Below, in pieces: positions 1-64,000 of a stretch of DNA of 64,000 nucleotides. The DNA is from Myxococcota bacterium (GTDB taxonomy: Bacteria; Myxococcota; XYA12-FULL-58-9; JALHOP01): positions 1-64,000 of the forward strand of contig JALHOP010000020.1 in NCBI GenBank assembly GCA_022842935.1. The letters run 5' to 3'. A model generated the notes under the pieces. That model had not been told where the DNA came from, did not search any database, and saw only the letters and a list, made by a program, of their open reading frames with translations. The position numbers and the translations under genes are program-made. Numbering within the stretch: position 1 is the stretch's first letter; each line of letters begins with the position of its first letter.

Positions 1-1095
1 CTCGACGGGCCAGCCGTTTTCGGCGCGCAGCGGCTGGCCATCGGGGCCGAGGGCTTGCGGCGGCGGGCTGCCTGGACCCTGGTGCGGGCGCGGGCCGCCT
101 GGGCCGCCTGGGCGACCTCCAGGCCGACCACCGGGCCGCCCTCCCGGCCGCCCCCCTCCGGGACGGCCGCCAGCGGGGCGACCGCGACCGCCCCCCGGGC
201 CGCCTCGACCGCGATTACGGCGCTCCTCGAAGGCTTCACGGCGGCGATCCTCCTTCACGGCATCCATCGAGAAGGGACCCGAGAGATCGATGACGCCGTC
301 TTTGGTCTCGGCCGGCTTGTTGCCTCCAGGCCGACCAGCACCAGCACCAGCACCAGGACCACGGCCACCACCGCCGCCGGGCCCGCCGAAGCCGCGACCT
401 CCTCCTCCGCCGTCACGGCCACGTCCGCCGTCGCGACCGCCCGGTTTGCCACCGCGTCCGCCGCGGCGGTCGCTACGCGCGACCGGATCGATCTTGTAGT
501 CGACGATGTAAGCGAAGTCGCCTTCCTTCACGGCGTTGGCGGGCGCGTCTTTCTGCTCGATGACGCGCACGGCGCGCACGCGGTCGAGAACGCGACCCGA
601 GATGCGCACGGCGTCGAGTAGGATCTTCGCCTTCTTCTCGTCGTACGAGAACTTCTCCATCAGCTTGGCAATGAGCTCGGCGTCGGCTTTGGCCTTGGCG
701 GTGGCAGGATCTTCCGCCTCGGCTCCGCCGGAGCCAGACTCGGCGTGCGCTTGCTCGGCGCCGGCGGCTTCGGGGCTCTCCTGCTCCGCGCTCGGCGCGG
801 CCGCCACTGCCTCTTGCTGAGCTGCCTGAGCGTTCACTGCTTCGTCGGCAGGAGCCGCGCTGGGCGCGCCTTGCTCGCTCGGCTGGTCGGGGCCGGTCTC
901 GCCGGCCGCTGCCTCGGCGGCAGCGGTCTCGGTGTTGGCCGGCTGTTCGGCGCCGGGCTGTTCCGCGGCCTGCGCGCCATTTTTCGGGCGCCGGTCCTGC
1001 TTCTGCTTGCCCTTGCCTTTACCCGCCGTCGACGGCGGGATGAGCTCGCGAGCAGTGATGAGCTGGGTGACATTGAACTGGGTAACCGTGATCAT
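1..1095 (-). CDS. Ala/Glu-rich protein with conserved core and Gly/Arg-rich tail (3' end off window)
   Basis: The reading frame is open from an ATG at 1095 to the window edge, 365 codons without a stop, so the C-terminus is missing. An SD-like GAGGG precedes the ATG. Visible order: a short N-terminus beginning MITVTQFNVTQL; a Lys/Gln then Ala/Glu/Pro-rich low-complexity stretch (about 25-125); a better ordered segment (about 130-200) with mixed charged and hydrophobic residues (LIAKLMEKFSYDEKKAKILL, then FAYIVDYKID); then a tail of Gly-Gly-Arg and Pro-Gly-Gly repeats. Such Gly/Arg-rich tails are common in RNA-binding proteins, so nucleic-acid or ribonucleoprotein binding is a reasonable inference, but no recognised domain is visible. 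It lies upstream-to-left of xthA on the same strand with a 42 bp gap. Confidence 0.7.
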   Translation of the reverse strand, partial: MITVTQFNVTQLITARELIPPSTAGKGKGKQKQDRRPKNGAQAAEQPGAEQPANTETAAAEAAAGETGPDQPSEQGAPSAAPADEAVNAQAAQQEAVAAAPSAEQESPEAAGAEQAHAESGSGGAEAEDPATAKAKADAELIAKLMEKFSYDEKKAKILLDAVRISGRVLDRVRAVRVIEQKDAPANAVKEGDFAYIVDYKIDPVARSDRRGGRGGKPGGRDGGRGRDGGGGGRGFGGPGGGGGRGPGAGAGAGRPGGNKPAETKDGVIDLSGPFSMDAVKEDRRREAFEERRNRGRGGPGGGRGRPAGGRPGGGRPGGRPGGRPGGRPGGPGGPRPHQGPGSPPPQALGPDGQPLRAENGWPVE

Positions 1096-1137
1096 GCGCG
1101 CCCTCGTATCACAAGGCGCGTAGAGGTCTAGACCCTC

Positions 1138-1911
1138 CTAGACATCAAGCTCGGTCCAGGCTGGCGCATGGTCACTTGCGTTTGGCTGGCCGCGCACCTC
1201 GCGGTCGACCCCAGCGGCCAATAGCCGCGGCAAAAGTGCAGGACAAACCAGGAGATGGTCGATCCGCAGGCCGGCGTCCCGTCCCCAGCGGTTTCGTTCG
1301 TAGTGCCAGAACGTGTACATGCGTTGGCCGGGATTCAGGTCCGCCACAGCGTCTGTCCAGCCTTGCCGCAACAGGCGCGCATAGGCCTTACGTGGCGCTG
1401 GTTGCACCAACGCGTTGTCGAGATACGCATGCAGCGAATAGATGTCGAAGTCAGTCGGAACGACGTTGTAGTCCCCAGCGAGGACCGCCGGGATCGCTTG
1501 CCGAACGAGCTCCTCCGCGTGGGCGTTGAAGTGCTCGAACCAACGTAGCTTGGAGTCGAACTTCGGCCCCGGCTGGGGATTGCCGTTCGGGAGGTAGAGG
1601 CATCCTACGAGCAGGCCGCTCACCGCGGCTTCGATGTAACGGGCTTCGTTGTCATCTTCGTTGCCAGGGAGACTTCGGCGCGTCTCGAGTGGCGTCCCTC
1701 CGCGCGACAGGATGGCGACTCCGTGATGAGGTCCCTGCGCCCTAAAGACCGCTCCGTAGCCCGCCTTCTCGAGTGCGTCCTTCGGAAACGCCGCGGCGGA
1801 GCACTTGATCTCTTGCAGGCAGACGATGTCCGGGCGCGTGCTCGCTAGCCACGCCAGAAGGTTCTTAAGGCGCTTATTGATGTCGTTGATGTTGAAGGTC
1901 GCGATCTTCAA
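1138..1911 (-). CDS. xthA: Exodeoxyribonuclease III (AP endonuclease family)
   Basis: A 257-residue protein of normal length for the EEP-fold exonuclease III/AP endonuclease family, which cleaves abasic sites and degrades 3' ends during base-excision repair. Visible motifs: KIATFNINDINKRL at the N-terminus, CLQEIKC with the metal-binding Glu at about 34, GDYNVVPTDFDIY in the centre, GLRIDHLL, and the C-terminal SDHAP carrying the catalytic Asp-His pair. The start is TTG at 1911, overlapping the TGA of the upstream gene (TTGA), so translational coupling to panE is likely. Confidence 0.93.
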   Translation of the reverse strand: MKIATFNINDINKRLKNLLAWLASTRPDIVCLQEIKCSAAAFPKDALEKAGYGAVFRAQGPHHGVAILSRGGTPLETRRSLPGNEDDNEARYIEAAVSGLLVGCLYLPNGNPQPGPKFDSKLRWFEHFNAHAEELVRQAIPAVLAGDYNVVPTDFDIYSLHAYLDNALVQPAPRKAYARLLRQGWTDAVADLNPGQRMYTFWHYERNRWGRDAGLRIDHLLVCPALLPRLLAAGVDREVRGQPNASDHAPAWTELDV

Positions 1912-2825
1912 CGCGTCCGGTGGGCCTCGTAGGCCTGCAGATGCGCGCTGACGATGCGCAGAATGGGAGTCGAAATCCCTAGCGCGTTGGCGCGCACCAG
2001 CATGTCGTCAATCACATGGGCGTGTTCGGTGGGCGCACCCCGCAAGACATCGCGCAACATCGACGACGTCGCCGGCGAGCCCTTTTCTGTCATCGTACGC
2101 AGCGAGCGTCGCACGAAGTCCGCGCGGGGCGGGTGTCCCGAGGCGGTGGCCACCGCCGCGGTTTCGGCCATGAGCTCCGCCGCCAGGCGCTCGCCATCCC
2201 GCGTGGCCATGATGACGCCGATAGGCGCTCGCATGAGGCAGGTGAGGCCAGCGTAGGCGGCGATGAAGTAAAACTTCTCCCACATCTCCTGCAGGATGAC
2301 CTCGCTGTAGAGCGGCGTGAAGCCACCACGGGCGAGCACGACGTGTAGAGCTTGTGCGGCTTGGGCCTGGGTCGGCAGTCGTGGCCCGACCGCGAAGAAC
2401 GCTGGCGCGGATAGATGACGAATCGTCCCATCGGCCTCCATGGTGACTCCGATATGGCAAAGTCCACCCAAGACGCGGGGCTCGCCGAAGCGATGGTCGA
2501 GAGCCTCGAGATGACGCATGCCATTGAGTAGCGGCAGGACGAGCGTCGAGGGTCCAACGGCCGGCGCAACGGCACCGATGGCGTCCTCCAGGTCGTACGA
2601 CTTGCACGTGAGGATGACCGCGTCGTAGTTGCCCTCTGCGCGCGTGAGAGCTCTAGCGGAGAGGATGGCATTCCCAACCGGGCTCTCGATGACCAGACCG
2701 CGCTCGCGGAGCTGCTTGGCCCGTCCCTCACGCACGAGGAAGGTCACGTCGACGCCTGCCTCGAGAAGGCGGCCGCCAAAGTAGCCGCCGATAGCGCCAG
2801 CGCCAAGAACGAGGAGTCGCATCAT
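1908..2825 (-). CDS. panE: 2-dehydropantoate 2-reductase (ketopantoate reductase)
   Basis: About 305 residues, typical for PanE/ApbA, which reduces ketopantoate to pantoate with NADPH in coenzyme A synthesis. The N-terminal Rossmann motif LGAGAIGGYFGG is clear, followed by TCKSYDLEDAI and PLLNGMRHLEAL, the usual family signatures; the helical C-terminal domain contains EMWEKFYFIAAYAG. The frame can open at a TTG two codons earlier, but ATG at 2825 overlaps the upstream TGA (TGATG) and is preferred. Downstream xthA overlaps by 4 nt. The family also includes other 2-ketoacid reductases, so exact substrate is inferred. Confidence 0.9.
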   Translation of the reverse strand: MMRLLVLGAGAIGGYFGGRLLEAGVDVTFLVREGRAKQLRERGLVIESPVGNAILSARALTRAEGNYDAVILTCKSYDLEDAIGAVAPAVGPSTLVLPLLNGMRHLEALDHRFGEPRVLGGLCHIGVTMEADGTIRHLSAPAFFAVGPRLPTQAQAAQALHVVLARGGFTPLYSEVILQEMWEKFYFIAAYAGLTCLMRAPIGVIMATRDGERLAAELMAETAAVATASGHPPRADFVRRSLRTMTEKGSPATSSMLRDVLRGAPTEHAHVIDDMLVRANALGISTPILRIVSAHLQAYEAHRTR

Positions 2826-3367
2826 CAATAGGGGCGTTGGCCCACGAAGTTACCCGGCGGGTCGTAGTTGCATACCCAGTTGTTCCAGGGATTGTCGTTA
2901 CCGAAGGGGGAGTTACTCGTACAACGCGCCCGGCCACAACCGACGCGTCGTGTGTCGCTCCAGACGATCTGTGTGTAGTGGCCACATTGCTCGCGGGGCG
3001 CGCAGCTATTGGCCGCATAGTCGTAGAACGCAATCTCGGACGCCCACGAAGCCACCACCTCCGCCGGGCTCGCCGTCTGGCCTGATTCAACGTAGAGGTT
3101 TTCGCCCAGGTCGCCATCCGAATGCTCGAAACGACAGCGCTCGGCATAGCTTTGAGCGACATCCGCTATGGTGGACGACCACGCGAGCGGCGTCAGAGGC
3201 GACCCGGGCGAGGGCAGGGCATTCGCGCGAGCTTGGTTGTGGGCCGCGACCATGCCGCGCATCTCGGCGGGTTCTTCACTGTCGCCGTAATCTCCCCCGT
3301 CGAATGCGGGAGTCGTGCAAGCGGCAAGCAGCGCAAGGCTCAAGGCAATGGGTCTATCGAGGCGCAT
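2825..3367 (-). CDS. CAP/SCP-domain lipoprotein (PR-1-like)
   Basis: A 180-residue protein starting with a lipoprotein signal peptide (LALLAAC lipobox, Cys at about 17). The rest is one CAP (cysteine-rich secretory / antigen 5 / PR-1) domain: AHNQARA, HSDGDLGENLY, CGHYTQIVW and the closing VCNYDPPGNF are the classic CAP signatures. Extra cysteines suggest disulfides, consistent with export. Bacterial CAP proteins are extracytoplasmic and mostly of unknown biochemical role. It abuts panE by TGATG, but functional linkage with pantothenate synthesis is unlikely. Confidence 0.9.
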   Translation of the reverse strand: MRLDRPIALSLALLAACTTPAFDGGDYGDSEEPAEMRGMVAAHNQARANALPSPGSPLTPLAWSSTIADVAQSYAERCRFEHSDGDLGENLYVESGQTASPAEVVASWASEIAFYDYAANSCAPREQCGHYTQIVWSDTRRVGCGRARCTSNSPFGNDNPWNNWVCNYDPPGNFVGQRPY

Positions 3368-3376
3368 GAAACAAGC

Positions 3377-6300
3377 CTACTGCGCTCGGCTCAATCGCAC
3401 CAGAACACCAGCGCAGGCATCGGCCGCGAGAATGGTGGATCCGTCTTCCGCGAGTGCTGCGATGCAGGCCGTGATGCTTTCGGGCGGAGCGCTTCGATCG
3501 GCGCCGTAGATGAGGGCAGGCAGCCCGCCGGTCGGTGATTGGTCTCCGTCTCCACCGAGGACGAGCACATAGGCCCCCGCTGCGATCCAGAGGTTGCTAC
3601 GGCTGTCGACCATCAAACCGCGGACGTCGGTGATGTCGACGCGCGTACCGTCGTCGCCGAGCACGCGGACGGGGTCGCCGTAGTCGAAGACAGTCGTGAT
3701 GACGTTGTCGTTCCCGACGCGACGGATGCGACGGTTTCCGGAGTCGGCGATATAGAGCGCTCCGTCGCCCGCGACAGCGAGTCGGCGCGGGTTCGACAGC
3801 CTTGCCTGGACGGCCGGGCCGTCGTCGCCGCTGTCACCTTCGAAGGCCGGTGTCCCCGCCACGGTGGTGACCGTGTGCGCTGGGTCGTCCACCGCGATCG
3901 CACGGACCACCTGGTTCGAGGTGTCGGCGACATACAAGCGGCGTGCGGCCGGATCGAAGGCAAGGCCGGCGGGATGGCTAAAGCGCGCGATGACGCCGGG
4001 ACCGTCGACGAAGCCGTAGTCGAGGCGCCCTGCATAAAGAACGTTGGTCCATTCCGCAGGCTCGGCGCTGGTCGCGTCGATGGCGCGGATGAGGTTGTTG
4101 GTCTCGTCGCTTACGAAAAAGTCTCGCCCCGTCGCGTCAAACGCAATCCCGGCGGCGTTGCCGAAGAGCTCGCTATAGCGGGCGTTTACAGGCGTACTGC
4201 TCGACGCCGTACCGCCTTGGTAGCCTGCAACAACAGCCACGCGCTGGTCCGCAAAGCTGGCCCGACGGACGCGTCCCATGCTGCCGCTGGCGACCAACAA
4301 TGCGCCGTCCAGTATCGTGGCCTCGACCGCGTTGCCGAGCGTTGCAAGCTCGAACGAGCCCGTGGTGCCGAGATCGGCGCCTACGATCGTCGTGATGATG
4401 CTCGAGCTCGCGTCGATGCGCCGAACCCTTCCACTGCGACCACCGAACGTCGCGACGTAGGTGTTGCCATGCGGGTCGTGCGAAACGTTCTGGACCGAAT
4501 TGAACGTCGCGCTGGTGAACGGACCGAGGTCGCCAGCGTCGTGATCGAGATTGTCGTTGAATGTCTGCGGAGCAGGGAAGTAGTTGGTTAGGGCACCCGC
4601 TGCGGTCCGCCGCAGCGTTGCGATGCGCGCGTAGTCGCGGATGTAAAGTGTTCCGTCGCTCGCGTAGCGCACACTGAACGGAATGACGAACGGCAGAGCC
4701 GGTGGAGTGCCGAGGCCCTGCACCCATTCCCCGCACCCGCCCTGCGGGGTACTTCCGTCGGGCTCGGTCGGCGGGCGTGTACAGTCACTGTTGGTACCGG
4801 TCACGAGCGTGGTCATGTTGCCCGCCGCGACGCGGCGTACCTTGCAGTTGTCGAGGTCCGCGATGACGAAGTTGCTGTCGTTCATGGGATCGACCGCAAC
4901 GTCACTGGGACATGCCAATAGGCGTGTCGTCGCCGAGCCGTTTTCGGTGCCCAGACCCCAGTCGCCGGTTCCGGCGACCGACGTCACGGCGCTTGGCGTG
5001 GTGCAAGCGTTGGTCACGAGGCCAATCGTGTTACCGTTCGTCAGGTAGAGCTTGCAGCCAGCCGAGACGTCGATGCCCGTCACACCGACTCCGGTGGCGA
5101 CGTTGCGTATGATGCCGTCAGCGTCGATGCGCCGTACGCGCGAGATAACACTCTCGGCGATGAACACCTGACCGCTATCGAGGACTGCGATGTCACTGAT
5201 GAAGCCGAGAAACGCCTGCACAGCGGGGCCGTCGGTGCCGCAGCTCCCTGCGTCACAGGCAAACCCATCCGAGCCGACGCCGATGCCGGCGATGTGGTCG
5301 ATGAGCCCGGTCACCGCGTCGACACGAAAGATGAAGCCGGAGACCAAGACGTAGAGGTTGCCCGCACTGTCGGCCGCCGTCATGCTCACCGCGAGGTTCG
5401 CCCCGATGGCCTCGCGTCCCTCGGGGTTGGTGAGTGGGGTGCGATTGCCGATCTCCGTCGTGACTGTGTCGCCGTCGATGACGCGGACGATGCGGTTGAG
5501 CTCGTCGATGAGGTGTAAGCGGCCGGTCGGGTCGAAGCTCAGGGCTTCGAGACGAAAGAACTGCGTCGTAAGCCTGGGGCCATCCGCGCTCAGGCAGTTG
5601 CCGTCTACGAAACAGCTCACGGTTTGCCCTGCGTGGGTTGCGATCGTTCCGTTGCGCAAGACGCGCACGCGTCCCCCCGCCTCGGAGTCTGCGATGTAGA
5701 GGGCACCGTCGGTGCCTGCAACGATGCCGGCGGGTGAGTTGAGCCGTGCCTCGATTCCAGGGGCCCCATCGCCACACGCTTGCGGGAATGGGTCGGTTGC
5801 GCACAACGCACCGGTGCCAACCACTGTTTGCAGGTTGCCGGTGACCGGGTCGACACGACGCACGCGGTGCATTGCGGCGTCGGAGTAGTAGAGCGCTCCG
5901 TCCGGGTCGACGGCCACGTGGGAGATACGCATCACCGGCGCATCCGTAGCAGGGGCACCATCACCACAAGCGGCGGAGACCTGGCCTATGCCATCGCGCG
6001 GACAGTCGGGACAACTCCCGCCCAGGCAGTCTCGACCATCACCAACCACGTGATAGACGTAGCCCCCCGCAACAACGCGAACGGTGCGACCATCGACGAA
6101 GTAGAGGCGCTGGCTGGGTTCGTCCCAGGCCAGCGCGCCTGGGCCTAAGAGTGCAGCGTATGCCGCGAGGCCGTCGTTGCCGCAGGTTGGATCGCTTGCG
6201 ACATTGCAGCGCGGCCCACTCCCCGCGAAGACTTCGAAGTCGCCGTTGGGGCGGATGCGGTAGATCCGCGCCCTCGCGGCCGAGCTCTCCGAGAAGAACA

Positions 6301-7039
6301 ACGTGCCGTCGGCGGCGGCTGCGACTCCGGAGGTGCTCGCCAAGGAGAGCTGCGTTGGGGCGATGCCGGGGTAGAAGGCGCCGGCGCGTGTGTCGCCGGT
6401 GCCCGCGATTGCGGTGATGAGAGAGGTGGCGACATCGCGCTTGTAGATGACGCGCCGATCAGCGTCGGCGAAGTAGAGATTGCCAGCACCATCGTGTGCG
6501 AGGCCCACGGGCCGGCTGAGACCAAGTGACAGAGGACTGCCTGGAAGCTCGTTGGCCTCAACTACGAGCGTCGCATCCCACACCGCCAGAGCGCACTGGT
6601 GGCAACCGTCGTTTGGGTCGTCGTTGCCGTCGTCGCACTCCTCGACGCCCGCGTTCACGAAGCGGTCGCCGCAGACGTTGAGTGCGCACGTGTTGGTGCA
6701 TGCGTCCGCGTTGTTGCTATTCCCGTCGTCGCAGGGCTCAACGCCCGGGTCGAGGAACCCGTCGCCGCAGATGTTGAGGCATAGACCGCCCCGGCAAGTC
6801 CCCTGTCCACCGCTCCCGCGGTCGCAGACGTTGCCGTCAGCAGCAGGGACGAACCGCCCACCGACGTCGGCGACGCAAGCCGTTCCTGGAGTAACGCAGC
6901 GGTTGAGTCCGCTTACACAGACGAGACCGCTGGGGCACTCCGACCTTTCGCCGCAGGTCACGATGACGTTGGTTGGCAAGCCGAGGTTGGTCCCGCACGC
7001 CGTGGCGGCGAGGAAGAGGAACGAGCCGAGACGGCGCAT
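3377..7039 (-). CDS. Large Cys-rich / NHL-type propeller lipoprotein
   Basis: A 1220-residue exported lipoprotein. The frame opens upstream, but the ATG at 7039 has an SD (AAGAGG) and begins a signal peptide with lipobox AATAC (Cys about 15). Domains: Cys-rich segment (about 25-85) with CPSGLVCVSGLNRC; two Myxococcus-type disulfide repeats (about 90-150), CGDGFLDPGVEPCDDGN and CGDRFVNAGVEECDDGN; then about 1000 residues of repeated propeller-blade sequence of NHL type (GLAHDGAGNLYFADADRRVIYK, LYIADSGNRRIRRV, LYVADTSNQVVRAI, with TVAGT strands between). No C-terminal sorting signal is visible. Likely a surface or periplasmic scaffold for ligand binding; ligand unknown. Its downstream neighbour is the CAP lipoprotein (9 bp gap). 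Confidence 0.88.
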   Translation of the reverse strand: MRRLGSFLFLAATACGTNLGLPTNVIVTCGERSECPSGLVCVSGLNRCVTPGTACVADVGGRFVPAADGNVCDRGSGGQGTCRGGLCLNICGDGFLDPGVEPCDDGNSNNADACTNTCALNVCGDRFVNAGVEECDDGNDDPNDGCHQCALAVWDATLVVEANELPGSPLSLGLSRPVGLAHDGAGNLYFADADRRVIYKRDVATSLITAIAGTGDTRAGAFYPGIAPTQLSLASTSGVAAAADGTLFFSESSAARARIYRIRPNGDFEVFAGSGPRCNVASDPTCGNDGLAAYAALLGPGALAWDEPSQRLYFVDGRTVRVVAGGYVYHVVGDGRDCLGGSCPDCPRDGIGQVSAACGDGAPATDAPVMRISHVAVDPDGALYYSDAAMHRVRRVDPVTGNLQTVVGTGALCATDPFPQACGDGAPGIEARLNSPAGIVAGTDGALYIADSEAGGRVRVLRNGTIATHAGQTVSCFVDGNCLSADGPRLTTQFFRLEALSFDPTGRLHLIDELNRIVRVIDGDTVTTEIGNRTPLTNPEGREAIGANLAVSMTAADSAGNLYVLVSGFIFRVDAVTGLIDHIAGIGVGSDGFACDAGSCGTDGPAVQAFLGFISDIAVLDSGQVFIAESVISRVRRIDADGIIRNVATGVGVTGIDVSAGCKLYLTNGNTIGLVTNACTTPSAVTSVAGTGDWGLGTENGSATTRLLACPSDVAVDPMNDSNFVIADLDNCKVRRVAAGNMTTLVTGTNSDCTRPPTEPDGSTPQGGCGEWVQGLGTPPALPFVIPFSVRYASDGTLYIRDYARIATLRRTAAGALTNYFPAPQTFNDNLDHDAGDLGPFTSATFNSVQNVSHDPHGNTYVATFGGRSGRVRRIDASSSIITTIVGADLGTTGSFELATLGNAVEATILDGALLVASGSMGRVRRASFADQRVAVVAGYQGGTASSSTPVNARYSELFGNAAGIAFDATGRDFFVSDETNNLIRAIDATSAEPAEWTNVLYAGRLDYGFVDGPGVIARFSHPAGLAFDPAARRLYVADTSNQVVRAIAVDDPAHTVTTVAGTPAFEGDSGDDGPAVQARLSNPRRLAVAGDGALYIADSGNRRIRRVGNDNVITTVFDYGDPVRVLGDDGTRVDITDVRGLMVDSRSNLWIAAGAYVLVLGGDGDQSPTGGLPALIYGADRSAPPESITACIAALAEDGSTILAADACAGVLVRLSRAQ

Positions 7040-7052
7040 GGGAACAACCTCT

Positions 7053-8363
7053 TTAGAGAACGACGATATCGTCAGGATCGATGACCACGTCGTCGCCGAC
7101 CAGATCACGCGATGCAGCGATGCGCTTGTCGCTCAGGTTGTCGAGGAACTTGTGTACCTCGGGAAAGTCGTTGAGCACCTTCTGGAAGTCGGCAGCCGGG
7201 AGCACGATGGCGCCGAGCGTATCGGTGGCGATGACGTCCGCCGTAGCGGGGCGGCGCTTGACGAGTGAGATCTCACCGAAGACGTCACCCGGCCCGAGCG
7301 TCGCGAGAAGTACCGCTTTGCCCGCTGCGTCGCGCGCTTGAACCTGTGCCTTGCCAGTTGCGATGACGTAAAGACCTTCACCTTGCTGACCAGCCGTGAT
7401 GACCTGGTCGCCAGGCTGGATGGTCGTGGTGCGGAAGCGCTGCAACAGCGACATGCGCGTCGGTTCGTCGAAGTGGCTGAAGACCGGCGAGGTGCGGAGG
7501 AGGTTCATGAGCAAACGACCGCGGCAATACGCGGCGAGCTCTTGCATGACCTTCGGCTGCGTCTGCGTCAGGGCGGCAACGTCGGAGCGGCTCAACTCGA
7601 AATACTCGACCGGCTCGGAGACCGTGACAGTCGCGCTGCGCGGCGCGCGGGTAATGAGCGCCATCTCGCCGATGACGGCGCCCGATTGAAGTTGCCCGAC
7701 TACGGTCTGGCCTTTCGAGACGGCGACATGGCCGCTGATGAGGATGATCAGCGAGTCCCCGATGGCCCCTTCCTCGAGGAGCTTCGTGCCCGGGGTCGCT
7801 CGCTTGTAGTGGAGCTGCTTGACGGTGGCCTTGAAGGCCTCAGCGTCGAGCTCGCCAAAGAGGGGTAGCGGCACCGGCTTTGCGGCGGGTCCTGCGGTTG
7901 GCATCTCGCAGCCGATTTCGGTCGCTTTCGCGACACGCTCCTCGACTGGCATGCGCAGCAGCTCCGCTGCGTTGGCGGCCCCTGCGTCCTTCTTTTTGGG
8001 AGGAAGCGGTGGCGGAACAGCGAGTGTTCCGGCCTTGGCGTGGGCCCCACGAACGTGCAGGCGGTCGAGCAGCGTGGTGAGCCCTTTCTCTCCGGGCGAT
8101 CGTGCTAGGCCTTGTTGAATGACCGCGATAGCGGGCAAAAGGTAGCCTTCGTGAACCAGACGCTCGGCCTGAACCCGCATGATCTTCAGAGCGCCGGCGG
8201 GACTACCCGCGTCACCGAGCGCCATTGCCAGAGACATGCGCGCGTTGCGATCGGCTGGCGCGGTGCTGACGAGCTCCGCGAGGTAGCAGATCGCCTCTTT
8301 GGGCTTGTTGTCCGTGATACAACGCTGTGCTTGGGCCCAGAGATCGGGCGAGCTTGTTGCCAT
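7053..8363 (-). CDS. Protein with TPR-like N-terminus and two cyclic-nucleotide-binding domains
   Basis: A 436-residue, apparently cytoplasmic protein. Residues 1-115 look like helical TPR repeats (AICYLAELVSTAPADRNARMSLAMALGDAG). A Pro/Lys linker (VPPPLPPKKK) follows. Two cNMP-binding domains occupy about 175-290 (GTKLLEEGAIGDSLIILISG, then GEMALITRAPRSATV) and about 300-425 (GDQVITAGQQGEGLYVIATG, then GDVFGEISLVKRRPATADV). Both phosphate-binding cassettes keep the Gly-Glu and Arg pattern, so both may bind cyclic nucleotide. There is no DNA-binding or kinase domain, so it is not a CRP-type regulator; it probably acts through protein contacts. It is 13 bp upstream of the NHL lipoprotein gene and probably cotranscribed. 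Confidence 0.88.
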   Translation of the reverse strand: MATSSPDLWAQAQRCITDNKPKEAICYLAELVSTAPADRNARMSLAMALGDAGSPAGALKIMRVQAERLVHEGYLLPAIAVIQQGLARSPGEKGLTTLLDRLHVRGAHAKAGTLAVPPPLPPKKKDAGAANAAELLRMPVEERVAKATEIGCEMPTAGPAAKPVPLPLFGELDAEAFKATVKQLHYKRATPGTKLLEEGAIGDSLIILISGHVAVSKGQTVVGQLQSGAVIGEMALITRAPRSATVTVSEPVEYFELSRSDVAALTQTQPKVMQELAAYCRGRLLMNLLRTSPVFSHFDEPTRMSLLQRFRTTTIQPGDQVITAGQQGEGLYVIATGKAQVQARDAAGKAVLLATLGPGDVFGEISLVKRRPATADVIATDTLGAIVLPAADFQKVLNDFPEVHKFLDNLSDKRIAASRDLVGDDVVIDPDDIVVL

Positions 8364-8478
8364 TCTCCAAGGCTCTCCGGGATGCTGGGTGGCGTCAAGT
8401 CGGAGTTGTAACGCTTACGCGCCGCCCTGACGCGGGCCGAAGGCGCGAACCTGCATGCTTCCATCGGGGTCACGCTCT

Positions 8479-9237
8479 TCAGGTAAAAGCGTCGTAGGCG
8501 GTCTTCACGATCAAGGCGGTCACCACGACGATGAAAACACGCCGAATGAGCTCGCTGCCGTAACGCACCGCCAGATGTGAGCCGACGATCGACCCTACGA
8601 TGTTGGTCAGGGCGATGACGACGCTGATGTGCCACCAGACCTGCCCTCCGAGCGCAAGGAGCAGGATGGCCGCTGCGTTGGTTGCGAGATTCACCAGCTT
8701 ACTCGAGGCGTTGGCGTGCAAGAAGTCGTAGCCGAAGCCGCGCACGAACAAGAGCAAAAGGAACGAGCCAGCGCCTGGGCCGAAGAAACCATCGTACATG
8801 CCGATGATGGCACCTCCGCCGATGCCGAGGAGTCGCTCGTGATGGCCAAGCTGGCGCGGCGCGTGGACGAGGCCAAGCGACTTGTTCAGGATCATGTAGA
8901 GCAGCAAGGCAAGCAGCACGAAGGGTAGTGCGCGGCGAAGAGGCTCGGCCGGGACTTCCTTGAGGAGCTGCGCGCCCGCAATGGCGAACAGGAAGGCGGA
9001 GACCATCGTCGGAAGCGTCGAGGACCAGTAGACCCGCACCTGTCGGACATAGCGGTATGCCGCCGCGCCCGTGCCGAAGATGACCCCTGCCTTATTGGTC
9101 CCGACGAGCGCCGCCGGCGCCGCGTCAGGATAGAGGCTAAAGAGCGTTGGCACCGTGACCAGGCCACCCCCACCTGCCACAGCGTCAATAAGGCCGGCGA
9201 AGAACGAAGCGACCGCGAGCAGGGCGAGGGTCAACAT
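8479..9237 (-). CDS. TSUP (TauE/SafE, YfcA-type) membrane transporter
   Basis: A 252-residue polytopic membrane protein with about eight hydrophobic segments. The N-terminal FFAGLIDAVAGGGGLVTVPTLF is the signature of the TSUP family (UPF0721), with the second-half motif GMYDGFFGPGAGSFLLLLFVRGFGYDFLHANASSK also typical of YfcA-like members. The family exports sulfite, sulfoacetate or related organic anions; substrate cannot be read from sequence. The ATG directly abuts the stop of the upstream acyltransferase gene (TAGATG), so the pair is one operon. Confidence 0.9.
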   Translation of the reverse strand: MLTLALLAVASFFAGLIDAVAGGGGLVTVPTLFSLYPDAAPAALVGTNKAGVIFGTGAAAYRYVRQVRVYWSSTLPTMVSAFLFAIAGAQLLKEVPAEPLRRALPFVLLALLLYMILNKSLGLVHAPRQLGHHERLLGIGGGAIIGMYDGFFGPGAGSFLLLLFVRGFGYDFLHANASSKLVNLATNAAAILLLALGGQVWWHISVVIALTNIVGSIVGSHLAVRYGSELIRRVFIVVVTALIVKTAYDAFT

Positions 9238-10689
9238 CTACGATGTCCGCGGCCCCTCGACACGCGGCAATACGCCATCCTCGAAGTGGGCGAAGCTGTT
9301 CGCATAGTAGCGCAGGATGGGCTCGCTGCCGGCGACCACCGTCAGGATGCCCTCGTCGTCAGCAGTGACGAGTCTGCGAAAGCGGAAGCGTTCGATCGCT
9401 CCATCCACCATCCAGACGGTGCCCCGCTCGAGATCGACAACCTCGACTCCGCGCTCCCGCAAGCCGGCGGCAAGGACATCGACGCGCTCTTGCAGCGCTA
9501 GCCGCGACATCGGTGGGCCTTCGACGAGCGCTTTGGCGACGAGGCATAGAGGCGTCACGGGCATTAGGGCGGCGATTCGCGCCATGAGTGTTTCGGTGAG
9601 CTCCGCGATGTGCCCTCGTCTTTCTTCTTTCGAGAGATTGAATATGTCGACCCCGCGACCGGTGTGCCACGCGTCGAAGGAGATCGGCTCGCCAAAGCGG
9701 ACGGCTGCGATGCCGTGCCGGCGCAACTGGCCGCGCCGGAGCTTCGCGACGTTGCCAAAGAAAATGTCGACCACCTGTCGCGCCATATCGGTTTTGCGCC
9801 GTTTCGGCGCGGGGCCGCTCTCGAGACCGAGCTCGTTGGTCAGAGCGCGGTCTTCGAGCACGCGATCGTAGTTGATGGCCACTGGTACGAACAGCAGCTC
9901 ACGCTCGAAGGTGCGGTCGGCCTTCGAACCGATGATGTTGTCGAGCAAGCCGATCTTGGGTGCCCGAAACCGTCCGTCGCGGCTCAAGCCGCCTTCGGGA
10001 AAGAGCGCTTGGGTGACGGCGTTCTTGGTGATGAGCTGAACGTAGCGACGCAGCACCGTGTGATAGAGCGGGTCGCGAAATCCCCGCCGCAGAAAATACG
10101 AACCGAAGCTCTTGAAGACGTATTCGAGCGGCCAGACCCGTGCCCATTCGCCAACCGCGAATGACAAGGCGATGCGGTCGGCCAGAACGTAAGCGGCAAT
10201 GACGTAGTCAGCGTTCGAGCGGTGATTCATGACGTAGACGACGCTCGTGGGTTTCGCGCTCGTCTGTTGCTTGATGCGCGCGACGTCTTCGGGCCGGAAA
10301 TCGACACGGTAGAGGGCCGAGAGCAACCAGCGGGCGAGGCGTTGCCCGACCGTGTAATAGGAGAGCGGCGTGAAGAAGGGGACGATCTCGTGAACGTAGC
10401 GATGCACGTCGACACGCAGCTTCTCGGCGTGACGCGTACTGTCGGCGAGCTGCTCGACATGTGTCCAGATGGCGTGGTCGTAGTTCAATAGGTCACGCAC
10501 GGCGCGCTTACGGGCGAGCTTGAAGCGGTCAATCTCGACTTTGAAGCGGGCGAGGGTCCGCTCGAACCGACGCTCGAGAGCGCGGACCTCGCCCTCGTCC
10601 AAGCGCCGGCGCACGGCTCGCAGCAAGAGGGCGACCACCAGGAGTCCCAAGACGGCGTACAGCGCGTAAGGCCACGCGAGGTCGAGCAC
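9238..10689 (-). CDS. PlsB-like glycerol-3-phosphate/1-acyl-G3P acyltransferase
   Basis: A 483-residue protein with one N-terminal membrane anchor (about 5-25) followed by a cytoplasmic acyltransferase domain. Motifs: NHRSNADYV (the HX4D catalytic box), YFLRRGFRDPLYHTVLRRY, FPEGGLSRDG, and VPVAINYDRVLED; these follow the order and spacing of PlsB-type glycerol-3-phosphate acyltransferases. It is much shorter than E. coli PlsB (about 800 aa), lacking most of its N-terminal region. It should acylate glycerol-3-phosphate or lysophosphatidate in phospholipid synthesis. The start is GTG. It is the first gene of a pair with the TSUP transporter. Confidence 0.85.
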   Translation of the reverse strand: MLDLAWPYALYAVLGLLVVALLLRAVRRRLDEGEVRALERRFERTLARFKVEIDRFKLARKRAVRDLLNYDHAIWTHVEQLADSTRHAEKLRVDVHRYVHEIVPFFTPLSYYTVGQRLARWLLSALYRVDFRPEDVARIKQQTSAKPTSVVYVMNHRSNADYVIAAYVLADRIALSFAVGEWARVWPLEYVFKSFGSYFLRRGFRDPLYHTVLRRYVQLITKNAVTQALFPEGGLSRDGRFRAPKIGLLDNIIGSKADRTFERELLFVPVAINYDRVLEDRALTNELGLESGPAPKRRKTDMARQVVDIFFGNVAKLRRGQLRRHGIAAVRFGEPISFDAWHTGRGVDIFNLSKEERRGHIAELTETLMARIAALMPVTPLCLVAKALVEGPPMSRLALQERVDVLAAGLRERGVEVVDLERGTVWMVDGAIERFRFRRLVTADDEGILTVVAGSEPILRYYANSFAHFEDGVLPRVEGPRTS

Positions 10690-10806
10690 GGCACCAGCAT
10701 ACAGCCGCCCCGGCCGAGGCTCCTAGTCCGGCGTTGCGGGTGCGCTCGGCCGCGGTGATCATCCGGCACCGGCCGGCCAGCAACGTGCCGGCGTTGCCTC
10801 CGATAC

Positions 10807-11445
10807 ATGGGATCCGTGCGCAACACGCGCGCGAGCTATCTGGGGCAGTTCATGTCGTCTTCCCAAGCAGTGCCTTCCGCTCAACGTTCTGCATTTGCGC
10901 TCGATCTGAACACGCTCCAGCCAGCTCCTCCGACGCAACTCCCCGCGACGGTCGAGCCCCCGAAGGCCGCGCCCGTGCCCATGGGGACGAGGGCCAAGGC
11001 GAAGCTCGCTGCGTTCCAGGCCACCGCGTTAGGTGAAGGCCTCGGCATTTGGCTGAACAAGGTCGGCTCGGTCGCGGGCTACGTGCTTCCCGCAGCTGTC
11101 GCTGCAGGTGCGGCCTACGCGGTCGGCGGTATGGACGGTTCGCGAAACTCCGCCGTGCTCGGGGCGGTAACTTGGGGCCTGGGTGGGTTCGCGGCGACCA
11201 TCTTCACGAACACGTTGATGAAAAACGTGAACCAGTACCGCAAGGAGGGCCACACCCATCCGCGACTCGCGAGCTTTCGGGACACCATGAGCTACTTCAT
11301 CGTACCGACCGCTGTTGCAGGCTGGGGTATCTCGCAGTACCTCACAAGCGCCGACGCTGCTCTCTGGCTCGGACCGGCCGTAGGCGCCGTAAGCGCGAGC
11401 GTTGGGATCCAGGTGCTTAGCGTGCGCGCGAAGCGTGTTCGCTAG
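10807..11445 (+). CDS. Membrane protein of unknown function
   Basis: A 212-residue protein with a Pro/Ala-rich, polar N-terminal 60 residues and then several hydrophobic segments (VGSVAGYVLPAAVAAGAAYAV, SAVLGAVTWGLGGFAATIF, FIVPTAVAGWGISQYL, AALWLGPAVGAVSASVG), suggesting four membrane helices. No family recognised. The start could be ATG at 10807 or ATG at 10852 (MSSSQAVP); neither has a strong SD. Its TAG stop lies in a CTAG palindrome shared with the stop of the convergent ATL gene. It is divergent from the plsB-like gene, with 117 bp between them that must hold both promoters. Confidence 0.65.
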   Translation: MGSVRNTRASYLGQFMSSSQAVPSAQRSAFALDLNTLQPAPPTQLPATVEPPKAAPVPMGTRAKAKLAAFQATALGEGLGIWLNKVGSVAGYVLPAAVAAGAAYAVGGMDGSRNSAVLGAVTWGLGGFAATIFTNTLMKNVNQYRKEGHTHPRLASFRDTMSYFIVPTAVAGWGISQYLTSADAALWLGPAVGAVSASVGIQVLSVRAKRVR

Positions 11446-11774
11446 CCGTCACGCTTCCACTGACACGTTGCGAGGTCCACGGCCGTCGCTGTCTTGAAGC
11501 GGACGCCTTCGGCGCGCAACAGGGCCCGCTGTTGGGCGAAGGCTCGACTCCCCCGGTCGAAGGCAATCTCGCCCTTGCTGTTGATGACGCGCTGCCAGGG
11601 CAGATCGCGCTTGCGCGACGACGACGAGAGCAGCCACGCGACGCGTCTCGCGGCGCGTGGGTTGCCTGCGACGGCTGCCACCTGCCCATAGGTCGCGACC
11701 TTGCCACGCGGGATCGCGCGGATCGTCTCGAGGATCGCGCGCGAAAACGGACTGAGCTCACTTTCATCGCTCAC
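11442..11774 (-). CDS. Alkyltransferase-like protein (ATL, MGMT-fold, YbaZ-type)
   Basis: A 110-residue protein matching the DNA-binding C-terminal domain of O6-alkylguanine-DNA alkyltransferases: IPRGKVATYGQVAAVAGNPRAARRVAWLL, then PWQRVINSKGEIAF. The PCHRV active-site Cys is replaced by Trp (PWQRV), the hallmark of ATL proteins, which bind O6-alkylguanine lesions without repairing them and direct them to nucleotide-excision repair. The start is GTG at 11774 with a strong SD (GGAGGT) 7 nt upstream; an in-frame extension further upstream overlaps the preceding gene and is not used. The start lies 5 nt from the end of the BNR gene, so both are likely on one transcript. Confidence 0.9.
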   Translation of the reverse strand: MSDESELSPFSRAILETIRAIPRGKVATYGQVAAVAGNPRAARRVAWLLSSSSRKRDLPWQRVINSKGEIAFDRGSRAFAQQRALLRAEGVRFKTATAVDLATCQWKRDG

Positions 11775-11779
11775 CGCGT

Positions 11780-13561
11780 TCACCTCCACCCCGGGTCGCC
11801 TCGCTGGAAGACGGGGAAGCGTCCCTCGGTCATGTAGTCGAGGTACGCCGCCGACTCGCGACGTGAAAGCGTGAGCCTTGCGCGTTGCGACGCGTCCAGG
11901 CTCGCGTCCTTGAGCGCCACATTGGTCTGCATCCAGCGCAGGTAAGTGTCTTCGATGTTGTAGGCGAGGGTGCGGTGCAATCGCTGGACGTCCGCCCAGC
12001 CACGGTCGGTTGAGCTGCGGGAGCGCAAGATGTCGGAGAGGTCCCACAAGACGAGCACAGTCCAGACATCGCGATAGGGTGCGGCGACGCCGACGCGGTG
12101 GTCGGGGCTGCCGCCAGCGATCGTGCGATCGAAGAACGTCGTTAGCGCTTCACCGTCCCGGTAGGCGACCGAAGCGCGAACCAACGGCAAGAGGCCTTGC
12201 AGGCGAGCATCGTCACGCCGCGCCGCGATCTTGCCCCCGTCGAGTTGGTGCTTGCGTAGCGCTGCGTCGATGACGGTCGCGAGCGGCGCCTCGCGCTCGA
12301 GCTCCGCCAGGAAAGTTCCGGACGATGGCTCGCGCCTCTCGTCGACGCGCTTCCATAGGGTGTTGCCTGCCCATACGGTCGTATCCGCAAACGTCGCGAG
12401 GTCGTCGACGAGTACCAAGCCGATAGCGCTCTGGGTGCGCCGCCGGAACTCGTGCTCGAAGGTTTCGCCTCCGTCATGCGATACGTAAATGTCGTCAGGG
12501 GTCACCACCATGACGTGCTCATCGCGGTCCCCTTGGGTCTGGAAGTAGTAGATCTCGTTGAGCGCCATCGTCTCGCCCTGATAGTGCTTGACGCGACCGC
12601 TATCGCAGACTGTGACGCCCCCGATGCCGGTGGCGAAGATCGGGCCCAGCCGATTCCAGACCCAGTTGACCTTGGGTTCGATCATGTCGACCTGTGTCTC
12701 GCAGGTAGGCTCGAAGCCGCGTCCGTCCTCGCGCTCGCGGTAGATACGCCCCTGCGCGAGCAACATGATACGGCCCTCGAAGAAGATGGCGAAGCTGATG
12801 CGGCTGTTGCGGTCGAAAACGGCCGTGTACGGGTGCCACGTTTCACCGAAGTCGTCGGACTCGAGCATGGTGCCGATGGGCGTGGTCACCACGAGGTGTC
12901 CCGATCGCTTGGCGTCGCAGGAGACCCAGACCGCATCGCCGTCGCCGAGGTCGCCGCCGACGCCGAGGAGGTCGAAGCGCCAGGGCGCGCCCGACGAGCC
13001 GCGCCAGACTCCGTTCTTGGCGGTCACGTAGACGTAGTCGAAGCACTTCACGACCTGGAAGACGTCACCGGGGTCGCGGATGTCTTGCGCGACGATGGCC
13101 CCCAACACCTGGGCGCCGGTTTCACGCTGGCGCGAGCGAGCCTGACCGGCGAGATCGAGGACGCGTCGGGTGTTGCCACCGCGATCGCGTACGGGGACGT
13201 CGGTGCGTGCATCGCGTAGGAGGTCGAGGTTGAGCGTAGGTACGCGCAGAGTCCGCAAGCGCAGGTCGATGAAGTTGTCCAAGGACCGTGGACTAAACAC
13301 CAGCTCCCAGGTGGCGCCATCATCGGTCGTTCGGTAGACCTCACCGGCATTGGTGCCGATCCAGAGTTTCCCAGGACCTTCCGGGTAGCCCGCGTAGGTT
13401 AGGTCGTCTGTCGCGGGCTGTCCGGTGCGGATCTCGACCCACGCCGAGGCGCTCGCCGTGAGCGCTATGGCGAGGAGAGCGCCCGTCATGGCGGACACCA
13501 TCGAGGAGAAAGCACCTTGGAAGACCTCGCGCCGTCCCACGCGGCATGAAGGAGACACCAT
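11780..13561 (-). CDS. Exported BNR/Asp-box repeat protein under a cobalamin riboswitch
   Basis: A 593-residue protein. ATG at 13561 is chosen because it follows the riboswitch by about 25 nt and gives a Tat-like signal peptide: twin Arg in VGRREVFQGAF, then a hydrophobic core (MTGALLAIALTASASA) ending in an AxA site. ATG at 13501 would give a shorter Sec-type signal. The mature part holds BNR/Asp-box repeats typical of sialidase, sortilin and HCF136-like propellers: VYRTTDDGATWELV, MLESDDFGETWHPY, IYVSHDGGETFEHEF. The C-terminal 200 residues are helical and unrecognised. It probably acts in the periplasm or at the surface; ligand unknown. Control by vitamin B12 is inferred from the leader. 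Confidence 0.82.
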   Translation of the reverse strand: MVSPSCRVGRREVFQGAFSSMVSAMTGALLAIALTASASAWVEIRTGQPATDDLTYAGYPEGPGKLWIGTNAGEVYRTTDDGATWELVFSPRSLDNFIDLRLRTLRVPTLNLDLLRDARTDVPVRDRGGNTRRVLDLAGQARSRQRETGAQVLGAIVAQDIRDPGDVFQVVKCFDYVYVTAKNGVWRGSSGAPWRFDLLGVGGDLGDGDAVWVSCDAKRSGHLVVTTPIGTMLESDDFGETWHPYTAVFDRNSRISFAIFFEGRIMLLAQGRIYREREDGRGFEPTCETQVDMIEPKVNWVWNRLGPIFATGIGGVTVCDSGRVKHYQGETMALNEIYYFQTQGDRDEHVMVVTPDDIYVSHDGGETFEHEFRRRTQSAIGLVLVDDLATFADTTVWAGNTLWKRVDERREPSSGTFLAELEREAPLATVIDAALRKHQLDGGKIAARRDDARLQGLLPLVRASVAYRDGEALTTFFDRTIAGGSPDHRVGVAAPYRDVWTVLVLWDLSDILRSRSSTDRGWADVQRLHRTLAYNIEDTYLRWMQTNVALKDASLDASQRARLTLSRRESAAYLDYMTEGRFPVFQRGDPGWR

Positions 13562-13584
13562 GCGGCCCCATCGTGGACGAGGCC

Positions 13585-13775
13585 GGTGTGGCAGGTCTTC
13601 GGACTGGTGAGCGAGCACCGTTGCCGGTGCGCCTACTATCCGCCGCTTCCCGGGTGTTTAGGCCCAGTGCGCGATGGCGGAGGTCGTTCTCATTTACCGC
13701 TGCGGGGCAGTCCCGGAGTCACACCGGGTTCCCTTTCGAAGCTTCCAGCGAACGCCGGAAGCACCACACGGCGCG
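13585..13775 (-). promoter_or_regulatory. Cobalamin (AdoCbl) riboswitch
   Basis: Read on the minus strand, this leader carries the conserved B12-element blocks in order: GGTGCTTCC, AAAGGGAACCCGGTG with the TGACTCCGGG partner, the core ACTGCCCCGCAGCGGTAA, the GCACTGGG ... CCGGGAAG pair, and the closing CAGTCCGAAGACCTGCC. This is the full class-I cobalamin riboswitch layout. It ends about 25 nt before the preferred ATG of the BNR gene, so translational occlusion is the likely mechanism; no U-tract terminator is seen. In known systems cobalamin binding lowers expression of the downstream gene. Confidence 0.92.
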
Positions 13776-13834
13776 GCACGTGCCATAGGCGCCTGGTTTA
13801 GGCAATCGAAACCGTCGAGGCGCCGTGAGCCGCT

Positions 13835-14695
13835 TCACTCCGCCTTGGGGAAAACGATGGCGGCTTTGACGCTGCGGTCGGTGACGGCGCTGACCGTGAC
13901 GGTGACCCCGTCTTCGCACGTGGTCGTCTGAACGAGCTCGGCGATCTCGGCGGCGACCATCGTCGTATCGACCTCGAGGACCGCGCGGTTACGAGCAAAG
14001 CTCTGTTGGCGAACTTCCGAGACGCGGCGGTCGGCGCGCAAGGTCGCGCCGATGGCCCGTAAGTCGCGGGCTCTACGAGCGTTTTCGACGTGGAGCTCGA
14101 GTGTCTGTCCCGTCGGGGCGTTCCCGACCCGTGCGCTGATGTCGGCGCGAATCAGCTGTGTATCGATGTCGGCCTCGAGGTCGAGCTTGTAGTTGCCGTC
14201 GTCGGTCGCGCCTTCGCGGATGATTTTGTAGCGCGTGACGTACTTGCGGAACTTGGCCATCAGGTCGGCTGGAATGGAGCCAACGCCGTCCGCCTGAGAC
14301 CTCTTGGCGACGGCGTCCTTTAGAGCAGCCGCCAACGCCTGTTCGCGTCCCTTGACGATGTCGTTGCGCACGAGCTGCACGAGGCCGGTGCCTTGAGTCC
14401 CCGTGAAGGAAGGTGCTGCGCTCGTGCCACCGGCCCCCGCCTCGACATCGTCGATGCTCTGGCCGGCTCCGGCGCCTTGCGCGGGCACGCCGCCGCCGCC
14501 GCCGGTTGGGTAACTGCCTACGCTTTCGCCGCCAATGCGCTCGGGCTGATCACGGTAGTCAATGTCATCGCCAACTTGGTCGCTGTGGTGGGCGTTCGGA
14601 CCTGGATCGACGAACGGCGGCGGCTCTTGCCGTTTGAGACAAGCGGTGGCGAAGACCGCGACAGCGGTCACGAGTAGCCAAGAATCGCGCATCAT
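13835..14695 (-). CDS. Lipoprotein with FlgT/LPP20-like domain
   Basis: A 286-residue lipoprotein with lipobox FATAC (Cys about 19). Residues 25-95 are polar, Gly/Pro-rich and probably disordered. From about 105, the pattern GREQALAAALKDAVAKR ... LMAKFRKYVTRYKIIREG ... YKLDLEADIDTQLIRADI resembles the N-terminal domain of flagellar assembly protein T and related envelope lipoproteins. No flagellar genes are nearby, so a flagellar role is not implied. The ATG overlaps the helicase TGA (TGATG), so it is probably cotranscribed with the upstream helicase gene. Confidence 0.75.
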   Translation of the reverse strand: MMRDSWLLVTAVAVFATACLKRQEPPPFVDPGPNAHHSDQVGDDIDYRDQPERIGGESVGSYPTGGGGGVPAQGAGAGQSIDDVEAGAGGTSAAPSFTGTQGTGLVQLVRNDIVKGREQALAAALKDAVAKRSQADGVGSIPADLMAKFRKYVTRYKIIREGATDDGNYKLDLEADIDTQLIRADISARVGNAPTGQTLELHVENARRARDLRAIGATLRADRRVSEVRQQSFARNRAVLEVDTTMVAAEIAELVQTTTCEDGVTVTVSAVTDRSVKAAIVFPKAE

Positions 14696-17646
14696 TCGAT
14701 GAGGGCCAGGAGCTCTTCTTTGGTGATCTCGGAGGCCGCTGCTTTGCCTTTGCCGATCGCGGCTTCGGCAAGCTCACGCTTCTTGAGCTGCAGGGCGATG
14801 ATGCGTTCCTCGACCGTGTCCTCGGCGACCAGGCGATGCACGATGACCGGGCGTAGCTGGCCAATGCGATGGGCGCGGTCGGCGGCTTGGTCCTCGACGG
14901 CCGGGTTCCACCACGGGTCGAGCATGAAAACGTTGTCTGCCGCGGTCAAATTCAGGCCGGTGCCGCCCGCCTTCAGCGAGATGAGCATGACGTTCGGACC
15001 GTTGTCGGCTTGGAAGCTGTCGACGACGCCTTTGCGGTCGGTGGTCGATCCGTCGAGGCGGACGAACTTGATGTTGGCGGCGTTCAACTGCTTCTCGACC
15101 AGGTCGAGAAGCGACGTCCACTGCGAGAAAACAAGCGCCTTGTGGCCCTCGGCGATGACCTCTTCGAGGGTTTCGCGTAGCAGGTCGAGCTTTGCCGACG
15201 AGCCGTCCTTCAAGGCGCCCTGGCCAGGGAGGAGTCCCGGGTGGCAAGCCGCCTGGCGCAGTCGCAGCAGCGCTTCGAGTACCGCAAGAGTGCCGGCGCC
15301 AGCCGCGAGCTTCTTGACTACATCTTTCTTGGTGGCGGCGCGGACGGCGTCGTACACCTCGCGCTCGGCCTGGCCGAGCTCACACTTGAGCACGACTTCG
15401 GTGCGCGGCGGCAGCTCTTTGGCGACCTCGCTCTTCATGCGGCGCAAGACGAAAGGCCGCACCCGGTCACGCAAACGCTTGCCGGCTTCTTCGTCGCCTG
15501 CCGAGATCGGCTTCACATAGCGTTCGTAGAAGTCCTGCCTTCCGCCGAGCAGACCTCGGTTGATGAAGTGGAACTGGCTCCACAGGTCTTCGAGTCGGTT
15601 TTCGACCGGCGTGCCGGTGAGCGCAACGCGCCATTTGGCTTGCAGCGCATAGGCGGCCTTGGCGACCTGGCTCGTTGGGTTCTTGATGGCTTGTGCCTCG
15701 TCCAGCACCGCCATGTCCCACTCGACCTGCTCGAGCTTTTCTTGGTCGAGGCGCAGGATGGCGTAGGTCGTCAGCGTGACGTCGGCATCTGCATCGAGCT
15801 TGCGGTCGGGTCCGTGATAGCGGTCGACCTTGAGCTTGGGGCGGAAGCGCTTGAGCTCTGCTTCCCAGTTGTGGAGCACCGACGTCGGCGCGACCACGAT
15901 GACGCGACCCTCGAAAGTACAGAGGGTCTGCAACGTCTTGCCGAGACCCATGTCGTCGGCGAGCAGGGCGCCCAGCTCGGCCTCGCGCAAGAAGGACAAC
16001 CAGTCGACACCTTGACGCTGGTAGTCGCGCAGCTTGCCTTCGCCGGCGAGCTTCGGGAGCTTCGCCTTGGGGATGCCATCGAAGTCCTCGACGATGACGC
16101 GCAGGCGGTCGAACTTGGGCGGTACCGGTCGGTCGAGCGACTTGAGAAGCGCCGCCGACAACGCGTAGCGCATCTCTTTCGGTGCCTTGGTGCCTTCGGC
16201 GTCCATGGCCTCGCGCGCCGCGATGAAGTCGCGAACGCGATGACCGTAGCGGGCGAGCCAATCGGCGGGGATGCGGCCAAAGCCGCCGTCGGTCAGCGGC
16301 ACCATGGTCGCGCCGCTCTGCCAGGCGCGCAGGAGCACCGCGGCGTCTACACCCCGGCCGGCGCCCATGCGTCCGCCGTCGCGGTCTTTGACCTCGAACC
16401 AAATATCGACGTCACCGTTCTTCTTCATCTCGATCTCGGGATCGAGCGTGCCAACATCGAAGAAGCGATGGTGTGCATCACCGACGATGGTGACCTCTTC
16501 CGGAGGCGAATGCATCAGGCGGGCAGCGAGCGAGATCGCGCGCATCTCGCTGAAAATGCGCTTCTCGCCAGGGTTGACCTCGAAGGTCGCCGCGATCTCA
16601 CGCGCCAAGCGCTTCTCGGCGGGCACGTCACGAACGGGGCCAGATGCGTCCCCGATGAGGGTAAGGCGGTCCCCATCCACGCGGGCTTTGGGCGGATCGC
16701 CATAGACGATTTCCGCAAGCACGCCCAAACGGTCACCGTCTTCGTTGGTTGTGACCACGTGGACCCGCGGGCGTAGCGCGGTCGAGCGTGTCGGCAGCTT
16801 CTTGGTGTCGATGTGAACCGGGATCTTGAGCTCGAGCTCCGGCAAGATCTCGCCCACCAAGGTGCCGATCTCGTCCTTCTCGTAAATTTTCCCGGTACGC
16901 AGCTGATAGAACATGCGCTCGCCGAGATTGTGCGGCGTGAGCGCCACGAACTTCACGCCACGACGCAATGCTCCGTTCTGAAAGACCTCGTTGACGAGCG
17001 GATCTTGCTCGAGACGCATCCTGAAGCCGAGCCCGCACTCTTCGACTCGTACACAGATGCCGGGTGAAGGCTTGCCGATCTTCGCGGGGCGACCGCCGTA
17101 CGAAAGGTCGGGCACCGTCGATAGGGCGTCGAGTGCCTTTGCCATCATGTTCTGCGGAATCGGTCCACCCGCCGCGCCGAGCAGCAACTCGAGCTGCCGG
17201 TCCTGCTGGGTCGCGATGAACTCTGGGATACCGTCTTGCTGTTGGGCCTCGCCCATTGGGCCCGTCAGGGGAGTCTCGCGGCGACCCTGGACGATGACCC
17301 GCTTCAGGGCGAGGCGGCCCTCGACACGTGAGAGGCGATAGCCGACGTGGCCCGGGGCCCGCTGCTTGTTGGCGTCCGGCCGATTGGCGCTGTTCCAGAA
17401 GATGCCCGCTGCGGCCACGTGCGTGCACACATCTTCGGAGCTCGGGCACTCGCATGCCCAGTCGCCGCGTTGGAAGAAGAGGGTCGCGGTCGACGTGTCG
17501 CGGCCCCCGCGGGCGCGGACCTCGTAAGCGGCGCTCTCTTCGTCGCTCTTGACGGGCTCGACGGCCCCTTTGCGGACCAGCTGGGAAGCGCGCGACCAGT
17601 TTGCATGTGAGCAACGGCGGCGAATGTTCTGGAACAACTCGTGCAT
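14692..17646 (-). CDS. SWIM zinc-finger SNF2-family helicase
   Basis: A 984-residue Swi2/Snf2 ATPase. A SWIM zinc finger lies at about 55-75 (CECPSSEDVCTHV, CxCx6CxH). After a long middle domain the helicase core starts at about 540: LLADDMGLGKTLQTL (Walker A), VLDEAQAIKNP (DEAQ box), LTGTPVENRLEDLWSQFHFI, then the second RecA lobe with LVFSQWTSLLDLVEKQL, LISLKAGGTGLNLTAADNV and DRAHRIGQ. This family remodels protein-DNA complexes, often in stress or repair contexts. ATG at 17646 is chosen over an in-frame TTG at 17682; neither has a clear SD. The downstream lipoprotein gene overlaps its stop. Confidence 0.93.
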   Translation of the reverse strand: MHELFQNIRRRCSHANWSRASQLVRKGAVEPVKSDEESAAYEVRARGGRDTSTATLFFQRGDWACECPSSEDVCTHVAAAGIFWNSANRPDANKQRAPGHVGYRLSRVEGRLALKRVIVQGRRETPLTGPMGEAQQQDGIPEFIATQQDRQLELLLGAAGGPIPQNMMAKALDALSTVPDLSYGGRPAKIGKPSPGICVRVEECGLGFRMRLEQDPLVNEVFQNGALRRGVKFVALTPHNLGERMFYQLRTGKIYEKDEIGTLVGEILPELELKIPVHIDTKKLPTRSTALRPRVHVVTTNEDGDRLGVLAEIVYGDPPKARVDGDRLTLIGDASGPVRDVPAEKRLAREIAATFEVNPGEKRIFSEMRAISLAARLMHSPPEEVTIVGDAHHRFFDVGTLDPEIEMKKNGDVDIWFEVKDRDGGRMGAGRGVDAAVLLRAWQSGATMVPLTDGGFGRIPADWLARYGHRVRDFIAAREAMDAEGTKAPKEMRYALSAALLKSLDRPVPPKFDRLRVIVEDFDGIPKAKLPKLAGEGKLRDYQRQGVDWLSFLREAELGALLADDMGLGKTLQTLCTFEGRVIVVAPTSVLHNWEAELKRFRPKLKVDRYHGPDRKLDADADVTLTTYAILRLDQEKLEQVEWDMAVLDEAQAIKNPTSQVAKAAYALQAKWRVALTGTPVENRLEDLWSQFHFINRGLLGGRQDFYERYVKPISAGDEEAGKRLRDRVRPFVLRRMKSEVAKELPPRTEVVLKCELGQAEREVYDAVRAATKKDVVKKLAAGAGTLAVLEALLRLRQAACHPGLLPGQGALKDGSSAKLDLLRETLEEVIAEGHKALVFSQWTSLLDLVEKQLNAANIKFVRLDGSTTDRKGVVDSFQADNGPNVMLISLKAGGTGLNLTAADNVFMLDPWWNPAVEDQAADRAHRIGQLRPVIVHRLVAEDTVEERIIALQLKKRELAEAAIGKGKAAASEITKEELLALIE

Positions 17647-18059
17647 CGTTTTGAAGGAAGCCGTGTGGGCGCTATTCAACAAGGCGGCGTTACCGTGGCC
17701 ACGCGACTAAGGGGAGCGCCCTCGCCCTAGCGTGGGGAATTCAACGGCCGTGCGGCGGCGCACCTACCAGACCGCTCACCTGCACAGCAAGACCAAGACG
17801 TTATCAGTTTCGGCAAAGATTGTCGCTAGTGCTTTTTTCTTCGATCGTGGCCAGATGTCACGCCGCCGCGGGGCAAGCTATCTACCACGGCGCGCATGGG
17901 CTCGCGCGCGAGGGCCTCCCTGCCGGCGAGTAACGAAATCAGCCTGACAGGTCCCGTCCGCTCGGGAGGTCCCGACACGATGGCAGGCCTCCAAGCGTCG
18001 CGAGGACGCCTCCCTGCGCGTAGGGTGCAACGCTTGCCGTAAGCGCTCGGAGGCACGTC
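17647..18059. other. Divergent intergenic region, 413 bp, no gene seen
   Basis: This stretch separates the minus-strand helicase from the plus-strand small coiled-coil gene and must hold both promoters. The centre (about 17795-17835) is locally AT-richer. A small inverted repeat (CGCTT-gccgt-AAGCG) sits just before the GGAGG SD of the plus-strand gene. Short frames here have no SD or convincing composition. No tRNA, riboswitch or terminator was recognised. Confidence 0.5.
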
Positions 18060-18434
18060 ATGAGTCACGGTGGAAAGCTCAGCACTGCGGGGGTCATGGG
18101 AGAGCCGCGCTTCATCGCCCGACTCGGCGAGAAGATCGCTGAAGATCCGACGGTGCCAATCCCGCGGGTGCGTGAGGCGCTCCGTGAGGTCGAGGCCGCG
18201 CGCGACACCATCGCCGCCGAGGTCCAGGCGGACTCCGCCGCGCTTGCCGAGGCGCAGACTCTACGGCGCGACGCTACTGCACGGGGTCCGCTCGCGTGGG
18301 CTCGCGGCCGCGTCTACCTGTCCTCGACGCTCGACAGCGACGTGCGTGCGCGCGACGGTGAGCTGGCCGCGACGAAGGCGACGCACGAGTCGCTCTTGCG
18401 GTCATTTCAGAGTCTGACGAATCGGCTCAAGTAG
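18060..18434 (+). CDS. Small coiled-coil protein of unknown function
   Basis: A 124-residue soluble protein with a good SD (GGAGG, 8 nt before ATG). Residues 35-75 (VREALREVEAARDTIAAEVQADSAALAEAQTL, quoted in parts: VREALREVEAARDT, AAEVQADSAALAEA) and 95-124 are strongly helical with heptad-like spacing, suggesting two coiled coils around a basic linker. No family recognised. It ends within the last 8 bp of the convergent czcA gene. Confidence 0.65.
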   Translation: MSHGGKLSTAGVMGEPRFIARLGEKIAEDPTVPIPRVREALREVEAARDTIAAEVQADSAALAEAQTLRRDATARGPLAWARGRVYLSSTLDSDVRARDGELAATKATHESLLRSFQSLTNRLK

Positions 18435-21400
18435 CACTCTGCGCCAGCGGGTGGGCCTCTGGGTCGCGGTGTTTGGGCAAGATGAGCAGCATGATGCCCG
18501 GCAGCACGATGAGGCTCGTCACTGCGCCGACCGCAACGCCGATGGCGACTGCAGTAGCGAGGGGCTGCTGCACCTCCGAGCCCGCACCTGTCGAGAGCGC
18601 CATCGGCATGAAGCCAAGAGCTGCCACGGCCGCGGTGGTGAGGACCGCGCGGGCTACTGCGACAGTTCCGTCGACAATTGCGCGGCTGGTTTCGGCGCCT
18701 TCGGCGAGCCGCCGCTGGACCTCCTGGCCGATCACGACGCCGTTCAAGACGGCGATACCACCGAGCGCGATGAATCCAACGGCAGCGGACAAGGAGAAAG
18801 GCATGCCCCGCATGAGCAGCCCCGCAAGGCCGCCGGTAAGTGACAGCGGCACGGTCGCAAACACCGCGATGGTCATGCGCACGCTCTGAAACATGAGCAA
18901 GAGCATGCCGAAGATGATGCCGACGACAATCGGAATCACGATACGCAGTCTGGCTTGGGCACGCTCGAAGTTCTCGAACTGCCCACCCCACTCGATATGA
19001 TATTTGCTCGGGAGTGGGACGCCCTCGCGGATTTTCTGCTGGGCTTCGTTGACCCACGACAGCAGGTCGCGACCTCTCAGGTTTACGTCGACGCGGACTG
19101 CGCGCTCGCGATTTACACGACGAACCGCGGCAGGGCCGTCACTTTCACTTAGCGTTGTTACGTCGGAGAGCCTGACGGCCTCTCCTCGCATGTTCTCGAC
19201 ACGCAGTTGCCCAAGCGCTTCGAGGCTTGGTTCGACGAGAGGTTGTACGACGCGCAGGTCGAAGCGACGGGGACCCTCGTAAACTCGCCCGACGTCGATT
19301 CCTTCGCGGGTCGACGCCAAAACGGCGAAGACGTCTTCGACTTTGACGCCGAAGCTTGCCATGCGGAGCCGGTCCGCTAGCGCGCTCATCGTCGGCTGAC
19401 CCAAGATTCGCTCGACGCGAACGTCGCCGGTGCCCTTGATGCCTCGGACGACGCCCTTGACGCGGTTTGCGAGGTCGGCGAGCTCCTCGAGCTCGGTGCC
19501 GTAGATTTGGATGGAGACGTCCGCGCGCGAGCCACTGATGAGCTCGTTCGTCTTGTCTTCGATAGGCTGCGATACCGACACGAAAGTCCCGGGCACGCGG
19601 TTTTCGATCGCCGACTTGAACAACTCTGAGAGCTCATCGAAGGTCTCAGCGCTCGTCCATTGGTCCACGGGCTTGAGTCGCACGAACACGTCGGTGTTGC
19701 TCGGGCCGACTATGTCGACTGCGACCTCGGCGCGTCCTGTCATGCCAAGACTCGTCACGACCTCGGGAAACTCGTGAAGTACTTTCTCCGTCTCGATATC
19801 GAGCTCGCGCGCTTTATCGATCGAGATGCTGGGTGCCCGTCGAATCGTAACGACCGCATCACCTTCGAAGATGCGTGGCACGAACTCCGCGCCAGAGCCC
19901 GCGAAGAGATAGCCAGTCACCACCAATATGAGCGCCGACGCCCCGATGATCATGCGGTGCTGGCGAATGAAGACTGGGGCTGCTCGTTCGTAACTCGCCA
20001 CGAGGGCGTCCATCCACTTGGGTCCGTGATGTTCGCGCGGCGGCACCAGATAGACCATCACGGCTGGGAAGAAGACCACGGCGTAGACCAACGCGCCGAA
20101 GAGCGCGAGCGCCATCGTCAGGGCCATGGGTCGGAACATCTTGCCTTCGACGCCCTCGAGAGAGAGGAGAGGCAAATAGACGAGCATGATGATGGCGACC
20201 GCGAACGCGACAGGGCGCGCGACGTGCTTAGCGACTTCCGCATAAGTTTGCGCGCGGCCGACCTTGGTGAGTTGCTTGCCGGTGGTCGCCGCGATGACGG
20301 CCTCCAAGATTACAATCGGGCCGTCCACTAAAAATCCGAAGTCGATGGCGCCGAGAGACATAATGTCGCCTGTGACTTTGAACAGGTTCATCCCGATCAA
20401 CGCGATCGACATCGCGGCTGGGATGCCGAGCACGACGGCGAAGGCGCCGCGCATTGACCCCGTGAACAGCGCCAGGACGATGACCACGATCAATACGCCT
20501 TCGATCAGGTTCTTCATGACCGTCGTGAGGGTGCGGCCGACGAAATCCGAGCGGTCATAGATGGTCTCGATGGTTACGCCTGGCGGAAGCTCGGCTCGGA
20601 TCTCCTCAACTTTGTCTCTAACCGCGTGTACGACATCGCGACTGTTCGAGCCGAGGAGCATCATCACCGTGCCGGCCACCGCCTCGCCCTCGCCGTTGTG
20701 GGTGATGACGCCATAGCGGAGCGCTGGCGACACCATCACGTCCGCCACGTGGCGCACGAGCAACGGCGCATCCTGCGCTTCGGCTTTCAGAACCACGTTG
20801 CCGATGTCGCGCTCGTCTCTTAGTAGGCCTTCACCGCGAACGATGTACGACTCGGCGCCACGTACGACGTAGCCGGCGCCAGCGTTCACGTTCGCAGCGC
20901 GCAGCGCAGCTGTCACGTCTTGCAAGGTAAGGTGATGGGCGGCCAGGCGCTGCGAATCGACACGAACGTGATACTGCTTGAACTCACCTCCTTGGGTGTT
21001 GACTTCGATGACGCCCGGCACCGTGCGTAGCTTCGGCACGATCTCCCAATCGAGAAGTGTGCGAAGTTGCATGGGGGCGTGATGATCGGAGTGCACGACG
21101 AACATGTAGATCTCGCCAAGCCCGCTCGATATTGGCGCAAGCTCGGGCGTCTCCGCGTTCGGCGGCAGCACATCTCCGAGCCCACGCAGTCGCTCGAGGA
21201 TGAGTTGACGCGCGAACCACGGGTCCATCGTGTCATCGAAAACGACAGTGACAGACGACACACCGCTATCGGCCATGCTGCGCAGCTCGACCGTTCCGGG
21301 CACGCCGTTCAGCTCGTTCTCGACGGGAATACTCACCGTGCGTTCCGTTTCGACCGCCGATAGGCCGCCGACTTTGGTGAGCACCGAGACCTGCACCGTG

Positions 21401-21528
21401 GACACGTCGGGCATCGCGTCGATAGGCAACTGTGTCGCGGCGTATCCGCCGGCGACGAAGAGCATCAACAGTAGAGCGACGATGGCGCCGCGAATCTTGA
21501 TGGAATGAAGGACAAGTCGTTCCAGCAC
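18427..21528 (-). CDS. czcA: CzcA/CusA-type heavy-metal RND efflux pump
   Basis: A 1033-residue inner-membrane RND transporter, normal length for heavy-metal efflux (HME-RND). It has the duplicated plan of 12 membrane helices with two large periplasmic loops. Visible signatures: LPIDAMPDVSTVQVSVLTKVGG near the N-terminus (quoted part LPIDAMPDVSTVQ), the helix-4 acidic segment SLGAIDFGFLVDGPIVILEA, and GFIALGGIAVLNGVVI in helix 10. The SLGAIDFGFLVDG pattern resembles the CzcA divalent-metal group (DFGxxxDG). It pumps metal ions (probably Zn/Co/Ni or Cu/Ag) to the outside with CzcB and CzcC. The start is GTG, with GGAAG upstream, 13 bp after czcB. Confidence 0.93.
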   Translation of the reverse strand: MLERLVLHSIKIRGAIVALLLMLFVAGGYAATQLPIDAMPDVSTVQVSVLTKVGGLSAVETERTVSIPVENELNGVPGTVELRSMADSGVSSVTVVFDDTMDPWFARQLILERLRGLGDVLPPNAETPELAPISSGLGEIYMFVVHSDHHAPMQLRTLLDWEIVPKLRTVPGVIEVNTQGGEFKQYHVRVDSQRLAAHHLTLQDVTAALRAANVNAGAGYVVRGAESYIVRGEGLLRDERDIGNVVLKAEAQDAPLLVRHVADVMVSPALRYGVITHNGEGEAVAGTVMMLLGSNSRDVVHAVRDKVEEIRAELPPGVTIETIYDRSDFVGRTLTTVMKNLIEGVLIVVIVLALFTGSMRGAFAVVLGIPAAMSIALIGMNLFKVTGDIMSLGAIDFGFLVDGPIVILEAVIAATTGKQLTKVGRAQTYAEVAKHVARPVAFAVAIIMLVYLPLLSLEGVEGKMFRPMALTMALALFGALVYAVVFFPAVMVYLVPPREHHGPKWMDALVASYERAAPVFIRQHRMIIGASALILVVTGYLFAGSGAEFVPRIFEGDAVVTIRRAPSISIDKARELDIETEKVLHEFPEVVTSLGMTGRAEVAVDIVGPSNTDVFVRLKPVDQWTSAETFDELSELFKSAIENRVPGTFVSVSQPIEDKTNELISGSRADVSIQIYGTELEELADLANRVKGVVRGIKGTGDVRVERILGQPTMSALADRLRMASFGVKVEDVFAVLASTREGIDVGRVYEGPRRFDLRVVQPLVEPSLEALGQLRVENMRGEAVRLSDVTTLSESDGPAAVRRVNRERAVRVDVNLRGRDLLSWVNEAQQKIREGVPLPSKYHIEWGGQFENFERAQARLRIVIPIVVGIIFGMLLLMFQSVRMTIAVFATVPLSLTGGLAGLLMRGMPFSLSAAVGFIALGGIAVLNGVVIGQEVQRRLAEGAETSRAIVDGTVAVARAVLTTAAVAALGFMPMALSTGAGSEVQQPLATAVAIGVAVGAVTSLIVLPGIMLLILPKHRDPEAHPLAQSAT

Positions 21529-21541
21529 CGCGCCACACTTC

Positions 21542-22705
21542 CTACCGGTAGATTTCCGATTTCAGGGCGAACATCCCGCCGACAACGACGCGGTCTCCTT
21601 CCTTGAGGCCCGACTTTACTGCGACACGCTCCGGATCAGATGCCCCAATCTCGATGACCCTCGGTTCGACGACGTTCTTGTCGAGTAGGACGAACACGGT
21701 GGGCTGACCATCAACGCGGGTGATCGCGCGCTTACTGACCGACAAGGAACGCGTAGCCGGGCTCGTTGTCTGAATGCGCGCGACGACCGATTCACCTGGG
21801 CGGAGCGACGCTTTGCTGTTGTCGACGATCACACGGACCTCGGCCGTACGACTCTGGGCATCGACGACGTCGCCGACGTGGTCGACCTTACCGACGATGG
21901 CGCGGTGATCGTCGTTCATCGGCGATATCGAAACCTCGTCTCCCACTCGGACCTTCGCGATGTCGCGCTCGAAAATGTGCAGCTCGAGCCACAGCGTCGA
22001 CAGGTCGGCGACCTCGAACATGGTGTCGGAGGGTTCGACCACCTGGCCACGCGCCGCTTTTGCGGTCACAACGCGGCCTGCGATGGGACTTCTGACCGCA
22101 AGCACCCCGATGTGTCCGCTGTCGCCACCACCTAACGCCGCCACCGCCTGTTCTGCCGCCATGCGCTCGGCACGCGCTGCTTCGTAGTTCGCGTGGGCGA
22201 CTTCGGCGTCTCTCTCCGGGGAGATATCTGCGTCTGCGAGGTGCCGCTCGCGCTTCATGTCCGCCTCGGCGACCTTCTCCTTGGCGCGCGCGGCGAGTAC
22301 CTGTGATTCCGCGCGGCCGAGCTCGGCGCTCTCGATCTCGGCCAAGAGCTCGCCTTGCTTGACCGTGTCGCCTTGAACGCGTGTGAGCTTACGCACGCGG
22401 CCACTGATGCGGGCACCCAACATGACGAACTGCCGCGGGTCGAAAGTCATGGTGCCATTGACTGCGATCACGGGAGAAACCAGCTCGACGCTGACTTCTT
22501 CGTCGGTGAGTCCAGCGCGTTTGGCGAACGCGTCTGAGAAGCGGATGTTCTCGCCATCGAGCACCGGCGCGTCGTTTGCGCCCTCACCAGGCGCGACGTC
22601 TTTCTCGGAGGTGCTGGCCCGCAGCACTACGCCAGCCACGAACACGACGACGATGGCGCCGAGCGTAATGGCTATGCGCGTCGTACGTGCCTCAAGACTC
22701 TTCAT
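21542..22705 (-). CDS. czcB: CzcB-type periplasmic adaptor (membrane fusion protein)
   Basis: A 387-residue HlyD/RND adaptor with a single N-terminal membrane helix (ITLGAIVVVFVAGVVL). It shows the usual barrel-lipoyl-hairpin order: ISGRVRKLTRVQGDTVKQGELLAEI (first lipoyl half, quoted part GDTVKQGELLAEI), a helical hairpin (about 120-190), RSPIAGRVVTAKAARGQVV (second lipoyl half), then beta-barrel and membrane-proximal domains ending in GLKEGDRVVVGGMFALKSEI. ATG at 22705 has SD GGAGGG and overlaps the end of czcC by 14 nt; frame upstream of it is not used. It links the CzcA pump to CzcC. Confidence 0.92.
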   Translation of the reverse strand: MKSLEARTTRIAITLGAIVVVFVAGVVLRASTSEKDVAPGEGANDAPVLDGENIRFSDAFAKRAGLTDEEVSVELVSPVIAVNGTMTFDPRQFVMLGARISGRVRKLTRVQGDTVKQGELLAEIESAELGRAESQVLAARAKEKVAEADMKRERHLADADISPERDAEVAHANYEAARAERMAAEQAVAALGGGDSGHIGVLAVRSPIAGRVVTAKAARGQVVEPSDTMFEVADLSTLWLELHIFERDIAKVRVGDEVSISPMNDDHRAIVGKVDHVGDVVDAQSRTAEVRVIVDNSKASLRPGESVVARIQTTSPATRSLSVSKRAITRVDGQPTVFVLLDKNVVEPRVIEIGASDPERVAVKSGLKEGDRVVVGGMFALKSEIYR

Positions 22706-23948
22706 CGGGGAACCCTCCAACCAGGCGCTCGAGCGCCAGACGCTCGCGCCACAAACGCTGCAAGACGTCGATACGGAGCGCCTTGAGGCGCACGACATCA
22801 TCGGCGGCTGTAGTCACCTTGAAGACGTCGAACCGGCCAGACCGCCAGCCTTCCTCCACCAAAGCGAGCCGGCGTTCGGCGACAGGGATCCCCTCGTCGA
22901 CCAGCACTGCCAGCTCGGCGCGGGCAGATTCATGGGCGCTCCGCCGGTGTAGCAGCTCGAGGTCGATGCGCCGGAGGAGGATCTCCGCCACCTCGAGCTC
23001 GGTCCTCGCCTCGGCTTGAGCGACGGCGCGTGGACCCTGGTTACGCTGCGCGATTGGGATCTCGACGGCCAAGCCGGTGAAGGCGAAGGTCGGCGAGGCC
23101 GGGGCTGCGTCGAGGCCAGCGTAAACACCGAGACGGGGATGAGCCTCTTTGCGCAGACGCTCGTCGGAGGCGCGTAGCAGGGCGACCCGAGCGTCGATGA
23201 GGGCGAGATCTGGTCGCATCTTCCGGGCCTGGTCCGCCATCGCGGCGACTTCTGGGGGCGCGGCCACCGAATCGACGCTCGAAGCAAGCGTAAGGCTGCC
23301 AGCGACCGGCAAATCGGCGAGCAAACGCAGGGTCATCTGCTGCAGAGACTCGTTCGACTCAGCGGCGTGGACATCGGCGCGGCGCTCGGCGAGCTCGGCG
23401 AGCGCGGTCGACAGCTCGACCTGACTGCCGGCGCCGACGGCGAGACGCTCGCGGGCGACAAGCGCAAGACGCTCCGCGATGGCGAGAGCGTCCAGAGAGT
23501 AAGCGAGCTGCTTGCGCGCGACGGCGGTCGCAACGTACGCCTCGGTGGTCGCGAGCTTTGCCTCGAGCGTCGTGAGTAGGCTCTGAGCCTTGGCCAGCGC
23601 AGTGCGCATTTCCGACTCGCGGACACGAGCGCTGCCGGCGCCGGTCACCTCGAAGAGAAGGTCGAGCATGGTGCCGTAGCCGAGCTCACCACCGGTGCCT
23701 TGATTCAAGCCGGGTCGCACATCGAACTGCAGGCGTGGATTGACGGGGAGGATGATGCCGGCCCCCGCGCGACTCGCCTCGGCTTCACGAATGCGCAGCA
23801 TCGCAGTGCGCACCTCTGGCGCGCGCGAAGCAGCCCGCGCCCGCGCTTGTGCAAGGCTCAGGGCCGGCTCCTCGGCCGTGGCCGGAGCCGAGCAAAGTAG
23901 GGCGCCGAGAAGGATCGACGACCGCAGTGAGAAGGTTACGCGCGTCAT
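22692..23948 (-). CDS. czcC: CzcC-type outer-membrane efflux protein (TolC family)
   Basis: A 418-residue outer-membrane efflux protein with a cleavable signal (SSILLGALLCSAPATA, ending AxA). Two long helical repeats follow, with the family feature SLAQARARAASRAPEV near the N-terminus and the mid-protein RPDLALIDARVALLRA of the second OEP repeat. It supplies the outer-membrane channel for the CzcA-CzcB pump. It is the first gene of the operon czcC-czcB-czcA. The ATG has only a weak SD. A palindrome 78 bp upstream may be its operator. Confidence 0.9.
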   Translation of the reverse strand: MTRVTFSLRSSILLGALLCSAPATAEEPALSLAQARARAASRAPEVRTAMLRIREAEASRAGAGIILPVNPRLQFDVRPGLNQGTGGELGYGTMLDLLFEVTGAGSARVRESEMRTALAKAQSLLTTLEAKLATTEAYVATAVARKQLAYSLDALAIAERLALVARERLAVGAGSQVELSTALAELAERRADVHAAESNESLQQMTLRLLADLPVAGSLTLASSVDSVAAPPEVAAMADQARKMRPDLALIDARVALLRASDERLRKEAHPRLGVYAGLDAAPASPTFAFTGLAVEIPIAQRNQGPRAVAQAEARTELEVAEILLRRIDLELLHRRSAHESARAELAVLVDEGIPVAERRLALVEEGWRSGRFDVFKVTTAADDVVRLKALRIDVLQRLWRERLALERLVGGFPDEES

Positions 23949-24025
23949 GGAAAGTCCGGAAACAGCTTAGATACCCAGAATATTTCGCAAGCGATTAGAT
24001 TTTCTCGTCATTTGTGCGTGGGACG

Positions 24026-24047
24026 TCAAACGTGCGAATGCGTTTGA
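24026..24047. promoter_or_regulatory. Palindromic candidate operator upstream of czcC
   Basis: Two perfect 7-bp arms, TCAAACG and CGTTTGA, flank an 8-bp spacer about 78 bp upstream of the czcC ATG, in the only AT-richer part of the 180 bp gap between the oxidoreductase gene and the efflux operon. A TGATTCTCA-like Fur-type half element overlaps its right arm. Size and place fit a dimeric metalloregulator site; no regulator gene is adjacent. Confidence 0.4.
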
Positions 24048-24128
24048 GAATCATTTGCAGATGAGGGCGTTCAAGGGTATTGAAATGGAGCCGCGCGCAG
24101 GCAGTCGTGTCCGATGGCGACCCATCCC

Positions 24129-26414
24129 TCACTGAGCCTGTGACGGTGCGATTGTGACGACGATGGTTTTGTACGTGGGCGTGTTGCTGCCAGGGACGAC
24201 GCTGTCCACTGGCACCAAGACGTTGGCTTCGGGGAAGTAGGCGGCGGCGCAGCGTTCGGGGATCTCGTAAGGGACGACCATGAAGCGGTCGGCCCGCCGC
24301 GTGGAGGTGCCGAAATGGCTGACGATGTCGACGTGTTGGCCGCTTGTCAGGCCGCGTGCGCGGATGTCGGCTTGGTTGAGGAAGATGACACGACGGCCGT
24401 TCTTTATGCCGCGATAGCGGTCATCGAGGCCGTAGATCGTCGTATTGAACTGATCGTGGCTACGCAGGGTCATCAATACGAGCTGGTCTGAAGCTAAGTT
24501 CGTACGCGGGAGCGGACAGACCACGAATTGGGCTCGACCGCTCGGAGTCGCGAAGGTCTGACTGTCACGGACAGCGTTCGGTAGGTAAAAGCCGGAGGGT
24601 TGGCGCAGCCTCTCGTTGTACTGTGCGAAGCCCGGGACCACCCGCTCGATGCTATCCCTGATGCGATCGTAGCTCGCCCGCCAGCCGGCCCAGTCGACCG
24701 AGCCGCGCTTGGCTGGTGGCAACGCCGCCAGGGCGAGCTCGCAAACGATGGCAACCTCGCTCTTGACGTGCTCGGAAGGAGGCGAGAGCTTGCCGCGTGA
24801 CGGTTGAACGACGCTCATCGAGTTCTCGGTGCTCACGATCTGTTCGCCGGTGGACTGCTCGTCGCGGTCGGAGCGGGCAAGGCAGGGCAGAATCAGAGCG
24901 GCGCGGCCGGGTACCAGGTGCGAGCGGTTTAGCTTCGTCGAAACGTGTGCGGTGAGACGCGTTCGCCGCAGTGCTTCGGCCGTGAAGCGCGTGTCCGGCG
25001 TCGCCGAAAGAAAGTTCCCGCCCATCGCGAAGAAAACCTTGGCGCGGCCATCGTGCATGGCGCGGATCGCTTCGACGGTATCGTAGCCATGTGCGTCGGG
25101 GAGCTGTGCCGAAACCTCGCGGCTGAGAGCTTGTAAAAAATCAGGGGAGGGCTTTTCGTAGATGCCCATGGTGCGATCGCCCTGGACATTGCTGTGGCCG
25201 CGTACCGGACATGCTCCGGCGCCAGGTCTCCCTAGATGCCCTCCAAGCAAGAGCAGGTTCGTGACGTATTGGATTGCCGCGACTCCGTGCGTCTGCTGGG
25301 TTAGGCCCATGGCCCAGCAGCAAATAGTCGCCTTCGAGCGCGCAAGGATCGCTGCCGCCTCCTGAATGTGTTCGCGCGTGACACCGCTTTCACGGACGAT
25401 GTCTTCCCAGCTGGTGTCGGCGAGGCTAGCGGCCAGCTGTTCGAATCCACTCGTTTTTGCGGCGATGAAGGCGTGGTCGACCGCGTTCATGCCGATCAAC
25501 TCTTTGAGCAGCCCCGACAGCAAGGCGATATCCCCGCCAACTCGTACCGGGAGGTGAAGTCGCGCGATGGGAGTACCCGCGCCCATCCAACGCCAGAACT
25601 GTTGCGGGTGCGTGAAGGCTTTCAGACCGGTTTCGAACAACGGATTGACGCTGATGATGGCCGCTCCGCGGGCAGCGGCGCGTTGCAAGGTCGTCAACAT
25701 GCGAGGGTGGTTGGTGCCGGGATTCTGCCCAATGACGACGATGCAGTCGGCATGGTCGAAGTCCTCGAGCTTGACCGTACCTTTCGCCACTCCGATGGTC
25801 TGTTTTAGCGCAACGCCGCTTGATTCGTGACACATGTTGGAGCAATCGGGCAGGTTGTTCGTGCCGAACAGGCGGACGAAGGCCTGATACGCGAATGCCG
25901 CTTCGTTGCTGGTGCGCCCGGAGGTGTAGAACACGGCTTCGTCGGGAGAGGCGAGGCTCTTGAGCTCGCTCGCGATCAACGCGAAAGCCTCGTCCCATGC
26001 GATGGGCGCGTAGTGCGTCGCTCCCTCCCGCAAGACCATGGGGTGGGTGAGTCGGCCGAGCTTGCCGATGTCGTGATCGCTCATCGCCGCGAGGTCGGCG
26101 ACGCTTTGGCGCGCGAAGGTGTCTGGCGTCACGCGCTTGGTGGTCGTTTCTTCGGCCACGGCCTTGGCGCCGTTCTCGCAGAACTCGGTGAGCTCGCGGC
26201 GGTCGTCTGGGTCGGGCCAGGCGCAGCCGGGGCAGTCGAAGCCGTGCCTCTGATTCACGGCGAGAAGCTGCCCGGTTCCACGGAGCAGGCCGCTTTCGCG
26301 GACGATATGCTCGAAGCTGTGCCTTATGGCGGCAATGCCACCGGCTACCGAAGACGGTTCAGAGACGTCTGGAACATTGGGCTCGGGAGGCGTCAGCTCC
26401 GGCGTGCGGGTCAC
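24129..26414 (-). CDS. YdeP/FdhF-like molybdopterin oxidoreductase alpha subunit
   Basis: A 761-residue cytoplasmic member of the formate-dehydrogenase-like Mo-bisMGD family of YdeP type. Key segments: HGFDCPGCAWPDP (about 58-69), FCENGAKAVAEETTTKRVTP, and CSNMCHESSGVAL with the probable Mo-ligand Cys at about 195; GRPGAGACPVRGHSNVQGDRTMG is also typical (quoted part GACPVRGHSNVQGDR). The C-terminal molydopterin dinucleotide domain includes LRSHDQFNTTIYGLDDRYRG (part LRSHDQFNTTIY). The family is linked to acid resistance in E. coli, with natural substrate uncertain. The start is GTG at 26414 (SD GGGAG), overlapping the SDR gene as GTGA; the open frame farther upstream is the shadow of that gene. 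An fdhD gene is not in this window. Confidence 0.9.
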   Translation of the reverse strand: MTRTPELTPPEPNVPDVSEPSSVAGGIAAIRHSFEHIVRESGLLRGTGQLLAVNQRHGFDCPGCAWPDPDDRRELTEFCENGAKAVAEETTTKRVTPDTFARQSVADLAAMSDHDIGKLGRLTHPMVLREGATHYAPIAWDEAFALIASELKSLASPDEAVFYTSGRTSNEAAFAYQAFVRLFGTNNLPDCSNMCHESSGVALKQTIGVAKGTVKLEDFDHADCIVVIGQNPGTNHPRMLTTLQRAAARGAAIISVNPLFETGLKAFTHPQQFWRWMGAGTPIARLHLPVRVGGDIALLSGLLKELIGMNAVDHAFIAAKTSGFEQLAASLADTSWEDIVRESGVTREHIQEAAAILARSKATICCWAMGLTQQTHGVAAIQYVTNLLLLGGHLGRPGAGACPVRGHSNVQGDRTMGIYEKPSPDFLQALSREVSAQLPDAHGYDTVEAIRAMHDGRAKVFFAMGGNFLSATPDTRFTAEALRRTRLTAHVSTKLNRSHLVPGRAALILPCLARSDRDEQSTGEQIVSTENSMSVVQPSRGKLSPPSEHVKSEVAIVCELALAALPPAKRGSVDWAGWRASYDRIRDSIERVVPGFAQYNERLRQPSGFYLPNAVRDSQTFATPSGRAQFVVCPLPRTNLASDQLVLMTLRSHDQFNTTIYGLDDRYRGIKNGRRVIFLNQADIRARGLTSGQHVDIVSHFGTSTRRADRFMVVPYEIPERCAAAYFPEANVLVPVDSVVPGSNTPTYKTIVVTIAPSQAQ

Positions 26415-27082
26415 GCTGCGGCTCCCAGCGCGTTGATCTCGTGGGTCTCGACAACGCGCTTCTCGGTCCCCGTGCGCGCGACGTTCAGCATGGCGCGTCC
26501 CAGACTGCGCGTGGTTGTCACGCTCGCGGGCCAAAGCCTGCGGACCAGTGGGTAGAGGGGGCGGGCGACGAGAATGCCCAGGCGGTAGGCCAAAGTTCGC
26601 GACGCGATGCCGTCCATCGGGTGAATGTAGCCAGGCCTGAACATGTAGGCACCGCGAAACGGCAGTGCCATGAGCGCGTTCTCCGTTGTGCCCTTGATGC
26701 GGGCCCACATCGTGCTGCCTTGTTCGCTGCCATCGGTGCCCTTGCCGGACACGTAGACGAAGACCATGGGCGGGCTCTGACGGGCGAGGAGGTTCGCCAC
26801 TGTCATCGTCAAGTCGAACGTGACCCTTCTGTATGCGTCTTCCGACATTCCGACCGAGCTCACCCCGGCGCAGAAAAAGCACGCGTCGTAGGTGCGCAGC
26901 GCTCCGACGACGCTCGCGAAGTCGAAGAGGTCGGGCACCACGAGCTCGCGCACCTTCGGGTGAGCCTCAGCGCCCGGCCGTCGAACGACGACGAGCACCT
27001 CGGTGACGTCGTCGGCGCGGATGCACTCGAAGAGCGCGGCCTGACCAACCATTCCAGTCGAGCCGAAGATCATCACTTTCAT
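26411..27082 (-). CDS. NAD(P)-binding SDR-like protein (atypical epimerase/NmrA group)
   Basis: A 223-residue Rossmann protein. The N-terminal MIFGSTGMVGQAALFECIRAD contains the GxxGxxG nucleotide motif (GSTGMVG). YVSGKGTDGSEQGSTMWARIKG carries the segment where extended SDRs have Tyr-x3-Lys; here the pattern is altered (S..MWARIKG), typical of atypical SDRs. MFRPGYIHP follows. Function is probably NAD(P)H-dependent, substrate unknown. It is the first gene of a coupled pair with the molybdopterin enzyme. Confidence 0.82.
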   Translation of the reverse strand: MKVMIFGSTGMVGQAALFECIRADDVTEVLVVVRRPGAEAHPKVRELVVPDLFDFASVVGALRTYDACFFCAGVSSVGMSEDAYRRVTFDLTMTVANLLARQSPPMVFVYVSGKGTDGSEQGSTMWARIKGTTENALMALPFRGAYMFRPGYIHPMDGIASRTLAYRLGILVARPLYPLVRRLWPASVTTTRSLGRAMLNVARTGTEKRVVETHEINALGAAA

Positions 27083-27155
27083 GTGCAGCCCTGGTTATCC
27101 CTGCCGCCCGGTGAAGGTCACATAAGGCTGGGCTTTGTTGAGACGCGCGAGGCCG

Positions 27156-27995
27156 TCACGAACGAACCACGCCGCGATCAATAGCCAAAGCATATAGATG
27201 CTCTCCACTGTCGTTCAGGCGACGATCGAAAGCCGTTTCAAGCGCACTGCTGGGGAAGGTCTGCCGCTTGGCGATCAGAGCCTCGAGCTCCTTTTCGGCC
27301 TGCTCGGTGTCCAAGAGGTCAAAGCCTGCGCGATAGCGCTCGAATGCCGAGCGTGTCCTAGCCAAGGTAGCCGTGAACGTCGCGTTGGCAACGACCGGAA
27401 TGCAATCGACCAGGCAGAATAACGCGAGCTTCATGCCGGTGAGTAACGTCGCGGTCCCAGCCGTGCCATCGCCTTCTGCGTAGCGTAGGCACGCTCTGGC
27501 ACCTGCTAGGAGGACGCCTGGGATCAGGAAGAGGTTGCCCGCAGCGGGAATGAAGGCCGCCGCCGCGCCCAGCGTGAAGGCTGACGACATATCGATGAGG
27601 GACATCGTCTCTTGGCGACGAATAAAGGGGACGTCGATGACTGCTTTCTGACCATCTGTCGACGCAATCTCGATCGTTACGCTATCGCGGACATGTTCTG
27701 GCAGCCACGTGGTGCGCGGGGGCGGCAACGCGAGTGTCGTTTTCTTGTCCCCCTTCCACCAACTCACGACGCGGTCGTGGAGTCGCCCAAGGGGCTTGTA
27801 GATTTTGCCGAGAAGGTGCTCTTTGCGCGGTTCCGCGAGCCACTCGCCACGCAGTGACGCTGCCTTGGCCTCCGGCTCCTCGCAACGCACACCGTTGGCA
27901 GCGACGTGTGCGACGGCGACGCCGCGTTCACGCAGATGCTTCGATGCCCATGCTGCGGCAATGACGTGCTCGGGGCGCTGGGCGGTGATCCGCAT
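27156..27995 (-). CDS. Membrane protein of unknown function
   Basis: A 279-residue protein. Residues 1-110 are soluble and basic with a Trp-rich segment (VVSWWKGDKKTTLALPPP); a central part has three hydrophobic stretches (FTLGAAAAFIPAAGNLFLIPG, VLLAGARACL, LTGMKLALFCLVDCIPVVANA), then a charged helical C-terminus (TEQAEKELEALIAKRQ). No family recognised. It has an ATG start but no clear SD. Neighbours are the SDR gene (73 bp downstream) and a serine hydrolase gene upstream (56 bp). Confidence 0.65.
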   Translation of the reverse strand: MRITAQRPEHVIAAAWASKHLRERGVAVAHVAANGVRCEEPEAKAASLRGEWLAEPRKEHLLGKIYKPLGRLHDRVVSWWKGDKKTTLALPPPRTTWLPEHVRDSVTIEIASTDGQKAVIDVPFIRRQETMSLIDMSSAFTLGAAAAFIPAAGNLFLIPGVLLAGARACLRYAEGDGTAGTATLLTGMKLALFCLVDCIPVVANATFTATLARTRSAFERYRAGFDLLDTEQAEKELEALIAKRQTFPSSALETAFDRRLNDSGEHLYALAIDRGVVRS

Positions 27996-28051
27996 CGATC
28001 ACGGTTATCGCTTCTTGCGGCGCTCTGGTGCCCCTCAATTCATGAGTGAAA

Positions 28052-29188
28052 TCATGGCCCTGTGGCGTTGGGAAAGACGCCGATCAGCGCGTCGGTGAAA
28101 CGCCCAAGGGCGCCCCACATCCCTTCACCCGCGAGCTTGCCGAGTCGCACGATCACCAGGTCTTTCGATGGCACCACGACGATGAGCTGGCCGCGGTGGC
28201 CTTCGGCCACAAACGTGTCGCGCCACGGGCCCAGTGTGAGGGCGTCGTACGGCCTACCTCGTCCTTCCGCAGCGGCGATCCACCAGCCGGCACCGTAGGT
28301 GTCGATGTTGGCCGCTGGCGCCTTGGTGCGCGCGAAGTCGACCCAGCCTTCCGGCAAGATGCGCCTCCCCGCCCAGACACCATCTCGCAAATACAACAGT
28401 CCGAACCGCGCGAAGTCCCGCGCTGTCGCGTAGACGAGCGAGCCTCCGATGAACGTCCCTTGCGGATCGAACTCGGGCTGCGCCGAGGTCATGCCGATGA
28501 CATCGAAGAGCCGCGTCTTCATGAAGTCGAGCATCGCGCTGCGCCGCTCGCTCGGCGTTTTCGCGCTGGGCGCCACGACGCGACTGAGCGCGTCAGCAAC
28601 CAAGTTGGTACCAGCCGAGTTGTAGTTCCACACCTCGCCCGGCGGGTGCGCGAGCGGCAATGCCGTTGCGTACGCGATGATGTCGTGGCGCCCCTCGCCA
28701 AACGTCATCTTCGCAGCGTCGTTGGTCGTCGGCCCGGCGCGCATCTCGCGGTAGGCGAGGCCATCGGTCATGTTGAGCCATTGTCTCCACGTGATCGCTG
28801 CCCGCGCGTCGTTCGCCGGCCAGCGTGGATTGCCCATCGGCTTGTCGATGTCGATCGAGCCGTCCCCCACCGCGATGCCGACCAATCCCTGGGTGATCGA
28901 TTTCGCCATCGACCACGAGACCAGCGGAGTGTCCGCCGTAACGTCGGATGCGTAGCGCTCTGCCACGATGATGCCGTGCTGGACCACCACGAGGGCGCGT
29001 GTCTCACCGAGCTCCGGGTCGTAGACGCCGGTCAGGTCCATGAGCCGGCCGAGGGTCGCCTCGTCGGCGCCGCGAGGCCTACCCGTGGGCCATTCGTGGG
29101 TTGGGTAGGGGACCGCCAGATCTTGGGGGGGCAAGGGTGCCAGCGTGGCAGCAAGTGCGATCGCGGCGAAGGCGGCGAGCGGGGTCAT
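28052..29188 (-). CDS. Serine hydrolase, beta-lactamase (class C) family
   Basis: A 378-residue exported protein (signal AAFAAIALAATLAPLPP). It carries the catalytic SxxK motif in WSMAKSITQGLVG and the YxN motif in WNYNSAGTNLVADAL, with a C-terminal GQLIVVVPSKDLVIVRLG that takes the place of the KTG region. This pattern fits the 6-aminohexanoate-dimer hydrolase/esterase branch rather than true beta-lactamases; many members hydrolyse amides or esters of unknown identity. It faces, across 42 bp, a small gene resembling the N-terminal domain found fused to other serine hydrolases. Confidence 0.88.
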   Translation of the reverse strand: MTPLAAFAAIALAATLAPLPPQDLAVPYPTHEWPTGRPRGADEATLGRLMDLTGVYDPELGETRALVVVQHGIIVAERYASDVTADTPLVSWSMAKSITQGLVGIAVGDGSIDIDKPMGNPRWPANDARAAITWRQWLNMTDGLAYREMRAGPTTNDAAKMTFGEGRHDIIAYATALPLAHPPGEVWNYNSAGTNLVADALSRVVAPSAKTPSERRSAMLDFMKTRLFDVIGMTSAQPEFDPQGTFIGGSLVYATARDFARFGLLYLRDGVWAGRRILPEGWVDFARTKAPAANIDTYGAGWWIAAAEGRGRPYDALTLGPWRDTFVAEGHRGQLIVVVPSKDLVIVRLGKLAGEGMWGALGRFTDALIGVFPNATGP

Positions 29189-29230
29189 GCTTGGCCTCGC
29201 GCGGTGGTGGCAGCTAAAAGGGGCAAACGG

Positions 29231-29530
29231 ATGCGGAAAACACTGGTCATGGTTGGCATCGTCGTTCTTCTGGCGGGCGTTGGCTTGATCGCTGGTCCGC
29301 GGCTCGTCACCCTCGTGACGGTTGGCGCGGGTTATACCGCAAAGCAGGTTTGCTCGTGCCTCTATGTCTCGCGCCGCAGCCTCGAAAGCTGCACACGAGA
29401 GCCCGAGAGTCCTGCGGATATCCTCGTGAAATGGACTGCTAGCGAAGGGCGCGTCCGCGCCAGCACGCTAGGGCTCGCGCACGCCACGGCCCGATACGAC
29501 GCGGGCTTTGGCTGCGTTCTCGAGGAGTAG
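29231..29530 (+). CDS. Small membrane-anchored Cys-rich protein, like the N-terminal domain of some serine hydrolases
   Basis: A 99-residue protein with a good SD (AAAGGGG, 8 nt before ATG at 29231). It has an N-terminal membrane helix (LVMVGIVVLLAGVGLIAG), then GYTAKQVCSCLYVSRRSLESC and a C-terminal LGLAHATARYDAGFGCVLEE. From memory, similar segments (YxAKxLCSxVFVSGR ... GLGCTL) occur at the N-terminus of larger secreted serine hydrolases; here it is a separate gene divergent from such an enzyme. Four or five Cys suggest disulfides outside the cytoplasm. A longer frame running in from the left is only the shadow of the hydrolase gene. Confidence 0.75.
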   Translation: MRKTLVMVGIVVLLAGVGLIAGPRLVTLVTVGAGYTAKQVCSCLYVSRRSLESCTREPESPADILVKWTASEGRVRASTLGLAHATARYDAGFGCVLEE

Positions 29531-29555
29531 CGTCCTCACCGGTCGCCTCGCGGGC

Positions 29556-29572
29556 AACCAATTTTTGGTTTT
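29556..29572 (+). terminator. Weak hairpin with short T-tract after the small Cys-rich gene
   Basis: AACCAA pairs with TTGGTT around a TTT loop and is followed by TT, 25 bp after the stop of the small gene. It is a short, AT-rich stem, so termination strength is doubtful. Confidence 0.35.
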
Positions 29573-29578
29573 GACGAT

Positions 29579-29598
29579 ACCTCGGATTCACCCGAGGT
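29579..29598 (+). promoter_or_regulatory. Hairpin enclosing the SD of the HAD phosphatase gene
   Basis: ACCTCGG (29579-29585) pairs perfectly with CCGAGGT (29592-29598) around a 6-nt loop. The 3' arm contains the GAGG that is the SD for the ATG at 29604, so folding would hide the ribosome-binding site. It could also serve as a terminator stem, but no T-run follows beyond TTT. Confidence 0.4.
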
Positions 29599-29603
29599 TT
29601 CCG

Positions 29604-30554
29604 ATGCGAATGACGGGGCGCTCCCACGCCACGGATGGATACGTGTGTCTTGCTGCCGCCATCGCGGTCTTGGCCACGGGTGTATCCGCGCGCGCCGCCG
29701 AAACAGTCGGCAGCATCATGGTGGGTGGCAAGGCCTGGAGCACCGCTTCGACCTTCGTTGAAGCGACGCCGACCTCGATCATCGACGACGTGCTCGCACG
29801 CGTGAAGGCCCAGGCTGCTGCTGGCGCGCGCCCGGTCGTCATCTTCGACCTCGACTCGACGCTCTTCGATAACGGTCCTCGCCAAGAACGCATCGCGCAT
29901 GAGTTCGCGCGCGACATGGCGAGCCACCCGGTGCTCGCCGCAGAGGCCGCCAAGCTGACGGCGTTCGTCTCGAAGAACACTTCGTTCTCTATGCCCGGGA
30001 TGCTTGCGTCGGTCGGGGTCGATGTCGAGAGCGATACAGGCAAGGCGGTGCTCGCGTCGTACGCTTCGTATTGGCGTGAACGCTTTTTTTCGAACGAATA
30101 CGTGTTGTCCGACAAAGCGTACACGAACGCAGCGGCCGTCGTGAGTCGCGTCTACCATGCCACCGACGCGTTTCCCGAGGGTCGTCGTGTGGTCATCGTC
30201 TACTTGAGTGGTCGGCACGGCGAGATGGAAGAGGGCACACGCAAAGCCATCGCGCGCGACCGAATGCCGGCGGGCGATCGCACCGCGCTGATTCTTAAGC
30301 ACGCTTTCGCGGAGCGCGACGAAGATTTCAAGCGTCGCGCGGCGAAGTCGATTCGCGCGATGGGGCGGGTCGTCGCGGCATTCGACAACGAGCCTGCCAA
30401 TATTGCCGTGTTCGTTTCTGAGTTCCCTGATGCCGTGAGCGTTTGGGTGCGCACGATCGATTCTGGTCGCGCGACGCACCCAGTGAAGGGCGTCTACACC
30501 ATTGGCGACGGCGAGAACGATCTCGCTGGTTGGCCGTCTGCACACCGAGGGTAA
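29604..30554 (+). CDS. Exported HAD-superfamily phosphatase
   Basis: A 316-residue protein with an N-terminal export signal (CLAAAIAVLATGVSARA, AxA-type). The HAD motif I is VIFDLDSTLFDN (about 75-86), with DxD nucleophile and acid/base; YLSGRHGEMEEGTRKA is a plausible motif II region and VVAAFDNEPANIAVF a motif IV-like acidic segment. The DxDST..DN form is seen in acid-phosphatase-like HAD proteins. Substrate unknown. ATG at 29604 with SD GAGG is preferred over the longer open frame. The next gene begins 6 nt after its stop. Confidence 0.82.
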   Translation: MRMTGRSHATDGYVCLAAAIAVLATGVSARAAETVGSIMVGGKAWSTASTFVEATPTSIIDDVLARVKAQAAAGARPVVIFDLDSTLFDNGPRQERIAHEFARDMASHPVLAAEAAKLTAFVSKNTSFSMPGMLASVGVDVESDTGKAVLASYASYWRERFFSNEYVLSDKAYTNAAAVVSRVYHATDAFPEGRRVVIVYLSGRHGEMEEGTRKAIARDRMPAGDRTALILKHAFAERDEDFKRRAAKSIRAMGRVVAAFDNEPANIAVFVSEFPDAVSVWVRTIDSGRATHPVKGVYTIGDGENDLAGWPSAHRG

Positions 30555-30559
30555 TGACC

Positions 30560-32473
30560 ATGAAGAGCGATGGCGTTGGTTCGATTCGGGTTCGTGTAGC
30601 CGCTAAAGCAGACGCGCCGACGGAAGTCACGAAGGCGACCAAGGCTGCGAAGGCCCAGAGCGCTGACAAGGTCGAGACGAAGGCCGCTAAGCCCAAGGGT
30701 GAAGGCATCCGTACCGTCGTTTTCCCGCCGCTCAAGGGTGAATGGAAGGCGCCTACCAAGGCGAAGGTGCTCACCGACGAGAAGGCCGTCTACGACGGCG
30801 ACACCTTCAAGATTGACGGCTTTAGCGTCCGCGTCGGTGAGGTCAACGCCCCCGAGCGCAAGCCAGCCGAAGCGGGCTGGGAAGAGGCCCAGCAGGTCCT
30901 CGAGAAGCTCGTTAAGGGCAAAGAGGTCACGCTCGACTACGGCAAGCGTACCGATCCGCGTGATGACTACGGTCGTCTGGTGGCGCGTGTCTCGGTCGGT
31001 GGAAAGCTCGTCCCCGAGATGATGCTCGCCGAGGGCGTCGCACACGCCTACTTCATCCTCGATGGCGATGACGGCGTTGACCGTTCGAACCTGATCGCCG
31101 CGCAAGAGAAGGCGAAGGCTGCCAAGAAGGGTATCTGGGCTCAGGAGCGCTTCCAGAAACCGTTCGTGCTCACGTCGTTTCACCCGAACGGCCGCGGCGA
31201 CGACGTTTGGAACCCCAACGTCGAGTACTTCCGCATCTGCAACGTCGCCTCCGAGCCGCTCAACCTGGCGGGTTACACCATCACCAACGCGTCAGGTCAG
31301 AAGTGGACGTTGCCCGATGTGACCGTGCCCATTGGGCACACGGTGCAGATCTTCTCCGGCCGCGGCGAAAGTCAGCTGACGCCGCCCAAGGCGATCAAGA
31401 TCTTCCTCGGTGAAAAGGGCCCTATCTGGGACAACTACCTCGACAAGATGACGCTGCGCGACGCGAAGGGCGGGGTGATCCTCGACCGCGCGCAGAACCA
31501 GGATCCTCCCAATCTCGAGAAGCTCGCCGGAGAGCTCTCCATCACGCAGAAGCAGATTGGCCGCCTGGGCTCGGACGTCGACGTGACCTACCAGGGGCCC
31601 GCGAAGATCGTCGTGAAGGACTTCGTGCCAGACGACGGCGACACCATCTACATTACGCAGCCGAAGACCGGCACCTTCAAGGCGAGCATCGGTAAGTTCA
31701 CCTGGGACCTCGCCATGAGCGACAGCGACCACGCCCCGAAAGACGGCACCATGGGCGTACGCTTCAAGGGCGTCGATACGCTCGAGACGCGCGTCCTCAA
31801 GGTCATGCCTGGCGGTGAGCGCGTTCACGCAAGCCAGGGGATGTCAGGTGAGATCGCCAAGAACGCGATGCTCAAGCTGCTCGCTAAAGCAGACAAGATC
31901 TATGTGGTGCCCGACAGCCACCGGCCCTTCGACGTCTACGACCGCTTGCTTGGTAACGTGTTCGTCGAGATTGGTGCCGGCGCCAAGAAGAAGGTGATCG
32001 ACGTCAACAAGTGGCTCATCGAGCAGGGCCATGGCGAGATGGTCTCGTACTACGGCAAGGACTTCGATCCGGCTCGACACGAGGAGTACGCGAAAGCGTC
32101 CAAGGACGCGTTCGAGGCGAAACGCGGCATCTACGGCGACGGCGACGAAAAGATGCACGAGCGGCCCGCCGATTTCCGCCGGCGAATGGCTGACCGCCCG
32201 CCGAGCCGCGACTACGTGGCCGACTGGGAGACCAAGCTGGTCTATCCGAGCACCCACATCGACATGGTGCCGCCGCATCGTCGTGTCTTCATCTTGCACG
32301 ATGACTTGAGCCCCGCGCTGCTCGACGAGCGTTTCGGGTTCAAGCGCGCGACTGTCGACTCGAAAACCTCGACCCCTCCTTCGGTCAGCGGCGGAACCGC
32401 GAGAGGCAAGGCCAAGTCGATGCGGGCTCTGGACGTGCGGATCAGCCAAAAGCCTGGACGGCGAAGCGCTTGA
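30560..32473 (+). CDS. Two thermonuclease domains flanking a lamin-tail domain
   Basis: A 637-residue protein without a signal peptide. Order: Lys/Ala-rich leader (1-60); SNase-like domain 1 (about 65-200) with VYDGDTFKIDG, RVGEVNAPER and DPRDDYGRLVARV; lamin-tail (LTD) domain (about 205-315) with EYFRICNVASEPLNLAGYTI and MTLRDAKGGVILD; SNase domain 2 (about 345-520) with PDDGDTIYI, VRFKGVDTLETR and VYDRLLGNVFVEI. Both SNase domains keep the Arg/Glu pattern of active nucleases. LTDs often accompany bacterial exonucleases. The frame can open at ATG 30554 (overlapping the HAD stop), but ATG at 30560 is better placed after SD GAGGG. Confidence 0.85.
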   Translation: MKSDGVGSIRVRVAAKADAPTEVTKATKAAKAQSADKVETKAAKPKGEGIRTVVFPPLKGEWKAPTKAKVLTDEKAVYDGDTFKIDGFSVRVGEVNAPERKPAEAGWEEAQQVLEKLVKGKEVTLDYGKRTDPRDDYGRLVARVSVGGKLVPEMMLAEGVAHAYFILDGDDGVDRSNLIAAQEKAKAAKKGIWAQERFQKPFVLTSFHPNGRGDDVWNPNVEYFRICNVASEPLNLAGYTITNASGQKWTLPDVTVPIGHTVQIFSGRGESQLTPPKAIKIFLGEKGPIWDNYLDKMTLRDAKGGVILDRAQNQDPPNLEKLAGELSITQKQIGRLGSDVDVTYQGPAKIVVKDFVPDDGDTIYITQPKTGTFKASIGKFTWDLAMSDSDHAPKDGTMGVRFKGVDTLETRVLKVMPGGERVHASQGMSGEIAKNAMLKLLAKADKIYVVPDSHRPFDVYDRLLGNVFVEIGAGAKKKVIDVNKWLIEQGHGEMVSYYGKDFDPARHEEYAKASKDAFEAKRGIYGDGDEKMHERPADFRRRMADRPPSRDYVADWETKLVYPSTHIDMVPPHRRVFILHDDLSPALLDERFGFKRATVDSKTSTPPSVSGGTARGKAKSMRALDVRISQKPGRRSA

Positions 32474-32553
32474 GGTACCTTCGCGGGAAGAGGAACTGAG
32501 GCGAGCGCTGGGAGGCGAAACCGGAGCAAGCCCACACGCAAGTGGCCCTCGAA

Positions 32554-33888
32554 TCAGCCCTCCGGAAGCACGACCCCATCGCGCCTCATTCGCACGGGGT
32601 CTGCTCGGGACGCCACGGTCCCCGGTGGATTCACGTACCACCCGTTGGGGTCCGCGTCCTCGGGCCGCTCGCGAACCTTCATGACGGTGAACATCCCGCC
32701 CATGTCGATATAGCTGAATGGGCCGCTGCCGCCGCGCATGGGGAGCGCGTTGGGCGGCATCTCCATGGTCATCTCGCCCATTCCTCCCATACCCGAGGTC
32801 CCCATGGTCATGTACTCGGGGAGGACGCGACTCATCCTGCGGTCGAGCGAGCTCGTGTCGGCGCCGACCATGTTCGGGAAACCGTGGCCCATCTGCATCA
32901 TCACGTGGTGAGTCATGTGGCAGTGCATCGCCCAGTCGCCAGCGACAGTGGGTGTGAACTCGATGACGCGCGTCGCGCCAACGGGCACGATGACGGTATT
33001 CTCTGGCCATTGTGCGCTTTCGCGGATGTAGCCGCCGTCGGTGGCGGTCACGTTGAAATGGACACCGTGGATGTGGATCGGATGGTGATCCATCGGCGAC
33101 AGGTTCCCCAGACGAATGCGCACGCGCTCGCCGACGCCAACGACGAGCGGCTCCGTCGCCGGGAATGCCTTGCCGTTGAAGGTGAGGACATTGAAGTCGG
33201 TCATTTCGAGCGGATTCGGACGCCGTGCACCAGCGTCGATCCGCCACTCGTGCGTCATCATCACGAAGTCCCGATCGACACGCGGTCCGCGCGGGGTCTT
33301 GGGGTGCACGACGAACATGCCCACGAGACCAAGGCCCACCTGTGTCATCTCATCGTAGTGCGAGTGATACATGTAAGTCCCCGGCTCGCGGACCGTGATC
33401 TCGTACATGAATGTGTCGCCGGGTGGGATTGGGGACTGGTTCAGACCGGAGACGCCGTCCATCCCCGACGGCACGATGACGCCGTGCCAATGGACTGTCG
33501 TTGGCTCTGGGAGTCGATTCGTCACGTAGATGCGTAGGCGGTCACCCTCGACCGCCTCGATGGTCGGGCCAGGTGTTGCCCCGTTGTAGCCCCACACCTC
33601 AGCGCGCAGGCCTGGCGCGAACTCGTTCAGACACGCAGCCGCGATGAGGTGACCGACCTTCACACCGTCGACGACGCTCCACTTCAGCGTACTTCCGTTG
33701 GGCGTGACGACCGGCATCTGGCCGCCAGGGAAAGTTCGTTGTGGAGCAGGGCGCTTATCGAAACGCAGGGGTTGCGTGGCGTCATTGCCTGTGTCCGCGT
33801 GCGGCGGGGTCTCCACGGCGTGGAGTACAGGCGCGCGCATCATGGCGGCCAAGGCGCCCCCCATGGCGATGAACGATCGTCGGTCCAC
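32554..33888 (-). CDS. Multicopper oxidase (CopA/CueO type), Tat-exported
   Basis: A 444-residue periplasmic copper oxidase. GTG at 33888 has a strong SD (GGAGGAG) and starts a Tat signal (VDRRSFIAMGGALAAMM). Copper motifs: HWHG, YHSHYDEM, HPIHIHGVHF and the C-terminal HCHMTHHVMMQMGHG, giving all type 1 and type 2/3 ligands. The C-terminal part after that (HHVMMQMGHG then MGTSGMGGMGEMTMEMPP) is Met-rich, as in copper-tolerance oxidases that oxidise Cu(I). It is the last gene of lipoprotein-TolC-MCO, one nt after the TolC-like stop, and faces divergent copA. Frame upstream of GTG overlaps that gene and is not used. Confidence 0.92.
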   Translation of the reverse strand: MDRRSFIAMGGALAAMMRAPVLHAVETPPHADTGNDATQPLRFDKRPAPQRTFPGGQMPVVTPNGSTLKWSVVDGVKVGHLIAAACLNEFAPGLRAEVWGYNGATPGPTIEAVEGDRLRIYVTNRLPEPTTVHWHGVIVPSGMDGVSGLNQSPIPPGDTFMYEITVREPGTYMYHSHYDEMTQVGLGLVGMFVVHPKTPRGPRVDRDFVMMTHEWRIDAGARRPNPLEMTDFNVLTFNGKAFPATEPLVVGVGERVRIRLGNLSPMDHHPIHIHGVHFNVTATDGGYIRESAQWPENTVIVPVGATRVIEFTPTVAGDWAMHCHMTHHVMMQMGHGFPNMVGADTSSLDRRMSRVLPEYMTMGTSGMGGMGEMTMEMPPNALPMRGGSGPFSYIDMGGMFTVMKVRERPEDADPNGWYVNPPGTVASRADPVRMRRDGVVLPEG

Positions 33889-33889
33889 G

Positions 33890-35233
33890 CTAGTCTCCTC
33901 CTGGGGCGTGGCCAGCCAGCAGAGCCTCGAAGCCTGCTCGAGCGGACCAGTAATCTCGAAGCGTGTCGACGTAGGCAAGCTCACTCTCGAGCTCTTGGCC
34001 TCGTGCGTGGAGAACGGCGAACACACCAACTTGCATCGCGTTGTATTGCAGCATGGTTTGCTTCATGACCTCAGCGCGCGCCGGCACGATGATTCGCTCG
34101 TATTGTTTCGCGCGCGTGAACGCCGATAGCAATCGGTTGCGAGAGCGTCGTGCAGCGGAGCGCACTCCCACTGCGAGGCCCTGATAGCGCTCCATAAGCC
34201 CGTCGAACTCCGCCTCGTGGCGGGCAACCGTGCCTTGATTGCGGTCGAAGATCGGGACACGGATGCTTGCCCCCGCGCCTTTCTCCCACAACCTCTGGTC
34301 TTGCTCGATGTGTCCGTCGATCGTGATGTCGGGCCACCAGCCCTCGGCTCGCGCAAGACCCGTGCGCTTGGCCACCGCGTCGAGTCGGCTGCGCAACTCG
34401 GCAAGCTGAAAACTCGCCGTGATGGCTCGGCGTTCCACGTCGTCGGTGTCAACTGCTTCCTCCGGTAGACTCGGAAAGCCATCGGCGGTCGTCCATTGTG
34501 TCTCAGCGCCATGCAGGCCGAGCAGCTCTTGCAGCCCCTCGCGTTGCTCGAGCATCTCAAGCTCGAGCTCGGCGGCGCGGGCGCGCGCGTCCTCGAAGGT
34601 CGCGATTTGGCTGGCGAGGTCGATAGCCGGGATGTTTCCCGCCGCGTGCAGGGCCCGGGCCGCGTCGCGCGCGGCCGCCAGGGCCTCCAGGCTTCGCTCG
34701 ACGATACGTAACCGTCGCTCTGCGGCCACGAGCGCGAAGAAGGCGAGACGCGCGCGATAGCTCGCTGCGACCACGGCGGCCGCCACGCGGTACCGTGCAG
34801 CCTCGAGGTCCGCTTTGGCGACAGCGGTCCGCATAGGCGTCAGCAGCGCGCGTGTCAGCTCGTATTCGACGTAATAGTCTTGCTGCAGCGGGAGTCCAGC
34901 GGCGCCTGGGTCGCGGATGTCGAAGGCGACGGTCGGGTTCGGCAGCAAGCCGGCCTGCACCAGCTCGCCGCGTTCGATGCCGAGGTCACGCATGGTGGCG
35001 CGTAGCTCGCGATTGTTGAGCAAGGCGATGCGCACCGCCTTCTCGGCTGTCATGGGCTCCTTCAAGAGCTCCGCCACGTCGCGCGATGTCGCCACCTCTA
35101 CATCGGCGGCGGTCACCGAGAGCGGCAGCTCGGCCTTGGTCAGCGCCGCGACCCTGTCGACGTCGTCCTGGATCGAGGTCGAGGCGCAGCTCGTGGCAAG
35201 GACCGCGAGGGTCAGGAGTCGTCTAGCGCGCAC
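33890..35233 (-). CDS. TolC-family outer-membrane lipoprotein of the copper cluster
   Basis: A 447-residue outer-membrane efflux-type protein with a lipoprotein-like leader (TLAVLATSC, Cys about 16). It has the duplicated helical OEP plan, with VRIALLNNRELRATMRDLGI in the first half and ELVQAGLLPNPTVAFDIR after it, features shared with CusC/NodT-like proteins. No inner-membrane pump or adaptor is adjacent, so the partner is missing or elsewhere. GTG start with GAGGG upstream; overlaps the small lipoprotein gene by 11 nt. Confidence 0.88.
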   Translation of the reverse strand: MRARRLLTLAVLATSCASTSIQDDVDRVAALTKAELPLSVTAADVEVATSRDVAELLKEPMTAEKAVRIALLNNRELRATMRDLGIERGELVQAGLLPNPTVAFDIRDPGAAGLPLQQDYYVEYELTRALLTPMRTAVAKADLEAARYRVAAAVVAASYRARLAFFALVAAERRLRIVERSLEALAAARDAARALHAAGNIPAIDLASQIATFEDARARAAELELEMLEQREGLQELLGLHGAETQWTTADGFPSLPEEAVDTDDVERRAITASFQLAELRSRLDAVAKRTGLARAEGWWPDITIDGHIEQDQRLWEKGAGASIRVPIFDRNQGTVARHEAEFDGLMERYQGLAVGVRSAARRSRNRLLSAFTRAKQYERIIVPARAEVMKQTMLQYNAMQVGVFAVLHARGQELESELAYVDTLRDYWSARAGFEALLAGHAPGGD

Positions 35234-35450
35234 GGTGACCCTCGGAGTGCTCCTCTAGGCCAGACCAGTTGCCCGTGGGATCCCCCGGTAGTGGCGGCTC
35301 CTCTCGAACAAAGCGGCCAACGTCGGGTAGCCCAGCCTCTACCGCAGCCTCCGACGCGGGTGCGTTCTCGGGAAAGCTGGCCGGAACCCGGCGGGTCGCG
35401 CAGCCGCCGAGGAGGGACATGGCCACAACCTTTATGACCGTTCCTTGCAT
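35223..35450 (-). CDS. Small lipoprotein at head of copper operon
   Basis: A 75-residue lipoprotein: ATG at 35450 with SD AGGAGG 7 nt upstream, signal VIKVVAMSLLGGC (Cys about 15), then a polar Pro-rich tail (PPLPGDPTGNWSGLEEHSEG). No metal-binding cluster is visible. It heads the lipoprotein-TolC-MCO operon. A longer frame begins farther upstream but lacks an SD and overlaps copA. Confidence 0.7.
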   Translation of the reverse strand: MQGTVIKVVAMSLLGGCATRRVPASFPENAPASEAAVEAGLPDVGRFVREEPPLPGDPTGNWSGLEEHSEGHRAR

Positions 35451-35579
35451 AGTCGATCCTCCTATTCGAGCGTCACGCGCAAAAGACGACGCACGGGCGG
35501 CGCTTGTATTGCACCTGAACGCGACGGGTAATAGTCCCAAGACCAGACCTGCGCCTATCGGCGGTCCGCGACGTGAATC

Positions 35580-37777
<2,198 letters not shown>

Positions 37778-37781
<4 letters not shown>

Positions 37782-38110
37782 AGACTTTCGCGCTCTCGCT
37801 GACTCTCTTGCTTGGTCTCTCGGCGTACGCGGGGTCACCCACAGTGCGAGAAATTCACGTCGTCGTCGACAAGGGCGCGTACTCTCCGAACCGCATCGAT
37901 ATTGCGCCGGGTGAGGCTGTGCGTCTCAAGTTCACGCGCAGGGAATACACGCCCTGCACGAAGGAGATCGTATTCCCCTCATTGGGCATCACCCGCGAGC
38001 TGCCGGTCGGCAAAGAGGTCGTCATCGACGTTCCGGCGCAGGCGACGGGAGAGGTCCCGTTTCGCTGCGGAATGAACATGGTGAAGGGAAGCTTGGTCGT
38101 CTCGCAATGA
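37778..38110 (+). CDS. Periplasmic cupredoxin-like protein
   Basis: A 110-residue exported protein with signal FALSLTLLLGLSAYAG. The rest is a cupredoxin-like beta-sandwich: VVVDKGAYSPNRIDIAPGEAV, FTRREYTPCTKEIVFPSLG and VPFRCGMNMVKGSLVV. A Cys in TPCTKE and the C-terminal Cys-Met-Met of FRCGMNM are likely Cu ligands; a His ligand typical of blue copper proteins is not visible. It may accept Cu(I) exported by CopA and pass it to the multicopper oxidase; this is inference from context. SD AAGGGG; ATG overlaps the copA stop. Confidence 0.85.
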
Positions 38111-38159
38111 CGTTTGCCATGAGCCCGCGACCAGCGACCGAATGCGGCTCAGGGCGGAC

Positions 38160-39020
38160 ATGAACCCGCGCGGTGTCATACGTGAGCGCCGTACCATTGG
38201 CCGCGATACGACGCTGTGCATGTCGCTCTCGGCGCGTCCTGGTGTCTTCGGCTCGCGCTTCCACAACCACCTCTACGACGCTCTCGGGCTCGACTGGGTG
38301 TACAAGGCATTCACCACCCGCGACTTGGCTAGCGCCATCGCTGGGGTCCGCGCGCTTGGTGTCCGAGGCTGCGCTGTCTCGATGCCCTTCAAAGAGGCGT
38401 GCATTCCGATGCTCGACGCTTTGGATGCGTCCGCTGAAGCAATCGCTTCCGTCAACACCATCGTCAACGCGGACGGTCGGCTCACTGGTCACAACACCGA
38501 CTACGGCGCCATCGCACCTCTGCTCGCGAAGCACAGTGTAGCGCCAGACGTGGACTTCGTACTGCGTGGTAGTGGCGGCATGGCCAAGGCGGTGACTGCG
38601 GCGCTACGCGACGGCGGCTTCACGCGTGGCATCATCGTGGCTCGCAACCGTGATACCGGCCAAGCCTTGGCGTCGCGTTTCGGTTACCGCTGGCAGGCGG
38701 AGCTTGGATCCGCACGCCCTCACATGCTGATCAACGTGACGCCCATCGGCATGCAGGGGGGCGCGGAGGCGGAAACGCTCGCCTTCCCCGACGAGGCCGT
38801 CGCTGAAGCTGACGTCGTCTTCGATGTCGTCGCGGTGCCTGTCGAGACGCCTCTCGTGCGCTTGGGGCGCGCTCGAGGCAAGACCGTCATCACGGGTGAC
38901 GAGGTCATTGTTCTGCAAGCCCTCGAACAGTTCGTGCTCTATACTGGTATCCGGCCGACGCCAGAAGAGGTGTCCGCGGCGGCGGACTATGCGTTACGTG
39001 GTCAGAGCCCGGCAAGTTGA
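38160..39020 (+). CDS. Shikimate 5-dehydrogenase-like protein (SdhL type)
   Basis: A 286-residue protein of the AroE superfamily. The N-terminal RDTTLCMSLSARPGVFGSRFHN and GLDWVYKAFTTRDL match the shikimate-dehydrogenase-like (SdhL) branch, with VSMPFKEACIP (the catalytic-Lys region), NTIVNADGRLTGHNTDYG and FVLRGSGGMAKAV (nucleotide-binding). These proteins reduce or oxidise shikimate-like substrates, often with lower activity than AroE; a role in aromatic amino acid synthesis is not certain. ATG at 38160 is chosen over one six codons earlier. It is 49 bp after the cupredoxin gene. Confidence 0.86.
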   Translation: MNPRGVIRERRTIGRDTTLCMSLSARPGVFGSRFHNHLYDALGLDWVYKAFTTRDLASAIAGVRALGVRGCAVSMPFKEACIPMLDALDASAEAIASVNTIVNADGRLTGHNTDYGAIAPLLAKHSVAPDVDFVLRGSGGMAKAVTAALRDGGFTRGIIVARNRDTGQALASRFGYRWQAELGSARPHMLINVTPIGMQGGAEAETLAFPDEAVAEADVVFDVVAVPVETPLVRLGRARGKTVITGDEVIVLQALEQFVLYTGIRPTPEEVSAAADYALRGQSPAS

Positions 39021-39042
39021 GACGCGTGGGTCCACGATTCGA

Positions 39043-39990
39043 CTATGGCGTGATCACGGTGTCGACGATGTAGATCAAGCCATTGTCCGCAGGAATGTCG
39101 GACTTCAAGACCTTGATGTCGTCGTTGACCATGATGCGCCCATTCTTGGTCGTGAGAGTCAGGTGCCGACCCTGGGCGGTTGGCCACCGCTTTCCCGTGA
39201 CTCCTTTCTTGTCAGGAAGCTGGAGATCCGAGCTCGGCCGCGCGGCGTCGACGAGATGCAAGGTCATGATGACCTTGAGCTTGTCGGGTTTTGCCTTGAG
39301 TGCATCGTAGCCGCCGGGAAAGCGTCCAATGGCGGCGTTGGTCGGCGCCATGACCGTCCAGGGGCCGCCAGACTTCAATGTCTTCGTCAGGCCAACGTAG
39401 TCGACGAGGGACAGGAACTTGCTGAAGCGTTTGTCCGCTGCGAGCACGTCGTAGAGCGTGTTGGTCTTCGCGTCCGCGACGGCGGTCGCCGCGAGAGAGC
39501 CCGCCGCCGGAACCGTCTTGGCGGGCTGCGGGTCGCTCGAGATTGTCGCGGTAGTCGCGGCGGGGCCGCTCCCGCTCGTCATCCCGCGCGTCGCGCTTAT
39601 GGTTACGGGAGCTTCATTGAAGGTCGCATCGACGCAAGACTCGGGGATCTCGAATTGAGCGCTGCTGCCGCCGTTCTGGCGCCATGAGTCACGCTCCTTC
39701 TTGGCGCACGCAATCTGCGCCGGAGTGTACTGATGCGCCTTGGTCAGCCCCTCGGCGAAGCGGGGCTCGTAGCGTTTGTCGTGCAGATCTTTTGCGATGG
39801 CGATCTCGCCGGATGTGTATTGCGTGCAGTACGCTTCCGCGGAATCTTTCGAGGCCCTGCCGCTGACGTAGCCGCGGTCCATCAGATCTTTGGCGCACGC
39901 TGAGGGGGGCCCGGCGCTCACGGCAGTGTTGCTGGTGGCGCAGCCCACGACGAGCAGGGACATCACGATGAACCCAAGCGTTGCTCTCAT
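39043..39990 (-). CDS. Fasciclin (FAS1) domain lipoprotein
   Basis: A 315-residue lipoprotein (lipobox LVVGC, Cys 17) with a good SD (GGAGG). Residues 30-110 are Cys-containing and polar (six Cys), with repeated DxxHDKRYEP-like and CAKKERDSW segments. A FAS1 domain spans about 175-315: LYDVLAADKRFSKFLSLVDYV, GPWTVMAPTNAAIGRFP and DIPADNGLIYIVDTVITP are its standard boxes. FAS1 proteins are adhesion or matrix proteins outside the cell. It is convergent with the SdhL gene (22 bp apart). Confidence 0.88.
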   Translation of the reverse strand: MRATLGFIVMSLLVVGCATSNTAVSAGPPSACAKDLMDRGYVSGRASKDSAEAYCTQYTSGEIAIAKDLHDKRYEPRFAEGLTKAHQYTPAQIACAKKERDSWRQNGGSSAQFEIPESCVDATFNEAPVTISATRGMTSGSGPAATTATISSDPQPAKTVPAAGSLAATAVADAKTNTLYDVLAADKRFSKFLSLVDYVGLTKTLKSGGPWTVMAPTNAAIGRFPGGYDALKAKPDKLKVIMTLHLVDAARPSSDLQLPDKKGVTGKRWPTAQGRHLTLTTKNGRIMVNDDIKVLKSDIPADNGLIYIVDTVITP

Positions 39991-40011
39991 TGGGTGCCTC
40001 CTGGGCTTGTC

Positions 40012-40650
40012 TCAAGCGTCCGCGCGAAGCGGATGGAAGGTGTTTCGCACCGGATCCAGGGACTCAACGCCGCCGCTACCGATGTCATAATACCACCCGT
40101 GCAACTCCAGTCTGCCCAAAGCGACAGCCGTCGCGACGGCCGGATAGGTGCGGGCGTTGGTCAACTGGGCGGTCACGTTGTGTTGGGTTGCCACCTTCAA
40201 CATCGCGTGAGCAGGGGCTTTTTCCGCCATCTCTTGGATCATGGCACGCGCTGGGTCGTCGTAGTGGAGCCACTCGGTCACCCGCGGAACTGTCGCATCG
40301 TCATGGGGGTCGAGAAGGCTCTTGATGGCGCCACACTGGGAATGGCCACAGACCACCAGATGCTCTACCTGCAAGACCTGGACGGCGTATTCGATGAGCG
40401 CGGCGGTGCCTCGGTCGCCGCTCCCATGGGCCGGGATGAGATTGCCGATCGAGCGGGCGACGAAGATATCACCTGGCTGCGTGTTGGTGAGCAGGTGGGG
40501 ATTCACGCGGGAGTCCGCGCAGGTGACGAACAGGGTGGATGGGCTTTGGCCTTTCTCGAGCGCGCGGAACGTCTCGGCCATCGCCGGGTACACGTGGCGC
40601 TGGAACTTGTGAACACCCTGGACGATTTGGTGAAAGGAGTCTCTTGGCAT
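40012..40650 (-). CDS. Beta-class carbonic anhydrase
   Basis: A 212-residue beta-carbonic anhydrase, interconverting CO2 and bicarbonate in the cytoplasm. Zinc ligands are visible in FVTCADSRVNP (Cys, with the Asp-Arg dyad) and VVCGHSQCGAI (His and Cys). PGDIFVARSIGNLIP is also typical. Two ATGs are possible, 40662 and 40650; neither has an obvious SD, and 40650 (MPRDSFHQI) is taken. Divergent from the PglI-like lipoprotein gene with only about 67 bp between starts. Confidence 0.92.
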   Translation of the reverse strand: MPRDSFHQIVQGVHKFQRHVYPAMAETFRALEKGQSPSTLFVTCADSRVNPHLLTNTQPGDIFVARSIGNLIPAHGSGDRGTAALIEYAVQVLQVEHLVVCGHSQCGAIKSLLDPHDDATVPRVTEWLHYDDPARAMIQEMAEKAPAHAMLKVATQHNVTAQLTNARTYPAVATAVALGRLELHGWYYDIGSGGVESLDPVRNTFHPLRADA

Positions 40651-40717
40651 GGCGCGCGTCATTGTGGTGTGGGCGCGGCGGGTGTCAACTGCCAACTGAC
40701 CGCGCTATAGTCATTGG

Positions 40718-41200
40718 ATGCGCCCAATGCTTCGCGTCATCGCGCTCGCGACGTCCGTCGCTGTTGGCGGCTGCGTCGCGCTGCCTCTCGAGGTCGCGGT
40801 CGATGGTGAGCGGAGCAATAGAATCGGCGAGGTCCTCGACGTTCACTCCGCAGCGCTCGAGGGGTGTTACGCACGTGCGCTCGCGATGAACGACAGTTTG
40901 ACCGGTCGCATCGTCTTGCGCGCCCTCATCATGCAAGACGGTCGCCCGTACGTGCCGGCGGCGCGTGTCAGCGACGCGCGACTGGTGCCGGTCGCGACAT
41001 GTATGCTCCAGCAACTATCGCGCTGGCGTTTTCCGCAGTCGACCGACGCAGGCTACGTTTCGATACCGCTCATCTTGAAGGCGGTGCGCACCCGAAAGCC
41101 CTCGGTGCGCTTGCTTGACCCTGACCACGCCCTGCGCCTTACGACCGTGTTGGCTGGGCCGCTAGAACTTCCGCACTTTGCTCCGGAGGGAGGCGCTTAG
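40718..41200 (+). CDS. AgmX/PglI C-terminal-like lipoprotein
   Basis: A 160-residue lipoprotein (lipobox AVGGC, Cys about 19). The body fits the AgmX/PglI C-terminal domain: EGCYARALAMNDSLTGRIVLRALI, DGRPYVPAARVSD and VATCMLQQLSRWRFP (two Cys at conserved places). These domains occur in myxobacterial gliding and TonB-like envelope proteins. Its 3' end overlaps the convergent MepA-LysM gene by 62 bp. Confidence 0.75.
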   Translation: MRPMLRVIALATSVAVGGCVALPLEVAVDGERSNRIGEVLDVHSAALEGCYARALAMNDSLTGRIVLRALIMQDGRPYVPAARVSDARLVPVATCMLQQLSRWRFPQSTDAGYVSIPLILKAVRTRKPSVRLLDPDHALRLTTVLAGPLELPHFAPEGGA

Positions 41201-42281
41201 CGGGTACCACGACCGGAGGTGGCAGTGGGCACCGCGTGCAGGGGCCGCGCAGCGGTACGACCAGACTACGGGCGATTGAAAGAAAGCTCGTCTTCATGCG
41301 GTTGGCCCGTTTGATGGCCTCGACGCTGCTGTTGTAGCGCGACGCGATGTGGCCGAGGGTGTCGCCAGAGCGGACACGGTAAATCATCATGTTGGTGTCG
41401 GGGCGCTTGGCGAGAAGGGGCTGCACGCGGCGGCCGAGCTCTTGCGACCGCGGTGCGAAGAAGCGAACGTGGAAGTGGTCGCGATGACGCCGAGCGTGCT
41501 GGATGAGTGGCTTTGGGCCGACGAACAGCGAGTAGAGCCATGCTGGGTCTTCGCCAATGCTCAACGCGTAGTCATGCAGGAACGTGCCGATGCGGCGGTC
41601 GACGAGAACGACCTGCACGTCGGCGCGGGTGACGAGCTCTCGCAAAAGCGCCCAGTTGAGAGCAGCGTCCATGACCGGTCTGCGATCGCGGATATTCGTG
41701 GGGCCGGCTTCCGCGTCATAGTAGAAGCCGAGGTCGGCGTCACGGCCGGACTGGTGGCTCTTGTGCGGGCGGACGTAGCCGCCGTCCTTTTGGCTGATGT
41801 GGTTGATGCGCAGGGGAGCCGCTCCGGGGAAGCGGGCTTGTACCGCTTTGGCGGATGACATGAGCGCGTCGATCGTCTCGCGCGTGCCCCACGCATGCGA
41901 TGGCATCACCACGGTCCAGGCCGTGCCCGCCGGCATCTGCATGGCGTTGATCAGGCGCCCTTCGTCCGCGAAGCCGATGGACATCGAGCCCAGCGAGGCG
42001 AGGTCGGTGACGAAGCGCTTGGCAAGCTCGTTGTCCGTGACGTCGCTGGAATAGACCACGCCAGGGTCGAGACCAGGCGTAGCGTCACGCGACTCACCCT
42101 CACCGCTATCGATGGTCTCGTCGTCATCATCGTCTGCATCGTCGGCGTCATCGACGTCGATGGTCGGAGGGACCAGCTCCGTTGCAGTCACCGGGGGCGG
42201 CACGTCGGCTGCGCGCGAGGAGAGGGGCAGACAGGTCAAAGCCAGAACGGAGAGGCACGAAACTTTCACGGTAAAAAGCAT
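41139..42281 (-). CDS. MepA-like penicillin-insensitive endopeptidase with C-terminal LysM
   Basis: A 380-residue exported protein, ATG at 42281 with signal (VSCLSVLALTCLPLSSRA). An acidic linker (DVDDADDADDDDDETID) follows. The peptidase domain (about 75-275) has the MepA metal motifs HKSHQSGRDADLGFYY (His and Asp ligands) and HRDHFHVRF; it should cleave D-alanyl-meso-DAP crosslinks in murein. A LysM domain (about 300-345) has IYRVRSGDTLGHIASRYN, binding peptidoglycan. E. coli MepA lacks LysM and the acidic linker. The frame opens far upstream, overlapping the ABC ATPase gene; that part is not used. Confidence 0.88.
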   Translation of the reverse strand: MLFTVKVSCLSVLALTCLPLSSRAADVPPPVTATELVPPTIDVDDADDADDDDDETIDSGEGESRDATPGLDPGVVYSSDVTDNELAKRFVTDLASLGSMSIGFADEGRLINAMQMPAGTAWTVVMPSHAWGTRETIDALMSSAKAVQARFPGAAPLRINHISQKDGGYVRPHKSHQSGRDADLGFYYDAEAGPTNIRDRRPVMDAALNWALLRELVTRADVQVVLVDRRIGTFLHDYALSIGEDPAWLYSLFVGPKPLIQHARRHRDHFHVRFFAPRSQELGRRVQPLLAKRPDTNMMIYRVRSGDTLGHIASRYNSSVEAIKRANRMKTSFLSIARSLVVPLRGPCTRCPLPPPVVVPAKRLPPEQSAEVLAAQPTRS

Positions 42282-42351
42282 ATCCGATGCCACCGTCGCG
42301 AGCCGCAAGAGCGCACGGTCGCATTCGCCCATTTTTTTCGAAGACATGCAC

Positions 42352-43371
42352 TTACACTGTGGGTGCGAACAGCTTCGCGCGCTTGATGGCAACCCGCGGC
42401 TCGGCGAGCGGGAGATGCGGGCCCATGGCGCGCAGCGAGGTACCTCCGAGAGCGAAGCGATACTCCGTCGCGTGTCCCAGAAAAAGACGGGCCGCCAGGG
42501 GTAAGGGTGTTCCCAGCATGCCAACCTCGAGGTCCTCGGCACGGACCACCAGGGTGCCGGGACCTCCCTTGGCGGTCATGCCGGCCGGGAGCGCAAAGCG
42601 CGTCTCGTGACTGACGAAGTGCCCGGCTTCGACGAATCCGCGCAGGATGTTTGCGCCACCAACGAAGCTTGCGACGAAGGGAGTTGCGGGGTCGTCATAA
42701 ACGGCTTGTGGCGAAGCGAGCTGCTCGATGACCCCGAGGTTCATCACCGCGATACGGTTCGCAAGCGCGAGCGCTTCGCTCTGGTCGTGGGTGACATAGA
42801 CCATGGTGGTGCGTACGCGCGAGCGGAGCGCCGCGATTTCGGCGCGCAGCTCTTCGCGCAGGGCGGCGTCGAGGTTCGAGAGCGGCTCGTCGAGGAGGAG
42901 CACCTCCGGCTCGCGCACCAGGGCGCGTGCGAGCGCCACTCGCTGAAGTTGGCCCCCCGAGAGCTGATGGGGCATGCGGTCACGCATGGCGGTCAGACGC
43001 ACGAGGTCGAGGGCCCGCAATACGGATGTTTCGACCGCGGGCTTGGCAAGGCCCTTCCGCTCTAGCGGATAGGCCACGTTCTCTGCGACGGACTTGTGCG
43101 GCCATATCGCGTAACTCTGGAACACCATTCCCAAGGCGCGCTTCTCTGGAGCGATGAAGGTGCGGCCGTCGTCTACCAGACGATCGCCGATGTAGAGCGT
43201 ACCTCCGTCAAGGCGATTGAGTCCCGCGATCATCCTCAGCGTCGTCGTCTTGCCGCAACCCGAGGGGCCGAGCAGCGCGACCATCTCGCCGGGAGCGATG
43301 TCGAGCGACAAATCGCGGACCACCTGCGTTTTGCCGTACGATTTGCGAAGGTTTTGGGCACGAACACTCAC
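42352..43371 (-). CDS. Fe(III)-type ABC transporter ATP-binding protein (FbpC-like)
   Basis: A 339-residue ABC ATPase. Walker A GPSGCGKTTTLRMIAGLNRLD (part GPSGCGKTT), Q-loop VFQSYAIWPH, signature LSGGQLQRVALARAL, Walker B VLLLDEPLSNLDA and H-loop VYVTHDQSEAL are all intact; a C-terminal TOBE-like domain follows. The GTG at 43371 has SD AGAGGAG; a longer frame upstream has no support. It powers the adjacent two-domain permease for ferric iron or a related ligand. Confidence 0.9.
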   Translation of the reverse strand: MSVRAQNLRKSYGKTQVVRDLSLDIAPGEMVALLGPSGCGKTTTLRMIAGLNRLDGGTLYIGDRLVDDGRTFIAPEKRALGMVFQSYAIWPHKSVAENVAYPLERKGLAKPAVETSVLRALDLVRLTAMRDRMPHQLSGGQLQRVALARALVREPEVLLLDEPLSNLDAALREELRAEIAALRSRVRTTMVYVTHDQSEALALANRIAVMNLGVIEQLASPQAVYDDPATPFVASFVGGANILRGFVEAGHFVSHETRFALPAGMTAKGGPGTLVVRAEDLEVGMLGTPLPLAARLFLGHATEYRFALGGTSLRAMGPHLPLAEPRVAIKRAKLFAPTV

Positions 43372-43447
43372 GCACGACTCCTCTGATGACTGCGTGGTCG
43401 CTGGCTCGCCACGAGCTGCGGCGTGCTTCGCGGTGACGTGCTGAAAC

Positions 43448-45100
43448 TCATGCTTTGCTCGGTCCGCTGGCAAACGAGGTAAGGGCGAGCCCGGCGACGA
43501 CGACAACGACGACGGCACACGCGAGCACCGAGGCCGAGGCTGGATCCGCGTAGCTCTGCAAGTCGAAGAGCAGTGTGCCCAACAGGTCGCGACCAGGCGG
43601 CGCAATGAGGACCGACATGGTCAGCTCGGTGACGCACAGCAAGAACGTCAGCACGAAGGTCGCCGCTAGTGGCCCGCGGAGTCGAGGCAACACGACATCG
43701 ACGAAGGCACGGCGCGGTGACGCGCCGCAGAGGCGGGCGGCTTCCGCGAGAGTTGGGTCGAGCTGCCGCATGCCGTCCACGACGTTGCGCGAGCCAATCG
43801 CGAGGTACTTCGCGACGTACGCGAGCATCACCATACTCGAGCTGTTGGCGAGTGATAGAACGATGGCGATTCGGTCGGCAGCGATGAAGCGGACGTCCAT
43901 GCTGTACGCTGTCAGGAGCGCCATCGCGACTACCGTGCCAGGTACCGCGTACGGCCAAAGCGCGAGCTGCTCGGCGACGCGTCCGCTGAAGCGGCTTCGC
44001 GTGATACCGATTGCCAGACCGAGCACACAGACGGCGCCCGCAGCCGCGCTTGCCAAGCCGAAGCTTCGCGCCGCGGCCCCGACGGTTCGGTGATTCCACA
44101 ACACGTCGTGCCAGTGGCTGGTCGTCAGACTCTCTAGCGCGATCGGTAGCGAAGCGTTTCCGAGGAGCGACGTCACGACGACTGCCGCGAGTGGCATCAC
44201 GACGATGACGACGACGAGGGCGGCCACCGCGAGAGTCAACGGCCAACGGTAGGCCCCGAGGTCGAGACGCTGCACGACGACGCCTTTGCCCGCGGTGAGA
44301 CGCACGTGACCTCGCCGACCTGCGACCGCGCTGCCCGCAAGCGCCGCCATGGCGATGACCAGCAAAATGGCCGAAGCCGCGGACGCTTCAGCCAGAGCCG
44401 ACGCGCCGCCCTTGAGCAGGTGTGTGTAAATTCGTGTCGTCAGGACGTGCATGGGGGTCGCCGTCGCGACGCCCAACATGTAGGGCACTCCAAAGGCCGC
44501 CGAGGCGGACAAGAAGACCAGCAGTGCGCCAGAGACAATCGCTGGCAACACGAGAGGCAGGGTGGCGTCGCGGATGGCACGCAACGGGCCTGCGCCGCTC
44601 ATGCGGGCCGCCTCCTCCAGTGAGGTGTCGACGCGGGCGAGGGCGGCTTGCACGGCGAGAATTACGAGGGGGAGTCCACTCGTCCCGTTCACGAAAGCGA
44701 TGCCAGGCGCGCCATAGATGTCGATCCAGCCGCCGAGGCGATTCAGGTAGCCGGCGGAGGGGCTAGCCAGCTGAATCCACCCCATGCCGAGGATGAAAGG
44801 GGGCAGGGCGATGAGGCTGGTGAACGCCAGCCCGAAAAGTCGACGTCCCGCGATGTTCGTGCGTTCGAGCAGGAACGCAACGGGTACGCCCAGCAGGACG
44901 GCGATGAAGGTGGCGCCCAGGGCGGTGCGCAAGGTCGCGCCGACCGCAGCCATTGCACCCGCACTGCGTAGCTCCCCGCCCAGTACTTCCGTATCGAGCA
45001 CACCGCGCGATATCAACGCGATCACCGGGCCGACCGCGAAGGCGAGTAAGAGCGCGGCGAGTCCCCACGCGGTCCACGTCGTCGCGTCGGGGCGCCTCAT
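43448..45100 (-). CDS. Fe(III)-type ABC transporter permease (FbpB-like, two fused units)
   Basis: A 550-residue inner-membrane protein with about 12 helices and two copies of the BPD-type permease core, as in FbpB/SfuB. EAA-like loops appear twice: SLEEAARMSGAGPLRAIRDATLPLVLPA in the first half (part EEAARMSGAGPLRA) and LAEAARLCGASPRRAFVDVVLPRL in the second (part LAEAARLCGASPRRA). It forms the channel with FbpC-like ATPase. ATG at 45100 overlaps the binding-protein gene stop (ATGA). Confidence 0.9.
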   Translation of the reverse strand: MRRPDATTWTAWGLAALLLAFAVGPVIALISRGVLDTEVLGGELRSAGAMAAVGATLRTALGATFIAVLLGVPVAFLLERTNIAGRRLFGLAFTSLIALPPFILGMGWIQLASPSAGYLNRLGGWIDIYGAPGIAFVNGTSGLPLVILAVQAALARVDTSLEEAARMSGAGPLRAIRDATLPLVLPAIVSGALLVFLSASAAFGVPYMLGVATATPMHVLTTRIYTHLLKGGASALAEASAASAILLVIAMAALAGSAVAGRRGHVRLTAGKGVVVQRLDLGAYRWPLTLAVAALVVVIVVMPLAAVVVTSLLGNASLPIALESLTTSHWHDVLWNHRTVGAAARSFGLASAAAGAVCVLGLAIGITRSRFSGRVAEQLALWPYAVPGTVVAMALLTAYSMDVRFIAADRIAIVLSLANSSSMVMLAYVAKYLAIGSRNVVDGMRQLDPTLAEAARLCGASPRRAFVDVVLPRLRGPLAATFVLTFLLCVTELTMSVLIAPPGRDLLGTLLFDLQSYADPASASVLACAVVVVVVAGLALTSFASGPSKA

Positions 45101-46125
45101 CGCCCGAAGATCTCGCTGAACGCCTGTTTCATGGCCGGAATCTGCGCAACGCCTTCCGGCAGCACGGCGTCGTTCCATGGCATACCGCGCTTCAACAGCT
45201 CTTCGAGCGGCGGCTCCCCGCGCGGGCCTGCCAGACGCGGATCGGCCGCGTGCATGTCACCAACCTCGACGATGGCCTTCTGGCCCTCCGGAGAAAGCAT
45301 GACGTCGATGAAGGCTCGCGCCGCGACTGGATTGCGTGCCGCCTTGAAGGTCGCGATGTGGCCCGGGATCACCACGGGACCGTCTTCGGGATAGATGATG
45401 ACGATGCGCGAACCGTTGCCGCGTGCGACGAGCGCGTTTTCCATGAGTAGGACACCAGCGTCGGCTTCGCCGCTCTCGACTTTTTGCAGGACCGCCGCGT
45501 TGCCTCCCGCAACCACCGCCCGATTGGCGCGAAGGTCGCGGAAGTACTGCACCCCGTAGGCGCGCATCATGAAATACGCCCAGCTCGTCGCCGTGCCCGA
45601 GGCGAGGGGATCGCCGATTGCGATGCGTCCGCGATAGCGTTCGGACGTGAGGTCGCGGAACGACTTTGGCGGGTCCTTCATGTCGCTCTTGGCGACGATG
45701 ATCATGGTGCCCACACGAGCTGCCGTGTAGTGAGCGTCCGCGTCGACCAAGCTGCGCGGCATCTTCAATGCGTGGACCGATGCGTAGGGTGCGAGCAGCC
45801 CCTCCTCTTTGAAGCGTTCGTAGAGAAACGGGTCACTGGCCATGATGACGTCGGCCTGGACGCCGCCTGCCGCGAGCTCTGCTTCGATGCGAGCTTGTAG
45901 CTTCTCGCCGCCCGCCTGAAACCACTGCACGTTCACTTCGGGCATGCGCTCCCGGAGCAACGGCTCGAGACGGTCGAGGACCGTCTTGTAAACCGAAGTG
46001 TAGACCCAAACATCGCCGCGTGGTGTGCTCTCGCAGGTCTGCTTGACCCCTTGGCTGTTCGGAGCGACGCGCTCGATGCGACAAGCGCACAAAAAGACGA
46101 GAGCCGTGATGAGCGTCGCGCGCAT
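45097..46125 (-). CDS. Fe(III)-type ABC transporter substrate-binding lipoprotein (FbpA-like)
   Basis: A 342-residue extracytoplasmic solute-binding protein. A lipoprotein signal is likely (ITALVFLCAC). Typical family segments: VWVYTSVYKTVLDRLEPLL, ADVIMASDPFLYERFKEEGLLAPY (part ADVIMASDPFLYERF), AIGDPLASGTATSWAYFM and GDMHAADPRL. It should capture ferric iron or a similar small ligand. ATG at 46125 starts the signal peptide; a TTG 13 codons upstream is possible. The first codon lies inside the divergent glycosidase gene. Confidence 0.87.
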   Translation of the reverse strand: MRATLITALVFLCACRIERVAPNSQGVKQTCESTPRGDVWVYTSVYKTVLDRLEPLLRERMPEVNVQWFQAGGEKLQARIEAELAAGGVQADVIMASDPFLYERFKEEGLLAPYASVHALKMPRSLVDADAHYTAARVGTMIIVAKSDMKDPPKSFRDLTSERYRGRIAIGDPLASGTATSWAYFMMRAYGVQYFRDLRANRAVVAGGNAAVLQKVESGEADAGVLLMENALVARGNGSRIVIIYPEDGPVVIPGHIATFKAARNPVAARAFIDVMLSPEGQKAIVEVGDMHAADPRLAGPRGEPPLEELLKRGMPWNDAVLPEGVAQIPAMKQAFSEIFGR

Positions 46126-47155
46126 GCTGCTGGCGTGTTTATTGGCTCTGGCCTCCTGCAACAAGCCAAAAACCGATGGGCGCTCGTGTGGGATGAGTCT
46201 TGCGCACAGCTGGTCGGCTGGCGGTTCGAACGGCTATGGCACGCCGGCCTCGGCGCGCGCTCTCGATGAGCTCGTGGCGATTGGCATCCGTGGCGTCACC
46301 GTCGCCACCTTTGCTTTCATGGACGACGTCCAGGACTCCGGTGTGAGGGTACAGGATCTGCCGGGGACCGAGACCGAGGAGTCTGCGCGGGCTGTCGCGC
46401 GGCAGGCCCGCGAGCGCGGGCTCACCGTGATGCTCAAGCCCCAGGTCTACCTCTTGAATGGCGAGTGGTGTGGCGACATCGCGCCGCGTGACGGCTGGCA
46501 AGCATGGTTCGCCAGTTACCGCCGCTTTATCCTGGCCAATGCCCGTATGGCCGCTGAAGCGGACATCGAGACGCTGATCGTCGGCGTTGAGCTCAAGACG
46601 TCGACGCGGTTTGCTCCGGAGGCATGGCGTAGCCTCATCGCCGAGGTTCGCCGGGTCTATCCAGGGACCGTCGTTTATTCGGCCAACTGGGACGAGGTCG
46701 AGGATGTGACGTTCTGGCCCCTCGTCGATGCCATTGGTGTCTCCCTCTACGCTCCGCTCGAACAGAGCAATTGGCTCCTTCGCTACGAGACCGTCGCCGC
46801 CAAGGCGGACAGGCCGCTCATCATTACGGAAACCGGCTTCATGAACCGCATCGACGCGCGGGCGATTCCCTACGTCTGGCCAGAGTGGGTAACCGATGAG
46901 AGCCCATCTTTCGCGGGTGACATGGAGCAGGCCGACGGCTACCGCGCGATCATCGACACCTTCGGTCGCTCGCCGCGCGTCAAAGGCATCTACTGGTGGA
47001 AGTGGTTTACTGATGTCGACGCTAATCGCGATGAGGGGCCGCTTGGCTTTTCGCCGCGCGGACGCTTCGCAGAGAGCGTCTTGCGGCAGACGTGCGCTAC
47101 TTCTTCACCACCTCGCCGCCCTTCATCACGAACGTCACGCGCTGCAGCTCGGTGA
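46109..47155 (+). CDS. TIM-barrel glycoside hydrolase (GH113-like) lipoprotein
   Basis: A 348-residue lipoprotein (ACLLALASC lipobox) followed by a TIM-barrel that resembles GH113 (mannanase-like) and related family proteins: GIRGVTVATFAFM, GLTVMLKPQVYL, LIVGVELKTSTRF (probable acid/base Glu) and LIITETGF (probable nucleophile Glu), then GIYWWKWFTD. Substrate unknown. ATG 46109 is used; ATG at 46124 (MLLACLL) is also possible. The last 20 residues are Ser/Pro/Arg-rich and unlike the barrel, running into the convergent amidohydrolase remnant. Confidence 0.82.
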   Translation: MSVARMLLACLLALASCNKPKTDGRSCGMSLAHSWSAGGSNGYGTPASARALDELVAIGIRGVTVATFAFMDDVQDSGVRVQDLPGTETEESARAVARQARERGLTVMLKPQVYLLNGEWCGDIAPRDGWQAWFASYRRFILANARMAAEADIETLIVGVELKTSTRFAPEAWRSLIAEVRRVYPGTVVYSANWDEVEDVTFWPLVDAIGVSLYAPLEQSNWLLRYETVAAKADRPLIITETGFMNRIDARAIPYVWPEWVTDESPSFAGDMEQADGYRAIIDTFGRSPRVKGIYWWKWFTDVDANRDEGPLGFSPRGRFAESVLRQTCATSSPPRRPSSRTSRAAAR

Positions 47156-47505
47156 TGTCGGCAGGCGGGTCGCCCGCGACGGCGATAATGTCGGCGAAAC
47201 GGCCCGCTTGCACCGAGCCGACATCGCCGCTCCGGCCAAGCAGTGAAGCCGCGTTCTGCGTCGCCGACAAGATAGCGTCGATTGGCGAGATCCCCATCTT
47301 CACGAGCAACGCGAGCTCCTCGGCGTTGCGACCGTGCGGTACGACCAGCTGATCGGTGCCGAAAGCTATCTTAACGCCGGCCTTGTAGGCTTCGGCGATG
47401 TTCTTCTGCGATCCGTCGATGAGCTTACCGGCGTGGATGACGATCTCTCGTGCGGAACCGGCGCGGGCGGCCAGCAGCAACGCCGCGCACACGAAAAATT
47501 CTCAT
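47097..47505 (-). pseudogene. Internally deleted, frameshifted amidohydrolase
   Basis: The 3' part encodes the C-terminal end of an imidazolonepropionase-type amidohydrolase: AGVKIAFGTDQLVVPHG (metal-Asp region), SPIDAILSATQNAASLLG and VQAGRFADIIAVAGDP. This is joined directly to what looks like the N-terminal signal and first strand (VCAALLLAARAGSA, IVIHAGKLIDG). The whole middle, with the HxH metal motif (roughly 280-300 residues in full-length members), is absent. In addition, an ATG at 47505 with SD GGAAG opens MRIF and is one base out of frame with VCAALLL at a TTTTTC run, so the signal peptide is broken too. Confidence 0.82.
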
Positions 47506-47570
47506 GGGTCGCTTCCATAGCTTGAGGCGATCAGGACGCAACACCCTTGTCGCCGTGACGGCGCGAAGCT

Positions 47571-47966
47571 ATGCAGAGGGGAATGGCCGGTACTGCCGCA
47601 GCAAGCCCTCTCGCATTCGAATCCTTTTGGAGCTGGCTCACGGGCCACACGACCTGCATCGTCGAGGCTTCCGTTGGCGACGCCCTCATCAAGGATCACG
47701 ATCTCGCGCACTGGGACGTCTTCCAGACGCGAGAGGGCGACTGCATCTGCCACGTGCTTATCGGGAAGGCGCTGATCGCCCAGATCCAGATCGACCCGAA
47801 GCAAGTGTTGCTCGTGCATGCCTCGCCTGACCCTGACGATCCGGAGGCCGCGCGCTGGGTCTTCGACTGCCTTACGGGTCCCGAAGACGACGCCTATACG
47901 TTTTGCAGTTTCACCATGGCGCACGGCATGGAGCAGACGCGTGGTCATCAAATGGTCAAGCACTGA
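47571..47966 (+). CDS. Small protein of unknown function
   Basis: A 131-residue soluble protein, Asp/His/Cys-rich (WSWLTGHTTCIVEASVGDAL, DCICHVLIGKALIAQ, FCSFTMAHGMEQTRGHQMVKH, quoted in part). No family recognised. The start may be ATG 47571 or ATG 47583; SDs are poor (GAGGGG lies too near the latter). The minus strand is also open here, but this strand has more protein-like composition. It is divergent from the amidohydrolase remnant. Confidence 0.55.
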   Translation: MQRGMAGTAAASPLAFESFWSWLTGHTTCIVEASVGDALIKDHDLAHWDVFQTREGDCICHVLIGKALIAQIQIDPKQVLLVHASPDPDDPEAARWVFDCLTGPEDDAYTFCSFTMAHGMEQTRGHQMVKH

Positions 47967-48078
47967 CCCGGTCGTGAGATAAGCTCAAGCGGCAAAGGGT
48001 TCGTGTCGTTCGTAGAATTTTGATGGCGTGTGGACTCCTTTTTCGGGTTCGGCGCCAAGCCTCCAAAGGGGGACGACA

Positions 48079-48633
48079 ATGCCGGGTCGGCTTCCCGGGG
48101 TCTTCTTCAAGCTCGTCGTGAGCAACATGCTCGAGAATACGGGCACGGTACTTTTCCCGCAGGCACGTCGTCGCATCGCCGAGATGCAGCCTGATGCCCT
48201 CTATCCCTGGGACGACTTTACGGACCTGATGCAAACCGTGGCGGCGAGGCTTCCGCGCGAAACCTTGGTTTCCATTGGAGAACGCATCATCGAAGAGGCG
48301 CGCGACGATTTCGCACGGCTGGGCTTTACCGGGCTCGAGCAGATCATGAAGGACTGGGGCGCCCTGTTCAATTCCTTCATCCATGGAGCCCCTGCCCGTG
48401 ATCTCGTGCGCACTGAGTCGTTTCAAGCGGGCAGGGTGGCGATCGTTGCCGGCATTGCGCAACCCGAGGCGCTGATCGAAGGCTACTTGCGCGGTGTCAT
48501 CAAGGTCTATGGTGGCGCTACGCTGACGAGCCTCGAGATCAAGCCGCTGATCATTGGTGGCGCCAACTACAACCGCTTCCTGCTCACTTGGGTAGAAAAC
48601 GGCGCGCTTGCGGAAAGCTCGTTGCGCAGTTGA
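48079..48633 (+). CDS. Conserved-looking protein of unknown function, possibly DUF2378-like
   Basis: A 184-residue soluble protein with a good SD (AGGGGGACGA before ATG at 48079). Layout: short N-terminus, helical segment PWDDFTDLMQTVAARLPRE, then GLEQIMKDWGALFNSF and VYGGATLTSLEI. The size and the 'Y.W.DF..L...VA..LP...' pattern recall small myxobacterial DUF2378-type proteins, but this is a weak resemblance from memory. Downstream larE begins 25 bp later. Confidence 0.65.
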   Translation: MPGRLPGVFFKLVVSNMLENTGTVLFPQARRRIAEMQPDALYPWDDFTDLMQTVAARLPRETLVSIGERIIEEARDDFARLGFTGLEQIMKDWGALFNSFIHGAPARDLVRTESFQAGRVAIVAGIAQPEALIEGYLRGVIKVYGGATLTSLEIKPLIIGGANYNRFLLTWVENGALAESSLRS

Positions 48634-48658
48634 ACGGGCGAGGATACGAGGACGCCCG

Positions 48659-49456
48659 ATGTCGTCCTCTGAGAGGGTCACCCTCGCCGAGATCCTGCAG
48701 CGCTCGACCCCGCTAGCCGTCGCGGTAAGCGGAGGAGTCGACAGCGTCACTCTTGCCGCTTTCGCGGACGAGTTGCTTGGCAGTCGGAATGTCCTGATGG
48801 TGCACGCTACGTCACCGGCGGTACCGGGCGACGCGCGGCAACGACTCGAGGAGCTTGCCCTCGCGCGTGGGTGGGATCTCCGCTGTATCGACGCTGGTGA
48901 GCTCGAAGACCCGCGTTACGTCGAGAACCCCGTCAATCGCTGCTACTTCTGCAAAGCAGACCTCTATGGCGCCATGCGGCGTGTGACGGACCGCCAGCTC
49001 GTATCGGGGACGAACCTCGACGACCTTGGTGAATATCGCCCGGGCCTCGTGGCCGCGCGCGAAGCTGGAGTCTTGCACCCGTTCGTCGAGGCTCGCATGA
49101 CCAAGAGGGCGGTGCGTGACCTCGCGCGCTCCCTGGGGCTCGCTCACGTGGCGGAGTTGCCGGCTTCTCCGTGCCTATCGAGCCGAATCGAGACAGGCAT
49201 CCCCATCTCGAAGTCCGCGCTGCGTTTCGTCGAGGAAGCCGAAGGGCTTCTTCGCTCCCGATTCGGACGTGACGCCGTCCTGCGTTGCCGTGTCCGCGCG
49301 AGCGGAGTGGTCGTCGAGCTCGGGGCGGGCCTCGCGGAAGATGCAGGGCTGGCGGGTGAAGTATCGGCGCTAGCTCGCGCGTTTGGCATTGCGCCCGCCG
49401 ACGTGATGTTCGCGCCGTATGTGAATGGTAGTGCGTTTTTGCGGACTCGTGGATGA
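48659..49456 (+). CDS. larE: LarE-type ATP-dependent sulfur transferase (nickel-pincer cofactor)
   Basis: A 265-residue PP-loop protein. SGGVDSVTLA (24-33) is the ATP-binding PP-loop, NRCYFCKADLYGAM (93-106) is a family signature, and ASPCLSSRI holds Cys172 at the place of the sacrificial Cys176 of Lactiplantibacillus LarE. LarE gives its sulfur to build the nickel pincer nucleotide of lactate racemase and related LarA enzymes. ATG 48659 has SD GAGGA; frame upstream is not used. The next gene, a nickel/cobalt permease, overlaps by ATGA, fitting a nickel-cofactor role. larA, larB and larC are not in this window. Confidence 0.93.
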   Translation: MSSSERVTLAEILQRSTPLAVAVSGGVDSVTLAAFADELLGSRNVLMVHATSPAVPGDARQRLEELALARGWDLRCIDAGELEDPRYVENPVNRCYFCKADLYGAMRRVTDRQLVSGTNLDDLGEYRPGLVAAREAGVLHPFVEARMTKRAVRDLARSLGLAHVAELPASPCLSSRIETGIPISKSALRFVEEAEGLLRSRFGRDAVLRCRVRASGVVVELGAGLAEDAGLAGEVSALARAFGIAPADVMFAPYVNGSAFLRTRG

Positions 49457-50448
49457 GCTTGATTCCGACTTACGTATGCCTGTTGTCCGCGAACCTCGCG
49501 GCCTGGGTTTGGGCGTATGTCGCTTTCGGCGACCGGCCGGCGCTCCTCGCCATGGCCTTGCTTGCGTACGTCTTCGGGCTGCGTCACGCGGTCGACGCGG
49601 ACCACATCGCAGCCATCGACAATGTGGTGCGCAAGCTCGTGCAGGAGAACAAACGCGCTGAACACGTCGGTCTTTATTTCTCCTTGGGGCACTCGACCAT
49701 CGTCGTGCTCGCGACCGCCGCCGTGGCCAGCACGGCGAGCCATTTCAAGGAGCTCATCGAGGAGGTGGCGCGTATCGGATCGTTCGTGGGCGCGGCGACC
49801 TCGGCGACCTTCTTGCTCATCGTTGGTGCGTTAAACCTCGTGGTGTTGCGCGGTATCTGGCGCGCATTCGTGCGCGCGCAGCGTGGCGAGCCTCTCGACG
49901 CGGGCCTTGCCCAGGGTGGCATCATGGCGCGACTCTTCGGCGGGACCTTCGGCTCGATTGGTCGCGCCGCGCACATGTATCCCCTTGGTTTTCTCTTCGG
50001 GCTGGGCTTCGACACCGCGACGGAGATTGGCTTGCTCGGTATCTCGGCGAGCAGCGCAGCCGGCGGATTGAAGGTCCTCGAGGTGATGGTGTTTCCGACG
50101 CTGTTCACCGCCGGTATGGCCCTTATCGACACGACCGACAGTGTCCTGATGGTACGTGCCTACCGCTGGGCCTTTGTCCGCCCGGCTCGCAAGCTTTGGT
50201 ACAATTTGACGATGACCGGCGCCTCGGTCGCGGTCGCGTTGGTGATCGGGGGCGCCGAGGCGCTCCACCTCATCGGCGAGAAGCTCGAGCTTGCTGGGCC
50301 GTTTTGGCGGGCGGTTGAGGCGTTCAATGAGAGCCTGGCGAGCCTCGGCGCGGTCGTCGCGGCGCTCTTCATCGGGAGCTGGGTCCTCTCGGTCGCGATC
50401 TATCGGTGGAAGCGTTTCGACGACCTGTCAGCGCGCCCCCAAAGTTAG
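49453..50448 (+). CDS. NiCoT-family nickel/cobalt permease (HoxN/NixA type)
   Basis: A 331-residue inner-membrane protein with about eight helices. The NiCoT signature RHAVDADHIAAIDN (45-58, HX4DH) lies in helix 2, and later signatures FSLGHSTIVVL (about 75-85) and LGFDTATEIGLL are present. It imports Ni2+ and/or Co2+. Overlap by ATGA with larE makes nickel the likely substrate. No B12 or nickel riboswitch is seen before the pair. Confidence 0.92.
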   Translation: MSLIPTYVCLLSANLAAWVWAYVAFGDRPALLAMALLAYVFGLRHAVDADHIAAIDNVVRKLVQENKRAEHVGLYFSLGHSTIVVLATAAVASTASHFKELIEEVARIGSFVGAATSATFLLIVGALNLVVLRGIWRAFVRAQRGEPLDAGLAQGGIMARLFGGTFGSIGRAAHMYPLGFLFGLGFDTATEIGLLGISASSAAGGLKVLEVMVFPTLFTAGMALIDTTDSVLMVRAYRWAFVRPARKLWYNLTMTGASVAVALVIGGAEALHLIGEKLELAGPFWRAVEAFNESLASLGAVVAALFIGSWVLSVAIYRWKRFDDLSARPQS

Positions 50449-50522
50449 CTCTTTCACCGACCCTCCGTTTTGGTGCTACGCTGTCGCCCGGTAGTAGTTT
50501 TTCACCGCTAACAGGAGAGAAC

Positions 50523-50948
50523 GTGGGTCTAGTCTCGGGCATTTGGCTTGCTGTCTTGGGAATTCTCGGCGCGGCGACGCTCATCGTCTCGAAGCGCCCT
50601 GACGCTAAAGAAGCCATCGACAAGCTGGTGCCATACCAGGGTTGGATCGGTGCGGTCTCGGCGTTCTGGGGTGCGTGGGGCGTGATCAACGCGATCCTCA
50701 ACATGAACTGGCTCACCATCGTGCCGATCTTCTGGATCACCTTCACCGTGAGCGCCGTATTGCAGTTGGCTCTCGGTATCTTGCTCGGCGTCGGCATCTT
50801 CAAGACGTTCGTCAAGAACCCAGAAGCCAACAAGCGCATGGACCAGACGGTCGCGAAGCTCGCGCCGTACCAGACCAAGTTCGGCCTCGCTGCGATCGGC
50901 GTTGGCGTCTGGATGGTCGTGGTGTCGATTATGTGGCGCGTGGGCTAA
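50523..50948 (+). CDS. Small membrane protein with internal duplication
   Basis: A 141-residue protein starting at GTG with SD AGGAGA. It has about four membrane helices (GIWLAVLGILGAATLIV, WIGAVSAFWGAWGVINAIL, FWITFTVSAVLQLALGILLG, FGLAAIGVGVWMVVVSI). The segments DKLVPYQGWIGAV and AKLAPYQTKFGLA repeat the pattern x-KL-x-PYQ-xx-x-G, suggesting duplication. No family recognised. It lies 74 bp after the nickel permease and may be independent. Confidence 0.72.
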   Translation: MGLVSGIWLAVLGILGAATLIVSKRPDAKEAIDKLVPYQGWIGAVSAFWGAWGVINAILNMNWLTIVPIFWITFTVSAVLQLALGILLGVGIFKTFVKNPEANKRMDQTVAKLAPYQTKFGLAAIGVGVWMVVVSIMWRVG

Positions 50949-50972
50949 CGCCCTTGCGTTGTGGCTTGGGAG

Positions 50973-50997
50973 GGCGGCGCGAGTGATCGCGCTCGCC
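50973..50997. terminator. GC-rich hairpin after the small membrane protein gene
   Basis: GGCGGCGCGA pairs with TCGCGC-T-CGCC around a GTGA loop with a single bulged T. It starts 24 bp after the stop of the small membrane protein gene. There is no T-run, so intrinsic termination is uncertain. Confidence 0.4.
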
Positions 50998-51169
50998 CCC
51001 CATCCGCCTGTATTAGCTGCGTAAAATAGTGCGTCGCGCCAACCTCGAGCAGCAAAAATACGCACTTCGGCCGTAGGGCCGCCGATACCGATCCCGAACA
51101 CATAGCGGGGCCGGACTCGCGCGGTGCATGGGGCACCACCAGACACGGTCTCGCGGAGGAGACCGAACG

Positions 51170-52297
51170 ATGTCTGGGTTATTCGGCCCTGGTAGTGTGC
51201 CCTTCTTGCGGGCAGGTCCGGGACAGCTGGCTCGCCCGATCCCGGTTCCGCTTGGCGGCGCACGGCTACCGATCGCTCCAAGACTTCCGCTAGCCCCACG
51301 GCTTCCTCCGGTGATGGCGCCAGGTCTCCCGCCAGGCGTGCCAAACATCGTCGCCCCCCCGCGCGTCATGCCGACGCTGCCGCGACCCAGCCTCGGAGGC
51401 CTGCCGGTTCGCGGGGTCCCGACGCCCGGCGTTGTCTCCCCCGGTGGCCTTACCGCCGTTCGCCCAGGCGGCGTGCTGGCGCCCGGCGTGGTCTCTCCCG
51501 GCGTGGTCTCTCCCGGCGGGCTTACCCCCATTCGCCCCGGCGGCGTCCCCGCGCTCGCTGGACCCGTGGCTCCGGTGGCACCGCTTGGCACCAACTTGGG
51601 TGTCAGCAATGGCCTTGGCGTGACCCGTCCTGGCATCTTGTTGCCCGGTGGCTCGCCCGCGACCCCGGGCATTCCAACCGGCCCCATCGCTCCCGCGGTG
51701 CCCGTGCGTCCCGGAGGCGTTTCCCCCGGTGTCATCGCGCCAGGTGTCATCGCCCCTGGTGTCGCTGTGCCCGGCGTGTCGCCTGGGTTGCCACCGGACC
51801 AAGGCAGCTTCCTTGACCGCATCCTTGGGCAAGGACAGCAGATCCAAATCGGTCCACAGGGCGCGCAGATCGGTCCGCAGGGCGCACCTTTGGGTGCGCA
51901 GGCGCCCGGCGCGTATCCGTATCAGCAGGGCGTGATTCCGCCGCGCGGCTTGCCCCCGACGGGGCCTGGCGGCGTGATGCCGGGGATGGCGCCCAATGGC
52001 ACCTGCCGACCCTACAACAACGGCCTCATCGGCTTCTTCGACAACACCGTTGGTGCTGCCGTGAAGCGCATGATGGGCATCCGCGACACCTGCTGGGGAC
52101 CGACCGGTCAAACCACGGTGCCGCCCGGCCAGGTCGACCCTGGCCGCTATATCGTGCCGCAAGGTACGGGCATTCCGCCTGGCGGGATGCGTCCACTGCC
52201 AACGGTCCCGGCGCCCACGATGGTGCCGGGCGCCGGTGTCCCACCTGGTGTCCAGCTCACTCGGCCGATGCCAGTCGGCCCGCGGGCTTTCCAGTAG
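51170..52297 (+). CDS. Pro/Gly-rich low-complexity protein of unknown function
   Basis: A 375-residue protein; ATG 51170 follows a strong SD (GGAGGAG) with 8 nt spacing, and frame upstream is not used. Nearly all of it is Pro/Gly/Val-rich with imperfect repeats such as GVVSPGG, RPGGVPA and GVIAPGV; a Gln-rich stretch (GQGQQIQIGPQGAQIGPQG) lies at about 220-245. The one ordered part (about 285-315: GTCRPYNNGLIGFFDNTVG, VKRMMGIRDTC) has two Cys. No signal peptide is visible. Possibly a structural or surface protein, but this is inference. Confidence 0.7.
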   Translation: MSGLFGPGSVPFLRAGPGQLARPIPVPLGGARLPIAPRLPLAPRLPPVMAPGLPPGVPNIVAPPRVMPTLPRPSLGGLPVRGVPTPGVVSPGGLTAVRPGGVLAPGVVSPGVVSPGGLTPIRPGGVPALAGPVAPVAPLGTNLGVSNGLGVTRPGILLPGGSPATPGIPTGPIAPAVPVRPGGVSPGVIAPGVIAPGVAVPGVSPGLPPDQGSFLDRILGQGQQIQIGPQGAQIGPQGAPLGAQAPGAYPYQQGVIPPRGLPPTGPGGVMPGMAPNGTCRPYNNGLIGFFDNTVGAAVKRMMGIRDTCWGPTGQTTVPPGQVDPGRYIVPQGTGIPPGGMRPLPTVPAPTMVPGAGVPPGVQLTRPMPVGPRAFQ

Positions 52298-52608
52298 CGT
52301 TCATCTCACCGCGGCGCCGCAGCCACACGGTAGGCGGCGTCGCGGTGGGGTAGGTTCGAGCCATCGCAGTGTTGTCCGTTATTGCGGAGGCAAGGCCGCA
52401 GCGCAGAGAATGGTGACGAGCGCGTGTTTGGCTAATCGTCCTTAGGCCGGCGACCCCTGGGGGACCGGCAGACGGTTGTCGGTCTGCGGTCGCCATTCGG
52501 GCATCGCCTTCGGGCTGTCGGGCTGTGCTATCGGCTATCGGCTATCGGCTATCGGGCTATCGGGCTATCGGGCTATCGCCTGTCGTCTATCGGCCGGCCC
52601 TGCGACAC
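52298..52608. other. Convergent intergenic region with hairpin and repeats, 311 bp
   Basis: Between two convergent genes. It holds a hairpin (52464-52490, arms GCAGAC and GTCTGC extended by ACC/GGT) that may act as a bidirectional terminator, and then the heptanucleotide array described separately. No gene is seen. Confidence 0.6.
52511..52595. repeat. Heptanucleotide CTATCGG tandem array
   Basis: Degenerate tandem copies of CTATCGG, some lengthened to GCTATCGG and some changed to CTGTCGG. About ten units are visible. A second array of related CAGTCGG/CAATCGG units lies at 60456-60560. Confidence 0.85.
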
Positions 52609-53589
52609 TCAGCCAAACGTCGGCCCACCAACTGGGCGACCTTCCGCCTCGAGGTTCGCGAGGTGCGCGCGCAAGTCGTCGCTGCGCTTCTGCTCGACCT
52701 GCACGGCGTATTCGGCGCTGGCAGCGCGTTCGGCGCGACGCATCGCTTCGGCGTGCGCAGGTTCTGTGACCAGTGGAAGTGCAGCGTGTTTCGGGGCTGT
52801 GTAGTGCGGCGGATTGAACGGCACCGCTTCGCTCAGCTGGTTCTGGGACGGAGGGTTGTACGAGCGGTAGTAGTCGGCTTCGCGGAGCGCACGGACCTCT
52901 TCGCCCCAGCCCGCCGTCGTCGTGTTGATGCTGGCGCCCAACCTTCGGAGGTACGTGTCGACTTGCTCGGGCGTCATACCGCCCTCTCCGGGCGCGGCGG
53001 CATCGATGAGATCCTGGCGAACACGGTCGCGCATGGCGATCGCCGCCTCGAGGAGCCGCGGATCCACATCCCCCCCGGCGTTCGCGATGGCGATCAACAT
53101 GCCGGCGATGGTCAAAGCGCGCAGGCCATCGCTACGCTGCTCACGGCGCTGATATTGCCAGCGCGCCACGTTGCGGGCGACCCACTCGTCCGCAGCCGCT
53201 TCGGCTTCCGCGCGGGTGAGGTTGTGGTCGCGCATGAAAGCGTTGGCCACCGCGTCGCGACGCGAGAAGAAGTAGCGACGAACGGTGTCCGCGGTTGGAC
53301 CGGCGCCACTCGTGACGCCGACGGCATTGAGCGGCTCGCCCTCGAGGCCGCGCAACACGCCTTGGACCTTTTGCCCGCCCGCGCGTGCGCCGACCGTCGC
53401 GTCAATACGCCCGCCACCGGAGGACGGCTGGAGCGCAGGCCCAACGTTGGGGCCGGCTTGCGTCATGATGTGCGCTGGGGGGAGGGGGACGATGGCGCCC
53501 GTGGCCGGTTCGGCGACGATGGGCTCGCCGGCCTGGATCAAGATCAGGTGACTGCCAACAGCATCCGTTCTCTCGACTTTGCCTGCCAT
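52609..53589 (-). CDS. Protein of unknown function with helical C-terminus
   Basis: A 326-residue protein, ATG 53589 with SD AGAGGG; the long open frame upstream is not used. The N-terminus (LILIQAGEPIVAEPATGAIV) looks beta-rich; residues 95-260 are helical and charged (RAEAEAAADEWVARNVARWQ, EAAIAMRDRVRQDLIDAA); the end is Ala/Glu-rich (EAMRRAERAASAEYAVQ). No signal, no membrane segment and no recognised family. The heptamer array begins within a few bp after its stop. Confidence 0.7.
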   Translation of the reverse strand: MAGKVERTDAVGSHLILIQAGEPIVAEPATGAIVPLPPAHIMTQAGPNVGPALQPSSGGGRIDATVGARAGGQKVQGVLRGLEGEPLNAVGVTSGAGPTADTVRRYFFSRRDAVANAFMRDHNLTRAEAEAAADEWVARNVARWQYQRREQRSDGLRALTIAGMLIAIANAGGDVDPRLLEAAIAMRDRVRQDLIDAAAPGEGGMTPEQVDTYLRRLGASINTTTAGWGEEVRALREADYYRSYNPPSQNQLSEAVPFNPPHYTAPKHAALPLVTEPAHAEAMRRAERAASAEYAVQVEQKRSDDLRAHLANLEAEGRPVGGPTFG

Positions 53590-53741
53590 TCGCGCACCCT
53601 CTTGTCGCGGCCCAGAAAGACGAAATTGGGCCTTATCGCGAGTATCGGCAGGGTCCCGCCCGAGTTGCGTCCCAAGGCGATGATGCGATGTCGTCTCGAA
53701 CCTTTCGCGGCGACGGGCATTTAGGCTACAAGCCGTGGCCG

Positions 53742-54251
53742 ATGCGGTTGGGCAGCCTTTGCGTTTTCGTCCTGTTCGTGGCGTCAGTTGCTTACGCCCA
53801 GACGACTTTTGTCGGCGCCAAGCGTTGCCAGACCTGCCACGCCTGGGAGTATCAGGTCTGGGCAAAGGGGCCGCACGCAGCCGCGCGGCAGTCCCTAACT
53901 GCCGAGCAGCTCAAGGACGGCAAGTGCAACAGCTGTCACACGATGGTCCCATCCGAGCTCGAGGAGCAGAAGTTTGCGGGTGTGCAGTGCGAAAGCTGCC
54001 ACGGGGGCGGGCGCTACTATTCACCTACCTATGTGATGAAGGACCGCGAGCTAGCGCGGGCGGTCGGGCTCATCGACGCCACGGCCGAACAGTGTCAGCG
54101 CTGCCACAACGATACGTCGCCCTCAATCAAGCCGTTCGACTTCGCCACCATGTGGGCCAAGATCGATCACGGCCGAGCGGCGCGGGAAGCGGCGGCGAAA
54201 CAAGCCGCACAAGAGCAGCACGGTGATGGCCAAGCGACCGCTGGCAGATAA
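53742..54251 (+). CDS. Exported tetraheme cytochrome c (c554-like)
   Basis: A 169-residue periplasmic protein with signal (LCVFVLFVASVAYAQ). Four CxxCH motifs are visible: CQTCH (about 30), CNSCH (about 63), CESCH (about 82) and CQRCH (about 118). Spacing and the GAKRCQTCHAWEYQVWAKGPH opening (part GAKRCQTCHAWEY) are typical of cytochrome c554/NrfB-like electron carriers. ATG 53742 is taken as it starts the signal peptide; its SD is weak. Its 3' end overlaps engB by 26 nt. Confidence 0.9.
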   Translation: MRLGSLCVFVLFVASVAYAQTTFVGAKRCQTCHAWEYQVWAKGPHAAARQSLTAEQLKDGKCNSCHTMVPSELEEQKFAGVQCESCHGGGRYYSPTYVMKDRELARAVGLIDATAEQCQRCHNDTSPSIKPFDFATMWAKIDHGRAAREAAAKQAAQEQHGDGQATAGR

Positions 54252-54885
54252 GAGCTTCGGGCCGAAGCTCGACCCGCGCCTGGCTCCCCAGGGCGAGTCC
54301 GTTGCCAATCTGCCGCCAACGCGCTTCATCATCTCGGCGTCGAAGTCGTCGCAGCTCCCCGAACACGAGTTCCCCGAGTTCGCCATCATTGGCCGCTCGA
54401 ACGTCGGCAAGAGCTCGCTACTTGGCACGCTACTCAAGAAACCTCAGCTCGTACGCACCTCACGTACGCCGGGGCGGACACAACTCCTCAATTTGTTCCT
54501 TTTCGAGAACGCCATCGCGCTGGTCGACTTGCCTGGCTACGGTTACGCGAAGATGTCGAAGGCCCAGGCCTCGTCGATGCAACGCATGATCGCCGACTAT
54601 TTCGCTGAGCGCCGCGGTCTGCACGGTGTTCTTCAGCTCTTCGATGCCCGCCGCGACGGGCCGACAGCGGACGACCTGCGCGTCGCCGAGCACATCATGA
54701 GTCACAAGCGTCAGCTCTTGGTGGTGCTCACGAAGATCGATCTCATCCCAAAGAACGAGCTCAAGAGCCGCACGCGTGCTTTCGAAAAGGCTCTGGGCGT
54801 TCCTCAAGACGCTTCCGTGGCATTCTCGTCGAAGACCGGGGCAGGGAGGGGGGAGCTCCTGGCGACCCTGCGTGAGCTCATCTGA
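54226..54885 (+). CDS. engB: Ribosome biogenesis GTPase EngB/YihA
   Basis: A 219-residue TRAFAC GTPase. G1 is IGRSNVGKSS, the Thr of G2 is in SRTPGRTQLLN, G3 is DLPGYG, G4 is TKID and G5 is AFSSKTG. It is needed for assembly of the large ribosomal subunit. The first 30 residues are an extension over E. coli YihA. Start ATG 54226 is preferred to the adjacent GTG 54223. Its TGA overlaps the next ATG (TGATG). Confidence 0.95.
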   Translation: MAKRPLADKSFGPKLDPRLAPQGESVANLPPTRFIISASKSSQLPEHEFPEFAIIGRSNVGKSSLLGTLLKKPQLVRTSRTPGRTQLLNLFLFENAIALVDLPGYGYAKMSKAQASSMQRMIADYFAERRGLHGVLQLFDARRDGPTADDLRVAEHIMSHKRQLLVVLTKIDLIPKNELKSRTRAFEKALGVPQDASVAFSSKTGAGRGELLATLRELI

Positions 54886-55562
54886 TGCTGGCCGCGGTCC
54901 TGGTCGCTGCCTCGTGCTGCATGGCTCCAGCCGCGAGAGCGGAGAAGGACCCCGTCGCCGCCGCGAAGGGCGCCGTGACTCCCTCGCCGAAGCCGCGCGC
55001 ACCCTTGGATGGTCATCTGGTCGACTGGATCGTCGCGGTGGTCGACAAGGAGGTGGTCACGCGCAGCGAGCTGGTGTCGGAAGCGCGCATCGCGCTCGCT
55101 TACCGGGGCGGCGAAACCTCGGAGGAGGCGGCCCTAGACGAGGAGTTTCTCCGCGACTTCCGAGATTATCTCATCAACCAGATTCTCATCGCCGACCAGG
55201 CGCGGCGGCTCGGCGCAGCCGAGATCTCCGAAGAGGAGGTGAGCGGCGAGCTCGAGCGCTTTGCGGGGGGCTTCCGCTCGGTTGCGGCCTACGAGGCGTT
55301 CCTGCGCCGATACGATATCGCGCTCGAGACCTTGCGGAGCGCGTTGCGGCGTGACCTGCGCAACGCTCGCTTCATCGATCAGCGCATGCGTGCGCGCTTG
55401 TTGTCTTCGGAGGACGACCCGGAGCGCGATGCCCAATACGTCAAGGCGCTCGAGCGCTGGCTCGCTGAGTTGCGCGATACCGCCGAAATCCGGCTGCCGG
55501 GCAAAAACGGTGAGCTCGAGGTGCAGGATGCACGCCGCGATCCGCAACGCGACCGACGCTGA
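54885..55562 (+). CDS. Exported SurA N-terminal-domain protein without PPIase domain
   Basis: A 225-residue protein with a signal peptide (AAVLVAASCCMAPAARA). Residues 45-190 follow the SurA N-terminal chaperone domain: LVDWIVAVVDKEVVTRSELV, EFLRDFRDYLINQILIADQA and a helical segment of SurA type. No parvulin PPIase domain follows, so it should act as a periplasmic chaperone only. The ATG overlaps the engB stop and the end overlaps rimI by 35 nt; translation is probably coupled. Confidence 0.85.
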   Translation: MLAAVLVAASCCMAPAARAEKDPVAAAKGAVTPSPKPRAPLDGHLVDWIVAVVDKEVVTRSELVSEARIALAYRGGETSEEAALDEEFLRDFRDYLINQILIADQARRLGAAEISEEEVSGELERFAGGFRSVAAYEAFLRRYDIALETLRSALRRDLRNARFIDQRMRARLLSSEDDPERDAQYVKALERWLAELRDTAEIRLPGKNGELEVQDARRDPQRDRR

Positions 55563-55974
55563 CGTCGACCGCTTGGTTGCGCTCGAGGGCGCATCGGGTA
55601 TCGCCGAGCGTACCGCTGAAGCGTACAGACATGAGCTCTCGCTCACCTGGTCCCGCGTCCTGGTACTCGAGCTTCCCCACGTTGGGGTGGTCGGCGCCGC
55701 GGTCTATTGGCTCGTCGAAGACGAGGTCGAGCTGCACTGGATCACCGTTCATCCGGAGCACCGGCGACTCGGCCTCGCGCGGAGGCTCCTCGATGCCATG
55801 TGCACCGACGTGCGTTCGCGAAAAGCGCGTCGTGTGCTGCTGGAGGTCCGTCGCGGGAACGACGCCGCCAGGGCCTTCTACCGATCCTACGGTTTTGGCG
55901 AGATCGGAGTCCGCGCTGGCTACTATCAAGCGGACGGTGAAGATGCGATCGTCATGGAGAAGCTTCTCGGATGA
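55528..55974 (+). CDS. RimI-like GNAT acetyltransferase
   Basis: A 148-residue GNAT protein. Acetyl-CoA-binding motif A is visible as HPEHRRLGLARRLLDAM (RxxGxA), with the substrate-side ITVHP and the C-terminal ARAFYRSYGFGEIGVRAGYY of RimI, which acetylates the N-terminal Ala of ribosomal protein S18. ATG 55528 has SD GAGGTGCAGG; a much longer frame upstream is the shadow of the SurA gene. Clustering with engB supports a ribosome role. Confidence 0.85.
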   Translation: MHAAIRNATDADVDRLVALEGASGIAERTAEAYRHELSLTWSRVLVLELPHVGVVGAAVYWLVEDEVELHWITVHPEHRRLGLARRLLDAMCTDVRSRKARRVLLEVRRGNDAARAFYRSYGFGEIGVRAGYYQADGEDAIVMEKLLG

Positions 55975-56069
55975 GTTGCGGTCGCGGATAAGCGAATCGA
56001 AAGAGGTAGCCGCCAAGCGGCTTCGGACCTGGCGGGCACGTTCCCCGCCAGCTTCCCAGCGGGGAGTGC

Positions 56070-57458
56070 TTGAGTAAACGTCCGCCAAACAAAGGCTTGA
56101 GCCCGGGCAAGCAGCCGGGCACGGGTAACCAACCGGTAGGCGCGGAAGCCTTCGGGAAAGACCCCAAGGGCGCGCATACGGGCGCGATGGCCTTTGGCGA
56201 GGGCGACGCGCAGCATCCGCTTCGCGGCGCCTTGTTGTTTGGCAACGATCCCAAGGGCGCGCCGCGCGGCAGCGAGTCGTTTGGCGGCCCCGATGCCAAG
56301 CTTCCGCTGCGGGGCGCGCTACTCTTCGGCAACGACCCCAAAGGCAAGCCGCGCGGCAGCGAGGCCTTCGGCGGGTCCGACACCGAGATGCCCCTGCGCG
56401 GCGCACTGCTTTTCGGTAACGATCCGCAGGGCGGGCCACGCGGCAGCGACGCGTTCGGCAACGATTCCCAGCTCGCCACGGGTTCGGCCGCCTTCGGTGC
56501 TGCCCAGCTCGTCCCCGATCGGCTGTTCAAGGATGCAATCGCCTACGACTTCGCTGGCGTGCTTCTCACGGTTGACACCGAAGGCCTCGCCGGGATCCGC
56601 AAGGACCCGCGCGACCGCGTCCGCGAGCGCGTTGTGTCGGTGCTCGAGCGGCGTCTGCACATTGATCCGCAGCGCCTACGCCATGGACTCAGCGAAGACT
56701 CCGTTCCGTGGGGGCGCATGAAGCGCGATGACGCCATGGACAAAGAGCTCATCGAGCAACTGCGTGCCTGGTGGAAGGTTGCGCCGGGTCATGTGCTGGG
56801 GATCGGGCACGCGCGCGACGTTCTCGAGAGCATGGACCGTATGCATACGTTCGAGTTGCGCTGCGAGTGGGATGCACGCCCAGTCCGCTTAAGCGTACTC
56901 GGCCCGGGCGGTGAGGCGGTCGCCTACGCGGATGGGGCCATCCACAAACAGCATGAGTTCTTGGTGTTCCGCACACCCGAGAAGCTCATCTTTGCTTACG
57001 TCGACATGGTTGTGCCCCGGGAGAACGCCCAGGTCGCGCGGGTGCGTAACGCCGATGGCTCTGCGGTCGGCGCCTTCGAGCTGACTACACCTGCGGTCGC
57101 CGAGTCCGCGACCGGCAAGCGCGTTCAGCTCAAGGGCACCCTGCGCGACGCGCAGGAGCGAGTCGCCTTTCGGCTGGTCGAGGAGCGCAGCGGTCCCAAG
57201 TCGTTCCTCGCTCATTTGCTCGCACCCGACAGCGACGAAAAGGTTGGCCGTATCGAGGACAAGATGTCGGGTGGAAAGATCCGAACCGTCATCGAGGTGG
57301 ACCTCGCGATTCCGCGCCTGCTCACCTGGGCGGTGGGCGCGTTGATGGCGGACCTCGCGCGCTTGCGTCGCGCTGGCTGGCCGGACGTGCCAAGCAGTGG
57401 ACCCGAGGAGCAAGTCGAGTCGATCGAAGAGGCGTTGGGGCCGCGTCGGCGGCGTTGA
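56070..57458 (+). CDS. Protein with 29-residue N-terminal repeats, unknown C-terminal domain
   Basis: A 462-residue protein. The start is TTG after SD GGGGAG. Residues 24-150 are made of repeats: a degenerate copy, then three close copies of a 28-29-residue unit (50-135) with pattern PLRGALLFGNDPKG-x-PRGSE-x-FGG-x-D. Residues 150-240 are helical and charged (RDRVRERVVSVLERRLHID). Residues 260-420 form a beta-rich part (HTFELRCEWDARPVRLSVLG, LIFAYVDMVVPRENAQVARV) that weakly recalls lipid-binding scramblase/LURP-type folds. The end is helical. No signal peptide. Function unknown. Confidence 0.75.
   Translation: MSKRPPNKGLSPGKQPGTGNQPVGAEAFGKDPKGAHTGAMAFGEGDAQHPLRGALLFGNDPKGAPRGSESFGGPDAKLPLRGALLFGNDPKGKPRGSEAFGGSDTEMPLRGALLFGNDPQGGPRGSDAFGNDSQLATGSAAFGAAQLVPDRLFKDAIAYDFAGVLLTVDTEGLAGIRKDPRDRVRERVVSVLERRLHIDPQRLRHGLSEDSVPWGRMKRDDAMDKELIEQLRAWWKVAPGHVLGIGHARDVLESMDRMHTFELRCEWDARPVRLSVLGPGGEAVAYADGAIHKQHEFLVFRTPEKLIFAYVDMVVPRENAQVARVRNADGSAVGAFELTTPAVAESATGKRVQLKGTLRDAQERVAFRLVEERSGPKSFLAHLLAPDSDEKVGRIEDKMSGGKIRTVIEVDLAIPRLLTWAVGALMADLARLRRAGWPDVPSSGPEEQVESIEEALGPRRRR
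56217..56474 (+). repeat. Three in-frame 84-87 bp tandem repeats
   Basis: Units at 56217-56303, 56304-56390 and 56391-56474 (the last is 84 bp) encode the near-identical PLRGALLFGNDPKG blocks. Codon changes between copies show they are not very recent. They keep the reading frame. Confidence 0.88.
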
Positions 57459-57464
57459 ACGTCG

Positions 57465-57944
57465 TCATCGGCGGTGCAGAGCCTCCAGCCAAGGCCGCAA
57501 GTCGTGTCGCCGCACCGCCGAGTGGATAATCCGCTCTAGCGGAACGTCGGGGCGACGCGTCAACCCCTTCTGCTTCAATGCGGCGTCGATAGCGCGTGGG
57601 AGCAATCCTCGCTGGTGCATGCTCGCGAGGCTCGCCGCTAGGCCATCGTCGAGACGTCCGGCAAGCACGGTCGCAAGACTCTCGCTGCCAGCTTCAGGCG
57701 CTGCGAGGCAAAGCTCGACGGCTCGCCGGAGCCAGGCACGGGTCGCATCTATGCCTGCGGGCGCTTGGCGAGGCACGGCCGGAGGTTTGAGCGGACAGGG
57801 TTGCCGCGCCTTCGGCGGGGTGCGGCTGCGACGTCGCAGAACGACTGTGATGGGGGGCAACACGACGATCGGCGCGGCGCGGGGCGCTGCATCACCCTCG
57901 CACGCTTTGCTGAACGCCACGGACCAAGCCTTATAAACCTGCAT
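57465..57944 (-). CDS. Protein of unknown function
   Basis: A 159-residue protein; ATG 57944 has SD GGAGG about 10 nt upstream. The N-terminal half is mixed (AAPIVVLPPITVVLRRRSRT), the C-terminal half helical and Arg/Leu-rich (GLLPRAIDAALKQKGL, PLERIIHSAVRRHDLRPWL). No family recognised. It converges on the repeat-protein gene with a 6 bp gap. The plus strand is open here too, so gene status is only fair. Confidence 0.55.
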   Translation of the reverse strand: MQVYKAWSVAFSKACEGDAAPRAAPIVVLPPITVVLRRRSRTPPKARQPCPLKPPAVPRQAPAGIDATRAWLRRAVELCLAAPEAGSESLATVLAGRLDDGLAASLASMHQRGLLPRAIDAALKQKGLTRRPDVPLERIIHSAVRRHDLRPWLEALHRR

Positions 57945-58163
57945 GGGGAATAGGCCTCCGGGCGGCGCGTCGGCGTCGCCCCAAAAGGCCTTGTGCAAGC
58001 GTCGATCCCACGCTGGACGGCGCTAAATCGGGCGGTTCGAGGGGCTTGCCGCAGCCAAGTGTCGCGAATTGCGACGCGCAAACGAAAAACCGGGAACCAC
58101 AGACGCCTGGTTGCCGATACAGCATACGGAGCCGCGACAATGCAGGACGTCTGCGCGCCAGAC

Positions 58164-58706
58164 TTAAACGATCGAGATGCCCAGAACTGCCGCCGCGCGC
58201 AGCAGCGCCGTTGCGGACTTGGCGTCGCTAATTTCGCCATTCACGGCCATGCGGACGGCGTCACGGAAGGGGATGCGCTTCACCTCGAGCAACTCGTCGT
58301 CCTCGAGCTGCTGCCCGACGTCGACCAAGTTGGTCGCGAGGAACAAAAAGATCCGCTCGTTGCAGAAGCCCGGTGTTGCGTAGATGAAACCGATGGGCCG
58401 CAGCGTACCAGCACGCAGTCCGACCTCCTCGACGAGCTCGCGGCTGGCGCAAAGCGCTGGGTCTTCTCCGTGGTCGAGCTTGCCGGCCGGGATCTCGACG
58501 ATCCACGCGCCACCCGCCGAGTATCGGTATTGCCGGATCAACGTGACTGTTTGGTCCTCGTGCAGCGGGACAATGGCCGCGGCACCCGGATGCTCAACGT
58601 AGTCGAGGTCGACCACGCGACCATTGGGGAGCTGGACGGTGTCCACGCTGACCTTGATGGTGCGACCCTTGTGGACGTCCCGTCGGGAAACCAACCCACT
58701 TGCCAT
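58164..58706 (-). CDS. Nudix hydrolase (ADP-ribose pyrophosphatase-like)
   Basis: A 180-residue Nudix protein with a complete Nudix box GKLDHGEDPALCASRELVEEVG (GX5EX7REUXEEXG), here quoted in part: GKLDHGE then SRELVEEVGL. The preceding VPLHEDQTVTLIRQYRY and following FIYATPGFCNERIFLFLA match ADP-ribose pyrophosphatase-type members. It should hydrolyse ADP-ribose or similar nucleoside diphosphates. ATG 58706 has SD AAGGGG. Divergent from the cysteine-desulfurase-like gene (101 bp). Confidence 0.9.
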   Translation of the reverse strand: MASGLVSRRDVHKGRTIKVSVDTVQLPNGRVVDLDYVEHPGAAAIVPLHEDQTVTLIRQYRYSAGGAWIVEIPAGKLDHGEDPALCASRELVEEVGLRAGTLRPIGFIYATPGFCNERIFLFLATNLVDVGQQLEDDELLEVKRIPFRDAVRMAVNGEISDAKSATALLRAAAVLGISIV

Positions 58707-58807
58707 GATTCGACCCCTTCGACGCTGCGCGTGATGTGTATGCGCCGGCTTCGCGGTATCCATACCCACGTGCGGGGGTGTTCGCTACCTCCGCCGGAGC
58801 TATCCGC

Positions 58808-60448
58808 ATGAGCACCTTGCAGACCCACGTTCCCGTCAACGCCCCATCGCGCGCCAAGCGTCGCGACCTCTTTTCGCGGCTCGCCAAGGACTTCATGGGC
58901 CTCGACCGCCACGACCCGGTCATCACCATGGACGGCGCGCTGGCGAGCAAGCGCCGCGTCTACCTCGACACCACGGCGACCGCACTGATGCCGCGTCTCA
59001 TCGCCGATAGTCTCAACGACTATTACACGCATGCCTGCGCCAACAGCCACACTGACGCGCATCGAGCTGGTCGCGACACCACCGCCGCAATCGAGTACAG
59101 CCGGGACGCGATCGGTCGACTATTGGGCTACGACCCCACACGCGACGTCGTGCTCTTCACCGCGAACGGTGCCACCGGCGCCACGAACTTCCTTGCGCGC
59201 GCTCTGTTCCCTCCGGAGCTGCGCGCAATCGTCAAGCGCTTCCCGAAGGGCGTGCCGCCCGAGTTCCGCCGCATGTTGCGTGAGTCGCTCGGTGCGGCCA
59301 TGCAGACCGCCCTCGACGAGCTCGAGGCGCGTCCGCTGATCGTCACCACGATTATGGAGCACCATAGTAACCTCCTCCCGTGGATCGAGGCAGTCGGTAA
59401 GCACAACGTTCGCGTCGTTGGTGTGAATGGTGCCGACGGCACCCTCGACATGGACGCTTTCGACCGCATCATGGCGAGCGAAGGCAGCCGCGTCAGACTC
59501 GTCGCGGTAACCGGAGTCTCCAACGTCACTGGCATCGTCAACCCCGTGCGTCGCATGGCGAAGGTTGCGCACCAATGTGGAGCGCAGATCCTCGTCGACG
59601 CCGCGCAATGGATTCCGCACGCGAAGGTGGACTTGCACCAAGCAGATGCGAGTGAAGACATCGACTTCGTCACGCTCAGTGGTCACAAGCTCTACGCCCC
59701 CGGGAGCCGGGGCGCTCTCATCGGCAACATGGCAACCTTCGACTGCAATCGCTGCATCAGCGACGTTGGCGGCGGCATGGTCGAATACGTGGCCATCGAC
59801 GACTACGACGTGAAGAAGCAGGTCACGGCGCGCGAAGAGGCGGGCACCCCGAATATTCCTGGCACCATCGCAATGGGGCTCATCGCCGAGATGCTCGACC
59901 GAGTAGGCATGGACGTCGTCGCCGAGGCCGAAGAACAGCTCACCGCGAAGCTCATGGAGCGCCTGCTGCAAATCGACGGCGTGAAGGTTTACGGCGCCAC
60001 CGACATCGGCCGCGTTCATCGCGCTGGCGTCGTGTCGTTCAATGTCTTGGGATACGAACACGGGCTCGTCGCTGCTTACCTGAACGACGTACACAACATC
60101 GCGGTGCGTGACGGTTGTTTCTGCGCCCACCCTTACGTCAAGCAGCTCATGCGATTTGGGCACGAGGAAGAGAAGTGCTTCCGGGCCCAGATGGTCCAGG
60201 GCGACCGGCGCAACATCCCCGGCATGGTGCGCGCATCCCTGGGGGTGTACTCGACAGCCGACGACGTCGCGGTTCTTGGCGACGCTCTCGAGTCGTTCAA
60301 GAAAGACGCCGATCGTATCGCTAGCCGCTATAGCGTCCACATGGACGGCACCTACCGGCTCAAAGAGATGCCGCCACTTCCGTGTACTTTCGATGTGAAG
60401 GACCTGGTCGCCAACTGGGAGAAGGGTGGAGAGCGAATCGCCCACTAG
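58808..60448 (+). CDS. Long class-V aminotransferase, cysteine-desulfurase-like (SufS/CsdA group)
   Basis: A 546-residue PLP enzyme, ATG 58808 with SD GGAGC. SufS is about 406 residues, so this is long. Key segments: YLDTTATALMP, VLFTANGATGATNFLARALF, TTIMEHHSNLLPW (His stacking on PLP), VDAAQWIPH, LSGHKLYAPGSRG (PLP Lys) and VRDGCFCAHPYVK (Cys at the SufS catalytic loop, with a second Cys two residues before). An insertion of about 45 residues lies after FLARALFPPE, and an N-terminal part before residue 50 is additional. It should remove sulfur from Cys or act on a related substrate; there are no suf genes nearby. Confidence 0.85.
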   Translation: MSTLQTHVPVNAPSRAKRRDLFSRLAKDFMGLDRHDPVITMDGALASKRRVYLDTTATALMPRLIADSLNDYYTHACANSHTDAHRAGRDTTAAIEYSRDAIGRLLGYDPTRDVVLFTANGATGATNFLARALFPPELRAIVKRFPKGVPPEFRRMLRESLGAAMQTALDELEARPLIVTTIMEHHSNLLPWIEAVGKHNVRVVGVNGADGTLDMDAFDRIMASEGSRVRLVAVTGVSNVTGIVNPVRRMAKVAHQCGAQILVDAAQWIPHAKVDLHQADASEDIDFVTLSGHKLYAPGSRGALIGNMATFDCNRCISDVGGGMVEYVAIDDYDVKKQVTAREEAGTPNIPGTIAMGLIAEMLDRVGMDVVAEAEEQLTAKLMERLLQIDGVKVYGATDIGRVHRAGVVSFNVLGYEHGLVAAYLNDVHNIAVRDGCFCAHPYVKQLMRFGHEEEKCFRAQMVQGDRRNIPGMVRASLGVYSTADDVAVLGDALESFKKDADRIASRYSVHMDGTYRLKEMPPLPCTFDVKDLVANWEKGGERIAH

Positions 60449-60455
60449 GGGCTAC

Positions 60456-60612
60456 CGGTCGTCGGCGATCGGCCAACGGCCATCGACAGTCGGCAATCGG
60501 CAGTCGGCAGTCGGCAGTCGGCAGTCGGCAGTCGGCAATCGGCGATCGGCGATCGGCCAACGGGGCTCGGCCATGGACCGTCGACCATGGGCGCTCGGCG
60601 ATCCAGCCAGTG
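60456..60612. repeat. Heptanucleotide CAGTCGG-type tandem array
   Basis: Tandem 7-bp units CAGTCGG, CAATCGG and CGATCGG, with at least five identical CAGTCGG units in a row near 60500-60535, then decaying copies. A CCATGG-x8-CCATGG palindrome follows (about 60570-60590). It lies between the cysteine-desulfurase-like gene and the FemAB-like gene. A related CTATCGG array is at 52511-52595. Confidence 0.85.
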
Positions 60613-60669
60613 GACTCTCAGTAATCGGTCATCAATGCGCCCCGGTCCATTCGTGATTACACTCGCCCA

Positions 60670-61923
60670 ATGCCGACCCCCCGCGCGGCAGGCTCGTCCC
60701 TAACGGTCCATGAGAGCCTCGCCGACATCCCAGCTTCCGACTGGGATGCTCTTGTCACCTACGACTCACCCTTCGTTTCGCATGCGTTCCTGCGCTTGCT
60801 CGAAACGAGCGGCAGCGTCGGTGCCGATGCGACGGGCTGGATGCCTCAGTACATTGTCGCGCGCGAGGGCGAGCGCGTCGTGGGGGCGCTACCCGCCTAC
60901 CTGCGTGGTGACAGCTACGGCGAATATATCTTCGACTGGTCGTGGGCGCAGGCTGCCCAGCGGGCGGGCCTTCCGTACTATCCGAAGGTGACCGTGGCGG
61001 TGCCGTTTACGCCGGCCACGGGGGCGCGCATCCTGCTGCATCCAGCCGTCGACCACGCTCGGACACGCGCGCTGCTACTCGATGGACTGCTCCAGTTGAC
61101 CGCGAAAACAGACAGCTCGTCCGCGCATGTGCTCTTTTGCCTCGAGGACGAAGCGCAAGCGCTCGCGGACGCGGGCTTCATCCGTCGCTCGACCCACCAG
61201 TATCACTGGCGCAACGACGGTTATTCGACCTTCGACGACTTCCTTGCAACTCTCCGCCACGAGAACCGCAAGCAGATCAAGAAGGAGCGCCGCAGAGTCG
61301 CCGAGCAAGGTGTCATCATCGAGCGATTGGCAGGTGACCGGGCAAGCGAGCGCGACTGGGCTCTCATGTACGAGCTCTATCGCAGCACCACCGACCGAAA
61401 GTGGGGCAGCCCCTACCTCACGAAGCACTTCTTCACACAGGCCCGCGATGCCGTCGGCGATCGTGCGCTCCTCACGCTTGCGCGACGCGGCGACAACGTC
61501 ATTGCCGGGACGCTGAGCTTCCAGGCTGGCAAGCACCTCTTCGGCCGCTACTGGGGTGCCCGCGAGCAGGTCGACAGCCTGCACTTCGAGCTCTGCTACT
61601 ACCAGCTCATCGAGCACGCCATTGTCACCGGCAAGACGCTCGTCGAAGCCGGCGCGCAGGGGGATCACAAGCTCAAGCGCGGCTTCGTGCCAGTGGTCGT
61701 TCACAGCGCCCACCACATCGAAGATGCGCGTTTGCGAGCAGCCGTGGCGCGTGCCTGCGACGACGAGGCTCGGCAACTGCGCGCTCTTCTCCCTGAATGG
61801 GCGACCCACGCACCCTTTCGCGAAGGTGCGGAGCCCAAGTACCCACAAAGCGCGGGCATCGCCATCGCGGGCGGAGCAGTGCGCGAGGTGGGCGATGACG
61901 CCCCCTCGCGCGACCACGGTTAA
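60670..61923 (+). CDS. FemAB-like GNAT protein (PF04339-type)
   Basis: A 417-residue cytoplasmic protein. Family features: DSPFVSHAFLRLLETSGSVG near the N-terminus, WSWAQAAQRAGLPYYPKVTVAVPFTP (part AGLPYYPKVTVAVPFTP), HWRNDGYSTFDDFLATLR, KQIKKERR and FGRYWGAREQVDSLHFELCYYQ (part FGRYWGAREQ). This is the FemAB-like GNAT family often called peptidogalycan biosynthesis protein; the true reaction is not known. Its TAA lies inside a TTAA palindrome shared with the convergent gene. Confidence 0.87.
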   Translation: MPTPRAAGSSLTVHESLADIPASDWDALVTYDSPFVSHAFLRLLETSGSVGADATGWMPQYIVAREGERVVGALPAYLRGDSYGEYIFDWSWAQAAQRAGLPYYPKVTVAVPFTPATGARILLHPAVDHARTRALLLDGLLQLTAKTDSSSAHVLFCLEDEAQALADAGFIRRSTHQYHWRNDGYSTFDDFLATLRHENRKQIKKERRRVAEQGVIIERLAGDRASERDWALMYELYRSTTDRKWGSPYLTKHFFTQARDAVGDRALLTLARRGDNVIAGTLSFQAGKHLFGRYWGAREQVDSLHFELCYYQLIEHAIVTGKTLVEAGAQGDHKLKRGFVPVVVHSAHHIEDARLRAAVARACDDEARQLRALLPEWATHAPFREGAEPKYPQSAGIAIAGGAVREVGDDAPSRDHG

Positions 61924-64000
61924 CGGATGTTCTGAGTAATGCGCGCCACGATGTCTTGCAGCATGCGGATGACAGCCGTGAAGGTCTCCATCATCTGCTT
62001 GTAGTTCTGCATCTGCACCTGGAGCTCTTGCACGATGGCCTGCGAGGGCTTCGTGGTGAAGCCAAAGTCCATCGGGTTCAACGTGACGTCCACGAAACGC
62101 GCCTCGCGTTTCACCTCGCGCTTGTTGACGAGGTCGTCGATGTGCTCGTCGCTGTGCGCCGCAGCTTGGCCCTTGAAGAGGTTGAGCTCGGTCTCATTGT
62201 GGATACCGGCGGTCTTGAGCTCATCTGCAGTAAGGCCGAGCTCCTTGAGTCCTTCCGCGTCGAGCGCGCCATCCTTGAACTGGATCTTGTCGAGTTTCGC
62301 GGACAGCTTGTCCATGCCGTCGGCGCGCAGGGTCTTGAAGGCGTTACCGCGCGCGTTGCTCTCGGCGGCTTCTTGCGCCGAGACGTGCGGCGTCCAGGTC
62401 AAGCCGGCCATCTTGTCGAGCTGCTCGCGATTGATGTTCTCGCGATGCTCGCCGAGGTCGATGCCCGCATCGTACTTCTTGACCAAGTCACGGGCGAAGT
62501 TCTGGTCGGCCTGCAGCTTGCGGTTGGTGCGCTCGAACTGCTCGGCGACGACGATCTCAGCCATCTTGAGGCGGAGCTTGTCTTCCTCGTTTTCGGTCAT
62601 CATGCCCATGAACATGAGCAAGATGGACTCGATGGGCAGGCCCGAGTTGAGGAGTGCCATCATCGAGTTGAGGCGTGTCGCGCTCACCAAGTGCATCTGC
62701 TGTGTCTTGGCGTTGTACTCCTGAATCGCATGGAGCAGCTCGTGGTGGCCGTCGTTCTTGAGCTGGTCGTGGCGAACGCGCGATAGGCCGAACCAGTTGC
62801 GGTTGGCGGCGTTGAACCACTTGTCATCCTCTGCCGAGGCTGGCCCGCTCTGCGGATTCGGCGGCGTTGGGGGGCCACTTGGTCCACTTGGTCCAGCACT
62901 TGCTGAGCCGCTTGGTGGCTTGCGCGGTGGCGCACCGCCTGCGGAGGCAGCAGCTGCTGTAGCCGAGGGCGACGGCACTACAGTCAAGAGTTTACGCACG
63001 TCGTCTTCTCTGAACAGGTGACCACCGAGGACATGCATGACGACGTTGTCCAACACTGGATGTCCTGTGTTCACCTCCCCGGTTGTGAACGCCTTAGCAA
63101 AGCTCTCCGGGAATGACCGCGTGAGCTCCATGTTCGGTTCCAGCGCGGCGAGTCTCTTTCCCTCCTCTGTCTGTCGAAATTCAGCGATGCGGGCCTTGAT
63201 GTCGGGCGGGAGGTTCGTCTCGCGGCCGGCCAGCTCGTCGAAGATTTGCAACGTGCGGCGACCTTCGGTCGTGTCGTCGTCGAGTGCAGGCCGATTCTTC
63301 TCGAGGCCGAACCAAGCCCCAAGCAGCCCGACATGGTTGGGCATGCCCTCGAGCTCACCGACGATCTTTCGGAAGTCACTCTCGAGCTTCTTGAGGTCAG
63401 GCGCGCCGCGAAGCTTCGTTTCGAGATCGCGCAGCTCGGCTTTTTCTTCGGTCGAGCGTTTGGCCTTGGGGATGCCCCTCAATTCCGCGTGCCGCTTACG
63501 GTAGCCGTCGAACTCCGCGCTGTCCCTCTGAAGCTTCTCTTGGATCTGCACGGCTTCGCGATGGAGCTGCGTACCGCGGGGGCTCAGGTGCTGCTTGATG
63601 AAGTCGATCGTTTGGTCGAGGGCCGCGTGAATCTCCGGGTCGACATCCGCAGGTGCGCCACTCGCGGTTGTGCTCGCAACGCTTGCAGGGGCGCCATCGA
63701 CAGGGGCGACTGGCTCGCGCTCGACGGTCGCTGAGGCGGGGCCCGCACTCGCCGCAGGGGCGCCCACTTTTCTGGCCTTGGGCGCGATGCCGTCGACAGC
63801 CTGAGGACCTTCGGCGGCCCCGGGCTCATCGTGAATGATGTTGATGCGGGTCGCTTGTGGCGGACCCGCGGACGGGACGACCTCGGACTCTTCGCCGCGT
63901 CGCGGCCGACGTGTCCGGCGCGCGCTCGAGCCGGACGGCTCTTCATCGAGGCGTTCATGAATCGCCGCGACGTCGATGGTTCGGCCGTCGTTCACCTTCT
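61920..64000 (-). CDS. Large helical protein of unknown function (5' end may lie off window)
   Basis: At least 691 residues; the frame is open to the right edge. A GTG at 63995 (preceded by AGAAG, very close) is one possible start, but the gene may begin upstream. Residues 1-120 are Ala/Pro/Arg-rich and disordered; 120-210 are coiled-coil-like (LHREAVQIQEKLQRDSAEFDG, KAELRDLETKLRG); a Pro/Ser/Gly linker lies at about 345-385; 430-520 contain SGLPIESILLMFMGMMTENEEDKLRLKMAE (part ESILLMFMGMMTE) in a helical context. The C-terminal 30 residues (MQNYKQMMETFTAVI, MLQDIVARITQNIR) are amphipathic helices. No signal peptide. No family recognised. Confidence 0.7.
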   Translation of the reverse strand, partial: KVNDGRTIDVAAIHERLDEEPSGSSARRTRRPRRGEESEVVPSAGPPQATRINIIHDEPGAAEGPQAVDGIAPKARKVGAPAASAGPASATVEREPVAPVDGAPASVASTTASGAPADVDPEIHAALDQTIDFIKQHLSPRGTQLHREAVQIQEKLQRDSAEFDGYRKRHAELRGIPKAKRSTEEKAELRDLETKLRGAPDLKKLESDFRKIVGELEGMPNHVGLLGAWFGLEKNRPALDDDTTEGRRTLQIFDELAGRETNLPPDIKARIAEFRQTEEGKRLAALEPNMELTRSFPESFAKAFTTGEVNTGHPVLDNVVMHVLGGHLFREDDVRKLLTVVPSPSATAAAASAGGAPPRKPPSGSASAGPSGPSGPPTPPNPQSGPASAEDDKWFNAANRNWFGLSRVRHDQLKNDGHHELLHAIQEYNAKTQQMHLVSATRLNSMMALLNSGLPIESILLMFMGMMTENEEDKLRLKMAEIVVAEQFERTNRKLQADQNFARDLVKKYDAGIDLGEHRENINREQLDKMAGLTWTPHVSAQEAAESNARGNAFKTLRADGMDKLSAKLDKIQFKDGALDAEGLKELGLTADELKTAGIHNETELNLFKGQAAAHSDEHIDDLVNKREVKREARFVDVTLNPMDFGFTTKPSQAIVQELQVQMQNYKQMMETFTAVIRMLQDIVARITQNIR

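Follow-up and report, generated by a model that had tools for sequence, protein, structure and literature searches.

Nearly all cobalamin riboswitch targets that have been studied are genes for B12 synthesis, for B12 or cobalt transport, or for isozymes (PMC3766115), and linkage to such a riboswitch has served well as a pointer to B12 genes not recognized before. Specifically, surface proteins of several unrelated folds that are encoded in riboswitch-controlled loci of Bacteroides (BtuG, BtuH, BtuJ, and BtuK1) bind B12 (PMC12751083, PMC13398666). In a 64,000-nucleotide stretch of a Myxococcota genome, referred to here as the window, a sequence-only reading had placed a cobalamin riboswitch before a gene for an exported BNR-repeat protein. 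The locus raised the question of what such a protein would do under B12 control, and the question matters because the only cobalamin riboswitch found in an apparent B12 importer pointed to one exported protein, and the outer-membrane B12 module known from the order was not found in the genome. The features of the locus, all of which were on the minus strand, were as follows.

13835 to 14695, minus strand: upstream gene, predicted lipoprotein of no family
13573 to 13783, minus strand: full-length Cobalamin riboswitch aptamer (RF00174; cmscan)
13590 to 13605, minus strand: B12 box AGUCCGAAGACCUGCC, placed by sequence and covariance-model alignment
13531 to 13545, minus strand: L13-like leader hairpin GCCG-CGUGGGA-CGGC
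13520 to 13527, minus strand: AGGUCUUC, candidate switching strand
13502 to 13529, minus strand: candidate hairpin (CGAGG...CCUCG) that would sequester the ribosome site
11780 to 13501, minus strand (start at 13501 or 13489): exported BNR/Ycf48-like propeller with an alpha-helical C-terminal domain
11442 to 11780, minus strand: alkyltransferase-like gene with an MGMT DNA-binding domain

The aptamer and its leader

When the window was searched against all Rfam families, the single match was RF00174, which covered positions 1 to 189 of the 189-position model and scored 98.4 bits (E = 2.4e-23) against a gathering score of 31.5 bits. The covariance-model search thus confirmed the riboswitch that had been read from the letters, and the earlier placement at 13561 to 13775 agreed with it to within about 10 nt. 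The riboswitch was on the minus strand, which had not been stated. The whole genome (6.28 Mb, 97.4% complete) also yielded one RF00174 match only (E = 5.5e-25). Among about 80 riboswitch matches collected across the order and phylum (58 genomes), the aptamer ranked 12th by score, which argued for an intact aptamer and not a degraded copy. It is practically certain that the riboswitch is real. Like other class I (adenosylcobalamin) members of RF00174, the aptamer was full length and had all of the conserved blocks, the B12 box, and a downstream hairpin of presumed regulatory type. The aptamer itself was no different from these members; it was the controlled gene that was unusual. Judged by these features, the riboswitch is predicted to be functional and of the adenosylcobalamin type.

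The upstream gene ended about 50 nt before the aptamer and was outside the controlled unit. Between that gene and the aptamer, at 13786 to 13824, was an inverted repeat (GGCGCCT...AGGCGCC) that may be a terminator lacking a T-run. A search around the leader gave no sigma-70 promoter, a result of little weight for a genome of this kind.

Hairpins with a CGNGG loop were present in 41 of the 65 cobalamin riboswitch leaders of the phylum, compared with 19.9 expected from dinucleotide shuffles. In the case of the window hairpin, an identical CGUGGGA loop was found at nearly the same distance after the riboswitch in genomes from other families of the phylum (G014, G020, G031, and G053). We inspected loop L5 and the leader hairpin by eye for a kissing-loop pairing and saw no clear complementarity. 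In G014, the riboswitch with the window's CGUGGGA hairpin preceded a class-III aminotransferase gene (L109:757-2142; similar leaders in L107 and L108), which is an unusual target, and an aldehyde-dehydrogenase-like gene was also recognized there by reading.

Downstream of the hairpin, AGGUCUUC was the exact 8-nt complement of GAAGACCU (13600 to 13593) in the B12 box (shuffle p of about 0.01 for this leader, which was one of 65 leaders tested). The same 8-nt element complementary to the B12 box was also present in two f13 relatives. Pairing between the B12 box and the leader was rejected as a phylum-wide feature because the 8-nt complement occurred only in the window and these two relatives. 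The candidate sequestering hairpin, which is hypothetical, had a predicted energy of -5.8 kcal/mol and enclosed the AAGG located just before the AUG at 13501.

These elements suggest a translation switch that would consist of two mutually exclusive leader pairings. When B12 is bound, the B12 box would be held in the aptamer, which would leave GAGGUCUUC available to pair with CCUCG and so mask the ribosome site before the start codon. When B12 is absent, that leader strand would pair with the B12 box and translation would proceed. Plentiful B12 would thus lead the riboswitch to repress the downstream genes, which probably form a two-gene unit.

The propeller gene and its operon partner

The aptamer was located in the 5' leader of the propeller gene, on the same strand and with no gene between them. 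The sequence-only reading had taken the ATG at 13561, about 25 nt past the riboswitch, as the start codon. Numbered from that ATG, homologues aligned with the propeller only from residues 21 to 25 on, and in two of the three homologues (the paralogue on contig C4 and the G007 homologue) the short signal was preceded, at a distance of a few codons, by an in-frame stop. In addition, the mean codon log-odds of residues 1 to 24 was -0.20, compared with values of 0.12 to 0.73 in all 23 gene-body windows. The homologue alignment, in-frame stops, and codon bias made a start at 13561 improbable; the start codon is probably at 13501 or 13489, which would place it 71 to 83 nt after the aptamer.

Translation from either of these codons would give a signal with the core MTGALLAIALTASASA-W, which was uncharged, as were the short signals of the homologues. 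Export of the propeller, as had been proposed, is supported as a prediction from this signal. The proposed Tat route was rejected, since the twin-arginine motif was located upstream of the probable start codon, in a leader that is probably not translated. The signal contained no Cys, and hence no lipobox.

The assignment to BNR-repeat proteins held up: Pfam BNR scored 29.6 bits against a cut-off of 27 (E = 3.5e-7), and Ycf48-like PDB chains matched the propeller weakly (E = 1.7e-4). Scores for PSII_BNR (17 bits against a cut-off of 27) and Ycf48 (15.7 against 326) fell below the cut-offs. Thus, the window propeller resembled the Ycf48/HCF136-like BNR propellers (Pfam BNR, PSII_BNR) in its BNR/Asp-box repeats and in its weak match to Ycf48-like structures, but it differed from them in these two scores, in the extra helical domain, and in its context, which was not photosynthetic. 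A single-sequence structure prediction yielded a mean pLDDT of 36, and the model was unusable. No enzyme family was found above cut-off in the propeller, which left without support the earlier idea that the product might belong to a process whose enzyme is replaced when B12 is scarce. In the search for relatives in named genomes, the sole match from one scan was to 30 BNR residues of a planctomycete protein, which was uninformative, and no relatives were found on plasmids.

The start of the alkyltransferase-like gene (PF01035, E = 5.2e-23; TIGR00589, E = 1.1e-10) was at, just after, or overlapping the propeller stop codon, and the two genes are therefore a probable two-gene unit. Its product had an MGMT DNA-binding domain and PWQRV for PCHRV, which is similar to the alkyltransferase-like proteins of the YbaZ/Atl type, where PWxRV takes the place of the PCHRV active site; we presume that it belongs to this type. 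It differed from the YbaZ/Atl type in that the gene was second in a riboswitch-led unit. Coupled to the propeller in this way, the alkyltransferase-like gene is possibly under B12 control as well. No TonB receptor was found among the genes adjoining the propeller. Overall, we consider it very likely that the riboswitch controls the propeller operon.

B12 need and riboswitch targets in relatives

The genome contained MetH and IcmF, both of which scored above curated cut-offs, and MetE was not found in it. Only two TP_methylases were present genome-wide; making corrins de novo takes more tetrapyrrole methylases than that, which indicated that there was no corrin pathway. With MetH and IcmF, no MetE, and no corrin pathway, this bacterium should have to obtain its B12 by import. 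Contig C9 encoded one FecCD permease, accompanied by a periplasmic binding protein and an ATPase, and any of the 14 TonB receptors in the genome could carry B12. Searches of this genome, including one with the BtuG-like proteins of relatives, identified no close BtuB-like receptor, no BtuG-like propeller lipoprotein, and no LIC13354-like lipoprotein. The assembly was a draft of 46 contigs (97.4% complete, 2.9% contamination), and its incompleteness may hide a missing uptake locus.

Seven genomes of the same order (G001 to G007) were compared. BtuB-like and BtuG-like genes were present in all seven of these relatives, and a LIC13354-like lipoprotein was present in four. In G004, G005, and G007, the riboswitch preceded a BtuB-like receptor and a BtuG-like propeller lipoprotein, the name BtuG-like being based on context and reading and not on family matches. 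In G001, G002, G003, and G006, the riboswitch preceded small lipoproteins that resembled Leptospira LIC13354, and in G002 and G003 a LIC_13355-like lipoprotein followed the LIC13354-like one. The LIC13354-like lipoproteins of the four order relatives were located at L044:6747-7343, L047:7732-8172, L048:6937-7401, and L043:6839-7717 (NF047669, below cut-off), and by reading a riboswitch was also directly before LIC13354-like small lipoproteins in G015, G021, and G023. These small lipoproteins are candidates for undescribed B12-capture proteins. Neither the BtuG-like nor the LIC13354-like proteins yielded useful matches among solved structures. A repeat protein related to the small lipoproteins adjoined the TonB receptor in G006. 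A second riboswitch in G005 (L046:7133-10089) was before an apparent anaerobic ribonucleotide reductase (NrdD) and its activase, named by context and reading and not by family matches, which is the classic isozyme arrangement.

Across the order and phylum, the riboswitch targets were mostly outer-surface proteins in B12-uptake settings. A capture role for an exported protein at this position was in keeping with these targets and with the surface proteins of Bacteroides. Like BtuG (a propeller lipoprotein of the cell surface and the partner of BtuB), BtuH, BtuJ/DUF4465, and BtuK1, the window propeller was an exported protein, here of propeller type, under a riboswitch in a B12-dependent bacterium. 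Unlike BtuG, BtuH, and BtuJ, it had no lipobox, and it differed further from BtuG in its BNR/Ycf48-like sequence, its helical C-terminal domain, and its lack of an adjacent TonB receptor. When the propeller was compared to the BtuG-like proteins of the order using hhalign, the probability was 0.1, and no sequence kinship was detectable. No B12 link of this propeller family was found in what was searched.

Origin of the propeller and alternative explanations

The propeller family was narrow and consisted, besides the window copy, of a 49% paralogue on contig C4 and one homologue each in G004 and G007. No riboswitch was found near the paralogue or either homologue, so the linkage of riboswitch and propeller was seen in one genome only and was not conserved among the homologues, the check that had been proposed for it. 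The intact riboswitch argued that this linkage is lineage specific and not a false reading, a point that one genome cannot settle. The C4 paralogue (31.4% identity) and the window copy (31.2%) were about equally distant from the G004 homologue. The C4 copy and the G004 locus had in common an upstream Nudix gene (identified by reading) and a downstream helical protein, and the window copy therefore looks like a relocated duplicate.

The explanation that we favor is a B12-controlled two-gene unit whose propeller arose as a duplicate of the C4 gene and was recruited as a surface or periplasmic corrinoid scavenger. The setting of this recruitment would be a B12-importing bacterium in which neither the BtuB/BtuG module nor the LIC13354-type module of the relatives was found. 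We hold this reading as a whole tentatively, at a little under an even chance. That the propeller serves corrinoid scavenging, a function predicted from context, is possible and somewhat short of even. Of the earlier proposal of corrinoid capture, what stood was its plausibility, given that B12 is needed and the uptake genes of the relatives are absent. Against it were the absence of detectable sequence kinship to the BtuG-like proteins, the absence of a lipobox, and the paralogue and homologues without a riboswitch. A bolder version, in which a duplicated secreted protein with no B12 role came under the only riboswitch upon loss of BtuB/BtuG and became a new corrinoid-capturing class unrelated in sequence to BtuG, BtuH, BtuJ, or BtuK, is doubtful. 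If the propeller does bind cobamides, B12 scavenging would have been solved independently once more, and the locus would show how a regulatory RNA can recruit a duplicated gene.

The propeller operon might instead be truly B12 controlled and have the role of the C4 paralogue, such as surface assembly, adhesion, or cell contact, which would be switched on at B12 scarcity. The clusters around the C4 paralogue and its homologues in G004 and G007 were conserved and contained further secreted proteins but neither a riboswitch nor any evident tie to B12, and the nearly equal distance of the window copy and the paralogue from the G004 homologue gave no sign of accelerated change. However, nearly all studied targets belong to the B12 synthesis, transport, or isozyme classes (PMC3766115), and the uptake genes of the relatives were absent here; we regard this explanation as rather improbable.

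We view in a similarly unfavorable light the proposal that the riboswitch is an orphan, left behind when its first target, either a receptor or a lipoprotein of the surface, disappeared or was relocated, and that a rearrangement then brought the propeller gene downstream of it, so that B12 control would be incidental. It would account for a linkage seen in a single genome, for the absence of the relatives' usual targets, and for a window copy that looks relocated relative to the Nudix-flanked C4 and G004 loci. A decayed riboswitch was not what we found, however, since the aptamer was among the best of the set at 98.4 bits, and the L13-like hairpin and the strand complementary to the B12 box were kept right before the gene. 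An assembly or binning artefact, meaning a contig of foreign origin or a riboswitch and propeller that do not adjoin in the living bacterium, is conceivable for a draft of 46 contigs with 2.9% contamination but very improbable. The gap of 70 to 85 nt lay inside one 86-kb contig, the propeller had its nearest relative elsewhere in this genome, on a second contig, and the next nearest were in the same order.

Near the paralogue, a Guanidine-II match of 27.5 bits was below the cut-off and was taken as chance. The paralogue and homologue loci (L038:7807-12668, L039:5504-10165, and L040:1156-4491) formed a conserved cluster of a secreted protein, a second lipoprotein, and a BNR propeller. The lipoprotein of this cluster was F5/F8-type-C-like in L038 (contig C4) and had a homologue in L040 (G007). 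In L038 and L039 (G004), the cluster also contained a small helical protein related by homology to the C-terminal domain of the propeller itself.

Follow-up and report, generated by a model that had tools for sequence, protein, structure and literature searches.

The genomic locus

The window analyzed here, a 64,000-nt stretch of a Myxococcota genome (assembly GCA_022842935.1, contig JALHOP010000020.1, positions 1 to 64,000), contains on the forward strand a gene (56070..57458) that encodes a protein of 462 aa with a TTG start and for which orthologous frames exist. By eye, a possible ribosome-binding sequence, GGGGAG (56061-56066), is found at a short spacing from the start codon. The protein combines an N-terminal array of FG motifs with a conserved helical region (aa 180-254; 56607..56831) that is modeled with moderate confidence, a predicted Tubby-like domain (aa 256-434; 56835..57371) that is modeled as 12 strands and ends in a hydrophobic helix, and a conserved C-terminal tail, VESIEEALGPRRRR (57414..57455), with a similar tail present in four of the five members of the family. 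Inspection by eye of the N-terminus showed no hydrophobic stretch resembling a signal peptide, in agreement with the initial annotation of this DNA.

The FG gene is located downstream of a conserved block encoded on the same strand, namely a gene for a GTPase (54223..54885; PF01926), which we take to be EngB/YsxC, a gene for a protein with a SurA N-terminal domain (54885..55562; 28.5 bits, cut-off 27.2), in which no peptidyl-prolyl isomerase domain was detected at E up to 1, and, directly upstream of the FG gene, the gene for the acetyltransferase RimI (55528..55974; TIGR01575, 97.4 bits, cut-off 86.4, for a search started at 55531; the ATG at 55528 was assigned by eye). All eight genomes of the order have these three genes side by side, including three in which the FG gene found no match. 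The FG gene directly follows rimI in the window and in the genomes G002, G004 and G007 (in the last of these, the two frames overlap by four bases), and is separated from it by two genes in G006. In G001, G003 and G005, other genes follow rimI in place of the FG gene; the one in G003 encodes a transporter, and in G002 a gene judged by eye to be similar lies next to the FG gene on its downstream side, so that a clean gain or loss of the FG gene seems to have occurred at the G003 locus. Given that the engB-SurA_N-rimI block also occurs without the FG gene, we do not draw a functional link to these neighbors. No promoter-like site was found between 53400 and 57700.

Ahead of engB, the window encodes a protein with several CxxCH motifs recognizable by eye (53688-54251), probably a cytochrome c; of the seven relatives examined, six have a similar gene ahead of engB. 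Elsewhere in the window, a cobalamin riboswitch was detected on the reverse strand (13573-13783; 98.4 bits). An origin of the FG gene from mobile or defense elements found no support in plasmids, phages or viral contigs: searches of plasmids and phages with the repeat gave no match (E up to 0.01), no relatives were detected in viral contigs, and PHROGs (E 0.14) and PADLOC (SAVED6, E 0.0088) each yielded only a stray match for a single one of the five members.

A 29-residue repeat composed of FG half-units

The initial annotation reported an in-frame 29-residue repeat, with three close copies and one degenerate copy, at 56217-56474. The repeat is indeed present there, and the array extends beyond these limits, starting about 90 nt earlier and ending about 30 nt later. 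It begins with the degenerate unit (unit 1; 29 residues, aa 21-49; 56130..56216), which contains two FG dipeptides, and continues with three close units of 29 residues each, unit 2 (aa 50-78; 56217..56303; PLRGALLFGNDPKGAPRGSESFGGPDAKL), unit 3 (aa 79-107; 56304..56390; PLRGALLFGNDPKGKPRGSEAFGGSDTEM) and unit 4 (aa 108-136; 56391..56477; PLRGALLFGNDPQGGPRGSDAFGNDSQLA), followed by a closing half-unit, TGSAAFGAAQ (56478..56507; up to aa 146), that carries the ninth FG. At the DNA level, the interval 56189-56459 holds three copies of a 97-nt repeat with a period of 87 nt (29 codons); a 25-nt core occurs four times, at 56151, 56238, 56325 and 56412. Within the first 150 residues of the protein, there are 59 self-matches at an offset of 29, compared with a mean best value of 19.3 and a maximum of 30 among 2000 residue shuffles, which excludes chance as the source of the 29-residue periodicity. 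Likewise, the DNA pattern of three FG codon pairs spaced by 42 and then 45 nt has three matches in the window and none in 100 shuffles.

Pairwise identity is 19-23 of 29 residues among the close units and 11-14 of 29 between these and the degenerate unit. Among units 2-4, with about 22 synonymous sites per comparison, pS (0.60-0.62) is far greater than pN (0.13-0.28), indicating that it is the protein rather than the DNA that is kept. This bears out the earlier suggestion, drawn from silent substitutions between the copies, that selection acts on the protein, as does the conservation of the array in four orthologs. For the degenerate unit compared with units 2-4, pS (0.39-0.68) shows no clear excess over pN (0.36-0.47).

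What the initial annotation missed is that the unit is itself a pair of half-units (14 + 15 residues), PLRGALLFGNDPKG and xPRGSEAFGGSDxx, with one FG apiece. The nine FG motifs are located at aa 28, 42, 57, 71, 86, 100, 115, 129 and 142, with gaps of 14, 15, 14, 15, 14, 15, 14 and 13 residues, and three LLFG motifs alternate with x[AS]FG. All nine Phe residues of aa 1-146 belong to FG motifs, and this region lacks Trp, Tyr, Ile and Cys altogether; in the relatives, Phe falls within FG in 9 of 10, 9 of 9, 9 of 9 and 6 of 6 cases, and their N-terminal parts contain 0-2 Tyr but are free of Trp, Ile and Cys. The FG region is about 20% Gly and 11% Pro, and the five N-terminal parts contain 5.1-6.5 FG per 100 residues. 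Such density is rare in the sequences at hand: among 625 distinct frames of at least 150 residues from 78 records, a sample that over-represents the FG gene, only 6 reach seven or more FG per 150 residues, namely the five members and L064, a locus discussed below, and the next-richest of the 163 frames of the window has four.

Similarity to FG nucleoporins

The initial annotation stated that the unit resembles no known repeat. On the contrary, the motifs are FG repeats, and Nucleoporin_FG (PF13634; curated cut-off, 32.2 bits) is the only Pfam family that matches the window protein at E up to 1 (24.2 bits). When the N-terminal pieces were searched alone, all five matched this model at E up to 10 (best E-value, 4.8e-08), that of the window at 3.3e-06 with 28.3 bits, below the cut-off. 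Among the full-length proteins, four of the five match at E up to 0.01 (24.2, 21.1, 26.5 and 28.9 bits); the fifth has no match at this threshold, and none of the five reaches the cut-off. None of ten shuffled versions of the window piece, including five in which every FG was kept whole, matched at E up to 10, which implies that the signal is carried by spacing and context rather than by composition alone. Neither does richness in FG as such trigger the model: from the second family of FG arrays described below, one of eight arrays matches with an E-value of 0.41 and seven have no match at E up to 1. Thus, of the two observations that the initial annotation had named as counting against a new repeat family, a match to a known family was found, albeit short of the curated cut-off, and the other, absence of the repeats from all homologs, was not, given that the homologs keep them.

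FG-repeat proteins are defined in PMC8311347 by the presence of at least five FG within 200 residues, a loose definition given that, according to the same paper, 2,863 Swiss-Prot entries fall under it. The window protein, with nine FG in aa 28-143, is an FG-repeat protein in this sense; it is not a nucleoporin. In common with FG nucleoporins (Nup98 with its GLFG motifs, Nsp1), it shows regular FG spacing, Phe only in FG, a Gly-rich composition, low model confidence across the FG region, a strongly conserved array and the sub-threshold match to PF13634. It differs from them in being bacterial, in having only nine motifs, in having LLFG and xAFG instead of GLFG, in its charged, mostly net-negative spacers, in the near-identical contexts of its LLFG motifs and in belonging to an organism with no nuclear pore or karyopherins. 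Compared with the Nup98 type specifically, the confinement of Phe to FG and the lack of Trp, Tyr, Ile and Cys are shared, whereas the depletion of charge, above all of acidic residues, that is described in PMC9918544 is not: 30 of the 146 N-terminal residues are charged (16 basic, 14 acidic), and the net charge of this part in the five members is +2, -6, -5, -4 and -11. The same source characterizes Nup98-type domains as 500-700 residues long, with mostly GLFG motifs and an FG about every 12 residues; in the window protein, LLFG and x[AS]FG motifs recur every 13-15 residues along a region of about 120. Its soluble, charged spacers resemble instead those of the regular part of Nsp1 as described in PMC8245513.

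The constancy of the LLFG context suggests a different comparison. In the four close members, the LLFG motif is embedded in PL[RK]GALLFGNDP[KQ]G in 12 of 12 units, and this fixed context contrasts with the spacers of FG-repeat proteins, which according to PMC8311347 have no consensus. The array might then consist of short linear motifs recognized by one specific partner, an adaptor or a scaffold, with Phe being one anchor residue and the likeness to FG nucleoporins coincidental. We consider this explanation possible, albeit on balance doubtful, because the array has in common with FG domains that Phe is restricted to FG and that it gives a Nucleoporin_FG signal, which is lost on shuffling, and because the distant member retains FG while the context loosens to PLKG[ST]LLFGQ.

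Distribution and conservation of the FG gene

The FG gene is present in five of the eight genomes of the order and in five of the 195 genomes of the phylum (E up to 0.001 and with the window genome counted in both cases); a single-protein search with the same threshold and count found it in five of 58 genomes. No match was obtained in the remaining three genomes of the order (G001, G003 and G005), indicating that the gene is dispensable there. A search of the order with PF13634 missed the gene of the window itself and thus says nothing on absence. The four relatives are 56% (G007), 54% (G004), 50% (G006) and 33% (G002) identical to the window protein; the first three have nine FG motifs at the 14/15 spacing, and G002 has six at a spacing of 13-20. 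The G006 genome additionally contains, near the end of a second contig (C114:13701-13895), a partial second copy, in which 66 residues match the C-terminal end of the FG protein (49% identity, E 2.3e-14).

Several searches addressed the wider distribution of the repeat. A scan with degenerate patterns for the LLFG context, in which 84,980 species were represented by a single genome each, detected 46 stretches, four of which encode relatives, in the MAGs RA.bin128, RIFOXYA12_FULL_58_15, NC_groundwater_1655_Pr3_B-0.1um_70_22 and Arabian9_MAG_24; these are probably the same assemblies as G007, G006, G004 and G002 rather than extra members. A scan with the single protein detected none of them. Across the 195 genomes, a DNA pattern of four FG spaced by 42, 45 and 42 nt yielded three matches each in G000, G004, G006 and G007, one match each in two further genomes (loci L064 and L065) and none in the fifth member, G002. 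The reversed pattern, used as a control, gave nine matches in six of the 195 genomes, so that a lone match is no more than chance would give, and only the threefold runs are notable. In a permissive search for other carriers of the repeat in the 195 genomes, 16 matches outside the five members were obtained at E up to 0.1, the best with E-values of 3.9e-4 and 5.6e-4; the C-terminal part had no match outside the five members better than E 0.008. At 11 of these 16 loci (L021-L031), the FG-richest frame contains at most four FG in any 100 residues. In L025, one of the 11, a 176-residue frame with five FG runs antiparallel to the repeat match.

The conservation is not uniform along the protein. 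Identity to the window protein in G007, G004, G006 and G002 is, respectively, 68, 61, 63 and 47% in the FG region, 60, 61, 56 and 31% in aa 147-255, and 46, 42, 42 and 22% in the Tubby-like part. Judged by these identities, the FG tail is conserved as well as or better than any other region, which is unusual for a disordered segment; the same oddity, conservation in spite of disorder, is noted for Nup98 in PMC8245513. Recent neutral expansion of a functionless repeat in a linker could be invoked because units within a genome are slightly more alike (22.0 of 29 residues) than units in the same position (20.5) or in other positions (21.2) of different genomes, a hint of some homogenization. Nevertheless, with nine FG motifs retained across approximately 50% protein divergence, pS well above pN and the array conserved above the folded part, such an origin is hardly credible.

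The predicted structure

AlphaFold2 models were built from an alignment of the five members. For the whole protein (mean pLDDT 59.9, pTM 0.54), residues 1-179 have pLDDT below 50, and helices within 180-254, twelve strands in 259-410 and a helix at 416-434 are predicted, with ten-residue mean pLDDT mostly between 81 and 91 in the Tubby-like domain; the model made without the repeats contains the same elements (mean pLDDT 70.0, pTM 0.68). Accordingly, aa 1-146 are predicted to be intrinsically disordered, a prediction that rests on an alignment of five sequences. The alternative that the repeats fold as a small solenoid or a metal-binding array derives from the regular 29-residue period and the Asn-Asp and Ser-Asp pairs. 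With pLDDT below 50 throughout the array and about 20% Gly and 11% Pro, and with no repeat or metal-binding family apart from Nucleoporin_FG matching the window protein, we regard it as very improbable; metal binding, which the initial annotation had suggested testing, also drew no match to calcium- or metal-repeat models of Pfam or NCBIfam at E up to 1.

The C-terminal domain, left unrecognized by the initial annotation, is predicted to adopt a Tubby-like fold. A Foldseek search identified, as the best match among solved structures, At5g01750 from Arabidopsis (1zxu), which we take to be a LURP-one-related protein, with E-values of 2.1e-4 for the whole model and 2.8e-4 for the C-terminal model and TM-scores, normalized by target length, of 0.57 and 0.58. 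This was the only match at E up to 0.001 in each search, and human TULP1 came next (1.6e-3 and 3.2e-3). With VIA-align 2, the whole protein matched Tub, TULP1 and At5g01750 with Z-scores of 12.0-12.4 (next, 7.6), and the C-terminal model matched six Tubby-like entries with Z-scores of 12.0-12.7 and rmsd of 2.9-4.2 (next, 7.8). The structural matches to Tubby-like proteins cover 148-179 residues at 4-12% identity. In these comparisons of predicted models, Tubby and its relatives are the sole clear fold matches for aa 256-434. At E up to 10, none of the five proteins had a match to the Pfam models for Tub, LOR, scramblases or beta-flowers, and the assignment thus rests on the fold of the predicted model. 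Relatives at the level of the fold are often missed by sequence searches. A death-domain reading, based on a phmmer match of aa 184-240 to the pyrin domain of NLRP6 (E 0.023), was dropped because a PDB search with a profile built from all five members gave no match at E up to 5.

The features that the window protein shares with the Tubby superfamily (Tub, TULP1, At5g01750, phospholipid scramblases; CL0395), a 12-stranded barrel and an enclosed hydrophobic C-terminal helix, are seen in both predicted models; the FG tail and the helical region are additions. We know of no architecture that joins an FG tail, a helical region and a Tubby-like domain. In the same clan, the bacterial beta-flowers (PF21784-PF21786) are described in PMC10584680 as often possessing an enclosed C-terminal helix, and as being circularly permuted relative to Tubby with shorter strands; their three models gave no match here. 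According to the same source, Tubby-like proteins bind phosphoinositides or act as scramblases, members of the clan exist in bacteria, and At5g01750 is a putative scramblase.

A tentative model of function

We tentatively propose, fully aware that the proposal may well prove wrong, that the window protein is an anchored cytoplasmic protein of two parts, in which the disordered FG tail docks a partner and the Tubby-like barrel serves as the anchor. Under this model, the N-terminal approximately 146 residues would form a disordered tail that displays nine hydrophobic FG motifs at the 14/15 spacing on Gly/Pro-rich, charged and soluble spacers, and the small helical region would join this tail to the Tubby-like beta-barrel. 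The barrel, itself a predicted fold, would act as an anchor, most likely through a lipid headgroup or a membrane-associated partner. Working by avidity, the many weakly binding FG motifs could hold either a partner that has several FG pockets or further copies of the tail, and would concentrate what they hold at the anchor. The sequences themselves establish the repeat, its period, its conservation and the selection acting on it; the disorder and the Tubby-like fold are predictions, and the cytoplasmic location, the membrane anchoring and the docking by FG are what we infer.

In a rival model, the FG domains of several molecules cohere, in the manner of those of Nup98, into a condensate or meshwork tethered to the membrane. 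The FG density of 5.1-6.5 per 100 residues, the proximity of LLFG to GLFG, the lack of Trp, Ile and Cys, the better conservation of the array compared with the folded part, and the short strands predicted at two LLFG motifs in the low-confidence part of the model all speak for cohesion. However, the window protein has nine motifs compared with about 50 in Nup98, and 30 of its 146 N-terminal residues are charged, with four of the five members being net negative, whereas Nup98 phases are charge-depleted. According to PMC9918544, these phases form only when charge is depleted, and phase separation is lost once each 12-residue repeat carries one Asp. The charged, mostly net-negative spacers thus favor soluble multivalent docking over a Nup98-like gel, and we consider a condensate quite improbable.

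This compact and highly conserved bacterial array with its near-fixed spacing would provide a simple natural system for studying the effects of FG spacing and spacer charge, in a protein small enough to be expressed whole. The predicted Tubby-like anchor on the same chain would tie the FG array to lipid binding, a connection that is directly testable. The array would also show that an FG device can arise outside eukaryotes.

FG repeats are regarded as a eukaryotic device of nuclear pores and some granules. Among the literature matches listed for our searches (titles and the beginnings of abstracts of open-licence papers), we found no report of a bacterial FG-repeat protein, and none of an FG tail combined with a Tubby-like domain in a bacterium. 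PMC2951903 states that no Nup homologs were identified in any planctomycete genome, and the main text of PMC8311347 contains no words beginning with bacteri, prokaryot or archaea. The repeat of the window is a real, conserved and unusual feature.

A second family of FG arrays

The lone match of the four-FG spacing pattern in L064, from another family of the phylum, led to an additional FG-rich protein (L064:3-2408, reverse strand), in which a 656-residue stretch contains 29 FG among 33 Phe. The order of its parts is a PF13717 zinc ribbon (50.2 bits), the FG array and a hydrophobic segment, and the C-terminal part has relatives in all 27 genomes of the genus. Within the stretches of sequence at hand, the zinc ribbon is seen in 11 of 13 loci (11 of 12 genomes; L064, L079-L083 and L085-L089), and each of these 11 also contains an FG array, with 7-29 motifs that account for 54-90% of the Phe in the stretch. 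The typical motif is TQ[TA]FGA (TQTFGA or TQAFGA), and the arrays contain 5.6-8.8% charged residues and 2.9-5.0 FG per 100 residues. The second family is therefore nearer to Nup98 than the window protein in charge, and not in FG density.

The two families are alike in that both are bacterial proteins with an FG array and a likely membrane anchor. They differ in that the domains are unrelated (PF13717 and the hydrophobic segment in the second family), as well as in the TQ[TA]FGA motif and the charge-poor spacers. The existence of the second family makes a recurrent bacterial FG device more likely, and the two families could still be unrelated in function. A broader conjecture, which we consider unlikely, is that bacteria have FG-repeat proteins of their own and that in Myxococcota, FG arrays on membrane anchors (the Tubby-like domain in the window protein, the hydrophobic segment in the zinc-ribbon family) form a selective multivalent docking layer on the inner face of the membrane, employing the FG chemistry of the nuclear pore with an independent origin. 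The genus that carries the second family includes several genomes assembled in one contig and so may be open to genetics.
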